Shown here: in pieces, positions 1 to 39,409 of the stretch
How the letters are laid out: each line of letters begins with the position of its first letter
How positions within the stretch are numbered: the first letter of the stretch is position 1
Origin: Oscillospiraceae bacterium
GTDB taxonomy: Bacteria > Bacillota > Clostridia > UBA1212
Length of the DNA: 39,409 bases
Direction: 5' to 3'
Assembly (NCBI GenBank): GCA_015069195.1
Contig: SVJA01000017.1
Span: 1-39,409, forward strand
Notes under the pieces: model-generated
The model's input: the letters and a program-made list of their open reading frames with translations, nothing else
Database searches by the model: none
What the model was told of the DNA's origin: nothing
Position numbers and translations under genes: made by a program

Positions 1-831
1 CCGGCAAATATTGCAACTTCTGTTTTAAAGCCGACAATGGACTCTTCAAAGACTATGCTTGCACATAAGAAGATTCCGCTTATCGTTGCAACAGGAGGTC
101 CCGGTGTTGTTACAACAGTACTTTCTTCAGGTAAGAGAGGTATTGGAGCCGGTGCAGGTAACCCGCCTGTAATCGTAGATGAGACAGCAGACATTCCGAA
201 AGCTGCAAGAGATATTGTTAACGGATGTACATTCGATAACAACCTCCCTTGTATCGCTGAAAAAGAAGTTGTTGCAGTTGAGTCTATCGCTGATGAGCTT
301 ATTTACCACATGGTTGAGAACGGTTGTTATATCGCTTCTCAGGCAGAATTGGAAAAACTCATTGCAACTGTTCTTACTCCTAAGGGATTGAACAGAAAGT
401 GCGTAGGTCGTGACGCTAAGACATTGATGTCGATGATCGGTGTAGAAGTTCCTTCTAATATTCGTTGTATTATCTTCGAGGGTGAAAAGGAACATCCGCT
501 TATCGCAGAAGAGCTTATGATGCCTATTCTCGGTATTGTAAGAGCTAAAGATATCGATGATGCTATCGAGAAAGCAGTATGGCTTGAGCACGGAAACAGA
601 CATTCCGCACATATGCATTCTAAGAATGTTGAAAATATCACAAAATTCGGTAAAGCTATTGACACAGCTATCTTCGTAAAGAACGCTCCGTCATATGCAG
701 CACTCGGATTCGGCGGTGAAGGCTACTGTACTTTCACAATCGCCAGCAGAACAGGTGAAGGTCTTACATCTGCTTCAACATTCACAAAGAGAAGACAGTG
801 TACAATGGCTGACAGCTTATGTGTAAGATAA
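1..831 (+). CDS. CoA-acylating aldehyde dehydrogenase of the microcompartment (PduP-like), 5' end missing
   Basis: The reading frame is open from the first base, so the N-terminus, including any encapsulation peptide, is outside the window; 276 residues remain. It belongs to the CoA-acylating aldehyde dehydrogenase family (PduP/EutE), which turns an aldehyde (propionaldehyde if the substrate is 1,2-propanediol) into acyl-CoA with NAD+. The visible part holds the ATGGPG and SSGKRGIGAGAGNPP segments of the nucleotide and CoA region and the catalytic cysteine in NNLPCIAEKE (TGT at 250-252). The C-terminus ends with the typical FTKRR...C stretch. It is the first visible gene of the shell operon and is followed 15 bases later by the alcohol dehydrogenase, behind a GAGAGGAG ribosome site. 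The acyl-CoA product would feed PduL at 3678-4313. The family call is firm; the exact substrate depends on the missing upstream signature enzyme. Confidence 0.93.
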   Translation, partial: PANIATSVLKPTMDSSKTMLAHKKIPLIVATGGPGVVTTVLSSGKRGIGAGAGNPPVIVDETADIPKAARDIVNGCTFDNNLPCIAEKEVVAVESIADELIYHMVENGCYIASQAELEKLIATVLTPKGLNRKCVGRDAKTLMSMIGVEVPSNIRCIIFEGEKEHPLIAEELMMPILGIVRAKDIDDAIEKAVWLEHGNRHSAHMHSKNVENITKFGKAIDTAIFVKNAPSYAALGFGGEGYCTFTIASRTGEGLTSASTFTKRRQCTMADSLCVR

Positions 832-846
832 GAGAGGAGTGAAAAT

Positions 847-2055
847 ATGAGTAATGCGAATATCGAAGAGATCGTCAGACAAGTTCTCGCATCTATGAAC
901 GGCGCTCCTGTTGCTTCAGCTGCTGCTCCCGCTTCAAACGGAGCTATTCCTGCTACAGCAAAAGTTGCTATGCTCACAGGTCTTGAGAAAGTTGAAATCA
1001 AAGAGTTCCCTATGCCTGAAGTCGGTGACGACGATATGCTCGTCAAGGTTGAAGGTTGCGGTATCTGCGGTACTGACGCTCACGAGTATAAGAGAGACCC
1101 GTTCGGTCTTATCCCTGTAGCACTCGGTCACGAGGGAACAGGTGAGATCGTAAAAATGGGTAAAAACGTTAAGGTTGACAGTGCCGGTAAGCCTGTTAAA
1201 GTCGGTGACAAGATCGTTACATGTATGATTTTCAAAGACAATCCGGCAATCACAATGTTCGACCTTAATAAGCAGAATGTAGGCGGTGCTGATGTTTACG
1301 GACTTCTTCCGGATGACGATGTACACCTTAACGGTTGGTTTGCTGACTACATTCTCATAAGAGGTAAGCTCGGTTCTACATTTTTCAATGTAAGTGACCT
1401 TGACCTCGAATCAAGAATTTTGATCGAGCCCTGTGCAGTTCTTATCCACGCAGTCGAGAGAGCTAAAACAACAGGTATCCTTAAGTTCAACAGCAAAGTT
1501 GTTGTTCAGGGATGCGGACCTATCGGTCTTATCTGTATCTCAGTTCTCAGAACAATGGGTATCGAGAACATCGTAGCAGTTGATGGAAACGCACAGCGTC
1601 TTGCATTTGCAAAGAAGATGGGTGCAACCAAGTCTGTTAACTTTATGGAGCACAAGGGTATTGAAGCTCTTGCAAAAGCTGTTGAAGATGCTTGCGGCGA
1701 CACACTTGCTGACTTTGCATTCCAGTGTACAGGTTCACCTGTAGCTCATGCAAATATTTACAAGTTCATCAGAAACGGCGGCGGACTTTGCGAACTCGGA
1801 TTCTTCATCAACGGCGGAGATGCTACTATCAACCCGCACTTTGATATCTGCTCTAAAGAAATCACAACAGTAGGTTCTTGGGTATACACTTTGAGAGACT
1901 ATGTTACAACATTTGATTTTCTTAAGAGAGCACAGGCTATCGGACTTCCGATGAAGGATTTGATAACACACAAATTCCCGCTCGAACAGATTAATGAAGC
2001 ATATGTTACAAACATTAAGCAAGAAGGTCTTAAGATTGCTATCATTAACAAATAA
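847..2055 (+). CDS. Zinc-dependent medium-chain alcohol dehydrogenase with N-terminal encapsulation peptide
   Basis: This 402-residue protein probably reduces the compartment aldehyde to alcohol and regenerates NAD+ inside the shell. Residues 1-19 form a short amphipathic helix (IEEIVRQVLASM), followed by an Ala/Pro-rich linker to about residue 38, the layout of a BMC encapsulation peptide. The medium-chain dehydrogenase fold follows: GCGICGTD gives the catalytic zinc cysteine (C74), GHEGTG gives H95-E96, and the Rossmann motif GCGPIG lies near residue 220. The four-cysteine structural zinc lobe of classical alcohol dehydrogenases is absent; the matching region (DNPAITMFDL...) has no cysteine cluster. 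The start is set by GAGAGGAG at 832-839. A zinc dehydrogenase in this position next to the aldehyde dehydrogenase is, from memory, typical of the fucose/rhamnose-type glycyl radical compartments. The true substrate (propanal, lactaldehyde or a ketone) cannot be read from sequence. Confidence 0.9.
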   Translation: MSNANIEEIVRQVLASMNGAPVASAAAPASNGAIPATAKVAMLTGLEKVEIKEFPMPEVGDDDMLVKVEGCGICGTDAHEYKRDPFGLIPVALGHEGTGEIVKMGKNVKVDSAGKPVKVGDKIVTCMIFKDNPAITMFDLNKQNVGGADVYGLLPDDDVHLNGWFADYILIRGKLGSTFFNVSDLDLESRILIEPCAVLIHAVERAKTTGILKFNSKVVVQGCGPIGLICISVLRTMGIENIVAVDGNAQRLAFAKKMGATKSVNFMEHKGIEALAKAVEDACGDTLADFAFQCTGSPVAHANIYKFIRNGGGLCELGFFINGGDATINPHFDICSKEITTVGSWVYTLRDYVTTFDFLKRAQAIGLPMKDLITHKFPLEQINEAYVTNIKQEGLKIAIINK

Positions 2056-2074
2056 TTTTTGAGGAGAGATTGTC

Positions 2075-2389
2075 ATGGCAGAAGCCGTAGGATTTATTGA
2101 GGTATATGGATTGGTTGCAGCATTTGTTGCCGGAGACGCCGGATGTAAGGCTGCCGATGTCAGAATGGAAGTTTTTGACAGAAACAAACCTGCAAAGGCC
2201 GATACGTTGCCTGTACCGCTTATCGTTTTAGTAAAGTTCCGTGGAAGCGTTGCTGCAGTAGAAGCGGCTCTCGAGGCTGCAAAAGATGCTGCAAACAATG
2301 TTACAGCAGTAATTTCAACACATGTTATTGCAAATCCGGAATCGGATACGGAAAAAATGCTCAAACTGAGCGGTCTGGATAAAAAGTAA
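2075..2389 (+). CDS. BMC-domain hexameric shell protein (BMC-H), 104 aa
   Basis: A single BMC domain covers nearly the whole protein: it opens with AVGFIEVYGLVAAFVAGDAGCKAADV and closes with STHVIANPESDTEKML. Such proteins assemble as hexamers that tile the flat facets of the compartment, with a central pore for metabolites. It differs from the other three BMC-H genes here by an insertion in the middle of the domain (around DRNKPAKADTLPVP, residues 38-51) before the LVKFRGSVAAVEAA strand-helix, so it is a distinct shell type rather than a recent copy. The ribosome site GAGGAGAG lies at 2061-2068 and the gap to the preceding dehydrogenase is only 19 bases, so they are co-transcribed. The fold is certain; pore selectivity is unknown. 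Confidence 0.92.
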   Translation: MAEAVGFIEVYGLVAAFVAGDAGCKAADVRMEVFDRNKPAKADTLPVPLIVLVKFRGSVAAVEAALEAAKDAANNVTAVISTHVIANPESDTEKMLKLSGLDKK

Positions 2390-2400
2390 GCATTTGCTTT

Positions 2401-2431
2401 TTGATAATCCTTTATATATTTATTTTATAAA
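2401..2431 (+). promoter_or_regulatory. possible internal promoter ahead of the major shell gene
   Basis: In an AT-rich gap of 77 bases between two shell genes there is TTGATA at 2401-2406 and TATAAA at 2426-2431, with 19 bases between; TTTATA at 2424-2429 would give 17. Such an element could raise expression of the abundant PduA-type shell protein that follows. AT-rich gaps produce such matches by chance, so this is tentative. Confidence 0.3.
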
Positions 2432-2466
2432 ATTTATTTATTTGATTTTAATTGGAGGTATTTATT

Positions 2467-2745
2467 ATGTCACAGGAAGCTTTAGGTATGATCGAAACCA
2501 GAGGTTTGGTTGCAGCAATCGAAGCTGCAGATGCTATGGTTAAAGCAGCAGAGGTTGTTCTCGTTGGAACTGAGAAAATCGGTTCAGGTTTGGTAAGCGT
2601 TATGGTACGCGGCGATGTAGGTGCTGTTAAGGCTGCTACAGAAGCTGGTGCTTCAGCTGCTACAAAACTCGGCGAGCTCGTAGCTGTTCATGTAATTCCG
2701 AGACCTCACACAGACGTTGAGAAAATTCTCCCTGTTATAAAATAA
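2467..2745 (+). CDS. BMC-H shell protein, PduA/EutM-like, 92 aa
   Basis: This is a compact single BMC-domain protein that forms facet hexamers. It starts [23 protein letters not shown] and ends [21 protein letters not shown], close to the canonical PduA/PduJ/EutM pattern. An upstream in-frame TTG at 2452 exists, but the ATG at 2467 is the better start: it is 6 bases after GGAGGTA (2454-2460), and the TTG would overlap that ribosome site. The protein differs from the shell core at 3266-3544 at only 11 of 92 positions by my alignment, so the two are a recent duplicate pair. It is probably the main facet protein. Pore preference cannot be told. Confidence 0.93.
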
Positions 2746-2789
2746 TAGATCTTACATAGACTTATTATTTAACTGAGAGGAGTACAACA

Positions 2790-3077
2790 ATGAAATCATT
2801 AGGATTTATTGAAGTCTCTAGTGTTACAGGTGCGGTTGATGCTCTTGATATTATGTGCAAGACAGCTGATGTCGAGTTCGTTACTTGGGAACGAAAGTTA
2901 GGCGGAAGATTGGTAACCATAGTAGTTACCGGAAATGTATCCGCAGTAACACAAGCTGTTGAGGCTGCATTGGAAAAAGGTAAAGTAAAACCGTGTTCGC
3001 ATGCGGTTATTGCTAATCCCCATGAGGAAACAAAGCGCATCGTTGAGATCAGCGCAAGTAGACTCAAGAAAGTGTGA
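2790..3077 (+). CDS. BMC-H shell protein, divergent type, 95 aa
   Basis: One BMC domain is recognisable from [29 protein letters not shown] through [15 protein letters not shown]. It is clearly more divergent from the duplicate pair on either side of it, with a WERKLGG turn and a basic C-terminus (SASRLKKV), and may be a minor shell component with different pore properties. A ribosome site GAGAGGAG lies at 2774-2781. Its last codons overlap the possible GTG start (3074) of the next shell gene, so the two are likely translationally coupled. Confidence 0.9.
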
Positions 3078-3082
3078 TTGAG

Positions 3083-3544
3083 ATGGCAGAGACTAAGAAA
3101 CCAAAAACAACTACTGCACCCAAGAGTGGTGCAAAGGCGGCTTCTTCGAAGTCAGCTAAAAAAATCAATTCAGTGGCAGCGTCCATCGCTGCTGCTGCAG
3201 ATAAAAAATCCGTGAAAACGGAAACTACTGAAAAAGTTACTACAACTATTAAGGAGGAAAAGAAAATGGTTCAGCAGGCTTTAGGTATGGTTGAAACAAG
3301 AGGTTTGGTTGCAGCAATCGAAGCTGCAGACGCTATGTGCAAAGCAGCTAACGTTGAGTTGGTTGGCACAGAGAAAATCGGTTCCGGTTTGGTAAGCGTT
3401 ATGGTTAGAGGCGACGTTGGCGCTGTTAAGTCAGCTACAGAGGCTGGTTCATCAGCAGCTTCAAAGCTCGGTGAGCTCGTTGCTGTTCACGTAATCCCGA
3501 GACCTCATACAGATGTTGAGAAAATTCTTCCCTCATTGAAGTAA
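3083..3544 (+). CDS. BMC-H shell protein with Lys/Ala/Thr-rich N-terminal extension
   Basis: Residues 1-61 (from ATG 3083) are low-complexity and strongly basic, beginning [19 protein letters not shown] and rich in Lys, Ala, Thr and Ser, reminiscent of histone-H1-like tails. The last 92 residues are a complete PduA/EutM-like BMC domain nearly identical to the protein at 2467-2745. A GTG at 3074 overlapping the previous stop is an alternative start. An internal ATG at 3266 (MVQQALGM) sits behind a near-perfect AAGGAGG at 3251-3257, so the same message may give a long and a short form. The long frame has no stops and keeps coding-like composition, but whether the extension is translated needs proof. 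In BMC-H hexamers the N-terminus usually lies near the concave face, so a tail could bind cargo, another shell tile or a polyanion; this is inference. Confidence 0.85.
3251..3268 (+). promoter_or_regulatory. strong internal ribosome binding site and alternative ATG
   Basis: AAGGAGG at 3251-3257 is followed 8 bases later by an in-frame ATG at 3266 that begins a normal 92-residue BMC-H. By contrast, only a weak purine stretch (AAGAAAG, ending at 3074) precedes the start at 3083. The short form may therefore be the main or an additional product. Confidence 0.65.
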
Positions 3545-3552
3545 TTTTCTCG

Positions 3553-3625
3553 TTTCACAGCTTTTGTGAAATAATTTATGATAATGCATAACCGCCGCTT
3601 TCGGGCGGCGGTGACATCGCATTAT
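3553..3625 (+). other. two intercistronic RNA hairpins
   Basis: The gap between the last BMC-H gene and pduL holds a 7-bp stem (TTTCACA 3553-3559 with TGTGAAA 3565-3571) and then a two-tier structure. The lower stem is ATAATGC 3581-3587 with GCATTAT 3619-3625; the upper stem is ACCGCCGC 3591-3598 with GCGGCGGT 3605-3612. No run of T follows, so this is not a standard terminator. It may protect or process the message and set shell-to-enzyme ratios. Confidence 0.65.
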
Positions 3626-3677
3626 TTACCGGATCGTAAGATTTGGTGTTATTTAATTATTTAGCAGGTGATTTATT

Positions 3678-4313
3678 ATGGATAGATCTGTTGAGGATAT
3701 TACGAAGATTGTCTTGGGCATTCTTGAAAAAGAAAAAGATACAGGATTTGCCGTTCCGGTAGGTGTATCAGCAAGACATATTCATTTAACTCAGGAACAT
3801 GTTGAGACTCTCTTTGGTAAGGGATATCAGCTTACAAAGAAAAAAGAGCTTATGGGCGGTCAGTTCGCTTCTAATGAGCTTGTTACAATCGTAGGTGTTA
3901 AACTTCGTGCGATTGAAAATGTCAGAGTTCTCGGTCCTGTAAGAAGTAAATCACAGGTTGAGATTTCTCAGACTGACGCTGTTAAACTCGGTGTAAGAGC
4001 TCCTATAAGACTTTCGGGACAGCTCAAAGAATCTGCGCCTATCGCAGTTGTAGGTCCTAAAGGTGTTGTATATCTTGACGAAGGCTGTATTATTGCAGAG
4101 CGTCATATACATATGAGCCCAAGAGATGCACAGGTTGCAGGCGTCAATGATAAGGATGTTGTATCTGTTAAGTTCAATAACGAGCGCGGTACAATGTTCA
4201 ATAACGTAACAATTCGTGTTGACGAGACATTTACTCTTGAAATGCACATTGATACAGACGAAGCTAATGCTTCAAAAATTAAGACCGGAGATATCGGTGT
4301 TATTGTAAAGTGA
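3678..4313 (+). CDS. pduL: PduL-type phosphate propanoyltransferase
   Basis: This 211-residue protein converts acyl-CoA plus phosphate to acyl-phosphate and free CoA inside the compartment, recycling CoA for the aldehyde dehydrogenase and allowing later ATP formation by a kinase. It shows the PduL two-barrel signature: SARHIHLTQEH with H34 and H36, ERHIHMSPRDA with H143 and H145, and a late LEMHIDTDEANA with H190; histidines of this type hold the two zinc ions in known PduL structures. Residues 1-20 (SVEDITKIVLGILEKEK) form a helix resembling an encapsulation peptide and the N-terminus of the dehydrogenase at 847-2055. The start follows GCAGGTG at 3664-3670. It is flanked by shell genes and bordered on both sides by hairpin-rich gaps. 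Length matches the family. Confidence 0.95.
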   Translation: MDRSVEDITKIVLGILEKEKDTGFAVPVGVSARHIHLTQEHVETLFGKGYQLTKKKELMGGQFASNELVTIVGVKLRAIENVRVLGPVRSKSQVEISQTDAVKLGVRAPIRLSGQLKESAPIAVVGPKGVVYLDEGCIIAERHIHMSPRDAQVAGVNDKDVVSVKFNNERGTMFNNVTIRVDETFTLEMHIDTDEANASKIKTGDIGVIVK

Positions 4314-4318
4314 TTTTT

Positions 4319-4371
4319 GTTGCTTATAACGGGCCGTCATGATTAATTTCGTGGCAGCCCTTTGGGGCAAC
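4319..4371 (+). other. long intercistronic hairpin between pduL and the vertex gene
   Basis: An inner stem of 12 positions pairs 4331-4342 (GGGCCGTCATGA) with 4349-4360 (TCGTGGCAGCCC), with one mismatch and some G-U pairs. An outer stem pairs GTTGC 4319-4323 with GCAAC 4367-4371. No T-tract follows. It is the second such element in this operon and precedes the vertex protein, which is needed in very few copies, so partial termination or altered mRNA decay would make sense. Confidence 0.6.
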
Positions 4372-4427
4372 TATTAAAGGTTGAAAATAATTCATTAGTT
4401 GATAAATATATTCAATAGGGTGATATT

Positions 4428-4694
4428 GTGATTATAGGAAAAGTTGTAGGCAGTATTGTTGCCACAAGAAAAAATGAAAACCTTATCGGAAGCAAATTTA
4501 TGATTGTAGAGCCGCTTAAGAGTATGGACTGCAATTCAAACAGAATCGTTGCCGTTGATAATGTTGGCGCAGGTATCGGTGAAATCGTACTTGTTGCTCA
4601 GGGCAGTGCTGCACGCATAGGTTGCGGTATTGATTCATCACCGGTTGACGCAGCTATCGTTGGTATAGTTGATGACGGAGCAGGATTACAATAA
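4428..4694 (+). CDS. BMC vertex protein (EutN/CcmL-like pentamer)
   Basis: This 88-residue protein has the EutN/CcmL fold signature: GKVVGSIVATRKNENLIGSKFMIVEPL at the start, AVDNVGAGIGEIVLVAQGSAAR in the middle and a C-terminal DAAIVGIVDDG. Such proteins form pentamers that cap the twelve vertices of the icosahedral shell. The start is GTG at 4428 behind AGGGTGA (4417-4423); no better start exists. A GTG start and the hairpin upstream fit a low-copy subunit. The gene lies between pduL and the PduS-like gene, the usual context. Confidence 0.93.
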   Translation: MIIGKVVGSIVATRKNENLIGSKFMIVEPLKSMDCNSNRIVAVDNVGAGIGEIVLVAQGSAARIGCGIDSSPVDAAIVGIVDDGAGLQ

Positions 4695-4731
4695 AAGTTT
4701 ATATATAGTTTGATAAAAGTAGGTGTATTTT

Positions 4732-6057
4732 ATGAAAATGGAAGAACTTACGAAAGTCTTGCGTGAGGCAGGCGTTGTCGGTGCAGGCGGTGCCGGATTT
4801 CCTTCTTATGCAAAACTCAACAAAGCAGCAGATACAATTATATTGAACTGCGCTGAGTGTGAGCCTCTTCTGAAGCTTCACAGACAGGTGCTTGAAAAGT
4901 ATGCTTTTGAAATAATGACAGCGCTTGATATAGTTGCGGATGCTTGTGAAGTAAACCGCGTTATCATTGCTGTAAAAGGTTCTTACAAAGGTGCAATTGA
5001 TGCGGTCAATGCTCATCTTGATTCTTTCAAAAAAATAGAAATAGGTCTTTTGCCTGAGATTTATCCGGCCGGTGACGAGGTTATAACTATTTACGAGACT
5101 ACAGGTCGTGTAGTTCCTCCGGGAAGTATTCCGATCTCAGTAGGCGTTATTGTTTATAATGTTGAGACAATGCTCAACGCATACAACGCTGTAAAAAAGT
5201 CAGAACCCGTTACTGAAAAGTACATTACTGTTGCAGGAGAAGTTAAAAATCCTATTACGGTAAAGGTTCCTCTCGGAACTCGTTTTGACGAGGTTATTGC
5301 CTTAGCAGGCGGTACGACCACAGACGACTATGTGATAATAAACGGCGGCCCAATGACCGGCCCGAAAGCAAATATATTTGATACTGTCACAAAGACAACA
5401 AATGCATTGCTTATTCTTCCTTCAAATTCTTTTGTTGCAGAGAAGAGAAAGCAGAATGTAAAAGTCGATGTAAACAGAGCAAAATCTGCTTGTTGCCAGT
5501 GCAGAATGTGTACGGATCTTTGCCCGAGAAATCTTTTGGGACATCCGATTGAGCCTCATGCATTTATGAATGCTTTGGCAAACAATTCAGCTTCTCAGGT
5601 TGATGCGGTTGTAAATACATTCTTCTGTTCACAGTGCGGTCTTTGCGAGATGTATTCATGTTTCCAGGGCTTGTCACCTAAAACCCTTATAGGTGTTGCT
5701 AAGGGCAATCTCCGCAAAAACGGTGTTCAGATTCCGAAGGTTGACGCAGCTCCCGTAGAGCCTAAGAGAGACTACAGAAGAGTTGCTATGAAGCGTCTTA
5801 CTGCAAGACTCGGTCTTACACAGTACAATCTTCCCGCACCTCTTGACGAGTCAGCTGTTAAACCTGCTATGGTCAAAATCAAACTTTCACAGCATATCGG
5901 TGCTCCGTGTGCAGTAAAAGTAAGTGTCGGTGATAAGGTTGTTAGGGGACAGGTTATCGGTTGTACAGATGCTGATAAACTCGGTGTTTGCATACATTCA
6001 TCGATAGACGGAATTGTTTCCGATATCAATGATCAGTTTGTTACTATAAAAGCTTGA
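4732..6057 (+). CDS. PduS/RnfC-like flavin and iron-sulfur electron-transfer protein
   Basis: This 441-residue protein belongs to the PduS branch of the RnfC/Nqo1 family, which moves electrons between NADH, flavin and Fe-S centres in microcompartments. Near the N-terminus GVVGAGGAGFPSYAKL is the glycine-rich FMN/NADH segment, followed by ILNCAECEP; an SLBB-like region follows in the middle. Two [4Fe-4S] motifs come next: CCQCRMCTDLCPR (5490-5530 region) and CSQCGLCEMYSC (5627-5662 region). The C-terminal part (residues about 380-441) is the RnfC-type hybrid domain, with GAPCAVKVSVGDKVVRGQVIG. ATG 4732 is preferred over GTG 4723 because AGTAGGTG lies just ahead of it. It stands immediately before the PduT-like shell trimer, its expected partner. 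Whether it recycles cobalamin (as in Pdu) or another radical/redox cofactor depends on the missing signature enzyme. Confidence 0.92.
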   Translation: MKMEELTKVLREAGVVGAGGAGFPSYAKLNKAADTIILNCAECEPLLKLHRQVLEKYAFEIMTALDIVADACEVNRVIIAVKGSYKGAIDAVNAHLDSFKKIEIGLLPEIYPAGDEVITIYETTGRVVPPGSIPISVGVIVYNVETMLNAYNAVKKSEPVTEKYITVAGEVKNPITVKVPLGTRFDEVIALAGGTTTDDYVIINGGPMTGPKANIFDTVTKTTNALLILPSNSFVAEKRKQNVKVDVNRAKSACCQCRMCTDLCPRNLLGHPIEPHAFMNALANNSASQVDAVVNTFFCSQCGLCEMYSCFQGLSPKTLIGVAKGNLRKNGVQIPKVDAAPVEPKRDYRRVAMKRLTARLGLTQYNLPAPLDESAVKPAMVKIKLSQHIGAPCAVKVSVGDKVVRGQVIGCTDADKLGVCIHSSIDGIVSDINDQFVTIKA

Positions 6058-6075
6058 TGAAAGGATGTACTTCTC

Positions 6076-6624
6076 ATGGGTAAAGCGATAGGTTTAGTAG
6101 AATATAAAACAGTTGCAGCAGGTGTTTCCGCTGCTGACTTAATGATAAAAACTGCAGAAGTTTCTGTATTGGAGGCACATCCCGTATGTCCCGGCAAGTA
6201 CATTGTGCTTATATCTGGCGATTTGAGTGCTGTTCGCGCTGCTGTTGATGCTGCAAAGTCAAGATATACAACACAGCTCATCGACAGCTTCGTTCTCGGC
6301 AATCCTGATGAGTCGATTTTCGCTGCAATTTACGGAGCCGCTGAAATTTCCGATGCAAGAGCTCTCGGTGTTGTTGAAACATTCTCTGTTGCATCTGCGA
6401 TTGTTGCTGCGGATGCAGCTGCAAAAACAGCTGATGTTGAGCTTGTAGAGCTCAGACTTGCACGTGGTATGTGCGGCAAATCATATGCAATGCTTACAGG
6501 AGATGTTTCAGCCGTTACTGCTGCTGTTCAGAAAGCAGAGGCAGAGGCGGGCAGAATGGGTATGTTCCTTGACAGCTCTGTTATTGCAAATCCGGATAAG
6601 AGACTTTGGGATACAATCCTTTGA
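6076..6624 (+). CDS. PduT-like tandem-BMC shell protein with Fe-S cysteine
   Basis: This 182-residue protein has two BMC domains: domain 1 starts GKAIGLVEYKTVAAGVSAADL, and domain 2 starts ARALGVVETFSVASAIVAADA near residue 95. Tandem-BMC proteins form pseudohexameric trimers. In Salmonella PduT, Cys38 from each subunit binds a shared [4Fe-4S] cluster in the central pore; here residue 38 is also cysteine, in HPVCPGKYIV. That strongly suggests a redox-active shell tile passing electrons to or from the PduS-like protein encoded 18 bases upstream. AAAGGA at 6060-6065 supports the start. No frameshift or truncation is visible. Confidence 0.94.
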   Translation: MGKAIGLVEYKTVAAGVSAADLMIKTAEVSVLEAHPVCPGKYIVLISGDLSAVRAAVDAAKSRYTTQLIDSFVLGNPDESIFAAIYGAAEISDARALGVVETFSVASAIVAADAAAKTADVELVELRLARGMCGKSYAMLTGDVSAVTAAVQKAEAEAGRMGMFLDSSVIANPDKRLWDTIL

Positions 6625-6667
6625 TTTATTCAAAGGCGTTGCTTTGTAGTTTTGAAAGGATTTTGCA

Positions 6668-7426
6668 ATGCTTGCTATAGAAAGAAAAAAACTTATATTA
6701 GAGCAACTTCAACGTGACAAAAAAGTCATTGTTGCAGATCTTGCAAAGGTTTTCGATGTTACGGAAGAGACAATTCGCCGTGACCTTGAAAAGCTTGAAA
6801 GGGAAGGATTTGCGCAGAAGATATACGGCGGTGCTGTTTTAAAGGAAAGTTTTAATGTTGACCTTCCTTATGCCGTCAGAAAAAGATCAAATGTTACAGA
6901 CAAGCAGTATATTGCCGGTTTGATAGCGGATATGATACAAGACGGTGACAGTATAATGCTTGATGCGAGTTCAACAGCACTTTTTGTTGCTCAAAATATA
7001 AAATCCAAAAAGAATATTACTATCATAACAAACTCTGTTGAAATTATTTGTGAAATTGCAGACAGAAACAGTTGGAAAGTGATATCGACCGGAGGCACTC
7101 TTAAAGAAGGTGCATTGGCTCTTGTGGGAAGTCAAACTACAAGAACTATCAGCAATTATCATGTTGACCTCGCCGTATTTTCGTGCAAAGGAATAAGTGC
7201 GGAAAGCGGTCTCACTGATGCGAGCGAGAATGATGCAGAAATAAAAAAAGCTATAATAGCGTCTGCACACAGAAAGATATTGGCTGTTGATCATTCAAAA
7301 TTTGATATAGTTTCGTTTGTCGGCATAGCCGATTTAAAGGAAATAGATCTTGTTGTTACAGATAGAAAACCCGACGGAGATTGGGATAAAGTATTCGAAA
7401 AAGAAAGAGTAGAACTCATTTATTAA
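6668..7426 (+). CDS. DeoR-family transcriptional regulator
   Basis: The 252-residue protein has an N-terminal winged helix-turn-helix (RKKLILEQLQRDKKVIVADLAKVFDVTEETIRRDLEKLE, residues about 5-45) and a C-terminal DeoR sensor domain (from about residue 75: ADMIQDGDSIMLDASSTALFVA, then NSVEI and the GG turn at STGGTL). DeoR regulators usually repress sugar or deoxysugar pathways and respond to a phosphorylated intermediate. The gene follows the shell operon by 43 bases with a GAAAGGA ribosome site and no terminator between, so it is probably co-transcribed and controls this operon. A fuculose- or rhamnulose-phosphate type effector would fit the proposed pathway, but that is inference. Confidence 0.9.
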   Translation: MLAIERKKLILEQLQRDKKVIVADLAKVFDVTEETIRRDLEKLEREGFAQKIYGGAVLKESFNVDLPYAVRKRSNVTDKQYIAGLIADMIQDGDSIMLDASSTALFVAQNIKSKKNITIITNSVEIICEIADRNSWKVISTGGTLKEGALALVGSQTTRTISNYHVDLAVFSCKGISAESGLTDASENDAEIKKAIIASAHRKILAVDHSKFDIVSFVGIADLKEIDLVVTDRKPDGDWDKVFEKERVELIY

Positions 7427-7471
7427 AAATATAGCAGTATAATTATATGTCGGAAGGCAGACTTTTTAGAT

Positions 7472-8611
7472 ATGACTGAATTAAAGATTATGTCGGATGT
7501 GTGTTTCGGTGAGAATTCACTGGAGGCACTTTCTCGATATAAAAATAGAAATATTGTGATATATACTGATCCGTTTTTAGCTGAAAGCGGTATGGTGAAT
7601 GCTGTGCTTGAAAAGCTTGACGGTAACAGTTGTCATATTTATACAAAAATCGCTCCGGATCCGAGTATAGAGCAAGTAGGCGAGTGCTATAAGTTTGCAA
7701 AGGAACATAACGCAGATTTGTTTATAGCTTTTGGCGGAGGTTCTGCGATTGATACGGCAAAGGCTGTTTTGTATGTTGACGCAGATGTCAGCGGCGGTAA
7801 AAATATAGAACTTGTTGCAATTCCGACTACTGCCGGTACGGGTTCTGAGGTTACTGATTTCTCTGTAATATCTGATACTGAAAACGGTGTAAAATATCCG
7901 ATTGTTGATAAGAAAATGGCTCCGGATCTCGCTATCTTATGTGCTGAATTTACGGTAAGTGTGCCCCCTAAAGTGACTGCAGCTACCGGAATGGATGTTA
8001 TAACTCATCTTCTTGAGGCGTATGTGTCTAACAGCGCAAATATTATAACGGATTCGGTTGCAGAAAAAGGTCTTGCGCTTGCTTTTGATAATATTTACAA
8101 AGCTTATAAAGAAGGTACTGATATCGCTGCAAGAGATAACATGCTTATGGCTTCGTACCTTGCAGGTGTTGCTTTCAATAATGCAGGTCTTGGTATTACA
8201 CATAGTATCGCACACGGTCTCGGCGCAAATTTCCATATAAGTCACGGTCTTGCAAATGCTATGGTTCTTCCGCATGTTATTGCGTTTAACTCTTGTCTTG
8301 ATGTGCCTTTCGGAATGGACAAATCAGTAGCTGCTCAAAAGTATGCGACTGCTTATTCTAAAATTGGTTGCGAGGATATGGGAACACGTTTAAGTGTTAT
8401 GGGTCTTATTAAGAAAATCAATGAAATGCTCAGACTTATGAAAGTTCCTGTGTCGCTTTCCGAGTGTGGTGTAAGCAGAGAAGCCTTCGAGCAGGCCAAA
8501 CCGATAATAGTAAAATCGGCACTTGCGGATGTTTGTACAACTTATAATCCGAGAGTTCCGGAAGCAAAGAATATAGAAAATATCCTTGACCGTTTATATA
8601 ACGGGATGTAA
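7472..8611 (+). CDS. Iron-dependent (group III) alcohol dehydrogenase, PduQ-like
   Basis: The 379-residue protein shows the Fe-ADH pattern: the N-terminal nucleotide part with FGGGSAIDTAKA (near residue 90), PTTAGTGSEVTDFSVI (near 125), and the C-terminal metal-binding helices with ITHSIAHGLGANFHISHGLANA supplying iron-ligating histidines. Enzymes of this family reduce propionaldehyde or lactaldehyde to alcohols with NADH. It follows the regulator by 45 bases and ends at a clear terminator, so it closes the operon. No extra N-terminal helix precedes the domain, so it may act in the cytosol or be carried in with a partner. With the zinc enzyme at 847-2055 the locus has two unrelated dehydrogenases. 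PduQ-like versus FucO-like cannot be settled by eye. Confidence 0.92.
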   Translation: MTELKIMSDVCFGENSLEALSRYKNRNIVIYTDPFLAESGMVNAVLEKLDGNSCHIYTKIAPDPSIEQVGECYKFAKEHNADLFIAFGGGSAIDTAKAVLYVDADVSGGKNIELVAIPTTAGTGSEVTDFSVISDTENGVKYPIVDKKMAPDLAILCAEFTVSVPPKVTAATGMDVITHLLEAYVSNSANIITDSVAEKGLALAFDNIYKAYKEGTDIAARDNMLMASYLAGVAFNNAGLGITHSIAHGLGANFHISHGLANAMVLPHVIAFNSCLDVPFGMDKSVAAQKYATAYSKIGCEDMGTRLSVMGLIKKINEMLRLMKVPVSLSECGVSREAFEQAKPIIVKSALADVCTTYNPRVPEAKNIENILDRLYNGM

Positions 8612-8628
8612 AATATAGTTAATAATTT

Positions 8629-8672
8629 AGCCAACTGATAAAATATTTCACATATTTGCAGTTGGCTTTTTT
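8629..8672 (+). terminator. rho-independent terminator of the microcompartment operon
   Basis: AGCCAACTG at 8629-8637 pairs perfectly with CAGTTGGCT at 8659-8667. The stem can extend inward through AAATAT/ATATTT (8641-8646 with 8652-8657). A T-run covers 8667-8672. It lies 18 bases after the Fe-ADH stop. Confidence 0.9.
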
Positions 8673-8691
8673 GTAAAAAGGAGTGTAAAAA

Positions 8692-10044
8692 ATGAAAAAG
8701 TTTTTATGTTTGTTGCTTTCTGTAGTTATGTTGCTCAGCATACTTACTGCTTGCGGCGAGGATAAGAAATCTTCCGGTGAGAAGCCAGGAGAAGATGGTT
8801 CCGAGAAACCTGCCGTCGAAAATGTTCTTACTGCCGAGAAAATGGCAGCAGTTGTAAAAGACAGCTTTAAAGGTGCAATGTCAACTGCAGAATTGAAAGT
8901 TGTTATCAAAGATGATAATGATGCCGGATCTGAAATTACACCTGATGAATTGGCTACATTGAAAAATTATGGCTGGACTCCTGAAAAGATAGAAGCTACC
9001 GTTAAGATGTCGTTGTTGACAACAGAGGATGAGCGCGCTAAGTTTGATATGAAATTATCAGACGGAAAAGATAAAGAAATGTGCAACCTCAGTTTGATTG
9101 TGATAAAAGGCGATGTTTATGTTGAAACTGCATCTCTCACAGGTGTTATTGATTTGATTCGTTCATTTGCGCCTGATGCTATAACTGAGGAGCTGGCAAA
9201 ACAGATCAAGCAGTCTTTTGGCGGTAAGAAATATGTAATGGTAAATTTAGAATCTCTTTTATCTATGTATGGTGCTTCATCAGAAACTGCTGATGAGGAG
9301 CAGGATTCGTTGTATCCAGTGATTGGTATGACTAAAGACGAACTTAAGAAAGCCATTGAGGCGTTTTCTGCCGAAGAAAATATTGTAAAGGCTTTGGAAA
9401 AAGCTATCGCTGATGTAAAGCTTATTACAGAGGGTGACGATTTCGTTACAATAAATTTGACAGACGAGTCGGCTAAATCTTTGTACAAAAAAATTGTAGA
9501 AATCATTTCCGGAAATGCAGATTTTCTCGGCGGTCAGATATTTAATGCTATGAAGAATTCTTATATTGCAGAAGAAGATTCGAAAGCAGAGGATTATATT
9601 GCTCCTGAGGAAGTATTTACTTCTGACGCTAAGAAGGAACTTATCGATAAGATAAAGAATTTCGGTAAAGCTGATGTAAAAGAAGATGATGAAGATTCTG
9701 CAGAAGATGTACAACCCGAAGAAGACGATGCTGAAATCGGATTCGAATTTACAAACACATTCAGCGTTGTAGATGAAGCAGCAGGTTCGTATAAAAATAC
9801 ATTTACTTTATCTGTATTTGAGAAAGGTCCTAATAAAAAGGATATGGTAACCGTTACATGTACAGAAACTTGTGTTAAGTCTGCTGAGAAAGTTGCAGAT
9901 ATTTCTGCATCCGACTGTATAGCTTTTGAAAGCGTAATCATGAAACTCAGCAACTTGTTTGCAGGTAGTTATGATGAGCCAATGAGTGAAAGTTCGGATA
10001 AATCTTTCACATCAGATAGTATGAGTGAAGCTGTTTCGTTTTAA
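8692..10044 (+). CDS. Secreted lipoprotein of unknown function, 450 aa
   Basis: I do not recognise the family. The N-terminus is a lipoprotein signal: KK, a hydrophobic stretch FLCLLLSVVMLLSI, and lipobox LTAC with lipidated Cys21, then a charged flexible stretch (EDKKSSGEKPGEDGSEKP). The mature protein is acidic and mixes amphipathic strands and helices. It includes a repeated-looking pattern of measured substrate terms such as KGDVYVETASLTG and KKYVMVNLESLLSMYG, as in clostridial lipoproteins with a LolA/LppX-like fold; that resemblance is impressionistic. A very acidic stretch lies at residues about 325-350 (DVKEDDEDSAEDVQPEEDDAE), and the C-terminus is Ser-rich. A GGAG site precedes the ATG. 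It is a single gene between two terminators, with no partner to suggest a role. Confidence 0.8.
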   Translation: MKKFLCLLLSVVMLLSILTACGEDKKSSGEKPGEDGSEKPAVENVLTAEKMAAVVKDSFKGAMSTAELKVVIKDDNDAGSEITPDELATLKNYGWTPEKIEATVKMSLLTTEDERAKFDMKLSDGKDKEMCNLSLIVIKGDVYVETASLTGVIDLIRSFAPDAITEELAKQIKQSFGGKKYVMVNLESLLSMYGASSETADEEQDSLYPVIGMTKDELKKAIEAFSAEENIVKALEKAIADVKLITEGDDFVTINLTDESAKSLYKKIVEIISGNADFLGGQIFNAMKNSYIAEEDSKAEDYIAPEEVFTSDAKKELIDKIKNFGKADVKEDDEDSAEDVQPEEDDAEIGFEFTNTFSVVDEAAGSYKNTFTLSVFEKGPNKKDMVTVTCTETCVKSAEKVADISASDCIAFESVIMKLSNLFAGSYDEPMSESSDKSFTSDSMSEAVSF

Positions 10045-10060
10045 TTTAGAATTTTATATA

Positions 10061-10115
10061 AAAAACAAGCAGAGCGTGTTTCTTTCAGCGAAAGGAACAC
10101 GCTCTGCTTGTTTTT
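10061..10115. terminator. bidirectional terminator between convergent genes
   Basis: A 25-position stem pairs 10061-10085 with 10091-10115 around a 5-base loop, with a single G-U pair. A-runs on the left and T-runs on the right give a T-tract in both directions. It serves the plus-strand lipoprotein gene and the minus-strand metH gene, whose stop is at 10134. Confidence 0.95.
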
Positions 10116-10133
10116 ATGGTTTTAGTTAATTGT

Positions 10134-12530
10134 TCAGTCAATGCTATTGCAATACCTGACTGCTTCCATTGCATCTTTTGCATATTTGTCAGCTCCGATT
10201 TTCTTTGCATATTCTTCTGTCAGAACAGCACCGCCTACAATCGTCTTGCATGGAATGTTTTTCTCTTTGAGCAATGCAATAGTGTCAGCCATTGCACCGA
10301 CTGTTGTTGTCATAAGTGCACTGAGTGCTACTGCTTTTGCATTACTTGATATGGCTGCTTCAATAATCACCTCGGGTGTAACATCTTTTCCAAGGTCTAT
10401 TACATTGAAGTTATAATTTTCCAACAAAAGTTTTACTATGTTTTTGCCTATGTCGTGAATGTCTCCTTTGACTGTAGCGATGACGACCGTACAATTTTTG
10501 TTACTTGTTGCGCCGCTTGATGTTATTGCTTGTTTTATTTGCTCGAATGCAAATTTTGATGCTTCTGCACTCATCAGAAGTCCCGGAAGGTAAGTGATTT
10601 TGTTTTCAAAATCTTTTCCTACTTTATTAAGTGCCGGGATGATATCATTGTTTACGATGTCAAGCGGCGGAGTAGTCTTTAAAAGTTCTTTCGTCATCTC
10701 CGCAGCTTGTTCTTTTCGTCCGTGTATTATCGCTTTTTGTAATTCGGATGATGCATCATCAGTTGTTTTTGCTTTTGTTGTTGCGGCAGTTGCTGTAATT
10801 TCTTCCGTGTTTTCGCAGAATTCTATGTATTCAGCAAAGTTTTCATCATTTGCGGTGAGTGCACAATAAGCACGGTATGTCTTCATCATGTCGAATGAAT
10901 ACGGATTCATTATAGCTGCATCAAGACCGTTTGAAAGGGCAAGTGCAAAGAATGTGCTTGTTATATAATCACGATTAGGAAGACCGAATGATACGTTTGA
11001 AACGCCGAGTGATGTTTTGCAACCGAGTTTGTTTTTTATCATATTAAGTGATTTTAATGTAGCATTTGCTGCATTCGGATCGGCACTTACGGTCATAGCA
11101 AGTGTATCAAAAATTATGTTCTTCTTTTCAATACCGTAACTTTCCGCTGTTTTTACTATTTTTTCTGCGATTTTGTATCTTTCTTCGGCTGTTTCGGGAA
11201 TTCCGTTTTCGTCAAGGGTAAGTGCTACAACAACACCTCCGTATTTCTTTACAAGAGGGAATACGGCATCCATACTTTCCTGTTTGCCGTTAACTGAATT
11301 TATCATTGCTTTTCCGTTGTAAATTCTGAGAGCTGACTCCATTGCAGATACATCGGATGTATCTATTTGGAGAGGTAAGTCCGAAACTGCTTGGAGCTCG
11401 AATACTGCTGTCTTAAGCATTTCTTTTTCATCAATATCCGGAAGTCCAACATTTACATCAAGAATATCGACTCCTTTATCTTGTTGGTTTATTCCTTCTT
11501 GTAAAATGTAGTCTATATCATTTTCGATAAGTGCCTGTTTGAAGCGTTTTTTTCCTGTGGGGTTTATTCTTTCACCTATAAGTATCGGCTTGGAATCAAA
11601 TACAACTGCTTTTGTGTATGATGTGACGGCGGTTGTATCTTTCTTTTCGACTGGCAGGGGGATGACATCGGCTATTAAGTCGTTTAAAGCTTTTATATAT
11701 TCGGGTGTTGTTCCGCAGCAACCACCGATGATTCGCACGCCGTTTTTTACCGCTTCTCGTACCTGAGTAGCAAAATCCATAGGAGAAACGTTAAATACGG
11801 TCTTTCCGTCAATTTCTTCGGGGAGCCCCGCATTGGGTTTAAAAAGTACAGGGATGCTTGCGGCATTAACTATTCGTTTTGCTGTTTCCGACATTTCTTT
11901 CGGCCCGTATGAACAGTTGAGACCGATGGCGTCGGCCCCCATTCCTTCGAGCATATAAACCATAGCTTCGGGAGATGCACCGGTCATGAGTTTTGAATCC
12001 TCTCCGTATGCGTTTGATACAAAAACGGGGAGAGTAGTGTTTTCTTTCGCCGCAAGCAATGCGGCCTTTGTTTCAAGGCTGTCCGTCATTGTTTCGATGA
12101 ATATAAGGTCAACGCCTGCGGAAACACCGATTTTAACAGTCTGAGCAAATATGGAAACCGCCGTTTCAAAGTCCATGTCACCGAGCGGCTTCAAAAGTTT
12201 GCCCAACGGTCCGATGTCGAGTGCGATGAATTTTTCTTTTGCTGAAACTGATTTTTCTTTTGCTATGCGAGCGTTTTCTACGGCAGCAAAAATTATTTTT
12301 TCAAGTTCTTCTTCGCTGAATTTCAGAGTGTTTGCTCCGAATGTATTTGTGACAACGATATTTGATCCTGCATCAAAATAGTCACAGTGTATTTTCTGTA
12401 TAACTTCCGGATTTGTTATATTCCAGAGTTCCGGTTTTTCTCCGGGTTTAAGTCCTGCACTTTGGAGAAGGGTGCCCATTCCGCCGTCGAGAAAAGTTAT
12501 ATAATTTTTTACATAATCAAGAATGTTCAT
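10134..12530 (-). CDS. metH: Cobalamin-dependent methionine synthase, without activation domain
   Basis: This 798-residue enzyme transfers a methyl group from methyl-tetrahydrofolate through cobalamin to homocysteine. Domains in order: homocysteine-binding barrel (about 1-290), with zinc cysteines in IGLNCSYGP and GGCCGTTP; pterin-binding barrel (about 310-570), with LIGERINPTGKKRFKQAL; helical cap (about 600-690); and the B12 domain with DIHDIGKNIV, whose histidine is the lower axial ligand. It stops after the B12 domain (E. coli MetH is about 1,227 residues), and the reactivation domain is the separate upstream gene at 12530-13150. The start is ATG at 12530, sharing its A with the TGA of that gene; the TTG at 12533 is a less likely start. 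Overlap implies translational coupling. A low-complexity Thr/Ala linker (TATAATTKAKTTDD) precedes the cap. Confidence 0.95.
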   Translation of the reverse strand: MNILDYVKNYITFLDGGMGTLLQSAGLKPGEKPELWNITNPEVIQKIHCDYFDAGSNIVVTNTFGANTLKFSEEELEKIIFAAVENARIAKEKSVSAKEKFIALDIGPLGKLLKPLGDMDFETAVSIFAQTVKIGVSAGVDLIFIETMTDSLETKAALLAAKENTTLPVFVSNAYGEDSKLMTGASPEAMVYMLEGMGADAIGLNCSYGPKEMSETAKRIVNAASIPVLFKPNAGLPEEIDGKTVFNVSPMDFATQVREAVKNGVRIIGGCCGTTPEYIKALNDLIADVIPLPVEKKDTTAVTSYTKAVVFDSKPILIGERINPTGKKRFKQALIENDIDYILQEGINQQDKGVDILDVNVGLPDIDEKEMLKTAVFELQAVSDLPLQIDTSDVSAMESALRIYNGKAMINSVNGKQESMDAVFPLVKKYGGVVVALTLDENGIPETAEERYKIAEKIVKTAESYGIEKKNIIFDTLAMTVSADPNAANATLKSLNMIKNKLGCKTSLGVSNVSFGLPNRDYITSTFFALALSNGLDAAIMNPYSFDMMKTYRAYCALTANDENFAEYIEFCENTEEITATAATTKAKTTDDASSELQKAIIHGRKEQAAEMTKELLKTTPPLDIVNNDIIPALNKVGKDFENKITYLPGLLMSAEASKFAFEQIKQAITSSGATSNKNCTVVIATVKGDIHDIGKNIVKLLLENYNFNVIDLGKDVTPEVIIEAAISSNAKAVALSALMTTTVGAMADTIALLKEKNIPCKTIVGGAVLTEEYAKKIGADKYAKDAMEAVRYCNSID

Positions 12531-13150
12531 CAAATTTCCTCTTTCTTTATCCCTATAATGGCTGTGACTGATTTTGTCGGAGTCATAAGAAGGTTTTCGT
12601 TAAGTGTGATACCTGCTTTTGCAGTGCATTGTAATTCACGGAATATATCTGTTTGTAACTCAATCGGTAAATCTCCGTAGCCGGGGCTGAAGCGCGGCTT
12701 TGTGATGTATCCGTTTTCAGCAAGTTCTTTCTTTATATCATCTTCGAATTTGTCGCAAAGTTTCTCCGCGTGCTCCGTTCCAATGGCTTGCATGCAAAGT
12801 GCTTTCACAGGAGAGATACGATTGTATTTGGACACAAGTCTGTCTATGCCTATACCGCAAGTGGCTGCAAAAACAAGTGCTTTTTCGCAGTTTGATAAAT
12901 TTTTTGATAAATCACTGCTTGCAATTTCTGAAAAGCCGAAATTGCATATTTTTTCGCGTGCGGTACAATTATACAATCTGTAACAAACGGTATAATTAAA
13001 AACACCTGATTTTTCTGTTTCTTTGAGACACTCATCAATAATGCAGTCAATGTCTTCACCGGCACCGCCGGCACACATATATCTTTTTATCTCGCGTCGT
13101 TCAATCTCGACGCCGTGATATTTTTTTACGTAAACAACACCCGTATTCAT
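12530..13150 (-). CDS. Stand-alone methionine synthase activation-domain protein
   Basis: The 206-residue protein corresponds to the C-terminal S-adenosylmethionine-binding reactivation domain of full-length MetH. The diagnostic motif is PRFSPGYGD (near residue 155), which contacts the SAM and cobalamin. It also carries GIGIDRLVSKY and, late, LLMTPTKSVTAIIGI. It would reductively remethylate inactive cob(II)alamin on the MetH at 10134-12530. Its ATG overlaps the metF stop by four bases and its TGA overlaps the metH ATG, so the three proteins are made together. The split arrangement is known in several Firmicutes and Thermotoga. The electron donor (flavodoxin or ferredoxin) is not encoded nearby. 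Confidence 0.92.
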   Translation of the reverse strand: MNTGVVYVKKYHGVEIERREIKRYMCAGGAGEDIDCIIDECLKETEKSGVFNYTVCYRLYNCTAREKICNFGFSEIASSDLSKNLSNCEKALVFAATCGIGIDRLVSKYNRISPVKALCMQAIGTEHAEKLCDKFEDDIKKELAENGYITKPRFSPGYGDLPIELQTDIFRELQCTAKAGITLNENLLMTPTKSVTAIIGIKKEEI

Positions 13151-14025
13151 TTTCCTGTAATATCTGAAAGATTCTGCTGTATGCGGTAAGCTATTTCGGG
13201 CTTGTTCATTGTGTAGATGTGAACATTTGAAACACCGTTTGCATAAAGGTCAATTATTTGGTCGGTAGCATATGCAACACCTGCCTGCATCATAGCATTG
13301 GGATCGGTGCCGAATTTGTCTACGAGTGATTTAAAACGCTGGGGCATATGTGAACCGGAAAGGGTAATCGCTCTTTTCACCTGATTGGCATTGGTAATAG
13401 GCATAATACCTGCGATAACCGGGACGGTAATACCTGCTTCACGTATTTTGTAAAGGAAGTTGTACAGAAGGTTATTATCGAAGAACATCTGTGTCGTAAG
13501 AAATTCGCAACCTGCATCAACTTTTTCTTTAAGATACTTTATGTCTTCCTTTTGGTTTGTGCTTTCGGGATGTACCTCCGGGTAGCAAGCTCCGCCGATG
13601 CAAAAGTCGTATTTGCTTTCCCGAAGCTGTCTTATGAGGTCAACGGCGTGTTTGTATGCCCATTCACTTCTGTCGGCATCTAAAAGATCCTGAGGAATGT
13701 CACCGCGCAATGCAAGAATATTATTAATACCTGCATCATGTATCTTTTCTATCATATTTACAACAGCATCTTTTGTCGATGATACACATGTAAGGTGTGC
13801 AATAGTAGGGACATTAAAGTCCGCTTTTATTTCGCTTGCGATATCAAGGGTATATTTACTGGTACCGCCGCCGGCTCCGTATGTAACGCTCATAAATGCC
13901 GGTGAAAGTTTTGCTATTTCGCGCACTGCATTTTGTACAGAATCGAATGCTGCATCAGTTTTCGGCGGAAAGACTTCAAAAGAAAGTGAAGCCGTATCTT
14001 TGTATAAAATTTCAGATAATTTCAT
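13147..14025 (-). CDS. metF: 5,10-methylenetetrahydrofolate reductase
   Basis: The 292-residue FAD enzyme reduces methylene-tetrahydrofolate to methyl-tetrahydrofolate, the methyl donor for the MetH encoded downstream. The family motifs are all visible: FEVFPPKT (catalytic Glu at about residue 17), VTYGAGGG, LALRGDIP, ACYPEVHPE, TQMFFD and GIMPI, with HIYTMN near the end. The length matches the bacterial type. The start ATG at 14025 follows AAGGAAG on the minus strand. It is the first gene of a three-gene operon driven by the promoter at 14056-14084. No companion MetV-like zinc protein is present. Confidence 0.96.
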   Translation of the reverse strand: MKLSEILYKDTASLSFEVFPPKTDAAFDSVQNAVREIAKLSPAFMSVTYGAGGGTSKYTLDIASEIKADFNVPTIAHLTCVSSTKDAVVNMIEKIHDAGINNILALRGDIPQDLLDADRSEWAYKHAVDLIRQLRESKYDFCIGGACYPEVHPESTNQKEDIKYLKEKVDAGCEFLTTQMFFDNNLLYNFLYKIREAGITVPVIAGIMPITNANQVKRAITLSGSHMPQRFKSLVDKFGTDPNAMMQAGVAYATDQIIDLYANGVSNVHIYTMNKPEIAYRIQQNLSDITGK

Positions 14026-14055
14026 GTTAAAACTTCCTTATACTTTGATGTATGG

Positions 14056-14084
14056 ATTATACTCCGAAATATATATTTTATCAA
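14056..14084 (-). promoter_or_regulatory. sigma-A type promoter of metF operon
   Basis: On the minus strand TTGATA (14084-14079) and TATAAT (14061-14056) are separated by exactly 17 bases. The start of transcription would fall about 24 bases before the metF ATG, leaving no room for a SAM, T-box or cobalamin riboswitch. Confidence 0.8.
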
Positions 14085-14115
14085 TAATTTTACAGTAAAT
14101 TGGCATAAATTATGA

Positions 14116-14144
14116 TTGTTTATGTAAATTAAAAGTGTTATAAT
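14116..14144 (+). promoter_or_regulatory. promoter of the hydrogenase operon (extended -10)
   Basis: TATAAT at 14139-14144 is preceded by TGT, giving an extended -10, and TTGTTT at 14116-14121 stands 17 bases upstream as a weak -35. It is divergent from the metF promoter, 31 bases apart at the -35 boxes. The 11-base palindrome TTTACAGTAAA (14089-14099) lies between them and could be an operator. Confidence 0.7.
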
Positions 14145-14195
14145 ACTCGAAGTGCAAAAAAATATTTAAAATATATTGAACGGAGGTTGATAATA

Positions 14196-14678
14196 ATGAG
14201 CATTGGTTTTGTTGACACAGAAGAAAAACACTCAAAACTGCTCGCGATTATCGAAGAGAGCAAAAGCAAGCCGGGTTCTTTGATTCATGTTCTTCATGAA
14301 GCACAGTTGATCTACGGATATCTTCCTATTGAAGTACAGAAGATGATTTCCGAAGGTCTTGACATTCCGCTTGCAGAGATTTACGGAGTTGTAACTTTTT
14401 ACGCACAGTTCTCGCTTAAACCCAAGGGTGAGTACAGAATATCTGTATGTCTCGGTACGGCGTGCTATGTAAAAGGTTCGGACAAGCTTCTTGATAAGCT
14501 CAAAGAAGAGCTTCACCTTGAGGTTGGTGATTGTACTCCCGACGGAAAGTTTTCACTTGAGGCATGCAGATGTATCGGAGCTTGCGGTTTGGCACCGGTA
14601 TTTACAATAAATGATGATGTATACGGCAGAATCGGACCTGATGATGTTCCGGGTATTCTTGCTAAATACAAAGATTGA
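14196..14678 (+). CDS. hydC: NuoE/HydC-like [2Fe-2S] subunit of hydrogenase
   Basis: The 160-residue protein is the thioredoxin-fold [2Fe-2S] subunit of an NADH-linked [FeFe]-hydrogenase. An N-terminal helical part (GSLIHVLHEAQLIYGYLP) precedes the cluster domain, with CLGTAC and EACRCIGACG giving the ligating cysteines. The ATG at 14196 has CGGAGG at 14181-14186; the in-frame TTG at 14187 is too close to that site. It is the first gene of hydCBA, with 35 bases to the next start. In Thermotoga and Acetobacterium the matching trimer couples NADH and ferredoxin oxidation to hydrogen formation by electron bifurcation. The same function is plausible here but not proved by sequence. Confidence 0.92.
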   Translation: MSIGFVDTEEKHSKLLAIIEESKSKPGSLIHVLHEAQLIYGYLPIEVQKMISEGLDIPLAEIYGVVTFYAQFSLKPKGEYRISVCLGTACYVKGSDKLLDKLKEELHLEVGDCTPDGKFSLEACRCIGACGLAPVFTINDDVYGRIGPDDVPGILAKYKD

Positions 14679-14713
14679 TTTTACAGAGCATTATTTCGGA
14701 GGTGTTTACATAT

Positions 14714-16639
14714 ATGAAGTCTTTAGAAGAATTAAAGGCAATAAAAGAAAAAGCTCTTGGCGATATATATGTTCGTAATGTCAAGGAAGCTACAGGCAGC
14801 ACTGACGGTAAGACAAACGACGGCTACAAATATCACATTATGGTTTGTGCCGGTACAGGTTGTACTTCATCAGGCTCCGCAACTCTTATAAAAGAGTTTG
14901 AAAGATTGATAAAAGAAGTAGGTATCGAGAACGAGGTAAAGATTATTAAGACAGGTTGTTTCGGTCTTTGTGCTGAGGGTCCTATCGTTGTTGTATATCC
15001 TGAAGCAGCTATGTATTGTCAGGTTCAGCCCGATGATGTAGCAGAGATTGTTACACAGCATCTTGTAAACGGTAAGATTGTAAAGAGATTGCTTGAGGGT
15101 GTTGAGAAGTCAGATGACGATGTTGTTACAGAAGAAGACCTCGAAGGTAGCGACTTCTTTAAGAAACAGCAGCGTGTTGCGCTTCATAACTGCGGTAAGA
15201 TAAATCCTGAAAATATCGAAGAGTACATTGCTCATGACGGTTACTTTGCTCTTGCAAAAGCTGTTACTGAGATGACTCCCGATGATGTTATAAATGTAGT
15301 TCTTGATTCAGGCATCAGAGGCCGTGGCGGTGCAGGATTCCCGACAGGTCGTAAGTGGGCTTTCGCAAAGTCCAGTGTTTCTGATAAGAAGTATGTATGT
15401 TGTAATGCTGACGAGGGTGACCCGGGTGCTTTTATGGACCGAAGTGTTCTTGAAGGCGATCCGCACGTTGTACTTGAGGCTATGGCTATCGCCGGTTATG
15501 CTATCGGTGCTGACCAGGGCTACATATATGTTAGAGCTGAGTATCCGATTGCTGTACAGAGATTGCAGATTGCTATAAATCAGGCAGAAGAGTACGGTGT
15601 ACTCGGCGACAACCTTTTCGGAACTGATTTCAGTTTCAGAGTAGAACTCAGACTCGGTGCAGGTGCATTTGTTTGCGGTGAGGAAACTGCTCTTATGACA
15701 TCTATAGAGGGCCACAGAGGTGAGCCCAGACCGAGACCGCCATTCCCGGCCATCAAAGGTCTCTTTATGAAACCTACAATTCTTAACAACGTTGAAACAT
15801 ACGCAAATATTCCTCAGATTATTCTCAAAGGTGCAGATTGGTTTAAATCAATGGGTACAGAGAAGAGCCGTGGTACAAAGGTATTTGCCGTAGGCGGTAA
15901 GATTAAGAATACAGGTCTTGTTGAAATTCCGATGGGTACAACACTTCGTGAAGTTGTATATGATATCGGCGGCGGCATCCCGAATGGTAAGAAGTTCAAA
16001 GCTGCTCAGACAGGTGGTCCTTCAGGCGGATGTATTCCTGCATCTTTGATTGATACTCCGATTGAGTACGATACACTTATCGAAATCGGTTCTATGATGG
16101 GTTCAGGCGGACTTATCGTAATGGACGAAGATACATGTATGGTTGATATTGCGAAGTTCTTCCTTGAGTTTACAGTTGAGGAGTCTTGCGGTAAATGTCC
16201 TCCTTGCCGTATCGGTACAAAGAGAATGTATGATATACTCGAAAAGATTACAAGCGGACGCGGTGAGCTTTCGGATATCGATGATTTGTACGAGCTTGCT
16301 GATGCTATAAAGAATTCAGCTCTCTGCGGTCTCGGACAGACTGCTCCGAACCCGGTACTCAGTACACTCAGATATTTCAAAGACGAGTACATCGCTCACG
16401 TTGTTGATAAAAAGTGTCCTGCCGGCGTATGTAAGGCTTTCATGCACTACAATATTGATGTTGAAAAATGTATCGGTTGCGGTAAGTGTGCAAGAATGTG
16501 TCCTGCAGATGCTATTGTCAGAACAGAGTATATACCGGAAGGTCATAAACTTGCATCTATGGCTATAAATCAAGCTAAGTGCTTAAAGTGCGGCGCTTGT
16601 ATGGAAGGCTGTAAGTTTAATGCGATTATTAAGGAATGA
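14714..16639 (+). CDS. hydB: NuoF/HydB-like flavin and iron-sulfur subunit of hydrogenase
   Basis: The 641-residue subunit binds NAD(H) and FMN. Domains in order: an N-terminal thioredoxin-like [2Fe-2S] domain (CAGTGCTSSGS near residue 44, then GCFGLCAEGP); the Nqo1 flavin domain, with GIRGRGGAGFPTGRKW (near 200) and GEETALMTSIEG (near 330); the [4Fe-4S] motif ESCGKCPPCRIGTKRM; and a C-terminal pair of ferredoxin clusters, CIGCGKCARMCPADAI and CLKCGACMEGCKFNAI. The extra N- and C-terminal cluster domains mark the HydB type rather than complex I NuoF. ATG 14714 follows CGGAGGTG (14698-14705), so the longer in-frame start at 14675 is rejected. It is followed by hydA 13 bases later. Confidence 0.95.
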   Translation: MKSLEELKAIKEKALGDIYVRNVKEATGSTDGKTNDGYKYHIMVCAGTGCTSSGSATLIKEFERLIKEVGIENEVKIIKTGCFGLCAEGPIVVVYPEAAMYCQVQPDDVAEIVTQHLVNGKIVKRLLEGVEKSDDDVVTEEDLEGSDFFKKQQRVALHNCGKINPENIEEYIAHDGYFALAKAVTEMTPDDVINVVLDSGIRGRGGAGFPTGRKWAFAKSSVSDKKYVCCNADEGDPGAFMDRSVLEGDPHVVLEAMAIAGYAIGADQGYIYVRAEYPIAVQRLQIAINQAEEYGVLGDNLFGTDFSFRVELRLGAGAFVCGEETALMTSIEGHRGEPRPRPPFPAIKGLFMKPTILNNVETYANIPQIILKGADWFKSMGTEKSRGTKVFAVGGKIKNTGLVEIPMGTTLREVVYDIGGGIPNGKKFKAAQTGGPSGGCIPASLIDTPIEYDTLIEIGSMMGSGGLIVMDEDTCMVDIAKFFLEFTVEESCGKCPPCRIGTKRMYDILEKITSGRGELSDIDDLYELADAIKNSALCGLGQTAPNPVLSTLRYFKDEYIAHVVDKKCPAGVCKAFMHYNIDVEKCIGCGKCARMCPADAIVRTEYIPEGHKLASMAINQAKCLKCGACMEGCKFNAIIKE

Positions 16640-16652
16640 GAGGTGTATAACA

Positions 16653-18398
16653 ATGGTTAATATTAAAATTGATGGTATTGCACTTCAGGTTGAAGAGGGT
16701 ATAACAATTTTAGAGGCAGCGAAACGCGCTAATATTAAAATCCCTACATTGTGTTTCTTAAAAGACATAAACGAAATCGGCGCATGCCGTATGTGTGTTG
16801 TTGAAATAAAGGGTGCACGTGCGCTCCAGGCTGCATGTGTATATCCCGTAGCAGAAGGTCTTGAAGTTTTCACAAACAGCGAGAAAGTAAGAAAGGCAAG
16901 AAGAGTAACTCTTGAACTTATCCTTTCAAATCACGACAGAAGCTGTCTTACATGTCCCCGCTCTGAAAACTGTGAGCTTCAGACTCTTGCAAAAGAATTA
17001 AATATTAAGGAAATCAGATTCCCTGCACTTGCAGAAAAAGACCCGATGCCGATAGACGATATGTCACCTTCTATCGTTCGTAACCCGAACAAGTGTATTC
17101 TTTGCAGACGCTGTGTAAGTATGTGTAAGAACGTACAGACAGTAAGCGTTATCGACACTATGGAGAGAGGTTTCCGTACAGTTGTTGGCTGTGCATTTGA
17201 TAAAGCTCTCGTTCAGACTCCTTGTGTAGCTTGCGGACAGTGTATCGCTGTATGTCCTGTAGGAGCATTGACAGAGAAGAGTGCTATCGACGATGTATGG
17301 GCAGCTATAGCAGATCCGAAAAAACATGTGGTATTCCAGACAGCACCTGCTGTAAGAGTTTCTATCGGTGAAGCTTTCGGAATGCCTATCGGCTCCAGAC
17401 CTACAGGTAAGATGGTAACAGCTATCCGTATGCTCGGTGTTGATAAAGTTTTCGATACAAATACAGGTGCAGACCTTACAATTATGGAAGAAGGCACAGA
17501 ACTTCTTGACAGAATCAAAAACGGCGGTAAGCTCCCGATGATCACATCTTGTAGCCCCGGTTGGATAAAGTTCTGTGAGCACAATTATCCTGACTTCCTT
17601 GATAATCTTTCTTCATGCAAATCACCTCATCAGATGCTCGGTGCAGTACTTAAGACATACTATGCAGAAAAGATGGGTATAGATCCTGCAAGCATCTATG
17701 TTGTATCAGTTATGCCTTGTACAGCCAAGAAGTATGAGTCGAAGAGAAGTGAAATGAAAGTTAATGACCTTTGCGATGTTGATGCGGTTCTCACAACGAG
17801 AGAACTTGCTCAGATGATAAAAGAGTCCGGTATCGACTTTGTAAATCTTACAGATTCAGACTTTGACAATCCGCTCGGAAATGCTTCAGGTGCAGGCGTT
17901 ATATTCGGTGCTACAGGCGGTGTAATGGAGGCTGCTCTCAGAACCGTAAATGATGTTCTTACCGGTGAAGAAGCTCCTGTTGAGAAGATTGAGTATCACG
18001 CAGTCAGAGGCGTTGAAGGTATAAAAGAAGCTACTGTTAATATTGCCGGCAAAGATATCCGTGTAGCAGTTGCAAGCGGTCTCGGAAACGCAAGAAAGCT
18101 TCTTGACTCTATACGCGCAGGCGAAGCAGACTATGACTTCATCGAAATTATGGCTTGCCCCGGTGGTTGTGTAAACGGCGGCGGACAGATAATTCAGCCT
18201 TCGTCTATCAGAAGCTGGACAGATCTCCGTGCAGTAAGAGCCGCTGCGGCTTATCAGGAGGATTGCGATCTTCCTATCCGTAAATCACATCACAATCCTT
18301 TCGTAAAGGCTCTTTATGATGAATATTACGGAGAACCCGGAAGTGAAAAGGCTCATCACGAGCTCCATACACATTACTATAAGAGGGACAATTATTAA
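16653..18398 (+). CDS. hydA: [FeFe]-hydrogenase catalytic subunit
   Basis: The 581-residue subunit makes or oxidises hydrogen at the H-cluster. The N-terminal [2Fe-2S] domain has TLCFLKD...GACRMCVVEIKG; the His/Cys-ligated [4Fe-4S] domain has HDRSCLTCPRSENC; two ferredoxin-like clusters have CILCRRCVSMCKNVQ and CVACGQCIAVCPVGAL. The H-cluster motifs are L1 TSCSPGWIKFCE, L2 MPCTAKKYE and L3 MACPGGCVNGGGQ. A small-subunit domain closes the protein (NPFVKALYDEYYGEPGSEKAHHELH). All ligands needed for activity are present. GAGAGGTG at 16638-16645 sets the ATG at 16653. Maturation genes hydEFG are not in the window. It probably works with HydB and HydC as an NADH/ferredoxin-linked complex that disposes of fermentation electrons. 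Confidence 0.96.
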   Translation: MVNIKIDGIALQVEEGITILEAAKRANIKIPTLCFLKDINEIGACRMCVVEIKGARALQAACVYPVAEGLEVFTNSEKVRKARRVTLELILSNHDRSCLTCPRSENCELQTLAKELNIKEIRFPALAEKDPMPIDDMSPSIVRNPNKCILCRRCVSMCKNVQTVSVIDTMERGFRTVVGCAFDKALVQTPCVACGQCIAVCPVGALTEKSAIDDVWAAIADPKKHVVFQTAPAVRVSIGEAFGMPIGSRPTGKMVTAIRMLGVDKVFDTNTGADLTIMEEGTELLDRIKNGGKLPMITSCSPGWIKFCEHNYPDFLDNLSSCKSPHQMLGAVLKTYYAEKMGIDPASIYVVSVMPCTAKKYESKRSEMKVNDLCDVDAVLTTRELAQMIKESGIDFVNLTDSDFDNPLGNASGAGVIFGATGGVMEAALRTVNDVLTGEEAPVEKIEYHAVRGVEGIKEATVNIAGKDIRVAVASGLGNARKLLDSIRAGEADYDFIEIMACPGGCVNGGGQIIQPSSIRSWTDLRAVRAAAAYQEDCDLPIRKSHHNPFVKALYDEYYGEPGSEKAHHELHTHYYKRDNY

Positions 18399-18452
18399 TT
18401 AGTCTTATTTTGAATTTGTAACCGGGTACGTAAAAAACGTAGACATACAAAA

Positions 18453-18500
18453 AACAAGGGAATCTGCAGGTTATTAAACCTGGGAGGTTCCCTTTGTTCT
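18453..18500 (+). terminator. probable terminator after hydA (nested hairpin)
   Basis: AACAAGGGAA (18453-18462) pairs with TTCCCTTTGTT (18488-18498), with one bulged T, enclosing a second hairpin CAGGTT/AACCTG (18467-18472 with 18477-18482). The downstream T-tract is poor (TTTGTTCT), so termination may be partial. The rest of the gap to 18641 is AT-rich, and I could not place a promoter in it with confidence. Confidence 0.6.
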
Positions 18501-18641
18501 GTTAAATTGTGTGATAAAATATGTGAGTTTTATCTGCCCCGATGTATTAAAACTTGAATTTAATAATAAAATGTGTTACTGTTTTGTAATCAAAAAGCGA
18601 TTAGACGATTGTAAAAATATTTTATGATAGGAGTATATTTT

Positions 18642-19712
18642 ATGGAAAAATTCGGCTTAGTAATCTTGTTAATCTGTGCTGTAGGTATTGCGATTTTAGG
18701 TTGTTCCGGGAAAACTGAAAATGACGATGGTTATGTTTATGTTACGAAATACTTAAAGCCAGACACTGAAGAAGATTTGTCAGATAAGATTCAAGAAATC
18801 ATTGATAAAAATCCCAACAGAACAATATTTTTCCCTGATGGTACTTACAAAGTAAGTAAACCTATATGTACACCTGCGGATCCTTCAAAAGCTGTATCGC
18901 TTAAACTTTCTTCTTTTGCCATAATAAAGGCAAGTGATGAATGGGATGCTGATGAAGCAGTTGTAAGAATGGGCGGAAAAGATCCATATAACGAAATAAG
19001 ATTTGTAGGAAGCAATTATTCGTTCGAGGGCGGTTATATTGACGGAAACGGAAAGGCTAACGGTATATCTATTGACAGCGGACGCGAAACCGTAATCAGG
19101 GATACATCTATTAAAAATGCAAAGATTGGTCTGCACATAAAACACGGAGCAAACAATGGTTCATCTGATGCAGATGTCTACGGAGTAAACATCATAGGCA
19201 CCGGTAGAACTGATTCGGTCGGTGTTTTGCTTGAGGGCTTTGATAATACATTGACAAATATGCGAATAGGAAATGTTTTTATCGGTGTTGAAGCGAAATC
19301 CGGAGGAAACAGTTTTAAAAATATACACGCACTTTATATGAGTGATTGTACAGATTATAATAACAGCTGCGGATTTTATGATAAGGCCGGAAGTAACTGG
19401 TATGATTTTTGTTACAGCGACCAGTTTGGTATCGGATTCAGACTTTCGGAGTCTACAACAGGTACATTCACTAATTGCTACTGCTTCTGGTACTCAAAAT
19501 CCGAAAAAGAGCATATTGCAGTAAAGTCGGATGGCTTGTTTAATTCTAATTTTACAAATTTCAAAGTTGACTTTAATTTTAAAAATGAATCCGGAGTATT
19601 GCGTAATATTGTTCTTTCTGCTGAAAAAGATGGGGGCGCCGGTTTCTTTTCCAATCTTTCTGTAAATGACGGAATGACTCGTGACAGAACATATAAGAAG
19701 TATGTTAAATAG
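18642..19712 (+). CDS. Lipoprotein with right-handed beta-helix (pectate-lyase-like) fold
   Basis: A signal peptide of 20 residues ends with lipobox ILGC (Cys21), so the 356-residue protein is membrane-anchored outside the cell. ATG 18642 follows AGGAG at 18629-18633; the ATG at 18624 would overlap the ribosome site. Residues about 35-70 (EEDLSDKIQEIIDKNPNRTIFFPDGTYKVSKPI) match the entry motif of pectate-lyase-3/GH28-type beta-helix proteins. The body is rich in Asn, Gly and Ser with repeated strand patterns (GISIDSGRETVIRDTSIKNAKIGLHIKHG, shown in part) typical of parallel beta-helix coils. I could not identify a catalytic triad, so it may bind or cleave polysaccharide. It is a single gene with terminators on both sides. 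Confidence 0.8.
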   Translation: MEKFGLVILLICAVGIAILGCSGKTENDDGYVYVTKYLKPDTEEDLSDKIQEIIDKNPNRTIFFPDGTYKVSKPICTPADPSKAVSLKLSSFAIIKASDEWDADEAVVRMGGKDPYNEIRFVGSNYSFEGGYIDGNGKANGISIDSGRETVIRDTSIKNAKIGLHIKHGANNGSSDADVYGVNIIGTGRTDSVGVLLEGFDNTLTNMRIGNVFIGVEAKSGGNSFKNIHALYMSDCTDYNNSCGFYDKAGSNWYDFCYSDQFGIGFRLSESTTGTFTNCYCFWYSKSEKEHIAVKSDGLFNSNFTNFKVDFNFKNESGVLRNIVLSAEKDGGAGFFSNLSVNDGMTRDRTYKKYVK

Positions 19713-19746
19713 TATTGATTTTTATATATTTAATAGAAGATAAAAA

Positions 19747-19781
19747 GAAAGCGGTTGCTGAAATTTTCAGTAACCGCTTTC
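19747..19781 (+). terminator. hairpin terminator 1 after the beta-helix gene
   Basis: A 15-position stem (19747-19761 with 19767-19781, one G-U pair) has a 5-base loop. The A-rich 5' flank and lack of a good T-run after it suggest that it works with the second hairpin that follows. Confidence 0.6.
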
Positions 19782-19785
19782 GGGT

Positions 19786-19826
19786 AGGGGATGTAAAAGA
19801 ACTTGTGTTTTTTTACATCCTCTTTT
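19786..19826 (+). terminator. hairpin terminator 2, with T-rich tail
   Basis: AGGGGATGTAAAA (19786-19798) pairs with TTTTACATCCTCT (19811-19823), one G-U pair, followed by TTT. Placed directly behind the first hairpin it makes a double stop before the next gene. Confidence 0.65.
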
Positions 19827-19828
19827 AA

Positions 19829-19857
19829 TTGATAATCATTTTGTAGTATGATATTAT
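19829..19857 (+). promoter_or_regulatory. sigma-A type promoter of the linker lipoprotein gene
   Basis: TTGATA (19829-19834) and TATTAT (19852-19857) are 17 bases apart. They stand 33 bases upstream of the GTG start at 19890 and just after the double terminator. Confidence 0.75.
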
Positions 19858-19889
19858 AAAAAAGTAGAATGCATCATGGGAGTGATTAA

Positions 19890-20606
19890 GTGAAAAGATT
19901 TGCCGGAATGTTGCTTTTGATTTCTATAATATTCTTCTGTTTCGGTTGTTCTGTCGATATTGGCAGCGGAACAGACGGATACTTAAATGTTGCTACAAAG
20001 AATCCTGACACTACATATGGTGTCCAAAACGGAGGAGTAACTGATAATAATTCACCGGATGATACCGGAAACTCTGGTGAATCTGACTTGATAAGCGATC
20101 CCACGGATTTGCCTTTGAATACGACAAAACCAAATAATAATCCGGGAACATCGTCGGAAAGTACTGCGAATCCGACTTCGTCAGGTGCGACAAGTTCTCC
20201 GATTATCGGAACTGAATCACCTGCTGCAACTTCCGATTCTGTTTCTACGTCAAAACCCAATGTTACAAATAAGCCTGTTTCTTATCCGACCGTTTCCCCG
20301 ACAGCTCCTCCTGTCATTACACAGGGTCCTAAGGACTATTTTATATTGACTCTTGATAACGGCGGTGGAGGCGGATATGTATATATAAATCAAAGCGTGG
20401 ATAGTGAAACCGGTGAGCCGGGAGCTACAAATGTCGATAAAGGATGGTTTGCTGCCGGGGATTATGTTTCAATATCTGCTGTGCCTTACGAAGGTTGTAC
20501 TTTTGCTGGTTGGAAGTGTGGCGATGATGATATAAATCCGAGTGCCGATTATACATTTGTAATGCCTGAGAGAGATTATCCGCTTACAGCAGTATTTGTT
20601 TTTTAA
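19890..20606 (+). CDS. Lipoprotein with Ser/Thr/Pro-rich linker and C-terminal repeat-type domain
   Basis: The 238-residue protein starts with GTG behind GGGAGTG (19878-19884). A signal peptide ends in FGC with lipidated Cys20. Residues about 25-145 are a low-complexity linker rich in Thr, Ser, Pro and Asn, as used to cross the peptidoglycan. The last 90 residues form a small domain ending AGWKCGDDDINPSADYTFVMPERDYPLTAVFVF (quoted in part as AGWKCG and YTFVMPERD). This matches the signature of InlB B-repeat/'bacterial repeat' domains found on Gram-positive surface proteins. A Gly-rich turn (DNGGGGGYVYI) precedes it. Ligand and function are unknown. The gene has its own promoter and is not linked to neighbours in an obvious operon. 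Confidence 0.8.
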   Translation: MKRFAGMLLLISIIFFCFGCSVDIGSGTDGYLNVATKNPDTTYGVQNGGVTDNNSPDDTGNSGESDLISDPTDLPLNTTKPNNNPGTSSESTANPTSSGATSSPIIGTESPAATSDSVSTSKPNVTNKPVSYPTVSPTAPPVITQGPKDYFILTLDNGGGGGYVYINQSVDSETGEPGATNVDKGWFAAGDYVSISAVPYEGCTFAGWKCGDDDINPSADYTFVMPERDYPLTAVFVF

Positions 20607-20609
20607 TAT

Positions 20610-20638
20610 TTGATAAAATAGTTTTTTTGTGATATATA
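20610..20638 (+). promoter_or_regulatory. probable promoter of fbp
   Basis: TTGATA (20610-20615) is followed 17 bases later by TATATA (20633-20638), overlapping TATAGT at 20635-20640. It stands 36 bases upstream of the fbp start. Confidence 0.6.
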
Positions 20639-20674
20639 GTATCAGTATTAATTGCACGAAAAGAAGGTTTTTAT

Positions 20675-22672
20675 ATGTTTAATTCTAAGCCTATTGAGTT
20701 GAATGATGAGGATTTGCGTTATTTGCACTTGCTCGCAAAACAGTATCCCACGATTGAAAGAGCCAGTTCGGAGATTATAAATCTTCAGGCTATTATGAAT
20801 CTGCCTAAAGGTACGGAACATTTTGTGTCTGATATTCACGGAGAATATGCTTCGTTCAGACATGTTCTGAAAAATGCTTCAGGCGTTATCAAGGATCTTA
20901 TTGACAGGGTTTTCGGAAATACTATGAGAGAGTGTGAAAAAAAAGCACTTGCAACACTTATTTATTATCCGGAAAAGAAGCTTGCTATTGTCGAGAAAAC
21001 TGAAACCGATATAAACGATTGGTACAGAATTATTCTTCACAGAATGATTATAATGTGCAAGGCTGCGTCGTCAAAATATACACGTTCAAAGGTGCGTAAG
21101 GCTTTACCAAAAAACTACTCATATATAATTGAGGAGCTTTTGCATGAGGAAGATACTACTGTCGGAAGTGGTGACAAACAGCAGTATTATGACGAGATTA
21201 TTGAGACGATAATTCGCCTTTACCGTGCAAATGACTTTATAATAGAGATGGCACATCTTATTCAGCGACTTGCAATCGACAGACTTCATGTTATCGGCGA
21301 TATTTATGACAGGGGTCGTGATGCCTGCAAGATAATGGATATGATATCAAATTATCATTCTGTTGACATTCAGTGGGGAAATCATGATATCAGTTGGATA
21401 GGTGCTGCATCCGGCTGCAAGGCGTTGATTTGTAATGTAATACGTATTCAGGCACGCTATGCAAACCTTGATACAATAGAAGAGGCGTATGGTATAAATC
21501 TTATACCACTTGCCACTTTTGCTATGGAAAAATACGAAAACGATCCGTGCGAAAAGTTTATGCCTTCTGTTGCTGAAAATATTTTACTCAGTGAAAAAGA
21601 GATAAGTCTTATTGCCAAAATGCATAAGGCAATTACTGTTATGCAGTTCAAATGTGAGGCTCAGATTATAAAACGCAATCCGAACTTCAATATGGACGAC
21701 AGAATTCTTCTTGAAAAGATAAATTATGAAGACGGCACAATAGAAATTGAGGGGAATAAGTATAAATTAAACGATACCGAGTTTCCTACGATTGATCCGA
21801 AGGATCCGACTGCTTTTACTCCCGAAGAACTTGATGTACTTGAAAAAATAACGGTTTCATTCGTGAAAAATGAAAAACTTCAGAGTCATGTACGATTCCT
21901 GTTCACACACGGAAGTCTTTATACGATTTTTAACTCAAATCTTCTTTTTCATGGTTGCTTACCTATGAACGAGGACGGTACTCTCAAAGAAGTTAATTTC
22001 AGAGGCGAAAAGCTTAAAGGCAGAGCATATTTTGATGCAATAGACAGAACAATCCGTGAGGCATATTTCAATGTCCGCAATGTTGAAGAGAAAAACAGAT
22101 GTCTTGATGAGACTTGGTATATGTGGTGCGGCTGTGATTCACCTGTTTTCGGTAAAGTCAAAATGACTACCTTTGAACGATATTTTATTGATGATAAAGA
22201 TGCTCACAAAGAAACGCGAAATCCGTATTACCTTATGCGAGATAACGAAACTGTTTGTGATGCCATTATGACCGATTTCGGTCTTGATCCGACGTGTTCT
22301 CATATCATAAACGGACATGTGCCTGTTCAGGTTACAAAGGGCGAGAAACCGGTAAAAGCCAACGGTAAGTTGTTCGTCATAGACGGCGGTTTTGCAAAAG
22401 CTTATCAGAAAGTTACCGGAATTGCAGGATATACACTTATTTACAATTCCCACGGTCTGGTATTGGTTTCACATGAGCCTTTTGAATCTGTAGAAGTTGC
22501 GGTACGTGAAGAAAAAGATATCCTTTCTTCAACGGTAGAATATCAGTATTCAAACAACAGAATACTGGTTGCGGATACCGATACGGGCAGAGACATAAAA
22601 AACCGTATATGGGAACTTGAAAAGTTACTTTATACATACAATAAGGGTTTGATAAAAGAAAAGATAATTTAA
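20675..22672 (+). CDS. fbp: Class III fructose-1,6-bisphosphatase
   Basis: This 665-residue enzyme removes the 1-phosphate of fructose-1,6-bisphosphate in gluconeogenesis. Size and sequence fit the Firmicutes class III type (the Bacillus subtilis enzyme is about 670 residues), unrelated to the class I enzyme. The metallophosphatase-like motifs are visible: FVSDIHGEYASF (near residue 50), VIGDIYDRGRDACKIMD (near 205), WGNHDISWIGAASG (near 230) and FTHGSLYTIF. The start follows AAGAAGG. It has its own promoter and is followed 31 bases later by a beta-glucosidase gene. Confidence 0.96.
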   Translation: MFNSKPIELNDEDLRYLHLLAKQYPTIERASSEIINLQAIMNLPKGTEHFVSDIHGEYASFRHVLKNASGVIKDLIDRVFGNTMRECEKKALATLIYYPEKKLAIVEKTETDINDWYRIILHRMIIMCKAASSKYTRSKVRKALPKNYSYIIEELLHEEDTTVGSGDKQQYYDEIIETIIRLYRANDFIIEMAHLIQRLAIDRLHVIGDIYDRGRDACKIMDMISNYHSVDIQWGNHDISWIGAASGCKALICNVIRIQARYANLDTIEEAYGINLIPLATFAMEKYENDPCEKFMPSVAENILLSEKEISLIAKMHKAITVMQFKCEAQIIKRNPNFNMDDRILLEKINYEDGTIEIEGNKYKLNDTEFPTIDPKDPTAFTPEELDVLEKITVSFVKNEKLQSHVRFLFTHGSLYTIFNSNLLFHGCLPMNEDGTLKEVNFRGEKLKGRAYFDAIDRTIREAYFNVRNVEEKNRCLDETWYMWCGCDSPVFGKVKMTTFERYFIDDKDAHKETRNPYYLMRDNETVCDAIMTDFGLDPTCSHIINGHVPVQVTKGEKPVKANGKLFVIDGGFAKAYQKVTGIAGYTLIYNSHGLVLVSHEPFESVEVAVREEKDILSSTVEYQYSNNRILVADTDTGRDIKNRIWELEKLLYTYNKGLIKEKII

Positions 22673-22703
22673 TTTTCAACCGGATAAACGGAGGTATATA
22701 TTT

Positions 22704-24056
22704 ATGGGTTTTCCGAAAGATTTTATATGGGGAACAGCTACTGCGGCATACCAGATAGAAGGTGCTGCATTTGAGGACGGAAGAGGTCTTTCTGTTTGGG
22801 ACAGATTCTCCAATGAATCCGGCAGAACATTTGAAAATCATAATGCAAACGTTGCTTGTGACAGCTATCACAGAATGAACGAAGATATTCATGCGTTAAA
22901 AGAAATCGGCGTGAATGCATACCGTTTTTCACTCAGCTGGCCGAGAATTTTGCCTGAGGGTATCGGTAAAGTAAATGAAAAGGGTATGGAATATTATGAT
23001 AGACTTATAGACAGTTTGCTTGAAAATAATATAAGACCTTTTGTAACACTTTTTCATTGGGATTATCCTCTTGAGTTGTTTTACAAAGGTGGTTTCATGA
23101 ATCGTGATTGTTCAAAATGGTTCGGTGAATATACTCAGAAGGTTGTAGATAGATTTTCAGACAGAGTTTCGGATTGGTTTACCCAGAATGAGCCTCCGTG
23201 CTATTTGTATAACGGCTATCTTAACGGAAGCATGGCGCCGGGAATCAGACTTCCTTTTCCGGACTATGTAAGAGTATGGCATAACAATATGGTTTGTCAC
23301 GGTGAGGCTGTAAAGGTTATCAGAAGTGAAGCAAAACTTAAACCGTCAGTATCGTATGTGGCCTGCGGTGATTTTGCAGTACCTGCTACGGAGACTCCTG
23401 AGGATATTGAGGCTGCCAGATGCAGAAATTTTGAGAGGACTGAAGCTGACAAATATTACTGCGATTATGCAGAGTGTTTTGATCCTGTTGTGCTTGGTAA
23501 ATATCCTAAAAATTATGAGCCGTATTTGCCTGATTATTGGCAGGATGATATGAAGACGGTCGTGCAGCCGCTTGATTATCTTTCTATGAATATCTATGCC
23601 GGTGTGAAGTATCGTAAATCTTCGAATGGTGCTATGTATGAGCCTGTTCCGAATAAAATCGGCAAGGAAGAATCTACGATGCCTATGGCGGTTGTTCCGG
23701 AGTGTTTGTACTGGGCTTCAAGAATGGTACATGAGAGATACGGAATGCCTGTGATGATTTCCGAAAACGGTATTTCGGATAACTCATGGGTATTTACCGA
23801 CGGAAAGGTACATGATCCATTGAGAGCTGATTTCTTAGACCGATATCTTAGCGCTTATAAACGTGCTGCTGACGAGGGGATTCCTGTAAAAGGTTATTTC
23901 TATTGGTCGATGCTCGATAACTTCGAGTGGTGTATGGGATTCTCAAAACGCTTCGGTCTTGTACATGTTGATTTTGAAAGCGGAAAGAGAACAATAAAAG
24001 ATTCTGCATATCATTACAGAGATATAATCAAGTCTAACGGGGAAATATTAAAATAA
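22704..24056 (+). CDS. Glycoside hydrolase family 1 beta-glucosidase
   Basis: The 450-residue protein is a typical GH1 (beta/alpha)8 barrel. The N-terminus FPKDFIWGTATAAYQIEGA is diagnostic. The acid/base glutamate lies in TQNEPP (E163) and the nucleophile in ISENGI (E354); FYWSMLDNFEW near the end lines the sugar site. There is no signal peptide, so it acts inside the cell on imported beta-glucosides such as cellobiose. Without a visible phosphate-binding pattern I cannot say whether 6-phospho sugars are accepted. A CGGAGGTA site sets the start. It is 31 bases downstream of fbp and probably co-transcribed, although no sugar transporter is adjacent. Confidence 0.95.
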   Translation: MGFPKDFIWGTATAAYQIEGAAFEDGRGLSVWDRFSNESGRTFENHNANVACDSYHRMNEDIHALKEIGVNAYRFSLSWPRILPEGIGKVNEKGMEYYDRLIDSLLENNIRPFVTLFHWDYPLELFYKGGFMNRDCSKWFGEYTQKVVDRFSDRVSDWFTQNEPPCYLYNGYLNGSMAPGIRLPFPDYVRVWHNNMVCHGEAVKVIRSEAKLKPSVSYVACGDFAVPATETPEDIEAARCRNFERTEADKYYCDYAECFDPVVLGKYPKNYEPYLPDYWQDDMKTVVQPLDYLSMNIYAGVKYRKSSNGAMYEPVPNKIGKEESTMPMAVVPECLYWASRMVHERYGMPVMISENGISDNSWVFTDGKVHDPLRADFLDRYLSAYKRAADEGIPVKGYFYWSMLDNFEWCMGFSKRFGLVHVDFESGKRTIKDSAYHYRDIIKSNGEILK

Positions 24057-24059
24057 GAC

Positions 24060-24088
24060 TTGCTTTAAATATGTTGATGTGTTAAAAT
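24060..24088 (+). promoter_or_regulatory. probable promoter of secG
   Basis: TTGCTT (24060-24065) stands 17 bases before TAAAAT (24083-24088), which is preceded by TGT, giving an extended -10. The secG start is 57 bases further. Confidence 0.5.
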
Positions 24089-24144
24089 ATCGTCGTTCGT
24101 TTGTCGAATGTGACATCCGAATGATTTTATGGAGGTGCTTAACC

Positions 24145-24390
24145 GTGGGTGTTTTAAAAGTTATATTGGGTATAATTTATTTGATAATATGTGCGGCATT
24201 GGTTGTTATCGTTATGTTGCAGGAGTCGAACGAGGGTAATGCTTCAGCTATTACCGGACAAGGTTCTGAATCTTTTTACAGCAAAAATAAGTCTTCCAAC
24301 AAAAAGGCTTTTATGAGTAAAATTACAATAGTTTTGGGTATTTTGTTTGCTGTGGCAGCAGTAGCATTTACTATAGTTATTTCACTTTGA
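24145..24390 (+). CDS. secG: Preprotein translocase subunit SecG
   Basis: The 81-residue protein has two membrane spans (about residues 3-24, VLKVILGIIYLIICAALVVIVM, quoted in part, and 58-79, ITIVLGILFAVAAVAFTIVI). Between them is the SecG loop, with LQESNEGNASAITGQGSESFYSKNK. It is part of the SecYEG channel through which SecA (28469-31273) pushes proteins. GTG 24145 is chosen because GGAGGTG lies at 24131-24137; the longer in-frame version from 24079 would place a charged segment before the first span. It leads a secG-rnr-prfB string. Confidence 0.93.
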   Translation: MGVLKVILGIIYLIICAALVVIVMLQESNEGNASAITGQGSESFYSKNKSSNKKAFMSKITIVLGILFAVAAVAFTIVISL

Positions 24391-24417
24391 TAATATACCA
24401 GAATATGCAGTTTGTTT

Positions 24418-24456
24418 GCCGGAACGTATGCTTTATGTTCCGGCTTTTCTTTTTTT
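24418..24456 (+). terminator. terminator-like hairpin between secG and rnr
   Basis: GCCGGAAC (24418-24425) pairs with GTTCCGGC (24437-24444); three more inner pairs extend it to 11. It is followed by a T-rich tract 24445-24456. The rnr ribosome site begins only about 6 bases later and no clear promoter sits between, so this may be an attenuator that lets part of transcription into rnr. Confidence 0.85.
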
Positions 24457-24472
24457 GAAATGAGGTGAAAAG

Positions 24473-26608
24473 ATGGCTGACAAAAATCATATACCGGGTA
24501 TTATTTATTTGACCGCGAAGGGTACTGCATTTGTTTCTCCGTCTGCGGACATTTCGATTGAGGACAAAAGAGATATCTTTATTGATAAGAAAAATACGAT
24601 GGGTGCGATGACAGGCGATACCGTGCTTGTGGAATTGTACAAAAGGGAGATATCTCTTAGACTGGGTGGCGGTAGTATTGTTTCCGGAAACAGACGAGAA
24701 GGTAAAATTGTAAAGATTTTAGAAAAAGGCAGACGTATTTTCTCTGGAAATATTTATTCGTACGGAAGTTATCTTTGTGTAGAGCCGGATAATCTGAAAG
24801 TAAACGGTATTATAAGAGTAAAAGGTGATGTTACCGGTATAACGGGAAATGACAAGGTTGTTTGCGAAATTATCAGTATGCCGATGGATCGTAAAAAGGA
24901 CGGCGAGGCCGTTGTTATAGAAGTTGTGGGCAAAGCCGGTGATGCTTCTGCCGATATTACCGCTATGATGAAGGCTTGCGGAATCGTTCCTGAGTTTCCG
25001 GATGATGTTTTGGAAGAAGCTGCCGGCATTCCTTCCGAACTTGATGCTGATACTGTAGAAAAATACCTGAAAAAAGGCAGACGCGACTTGCGAGAACTTA
25101 CAATTGTTACAATTGATGGTGAGGATACAAAGGATGTCGATGACGGAGTTTCTATCCGGATGCTCAAGAACGGAAACTACTTGCTTGGTGTTCATATTGC
25201 AGATGTAAACGAATATGTAAAGCCGGGCAGTGCGCTTGACAGAGAGGCCTACGACAGAGCGACCAGCGTTTATCTGGCAGACAGAGTTATCCCTATGCTC
25301 CCGAGAAGTCTTTCTAACGGCATTTGCAGTCTTAATGTAGGCGTTGACCGTCTGGCGTTTACTGTGATGATAGAAGTTTCACCGAGCGGTGCCGTTGTAA
25401 ACCATGAGATTTTTGAAAGTATAATAAAAGTAAAATATAAAATTTCTTATGAAAAGTTATATGCATTGCTCGAAGATTCAGACCCTGTACTTTTAGAAGA
25501 GTATAAGGAGCATGCTGAAGATCTACTTATGATGAGAAATCTTGCCGACTCACTTAATTGGCGCAGGCAGCAGGAGGGGTATATAAACTTTGATTTTCCT
25601 GAAACAAAGGTAGTATTGGATGCTGAGGGGAATACGATTGAAGTAAAACCATATACGCTTACATTTGCAAACAATGTAATAGAGGAATTTATGCTCCTTT
25701 GTAACCGTGTTGTGGCGGAGGATTTTCATTGGCGAGATGTGCCTTTTTTGTACAGAGTACATGAGGATCCGGATCCGGAGAAGATTGGCGAGCTTGCCCG
25801 CATAGTAAAGAATCTGGGATATTCTCTTAAAGGGAAATCCGGTGGAGATATTCATCCGAAATCGTTCAGAACATTGCTTGATGCGGCGAAAGGCAGATCG
25901 ACGGAGAATCTAGTTAATTTGTTGACTCTTCGTTCAATGCGAAAGGCTGTTTACAGCCATGAGTGTTTAGGTCATTTCGGACTGAGTATGAAGTATTATA
26001 CTCATTTCACTTCACCTATAAGACGTTACCCCGATCTTATGATCCACCGTATTATGAAACTCATAATAAACGGTGATTTTACAGAAGATATTTATGATTT
26101 TTATGCCGAAAGAATGCCTGATATAGCAAAACAATGTTCTGCTATGGAGAGAAGGGCTGCAGATGCTGAACGTGACAGCATTGATATAAAATGTGTTGAA
26201 TATATGAAACAGTTCGAAGGAGAGACATTTATTGGTACAATTTCCGGAATAACAGGTTTCGGAATGTTTATTGTACTTGACAATACGGTCGAAGGATTGT
26301 TACGATATAGTGAGATGCGCGGCAGATATGAATTTGACAGCGACTATATGGTTGCGAGAAATATACAGAGTGGTCGCGTGTTTCATATAGGTGATTCTGT
26401 AAGAGTAATTCTTGCGGAGGCAAACACAGTGATGCGTCAGATTGAGTTTGTGCCTGCTAATGAGCATGCTGGCGACAGCAGACGTAGCACGAAACCTCGT
26501 CGGAGTCCGAGAAAATCGTCGGGTGGAAAATCATCTTTCGGTATTCCGAAAAAAGGCAAAAAGAAAGCAGTAAACAAAAACAGTTCTCGCAAGAGAAAAA
26601 GGAGATGA
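24473..26608 (+). CDS. rnr: Ribonuclease R
   Basis: The 711-residue 3'-5' exoribonuclease degrades structured RNA and takes part in trans-translation clean-up. It has an N-terminal cold-shock-like region, the RNB catalytic domain with VTIDGEDTKDVDDGVSI (metal-binding aspartates near residue 225), HFTSPIRRYPDLMIHR in the second half, and an S1 RNA-binding domain (GTISGITGFGMFIVLDNTVEGLL, near 585). The C-terminal tail of about 45 residues is very basic (Lys, Arg, Ser), common in RNase R. TGAGGTG sets the start. In many Firmicutes the order is secG-rnr-smpB; here prfB takes the place of smpB, four bases after the stop. Confidence 0.96.
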   Translation: MADKNHIPGIIYLTAKGTAFVSPSADISIEDKRDIFIDKKNTMGAMTGDTVLVELYKREISLRLGGGSIVSGNRREGKIVKILEKGRRIFSGNIYSYGSYLCVEPDNLKVNGIIRVKGDVTGITGNDKVVCEIISMPMDRKKDGEAVVIEVVGKAGDASADITAMMKACGIVPEFPDDVLEEAAGIPSELDADTVEKYLKKGRRDLRELTIVTIDGEDTKDVDDGVSIRMLKNGNYLLGVHIADVNEYVKPGSALDREAYDRATSVYLADRVIPMLPRSLSNGICSLNVGVDRLAFTVMIEVSPSGAVVNHEIFESIIKVKYKISYEKLYALLEDSDPVLLEEYKEHAEDLLMMRNLADSLNWRRQQEGYINFDFPETKVVLDAEGNTIEVKPYTLTFANNVIEEFMLLCNRVVAEDFHWRDVPFLYRVHEDPDPEKIGELARIVKNLGYSLKGKSGGDIHPKSFRTLLDAAKGRSTENLVNLLTLRSMRKAVYSHECLGHFGLSMKYYTHFTSPIRRYPDLMIHRIMKLIINGDFTEDIYDFYAERMPDIAKQCSAMERRAADAERDSIDIKCVEYMKQFEGETFIGTISGITGFGMFIVLDNTVEGLLRYSEMRGRYEFDSDYMVARNIQSGRVFHIGDSVRVILAEANTVMRQIEFVPANEHAGDSRRSTKPRRSPRKSSGGKSSFGIPKKGKKKAVNKNSSRKRKRR

Positions 26609-26612
26609 GTAT

Positions 26613-27726
26613 ATGTTTGAGTTAGACCAGTTCGGCCTGGAGCTTGAGGGTTTACAGAAAAATTTATATGATTTGAGGGATTCACTTTGACACGACAGGT
26701 ATGTCGAACAAGATAGAAGAACTTGAAAATAAGGCATCGGAACCGGATTTTTGGAACGATGCCGCAAATTCGCAGGCTGTACTTAAACAGCTTAAGGTTT
26801 TAAAGGAAAAATTAGGCAAATTTACCGAGCTTGAGTCTGTGTTCGAAGAAATACAGGTTACCATCGAAATCGGCAATGAGGAGCAGGATTTGGCTTATGT
26901 GGATGTAGTGGCAGAACTTATGGATAAGTTCAAAAGTGAGTTCAATGCTTTACGTCTCGAAACCCTTCTTACGGGTGAATACGATGCAAATAATGCCATC
27001 TTGTCACTTCATTCAGGTGCCGGTGGTACAGAGGCACAGGACTGGACACAGATGCTTCTACGTATGTATACAAGATGGGGTGAGTCCCACGGTTACGAAG
27101 TTAAATTGGTTGACTTCCTTGACGGTGATGATGCCGGCATAAAAAGTGCTGTCATAGAGGTAAACGGTACAAATGCTTACGGCTTTTTAAAGAGTGAGCA
27201 CGGTGTACACAGACTGGTCAGGATATCACCTTTTGACTCTGCCGGAAGACGCCATACATCATTTACATCGGTTGAGGTTATGCCTGAGATAGATGATACT
27301 ATCGAGATAGATATTCCTGCTTCAGACATAGAAGTCAGCCACTATCGTTCGAGTGGTGCCGGCGGTCAGCATATAAATAAAACCGACTCTGCTACACGTA
27401 TTGTCCATAAGCCTACAGGTATTATGGTTTCATGTCAGACTGAACGTTCACAGCTTCAGAATACCGAGACTGCTATGCGTATGCTCAAATCCAAACTTTT
27501 TGAAATAAAGCAGCAGGAGCAGGTAGACAAGATATCGGACATCAAAGGTGTTCAGAAAGAGATTGCATGGGGCAGCCAGATACGTTCTTATGTATTTTGT
27601 CCATACACTCTTGTAAAAGATAACAGGACTTCACACGAAGATACAAACGTTCAGAAAGTGATGGACGGCGGTCTTGACGGATTTATAAATGCATATCTTG
27701 CCAATGAGTTTAATAATAACAAGTAA
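26613..27726 (+). CDS. prfB: Peptide chain release factor 2, with +1 programmed frameshift
   Basis: Translation begins at ATG 26613 (site AAAGGAGATG just before) and reads 25 codons to CTT at 26685-26687. An in-frame TGA follows at 26688-26690, and a +1 shift (skip T26688) continues as GAC ACG ACA to the main frame, giving 370 residues. RF2 reads UGA and UAA: the anticodon-like tripeptide SPF is at residues 205-207 and the catalytic GGQ at 250-252, the same numbers as in E. coli. Low RF2 slows termination at the TGA and favours the shift, so the protein regulates itself. The main frame alone (from ATG 26701) would lack the first 29 residues. It overlaps nothing and lies 4 bases after the rnr stop. 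Confidence 0.97.
26676..26691 (+). promoter_or_regulatory. RF2 programmed +1 frameshift site
   Basis: An internal Shine-Dalgarno-like AGGGA (26676-26680) is followed by CTTTGAC (26685-26691): slippery CTT, stop TGA and a following C, the weak-termination context of the classic RF2 site. Confidence 0.95.
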
Positions 27727-27733
27727 TAGATTG

Positions 27734-27777
27734 TTCACCAAAGCTGAGGTTGTTACGACTGCATCAGCTTTGGTGAA
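27734..27777 (+). other. perfect 14-bp inverted repeat after prfB
   Basis: TTCACCAAAGCTGA (27734-27747) pairs perfectly with TCAGCTTTGGTGAA (27764-27777) around a 16-base loop. There is no T-tract; the ribosome site of the next gene (GGGG at 27786-27789) starts 8 bases later. It may be a processing or stability hairpin. Confidence 0.7.
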
Positions 27778-27795
27778 TGCCGATTGGGGTACATA

Positions 27796-28398
27796 ATGGA
27801 AAATTTACAAAATGATAAAAGTTTCTTTGCGTATCTAAACCGCATGAAATATATAAACCGCTGGGGACTTATGCGAAATACCGCTACGGAAAATATTTTA
27901 GAGCACAGTGGTCAGACGGCTATGCTTGCTCATATGCTTGCATTGATCGGAAATAAGTATTTCGGCAAAAATTATGATTTGGGCAGAGTTTGTTTGTTTG
28001 CTTTGTATCACGATGCAAACGAAACGATAACCGGTGATTTGCCGACACCGGTAAAGTATTTTAATCAGCAGATAAATGATTCATACAAAGAAATCGAGGA
28101 GCTCAGCAAAAATAAACTGCTCGAAATGTTACCTGGAGATTTCCGCGATGAGTACAGAGATATATTGTTTTTTGAAGAACATTACGAAGATTACAGAAGA
28201 TTGATAAAATCTGCCGATAAGATTTCGGCACATATCAAGTGTATCGAAGAAGTGAAATCCGGAAACAGCGAGTTTGTTGCCGCAAAGAAAGCTACATTGG
28301 AGAGTATAAAATCGATGGGGCTTCCCGAAGCAGATTATTTTACGGAGAATTTTGTTCCGGCATTCGAATATTCGCTTGACGAACTCGGCGGTCTTTGA
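27796..28398 (+). CDS. HD-domain 5'-deoxynucleotidase, YfbR-like
   Basis: The 200-residue protein fits the YfbR/HD-superfamily nucleotidases that remove phosphate from deoxynucleoside monophosphates. The metal site is visible: a histidine in ILEHSGQTAMLAH (about residues 34-46), the HD pair in LFALYHDANETITGDLPTP (near 75-93, HDANE), and a late aspartate in KSADKISAHIKC. It has no membrane span. The ATG at 27796 is used; an in-frame TTG at 27784 adds four residues and would overlap the ribosome site. It follows prfB after a hairpin and is upstream of the secA promoter. The nucleotide preference is inferred from the family only. Confidence 0.85.
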   Translation: MENLQNDKSFFAYLNRMKYINRWGLMRNTATENILEHSGQTAMLAHMLALIGNKYFGKNYDLGRVCLFALYHDANETITGDLPTPVKYFNQQINDSYKEIEELSKNKLLEMLPGDFRDEYRDILFFEEHYEDYRRLIKSADKISAHIKCIEEVKSGNSEFVAAKKATLESIKSMGLPEADYFTENFVPAFEYSLDELGGL

Positions 28399-28401
28399 TT
28401 T

Positions 28402-28430
28402 TTGACATAAGCCTTGAATTAAGGTATTAT
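28402..28430 (+). promoter_or_regulatory. strong sigma-A promoter of secA
   Basis: A consensus TTGACA (28402-28407) lies 17 bases before TATTAT (28425-28430). It stands directly after the HD-domain gene and 38 bases before the secA start. Confidence 0.88.
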
Positions 28431-28468
28431 ATAACGCGATATTATTATAAGAATGAGGTTAAGTTCAC

Positions 28469-31273
28469 ATGGGACTTTTTGAAAAAATTTTTGGCTCTTA
28501 CAGCGACAGAGCGTTAAAAGAGATAAAACCTATTATAGAAAAGATAAATGCTTTGGAGCCTTCGATAAAGGCCCTTAATGACGACGAACTCAGAGGTATG
28601 ACTGACAAGTTCAAAGCCAGACTCAAAGATGGCGAAACTTTGGATGACATTTTGCCCGAGGCTTTTGCCGTTGTCAGAGAAGCTGCATGGCGTGTGCTCG
28701 GTCAGAGACACTATGATGTTCAGCTAATAGGCGGTGTTGTACTTCATCAGGGCAGAATTGCCGAGATGAAAACCGGTGAAGGTAAAACCCTCGTATCTAC
28801 GTTGCCTGCATACCTTAATGCTTTGGAGGGCAAAGGTGTACATGTTGTTACTGTAAATGATTACCTTGCAAAACGTGACAGTGAGTGGATGGGTAAGATT
28901 TATAATTTCCTCGGACTTACCGTCGGCGTCGTAATACACGATATGGATCATGCGCAACGTCAGAATGCGTATGCCTGTGATATCACATACGGTACTAATA
29001 ACGAGCTCGGATTTGATTATCTCCGTGATAACATGGTTGTAAAAAAAGAAGATATGGTGCAGAGAGAGTTGCACTTTGCCGTAGTCGATGAGGTGGACAG
29101 TATTCTCATAGATGAGGCGCGTACACCGCTTATTATTTCCGGTCAGGGAAACAAATCGAGCGAGTTGTACGAAAAGGCCAATGACTTTGCTGTTACGCTT
29201 AAAAAGCTCGTGATAAAAGAGACGGACAAGAAGGACCTGATGGAAGATGTAGAGGAAGACTACATCGTAGACGAAAAGGCAAAAACTGCTACGCTTACAA
29301 GAAACGGTATCGAAAAGGCAGAAGCGTGGTTTAATATCGAGTGTTATTCCGATCCGGAAAATGCTGCTATTGCACATCACATAAACCAAGCCATAAAAGC
29401 TCACGGCGTTATGGCACGCGATATTGATTATGTTGTAAAAGATAACAGCGTTCTTATAGTTGATGAGTTTACAGGCCGTATTATGATTGGCAGACGTTAT
29501 AATGAAGGTCTCCATCAGGCTATCGAAGCTAAAGAGCATGTAAAAGTCGAAAAAGAAAGTATGACTCTTGCTACAATAACATTCCAGAATTATTTCAGGA
29601 TGTACAATAAACTTTCAGGTATGACAGGTACGGCGCTTACCGAAGAAGAAGAGTTTAATGAGATTTACAGCCTTGATGTTATTGTAATTCCGACAAATAA
29701 GCCAGTACAGAGAGTCGACCATAATGACGCTGTGTTTAAATCCGTAAAAGGCAAATATATGGCTCTTGTAAATGATGTGACAGAGGCTAATGCAAAAGGT
29801 CAGCCTGTCCTTGTAGGTACGGTTTCTATCGAAAAATCGGAATATATCAGTAAGCTTTTGATGAAGCGTGGTATAAAGCATAACGTTTTAAATGCAAAAC
29901 ATCACGAGAGAGAAGCTGAAATCGTTGCTCAGGCAGGTAAGCTTGGTGCTGTTACGATTGCTACAAATATGGCAGGTCGTGGTACGGATATTACGTTGGG
30001 CGGAAATGCAGAGCATATGGCAAAGCAAGAGCTTCGTAGAATGGGTTACGAAGAAGCTATGGTGTCAGAGGCAGATGGCGTTAACGATACAGATGATGCT
30101 CTTATAAGTGACATCAGACGAGTTTACAAAGAACTTGTTGAAAAGTACTCTGTTGATGTAAACGCTGAGCGTGAGAAGGTAAGAGAAGCCGGCGGCTTGT
30201 TTATAATGGGCACTGAACGTCACGAGTCTCGTCGTATAGACAATCAGCTCAGAGGTCGTTCCGGTAGACAGGGTGACCCCGGTGAGTCGCGATTCTATAT
30301 TTCATTCGAAGATGATATTATGAGACTTTTCGGTTCCGAAAAAGTTGCGGGACTTGTAAATGCTCTTGATACACCTGAGGATGAGCCCGTTATCGAAATG
30401 AAGATGATAACAAAGGCGATAGAAAATGCCCAGAAGCAGATAGAGAGCAGAAACTTCGAAACACGAAAATATGTATTAAAATATGACGATGTTATAAATC
30501 AACAGCGTGAAATTATTTACGGCCAGCGAAGAAGAGTTCTTGACGGCGAAGATATACGTGAAGTCATCATAAATATGATAAAGAAGGTTACGGAAAATGC
30601 CGTTGACTCGTTTGTCAGAAAAGATATATCTGCGGACGAATGGAACTTTGAATCATTCAGAGATTCTATGGCTGCATTGGTATCTGCTGAAACACTGGAA
30701 AGTATTTCTCAAAACAGAATAGGTCTTAAGAAAAATGATTTGACCGAAGTTTTGCTTAATGAAGCTATACAGCGTTACGAAGAACATGAAAAACTTTTTG
30801 AACCCGAAAAGATGAGAGAGTACGAAAGAAGTATTTTGCTCAGAGTTGTCGATACAAACTGGATGACACATATAGATGCGGTTGATCAGCTTAAGCACGG
30901 TATAGGTCTTCGTTCACTCGGTCAACATGATCCTGTTGTAGAATATCAGTTCGAAGCGAGTGATATGTTTGACGAGATGAATTCCGATATTCAGAAAAAT
31001 ACCGTCAGAACACTTTTTACTAATTTCTCTAAAATTGACGAAGCTATCGAGCGTCAGAAAATTGCAAAGAGCTTTTCGGAAAAGTTTGATACACAGGCTG
31101 TTACTCGTTCATCTGTTACAGTAAGTTCCGGCGGTGAGGATCCAGCGGCGCTTGTGTCAGGAAAGAACAATGTAAATACATTCAAGAGAAATACTGCCAA
31201 AGTCGGCAGAAATGATAAATGTCCTTGCGGCAGCGGAAAGAAATACAAAGATTGCTGCGGTTCAGAAGATTGA
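28469..31273 (+). CDS. secA: Preprotein translocase ATPase SecA
   Basis: The 934-residue motor uses ATP to push secretory proteins through SecYEG. Visible features are Walker A MKTGEGKT (residues 100-107), Walker B DEVDS (207-211, in [16 protein letters not shown]), [11 protein letters not shown] and [16 protein letters not shown] of the second helicase half, then the helical scaffold. A C-terminal zinc/SecB-type motif [13 protein letters not shown] is complete. Length is as expected for a full SecA. The start follows GAGG in the leader. The next gene (TPR protein) begins 33 bases downstream and is probably co-transcribed. Confidence 0.98.
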
Positions 31274-31306
31274 TTATGGCTATGGTTACGGCTGAGAGGT
31301 GACGTT

Positions 31307-32806
31307 ATGATTGATGTAAAGGAAATTTTAAGAGATTTTGAAGAGGTTGATATAGAGACTCTGGCTACCGAATACGGTATAACCGACGAGAGAGCTTCTA
31401 TTTCGGTTTCATTGTATAATAAGGCTTTGAGCAAAATGAATATCGGTAGTTACGATGCTGCACGAATTGATTTGCGGAAATCGGTAAATATGTATCCGAA
31501 TTTTGTAGAGGCAAGAATGTTGCTCGGAGTGTGCGTGTTTGCGCTTGGCGAGAGAACTGAGGCGGTTGCTATATTTAATACGGTCAAAGGTGATAACAGA
31601 GAGCGTGCGCTTAATTATCTTGACAAGCTCCAGGAGCTTTCTACAAGACCGGAAAGTGCAAGCTTTAAAAGTGTATCCAGACAGAGTCGTGTGCCGGATT
31701 CTTATTACACAGAGAGCAAACTGGATGAGATTATGAAGGCTGCTCCTGCAAGTGCCAAGAACGATACGGATAATTTTGACAGTGATACCGGCAGTGCATT
31801 TGAGGATGATGATACTGATGTTACCGTAAATAAAATTCCTGTTGCTGATTCAGTTGCGGAGAAAATTGTTGAGACTGATAAGGCATATGTCAGACAGGTT
31901 GTTTCACAAGGCGGCATATCTGCTGATAATACCGCTCCTTACAGCAGTATGAGACGCAGACCGGTAAGAAGTGAGGCTGTTTCCCAAAATGATGCGACTC
32001 CGAAAGCTACTGTTGCTGACGAAAGACCTCATACTTATTATTCGAATGAGAAGGCGGAACAACCTGCAAAGAAAGAGCCTGATAAGACAAGTGAAATAAT
32101 TGCAAAAGCTAACAGAAGCATATCGAATCTTAAAATACAGAAGGCAAGAGTGACTGTACTTGCAATGGGTATAGGTCTTTGCTGCCTAATTCTTTTGATT
32201 ATTGTGATATGCCTCGGTGTTTCAAACTCAAATCTTAAAGAAGAAATTGCTTCATTAAAGAATAACGGACCTGTGACAGATTATACACCGAATACGAATA
32301 CTGGTAATAAAAATCCGTCAAGTACGCTTGCTCCGACAAAAGCACCTGAGAGTACAACTGCTACTTCTGATTCTGCGATGACCGCATATAACAACGCGAA
32401 ATCGTTGTTTGACGAAGGCAAATTCCTTGAAGCTGCAGACTTGCTTGCGGTTACTGATTTGACGGTTCTTGATTATAATAACAGAACGGCTGCCGAATCA
32501 CTTTATAAGGAAGCAGTAAATAAGTTCTCAACCGAATATAATAATCAGATGTTGGGTAATATTGTTCCGCCTGAAAATTGGAGCGCTGTTATAGAGTATG
32601 GTTTGCCTGTTTACAGACATAACATAGAACAAGAAAATCCTGAATTCACCGGTAACGGTGCGTCAATTTGTTTCCACATCGGAAAGGCATATGAGATGAC
32701 AGGTGATAAAGAAAAAGCAAAAGAATTCTATAATATCACAATGAACAAATTCCCGGGTGTTAACTATGCAGACTATGCAAAATCCAGACTTTCAGGTCTT
32801 GAATAA
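31307..32806 (+). CDS. Membrane-anchored tetratricopeptide-repeat protein of unknown function
   Basis: The 499-residue protein has a cytosolic N-terminal TPR-like block (residues about 35-105: LYNKALSKMNIGSYDAARIDLRKSV and EARMLLGVCVFALGERTEAVAIF, quoted in part). An acidic, disordered stretch follows to about 280. One membrane span lies near 282-306 (VTVLAMGIGLCCLILLIIVICLGV, in part), then a short coiled segment (NSNLKEEIASLK), a Thr/Pro/Ser linker and a second TPR-like region outside (AYNNAKSLFDEGKFLEAADLL, KAYEMTGDKEKAKEFYNITM, in part). This suggests a scaffold linking cytosol and cell surface. GAGAGGTG precedes the ATG, 33 bases after secA. I do not recognise a named family. Confidence 0.82.
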   Translation: MIDVKEILRDFEEVDIETLATEYGITDERASISVSLYNKALSKMNIGSYDAARIDLRKSVNMYPNFVEARMLLGVCVFALGERTEAVAIFNTVKGDNRERALNYLDKLQELSTRPESASFKSVSRQSRVPDSYYTESKLDEIMKAAPASAKNDTDNFDSDTGSAFEDDDTDVTVNKIPVADSVAEKIVETDKAYVRQVVSQGGISADNTAPYSSMRRRPVRSEAVSQNDATPKATVADERPHTYYSNEKAEQPAKKEPDKTSEIIAKANRSISNLKIQKARVTVLAMGIGLCCLILLIIVICLGVSNSNLKEEIASLKNNGPVTDYTPNTNTGNKNPSSTLAPTKAPESTTATSDSAMTAYNNAKSLFDEGKFLEAADLLAVTDLTVLDYNNRTAAESLYKEAVNKFSTEYNNQMLGNIVPPENWSAVIEYGLPVYRHNIEQENPEFTGNGASICFHIGKAYEMTGDKEKAKEFYNITMNKFPGVNYADYAKSRLSGLE

Positions 32807-32813
32807 ATAATTG

Positions 32814-32842
32814 TTGACTTTATTCGAATGTATGTGTATAAT
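32814..32842 (+). promoter_or_regulatory. promoter of rpmF
   Basis: TTGACT (32814-32819) and TATAAT (32837-32842) are separated by 17 bases. It implies a leader of about 120 bases before the rpmF start. Confidence 0.8.
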
Positions 32843-32874
32843 TCGAGGGTCGGTTTTTGTTAATGGCATTATTG

Positions 32875-32899
32875 CGCCCCGAAATCCCTGTATGGGGCG
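32875..32899 (+). other. hairpin in the rpmF leader
   Basis: CGCCCC (32875-32880) pairs with GGGGCG (32894-32899) over a 13-base loop in the long 5' leader. A later 12-base palindrome AATAAGCTTATT (32929-32940) sits upstream of the ribosome site. Such leaders of ribosomal protein genes can be autoregulatory; there is no direct evidence here. Confidence 0.45.
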
Positions 32900-32970
32900 G
32901 TTGATAATATAGATACCGATACTAAAGAATAAGCTTATTATTGTGTCTTTATACAGGAGGTGTAGGAAAG

Positions 32971-33150
32971 ATGATTTGTCCTAAGAGAAGATGGTCTAAA
33001 GCTAGAAGCCGTTCCAGAAGAGCAAACTGGAAACTCGAAGCTCCCAATTTGGTAAAATGTCCTCAGTGTCATGAGTTTAAACTTTCACACACAGTTTGCG
33101 GTAGCTGCGGTTACTACAAAGGTCGTGAAGTTATTAAAATGGGTGAATGA
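32971..33150 (+). CDS. rpmF: 50S ribosomal protein bL32
   Basis: The 59-residue basic protein has the L32 order: a basic N-terminal segment (CPKRRWSKARSRSRRANW), then a zinc ribbon with CPQC and CGSC, and a C-terminal YYKGREVIKMGE. Both CxxC pairs are intact, so this is the zinc-binding form. ATG 32971 is preceded by AGGAGGTG (32955-32962). The N-terminus reads MICPKRR in place of the usual MAVPKR, a small oddity. No YceD/DUF177 gene precedes it as in many genomes; it has its own promoter. Confidence 0.95.
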   Translation: MICPKRRWSKARSRSRRANWKLEAPNLVKCPQCHEFKLSHTVCGSCGYYKGREVIKMGE

Positions 33151-33283
33151 TTTTACCCGCACCGATACTTTGAGAATGTAATTTTTGAAAGAGCTGTCAC
33201 GACGGCTTGCTGAGCTTTTATATAGCTTTTGCGGCTTGCGTGGTGGCTTTTTCTGTATAATCCGGATTATTTGCGGTGGAGTT

Positions 33284-34618
33284 ATGGCGTACACAAAGAT
33301 TTTGAAAATTGAAAAAGGAAGTGCCGCAGAAGAAGGCGGAATACAGCCCGGTGATAAATTACTCAAAATTAACGGCAAAAAGATAAAAGATGTTTTTGAT
33401 TATCGATTTTATGCTGCTGATGAGTTTGTTTCACTTGAAATGGAGACTCCGGACGGTGAAGTATATGTCGTTGATATTGAAAAGGATGAGTACGAAGATC
33501 TCGGTATAGAGTTTGAAAATTCTATAATGGATTGTGACCGCTCTTGTGCAAATAATTGTATCTTTTGTTTTATTGACCAGATGCCGCCCGGTATGCGTGA
33601 TACGCTGTATTTTAAAGATGATGATATACGTTTATCTTTTCTTACCGGAAATTATGTCACATTGACAAATACCGGATACAGAGAGCTTGAAAGAATAGTA
33701 AAATACCATCTTTCGCCGATAAATGTTTCCGTTCATGTGACGGATCCCAAAAGACGCTGTATGATGCTTAATAATAAGAATGCCGGTGATATACTTAAAA
33801 AGATAAAGGTTTTAGTTGACGGTGGAATAACCGTAAATGCTCAGATCGTACTTTGTCCCGGTATAAATGACGGCGGCTATCTTAAAAGAACTGTGGAAGA
33901 TTTGATTGAATTAAGTTACGGTATTGCCAGTGTATCTGTGGTTCCTGTCGGTATGACAAAATACCGTGACGGTCTTTATGATCTGCGAGTATTTACTCCA
34001 GAAGAATGTGCGGAGGTTGTAGAATATATATCCTCTGTTCAAGAGAAGTGCAGAGAAGAAATCGGAACCGGATTTATATATCTGGCTGACGAATTTTATA
34101 TAAAGTCAGACATCGAAATTCCGCCGTGTGAAACTTACGAGGACTTCCCTCAGATAGAAAATGGTGTAGGCATGGCTTCGCTTCTTATTGACGAGGTTCA
34201 TACCTATATAAAAAAGAATGAAAAGAAACTAAAATCAAAAATAACCGATGAAATAAAAAAACGCAAAGTAATAATTGCAACCGGTGTTGCGGCTTTCGGT
34301 ATACTTACCGAGCTGGCTTCATATGTTTCCGGAAAATTCGACCTTGAATGTGTAAATGTAGTAAAAATTATAAATGATTTTTTCGGTGAAAACGTTACCG
34401 TTGCCGGTCTTATTACAGGCGGTGATCTGATAAATCAACTTTCGGATTATGATACTCCTGATGTGGTGTTGATAACCGAAAATATGCTCAGAAACGGGGA
34501 AACGGTATTTTTGGATGATATAACTGTTAGTGATGCAGAAGAAAAACTTAATACGAAAGTTGTACCCTGCAGTGACAGCGGTGCTGATTTTGTAAATAAG
34601 TTGTTAGGAGTTGATTAA
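33284..34618 (+). CDS. PDZ and DUF512 radical-SAM-like iron-sulfur protein
   Basis: The 444-residue protein begins with a PDZ domain (IEKGSAAEEGGIQPGDKLLKING, in part, residues 8-35). A radical-SAM type cluster motif follows with C88, C92 and C95 (CANNCIFC), plus C84 just before it. LSFLTGNYVTLTN and a TIM-barrel-like middle come next, and the DUF512 region ends the protein. This matches a widespread family of uncharacterised PDZ/Fe-S proteins, often next to der in Clostridia. The start ATG 33284 (site GGTGGAG) is used; a longer in-frame version from 33185 would precede the PDZ domain with an unlikely hydrophobic segment. It is 2 bases from der, so the two are coupled. The substrate is unknown. 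Confidence 0.88.
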   Translation: MAYTKILKIEKGSAAEEGGIQPGDKLLKINGKKIKDVFDYRFYAADEFVSLEMETPDGEVYVVDIEKDEYEDLGIEFENSIMDCDRSCANNCIFCFIDQMPPGMRDTLYFKDDDIRLSFLTGNYVTLTNTGYRELERIVKYHLSPINVSVHVTDPKRRCMMLNNKNAGDILKKIKVLVDGGITVNAQIVLCPGINDGGYLKRTVEDLIELSYGIASVSVVPVGMTKYRDGLYDLRVFTPEECAEVVEYISSVQEKCREEIGTGFIYLADEFYIKSDIEIPPCETYEDFPQIENGVGMASLLIDEVHTYIKKNEKKLKSKITDEIKKRKVIIATGVAAFGILTELASYVSGKFDLECVNVVKIINDFFGENVTVAGLITGGDLINQLSDYDTPDVVLITENMLRNGETVFLDDITVSDAEEKLNTKVVPCSDSGADFVNKLLGVD

Positions 34619-34620
34619 AA

Positions 34621-35961
34621 ATGGGAAAACCTGTTATAGCTATTGTCGGCAGACCGAATGTCGGTAAATCTTCATTTTTTAACTATGTTACCGGCAAGAG
34701 AATTTCCATTGTTGAGGATACACCGGGTGTAACCCGTGACAGAATATATGAGGATATTGAGTGGCGCGGACGTATCATTTCTTTGGTTGATACGGGAGGT
34801 CTTGAACCTGCGTCGCAGGATACAATCCTTGTTCAGATGAGAAGGCAGGCAGAACTTGCACTTGACCTTGCAGATGTCATAATTTTTATGGTTGACGTGA
34901 AAGACGGTGTAACGGCTGATGACAGAGATATTGCTACAATGCTCAGAAAGACAAAGAAACCTGTTGTTCTTGCTGTGAACAAAGTTGATAATGTAGGTGA
35001 TCCGCCGCCGGCTGTATATGAGTTTTATAATCTCGGAATCGGAGATTTTGTTACACTTTCATCTGCTCACGGCCTTGGTATCGGTGATGTACTTGATGCT
35101 GCTTTTGAATATCTTCCTGATGAAATTGAAGAAGTTGACGAGAGTGACATTATTAAAGTTGCTATTATCGGCAGACCGAATGCCGGAAAATCATCACTTA
35201 TAAACAAGTTGCTCGGAGAAGAAAGAGTAATAGTAAGTGATATAGCCGGTACGACAAGAGATGCTATCGATACATATACCGAGATAGACGGACAGAAGTA
35301 TTGTTTCATCGACACTGCAGGTATGAGAAAAAGAGGTAAAATTACTGACAATATCGAAAGATACAGCACAATGCGTTCTCTTACTGCGATAGATCGCTGT
35401 GATGTTGTGGTAATGATGGTTGATGCCGTAGAAGGCGTTACCGAGCAGGATACAAAGATTGCAGGATATGCACATGACCAAGGAAAGGCCTGTGTAATCG
35501 CTATAAATAAATGGGATCTTGTAGAAAAAGACACAGGTACACTCGAAAAGTACAGAACAAATGTATATGAAAGTTTCAACTTTATGATGTATGCACCTGT
35601 TGTATTTATTTCGGCAAAATCCGGTCAGAGAGTAAATAAGCTTCTCGAAAATATCAAGTTTGCGGCAGATCAGGCCGCACTCAGAGTTTCAACAGGTATG
35701 CTGAATGATGTTCTGAACGAAGCTGTTGCCATTGTACAGCCTCCGTCAGATAAGGGCAGAAGACTTAAAATTTTCTACATGACACAAATAAAGGTCAAAC
35801 CTCCGACATTTGTGATTTTCTGTAATAGTGCAAAACTTTTCCATTATTCGTATTTGCGCTATATTGAAAATCAGATTCGTAAAAATTTCGGTTTTGAAGG
35901 TACACCGATTGTATTTAAGATTCATGAGAAAAATGACGAAACGATGAAAACCAAAAAATAA
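34621..35961 (+). CDS. der: Ribosome-assembly GTPase Der (EngA)
   Basis: The 446-residue GTPase has two tandem G domains and a C-terminal KH-like domain, the mark of Der, needed for 50S ribosome maturation. Domain 1 shows GRPNVGKSS (residues 8-16), DTPGVTRDR, DTGG and NKVD; domain 2 shows GRPNAGKSS (near 182), DIAGTTRDA, DTAGMRKRG and NKWD. The KH-like end has KIFYMTQIKVKPPTFVIFCN. It follows the DUF512 gene by 2 bases and is followed by plsY 11 bases later, the common Firmicutes der-plsY order. Confidence 0.98.
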   Translation: MGKPVIAIVGRPNVGKSSFFNYVTGKRISIVEDTPGVTRDRIYEDIEWRGRIISLVDTGGLEPASQDTILVQMRRQAELALDLADVIIFMVDVKDGVTADDRDIATMLRKTKKPVVLAVNKVDNVGDPPPAVYEFYNLGIGDFVTLSSAHGLGIGDVLDAAFEYLPDEIEEVDESDIIKVAIIGRPNAGKSSLINKLLGEERVIVSDIAGTTRDAIDTYTEIDGQKYCFIDTAGMRKRGKITDNIERYSTMRSLTAIDRCDVVVMMVDAVEGVTEQDTKIAGYAHDQGKACVIAINKWDLVEKDTGTLEKYRTNVYESFNFMMYAPVVFISAKSGQRVNKLLENIKFAADQAALRVSTGMLNDVLNEAVAIVQPPSDKGRRLKIFYMTQIKVKPPTFVIFCNSAKLFHYSYLRYIENQIRKNFGFEGTPIVFKIHEKNDETMKTKK

Positions 35962-35972
35962 GGGGAATTCAA

Positions 35973-36623
35973 ATGTTGTATTTATTTTCAGCAATAATTC
36001 TGATAGCGGGATATCTGATAGGCAGTGTAAATGCCGCAGTTATAATTTCTAAAACTTTTTATAAGTCAGACATAAGAACTCACGGCAGCGGAAATGCCGG
36101 TACTACAAATATGCTCAGGACTTTCGGTAAGAAAGCTGCGGCAGGTACTTTTTTGATAGATCTTTTAAAAGGTGTATTTGCTGCTCTTTTAGGTATGCTC
36201 ATAATGAAGCTTTTGAGTTTTGATTCCACAACAGGCGCTGTGTGCGGAGCGATAGGTGCGATTTTAGGTCATAATTGGCCCATATATTTCAGTTTCAAGG
36301 GCGGCAAAGGTGTTTTAACGTCTTTTGCGGTATTGCTTGTAATAATGCCGATTCCGTCGCTTATTTGCCTTGGAGTATTTATTGTTGTCGTACTTATAAC
36401 AAGATATGTTTCACTCGGTTCAATGCTTGGAGCATTTGCGCTTCCTTTTTTAGTGTATTTCTTGGGTGACAATCTTTTTATCGAAAGCGGATTTACAATG
36501 TATTTTATACTTTCTGTTTTTGTGGCTGCTTTGCTTATTGCAAGACATCATGCAAATATTGTGCGACTGGTAAAGGGTACAGAGTCAAAACTTTTCTCCG
36601 GTAAGAAAAAAGATGAAAAATAA
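35973..36623 (+). CDS. plsY: Acyl-phosphate:glycerol-3-phosphate acyltransferase PlsY
   Basis: The 216-residue membrane enzyme makes lysophosphatidic acid from acyl-phosphate and glycerol-3-phosphate, starting phospholipid synthesis. It shows several hydrophobic spans, the conserved loop GSGNAGTTNMLRTFG (residues 38-52) and HNWPIYFSFKGGKG (100-113, with KGGKG), plus a late RHHANIVRL. The C-terminus is basic. The site AAGGGGAA sets ATG 35973. Its last four codons overlap the start of the next gene (36613). Confidence 0.96.
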   Translation: MLYLFSAIILIAGYLIGSVNAAVIISKTFYKSDIRTHGSGNAGTTNMLRTFGKKAAAGTFLIDLLKGVFAALLGMLIMKLLSFDSTTGAVCGAIGAILGHNWPIYFSFKGGKGVLTSFAVLLVIMPIPSLICLGVFIVVVLITRYVSLGSMLGAFALPFLVYFLGDNLFIESGFTMYFILSVFVAALLIARHHANIVRLVKGTESKLFSGKKKDEK

Positions 36624-38466
36624 TGAAATACTCAGAACAAAACTGATAACTTCGTATAAGTCTTCAAGCACTTCTATGATTCCTTTTGGTATAGGCGGTT
36701 TGTCTTCGATAGGTATAAAAATTAACCTTTCCGAAGGCAGCCGACTTGTGCGTTTTTTGACGCATTGTCCAAGCTATTCAGACAGTATAGGAACAATTAA
36801 TATTTCTGTTTACAAATGGCTTGGGAATTTTGATGAAACCGTAAAGGAGATTCCTGAATTTTCGGAAGATTACGTGGATTTTCCGGATAACTCTTTTTTG
36901 CTTTCCGAACTTGATAAAGCCGTATCGGGCGGTGAATATCTCATACTTTGCGGTAAAGGTAAAGACACGGTAGGTGTGTGGTGTGCCGCAAATGTCGAAG
37001 ATGTCGATAATCAAAAAGCTAAATATGATATAAAACTCTACACAAACGGTGTAGAAGGCGGCGAATGTATGCCTCGCATTATTTTGTGTATCGAAGAAAT
37101 TGAGAAATGTGACGAAAGTATTTTGAACACCGAATATCCCGTTGATTATGTCAGAAGTGATTGGAACCTGTCAGGTATTCCGTCATACGATTACGGTGTG
37201 CTTGCTGAAAGATTATATAACTGCGGTCAGGGAGTATATCTGAAAGAAGAGTTTTCATCTGAAAATGACAGTTTGATGGTGATTGCAACATCTACGAATG
37301 ATGCCGAGTACAAAGCATATATAAAAAAACTCTCTGAAAACGGTTATAAAAACGAGTTTCATAACGAGATTGATGAAAATATATATGATGCGTTTTACAA
37401 CGAAAAAAACAGGATTTATACGTATTATACGGCAAATGACGGCAGCGTCAGAATAATACTTGATAAAACAAGCACTGATATAAATGATTTCGGTTATACA
37501 TACAAGAAAAAGCCTGATGATACCACAGAAGTGTATCAGTACGGTCTGATAATGGCAGAGACTTTTAATCCAGATATAAATTATCTTGAATACATAGGCG
37601 GAGGAATGTCTTATTTTATCAAACTTGCAGATAACGGCATTTATATGATAGACGGCGGAATGTTTACTCAGTATGACAAAAATCATTGCGACGAGTTTAT
37701 ACGCTTTATGCGTGAGATAACAAAGACACCGGTCGGCGCAAAAGTAAGAATTGCATGCTGGCATATTACTCACGGACATGATGATCATAATTCGGGCTTT
37801 GCATATTTTATGAAAAATTATCACGACGATATTATCATTGAGCGTCTGATGTACAATCTTCCCGATGAATTTAATTCGCATGAGGCTCTTGTCGGAAACT
37901 GCGAGTACAATCACTCAGCATTTGAAAGTATAAAAAAATACTGGCCGGATGCCAAAGAACTTAAAAACCATACAGGCGAAAGAATAAAGCTTGCCGATAT
38001 TGAAATAGAGATTCTGTTTACCCATGAGGATCTGGTTGATTTAAAAACAGGAAAGAGCATAGCATCTGAATTCAATGCGACGAGTACGGTAAGTAAGATT
38101 CATTTTGACGGAAAAAAGCTGATGATAACCGGTGACGTAACCCCTGAGGGTGAAAAGATCATTGTAGAATCTTTTTCGACAGAAACCGTTAAGTCGGATA
38201 TGGTTCAGGCATCACACCACATGATAAATCCTCTTATAACTCTTTATAAAGTTTCGTCACCGGAGATTTTACTTATTCCACAAAATACATTGCACATTGA
38301 GGATTATCCGAGTGTAAAAGCTTTGCATGATGTTATCAGAAAAATATTTAACAGACGATATTATGCAGGTAATGAAACTGTAGGATTCAAAGTAATTGAC
38401 GGCAAAATAGTTGATTTCCACCACGGAAAAATTGTCGGTGGTAAATATACAAATTGGAAATTTTAA
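36613..38466 (+). CDS. Large metallo-beta-lactamase-fold protein with uncharacterised N-terminal region
   Basis: The 617-residue protein ends in a metallo-beta-lactamase domain: ITHGHDDHNSG gives the metal ligands H387, H389, D391 and H392, the TGD step has D508, and QASHHMIN has H535/H536. A first beta strand region (GGMSYFIKLADNGIYMIDGGM, in part, near 335) opens the domain. Residues 1-165 look like a beta-sandwich (CPSYSDSIGTINISVYKW; GGEYLILCGKGKDTVGVWC) and 185-310 form a second unknown part. There is no signal peptide or membrane span. The ATG overlaps the plsY end by 11 bases, with only a weak ribosome site. Family substrates range from nucleic acids to lactones and phosphodiesters, so function is open. 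A close paralogue follows 17 bases later. Confidence 0.85.
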   Translation: MKNNEILRTKLITSYKSSSTSMIPFGIGGLSSIGIKINLSEGSRLVRFLTHCPSYSDSIGTINISVYKWLGNFDETVKEIPEFSEDYVDFPDNSFLLSELDKAVSGGEYLILCGKGKDTVGVWCAANVEDVDNQKAKYDIKLYTNGVEGGECMPRIILCIEEIEKCDESILNTEYPVDYVRSDWNLSGIPSYDYGVLAERLYNCGQGVYLKEEFSSENDSLMVIATSTNDAEYKAYIKKLSENGYKNEFHNEIDENIYDAFYNEKNRIYTYYTANDGSVRIILDKTSTDINDFGYTYKKKPDDTTEVYQYGLIMAETFNPDINYLEYIGGGMSYFIKLADNGIYMIDGGMFTQYDKNHCDEFIRFMREITKTPVGAKVRIACWHITHGHDDHNSGFAYFMKNYHDDIIIERLMYNLPDEFNSHEALVGNCEYNHSAFESIKKYWPDAKELKNHTGERIKLADIEIEILFTHEDLVDLKTGKSIASEFNATSTVSKIHFDGKKLMITGDVTPEGEKIIVESFSTETVKSDMVQASHHMINPLITLYKVSSPEILLIPQNTLHIEDYPSVKALHDVIRKIFNRRYYAGNETVGFKVIDGKIVDFHHGKIVGGKYTNWKF

Positions 38467-38483
38467 GTTAGGATGTACTTTTT

Positions 38484-39409
38484 ATGAACAATCAAAAAGA
38501 AGATAAGTTTAAGACGAGATTGATCCCTGTTTATGACAGCTCTGCTACAGTACATATTCCTTTTGGGGTAGATGAAAATAATTGTATAGGTATAAGATTC
38601 AAAATTGATTCAAAGAGTGTTTTGAAGAGTTTGACAGCGCATTGTCCGAGTTACGGTGATAATATAGGAACACTTCCTATGAATTTTTATAAATGGGATG
38701 AGTCTTACGAAAAAACTGTGTCTTCAGCGCCGATCTACACGGTTGCCCCTGTAGATTTTCCGGATTCTGCGTTTGTTAATGAAGATGTATCTGCAGGAAA
38801 TATTTCAGACGGTGAATATCTTTTCTTGGCTAAAGACGGAAAAGACGGTGTCGGTTTCTGGTGTAATGCACCATACGCAGACGGCAGTACGGTAAAGGAT
38901 GAATTCGGATTTACTATTTACACAAACGGTGCAGAGGGCGGAGAAATTGTGCCTAAAATTATTTTTGAAATAGAGTCTGAGTGTGATGAGAAGGTTTATC
39001 CGGAGTCCGAATACTCCGGTGCAGATTATATAAGAGCCGGATGGATGATAAAGGCTATACCTTCATACGATTACGGAAAACTTTCTGAAAATGTTTATAA
39101 TTGCGGTCAGGGTATTTTTGTTCCGGATGATTTTGACGCATCTGATGATTCCGAAATGATTTGTATAAGCGAAACAAATATCAAAGAGTATAAAAATTAT
39201 ATCAGAAAACTCAGTGAAAACGGTTATGTAAATGAAATGCATAATGAAATATCTTCAAATGTGTATGATATGTATTTTGACGGCAAAAATCGTGTTTATT
39301 GTTATTATACCGAAGAATACAACGAGGTTCGTGTAATACTTGATAAAACCAGTCAAAGTATTTCAAAGTTTAATTATTCGTACGATAAGAAGTCCGGAGA
39401 AACTACCGA
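38484..39409 (+). CDS. Tandem paralogue of the metallo-beta-lactamase-fold protein, 3' end missing
   Basis: From ATG 38484 (site TAGGATG at 38469-38475) the frame is open to the last base of the window, giving 308 residues. It aligns along its whole visible length with the N-terminal half of the gene before it: HCPSYGDNIGT versus HCPSYSDSIGT, IYTNGAEGGEIVPKIIFEIE versus LYTNGVEGGECMPRIILCIE, IPSYDYGKL and YNCGQG, RKLSENGYVNEMHNEI. The metallo-beta-lactamase domain itself, if present, lies beyond the window. A tandem duplication is clear; divergence in the charged regions shows that it is not very recent. Confidence 0.88.
   Translation, partial: MNNQKEDKFKTRLIPVYDSSATVHIPFGVDENNCIGIRFKIDSKSVLKSLTAHCPSYGDNIGTLPMNFYKWDESYEKTVSSAPIYTVAPVDFPDSAFVNEDVSAGNISDGEYLFLAKDGKDGVGFWCNAPYADGSTVKDEFGFTIYTNGAEGGEIVPKIIFEIESECDEKVYPESEYSGADYIRAGWMIKAIPSYDYGKLSENVYNCGQGIFVPDDFDASDDSEMICISETNIKEYKNYIRKLSENGYVNEMHNEISSNVYDMYFDGKNRVYCYYTEEYNEVRVILDKTSQSISKFNYSYDKKSGETT

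Follow-up and report, generated by a model that had tools for sequence, protein, structure and literature searches.

The closest described relatives of the proteins reported here are two metallo-beta-lactamase-fold (MBL) enzymes, both of which cleave phosphodiesters. According to the available parts of the respective sources, ComEC is a Mn-dependent phosphodiesterase and nuclease (PMC8579336), while Pce (CbpE), the teichoic acid phosphorylcholine esterase of pneumococci, cleaves phosphorylcholine from teichoic acid and is of modular build, with an MBL domain joined to a binding module (PMC4929436). As far as the accessible text on ComEC goes, its site differs from that of Pce at motif II, where one His is replaced by Asp, and at motif III, which has Asn for His (PMC8579336). 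This MBL clade is already known; what appears to be new is a family featuring such a domain together with a particular middle domain, several fusions and, in one genus, an additional N-terminal domain. Two members of this family, P1 and P2, are encoded side by side in the locus described here (Table 1).

The assembly has a size of 2.0 Mb, and the window, i.e., the whole stretch of 39,409 nucleotides that was analysed, makes up its contig C14 completely. P2 is truncated solely by the end of this contig. The first ORF of contig C8 (317 aa) extends P2 in frame to a joined protein of ~622 aa, with C8 opening with the same 13 bases that end the window. The junction is inferred from this overlap, the reading frame and the gene order, with no read spanning it, and is independently supported by a related roe deer colon MAG (JAFTXP010000014.1, locus L060), in which a single 625-aa homologue lies between the genes for PlsY and DAHP synthase. 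The same order is found here, with PlsY upstream of P1 in the window and DAHP synthase downstream on C8 after one extra gene. P1 and P2 are spaced by 17 bases and are 47% identical up to residue ~300 and 51% identical from there on. The original prediction of a tandem pair of MBL-fold proteins was thus borne out by adjacent ORFs with both copies intact. Further tandem copies, which had been considered possible downstream, are absent from C8, where P2 is followed by an unrelated 946-aa exported protein and then by DAHP synthase. P2 being a decayed gene was ruled out, since its MBL half on C8 is intact and passes the Lactamase_B (PF00753) cut-off (25.1 versus 22.7 bits). Scanning for promoters and terminators yielded no usable result.

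Table 1. Features of the tandem pair in the window (rows refer to the family alignment).
Feature	Position	Strand	Basis or remark
PlsY gene	35973..36623	+	end overlaps P1 start; 84.6% identical to L060 copy
P1	36613..38466	+	complete ORF, 617 aa; without export signal
P1 N-domain, jelly-roll beta-sandwich, residues 1-167	36613..37113	+	models, fold comparison, homologues
P1 alpha/beta domain distantly related to DUF6591, residues 182-300	37156..37512	+	model, profile-profile comparison with controls; holds IPSYDYG/YNCGQG block
P1 MBL domain, ComEC/Pce clade, residues 301-617	37513..38463	+	Pfam score, model, fold and profile searches
Asp347, motif I (DGG)	37651..37653	+	49/49 rows with a letter
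His387-x-His389-x-Asp391-His392, motif II metal ligands	37771..37788	+	H387, D391, H392 49/49; H389 47/49
Asn488, motif III position	38074..38076	+	49/49; Asn as in ComEC; aligned with own-genome ComEC
Asp508, motif IV	38134..38136	+	49/49; bridging ligand by homology
His535-His536, motif V	38215..38220	+	49/49 each
P2 5' part	38484..39409	+	308 aa in window; continues at G000:C8:3-953 (locus L006)
P2 N-domain, jelly-roll, residues 1-167	38484..38984	+	model, fold comparison
P2 DUF6591-related domain, residues 182-300	39027..39383	+	alignment, profile-profile comparison, model
C14-C8 junction, 13 bases equal to the first 13 of C8	39397..39409	+	sequence identity

Like P2, both P1 (27.9 bits) and the L060 homologue (23.8 bits) score above the Lactamase_B cut-off. 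The best fold matches of the P1 MBL domain are ComEC 9ic4 (Z 24.9, rmsd 3.0, 258 aligned) as well as the Pce structures 2bib (Z 24.7, rmsd 3.4, 282 aligned) and 1wra (Z 24.4, rmsd 3.2, 266 aligned), with RNase J following only at Z 17.3, and with Foldseek these proteins likewise fill the top four rows. Searching PDB sequences with a 50-row family profile yielded nine matches at E <=0.01, all of them ComEC/Rec2 or CbpE/Pce. By fold and by profile, the MBL domain of P1 and P2 is accordingly a member of the ComEC/Pce clade. P1 had been described as carrying all metal ligands, and the aligned residues of motifs I-V, with Asn at motif III, confirm this; in a 62-row alignment the ligand columns are invariant, apart from H389 with at least 90%. 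As HxHxDH is combined with Asn, the site is Pce-like at motif II and ComEC-like at motif III, and resembles ComEC/Rec2 further in the Asp of motif IV and the HH of motif V. Two metal ions would be held by His387, His389, Asp391, His392, Asn488, Asp508 and His535 and could activate water for the cleavage of an ester, most likely a phosphodiester.

P1 and P2 nevertheless differ from both relatives. Compared to ComEC/Rec2 they lack the competence membrane channel and feature two extra N-terminal domains; P1 stays far below the cut-off of the ComEC family TIGR00361 (14.7 versus 190.05 bits, over the MBL stretch only). As the genome encodes a full ComEC separately (229.8 bits), neither P1 nor P2 is the ComEC of this organism. 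Compared to Pce, a signal peptide is missing, no Pfam match to choline-binding repeats was obtained for P1 up to E 10, and motif III holds Asn in 49/49 rows where Pce has His according to the accessible part of the ComEC source (PMC8579336). This residue counts against the reading preferred below. Degradation of DNA or RNA by a ComEC-type site, with the front domains binding nucleic acid, would agree with ComEC being among the nearest relatives by fold and profile and, in the excerpted account, a Mn-dependent nuclease (PMC8579336), with the shared Asn and with the ComEC of the same genome, which has the HxHxDH, Asn, Asp and HH pattern in common with the P1 family. Still, such a nuclease appears unlikely given that a complete ComEC is already present, that the jelly-roll is lectin/CBM-like and that many relatives look exported, some of them with F5/8-C, dockerin or GH36 parts.

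In front of the MBL domain, the AlphaFold2 models (P1, 50 rows, mean pLDDT 84.4, mostly >90 in the middle and MBL parts and weaker in the N-terminal part; P2 residues 1-308, mean pLDDT 80.9, with a clearer N-terminal beta-sandwich than in P1) corroborate the beta-sandwich-like start foreseen in the original prediction. This had also regarded the first ~300 residues as one novel and unassignable half shared by both proteins. The sharing holds, and no Pfam family covers this half; nevertheless, it is no single unit, being composed of the jelly-roll (1-167) and a second domain (182-300) which distantly matches DUF6591 (PF20234) and is common to the whole family. Fold-search results were taken up by the MBL part or by the jelly-roll. 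Profile-profile comparison (hhalign) of the family middle domain with DUF6591 gave a probability of 88.4% (E 2.8e-6), whereas controls of the middle domain and of DUF6591 against the unrelated N-domain reached 0.3% and 0.4%. The curated DUF6591 cut-off of 27.1 bits is not reached: a paralogue on contig C21 matches weakly with 19.9 bits, and P1 does not match. The IPSYDYG/YNCGQG block, rightly considered as conserved, opens this domain in a 14-row alignment of members and marks the family rather than the P1/P2 pair, as it lies within the family-wide second domain.

Scanning genome_contigs with a six-row alignment revealed 61 loci holding 63 family ORFs, whereas P1 alone as query recovered no relatives. 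Most loci belong to MAGs of Clostridia, with ruminant guts as the source of many, and one belongs to a Spirochaete; MAG RGIG930 contributes 9 of the 61. The family core is the DUF6591-related domain plus the MBL domain, with the N-domain being genus-specific within the family: besides P1 and P2, it occurs in L060 alone. For this core, Pfam holds a generic label only and no family of its own, and no published description of the family or of DUF6591 was found within a partial coverage of the literature. According to a crude hydrophobicity rule, 41 of the 63 family ORFs have an export-type N-terminus and 19 have none, three being open at the 5' end; in the tree analysis, the latter are left out and L115 and L120 are re-assigned to exported, as their starts looked too early. 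The 63-row tree unites P1, L060 and P2 (C8 part) in a single clade (100/100), within which P2 and L060 are sisters (99/96). Because of this topology the duplication seems to be older than the split of the two species, with the P1 copy lost in L060.

Hallmarks of the N-domain are a CPS block, followed by a G, and a VGxW late in the domain. It is found in 8 of 196 genomes of the class, including the own genome (E <=1e-6), being common within the same order as well as in one further family of this class. Other carriers combine it with dockerin (L008, L012), F5/8 type C (L020) or CBM6 (L141) domains. Among 63 distinct N-domain ORFs, of which a few may be duplicates of the same gene with differing locus ends, 52 have an export-type N-terminus and eight are open at the 5' end; the remaining three, i.e., 3 of the 55 scorable ones, are P1, P2 and their close relative, the homologue in G002/L060. 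A domain that is otherwise extracellular, as judged by the same crude hydrophobicity rule, is thus present here in proteins without signal peptide. No Pfam family matched the N-domain and no significant sequence relative was found in the PDB (best E 0.039). Since its best fold matches are a capsid (Z 12.9) and a phage baseplate domain (Z 12.1), the jelly-roll shape alone is no proof of sugar binding. Further likeness exists to the Cwp84 lectin-like domain (4ci7, 4d59; Z 11.4-11.5, rmsd 3.6, 143 aligned, residues ~6-166) and to CBM35 (2w1w; Z 8.0, rmsd 2.7, 103 aligned, model residues 11-164), though at a sequence identity of 8-10%; for the Cwp84 domain itself, sugar binding is unproven (PMC4089489). 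Ligand recognition by the N-terminal half is plausible, as the fold is lectin/CBM-like and the module occurs on exported and on dockerin-bearing proteins. As this exported module is widespread in the order, its description would aid the annotation of many surface proteins.

Export of P1 and P2 themselves was rejected, since they have no hydrophobic N-terminal stretch (best 12-residue hydrophobicity mean 1.47 in P1, 0.61 in P2 and 0.45 in L060, versus 3.41 and 2.80 for two proteins of this genome that are exported) and little in-frame room upstream (open frames of 630 aa for P1 and 312 aa for P2). Judged by their N-termini, both are probably cytosolic. The flanking genes are highly similar to those of L060 (Der 95.1%, DAHP synthase 95.5%, PlsY 84.6%, AroB 85.3%, DUF512 79.0%), whereas P1 is 52.9% identical to the L060 homologue and P2 54.2% in the N-terminal and 62.2% in the C-terminal part. 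Orthology to the L060 gene appears to hold for P2 but may not hold for P1. As P2, even as apparent orthologue, is far less identical than its flanks, these genes evolve fast and yet keep their ligands. Such divergence (53-62% against 79-95% identity), together with a match of P1 to the PADLOC model RTasMBL (31.5 bits, E 2.5e-8), might suggest an anti-phage or conflict protein, e.g., an MBL protein that accompanies a defence reverse transcriptase. This is highly improbable, given that L060 as closest relative has no PADLOC match, that the ORFs beside P1 and P2 were read by eye as housekeeping with no reverse transcriptase seen in this way, and that three scans of viral_contigs contained no family relatives; a viral origin was rejected on the basis of the same scans. 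Most simply, the RTasMBL match would reflect general MBL similarity.

Hints towards the substrate come from fusions, scanned in 62 proteins (P1 and 61 of the 63 ORFs, i.e., all except L102 and L106). These comprise F5/8 type C (four), GH36 melibiase (two), dockerin, Big_2 and pseudomurein-binding repeat parts (one each). As one of the four F5/8 carriers also holds the dockerin, glycan-type fusions total 6 of 62, and they fall in subclades other than that of P1 and P2. Clustering of 289 neighbouring genes gave no cluster in more than three loci, and no glycan gene recurs beside the family, with the commonest Pfam family found in 4 of 126 neighbours (126 of 128 scanned); P1 and P2 are surrounded by housekeeping genes. 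The idea of an undescribed system consequently finds no partner here, with housekeeping neighbours at the locus and no neighbour recurring across the family.

The domain make-up, the intact ligand residues, the nearest relatives, the missing signal peptide and the carbohydrate-active fusions of some relatives form the computed basis on which P1 and P2 are tentatively, and with somewhat less than even confidence, regarded as active, probably cytosolic binuclear phosphodiesterases (or esterases) of the ComEC/Pce type with a glycan-derived substrate. A glycan-linked phosphodiester or ester is favoured because both nearest MBL relatives cleave phosphodiesters and because of the carbohydrate fusions. 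The DUF6591-related domain and the lineage-specific jelly-roll would probably select the substrate, which across the family is most likely a glycan or glycan-derived (phospho)ester. The missing recurrent glycan neighbour, the housekeeping surroundings and the few fusions in other subclades count against the glycan reading. The MBL fold supports many ester hydrolyses, and GH116, rhamnosidase and galactose-1-phosphate uridylyltransferase genes occur as single neighbours of relatives; both would be compatible with a sugar lactone or a carboxylic ester being hydrolysed instead of a phosphodiester. This chemistry is nevertheless quite unlikely, as the specific clade is that of ComEC and Pce, both phosphodiester-cleaving.

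If the preferred glycan phosphodiesterase or esterase activity were extended to all relatives, the family might represent unrecognised carbohydrate-active MBL-fold enzymes which some gut Clostridia export, at times in dockerin-bearing form, and others keep in the cytosol. In the window's genus, an otherwise extracellular lectin-like module would have been brought into the cytosol together with the enzyme and the gene duplicated, and a GH36-fused lineage would remove ester and galactose in turn. This scenario is rather unlikely as a whole. Considering the many family copies in gut Clostridia, the GH36, F5/8-C and dockerin fusions provide a first testable hint of glycan action, which, if confirmed, might uncover ester or phosphodiester substituents on dietary or microbial glycans that lie beyond the reach of known enzymes. 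The two GH36 fusions (L079, L085) derive from different MAGs, and neither features an export signal. In L079, the GH36 part is similar to alpha-galactosidases of known structure (E 3.7e-27), and the alignment retains the Asp of the KWD motif as well as the Asp of WxSD, which form the catalytic pair.

The gene of a 946-aa exported protein on contig C8, which continues P2 in frame, is flanked by P2 on one side and DAHP synthase on the other. Its product ends in a C-terminal region judged dockerin-like by eye, and the gene is missing at the corresponding place of the related MAG locus L060. A further exported protein of the same genome, 859 aa long, combines the N-domain of P1 and P2 with a dockerin and with a middle part that matches nothing in Pfam or the PDB. 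Genomes G117 and G188 feature the N-domain within open frames of about 1100 aa.

Within the family of P1 and P2, the DUF6591-related and MBL core is fused in one ORF to a GH36 alpha-galactosidase part in two different MAGs (n = 2), both times without export signal. A second tandem pair, independent of P1/P2, carries neither N-domain nor export signal and directly follows a galactose-1-phosphate uridylyltransferase gene. Two single MAGs are rich in giant exported members, complete ones reaching about 1800 aa: RGIG930 (nine family loci: L098, L104, L105, L107, L108, L109, L112, L113, L120) and RGIG9086 (four: L094, L114, L115, L117).

Coordinates of N-domain carriers, family genes and neighbors
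Feature	Locus and positions	Remark
Exported protein, 859 aa	L008:5797-8373	own genome, contig C17
Exported protein, 946 aa, 3' of P2	L006:1100-3940 (C8)	weak C39-like peptidase match
GH36 fusion ORF	L079:3619-6915	
GH36 fusion ORF	L085:7977-11288	
Tandem pair of family genes	L081:7989-10609	

The first part of the window, positions 1-8611, resembles a gene cluster for a bacterial microcompartment, with aldehyde and alcohol dehydrogenases, shell proteins, a PduL-like protein and a DeoR-type regulator, as named from reading the ORFs alone.
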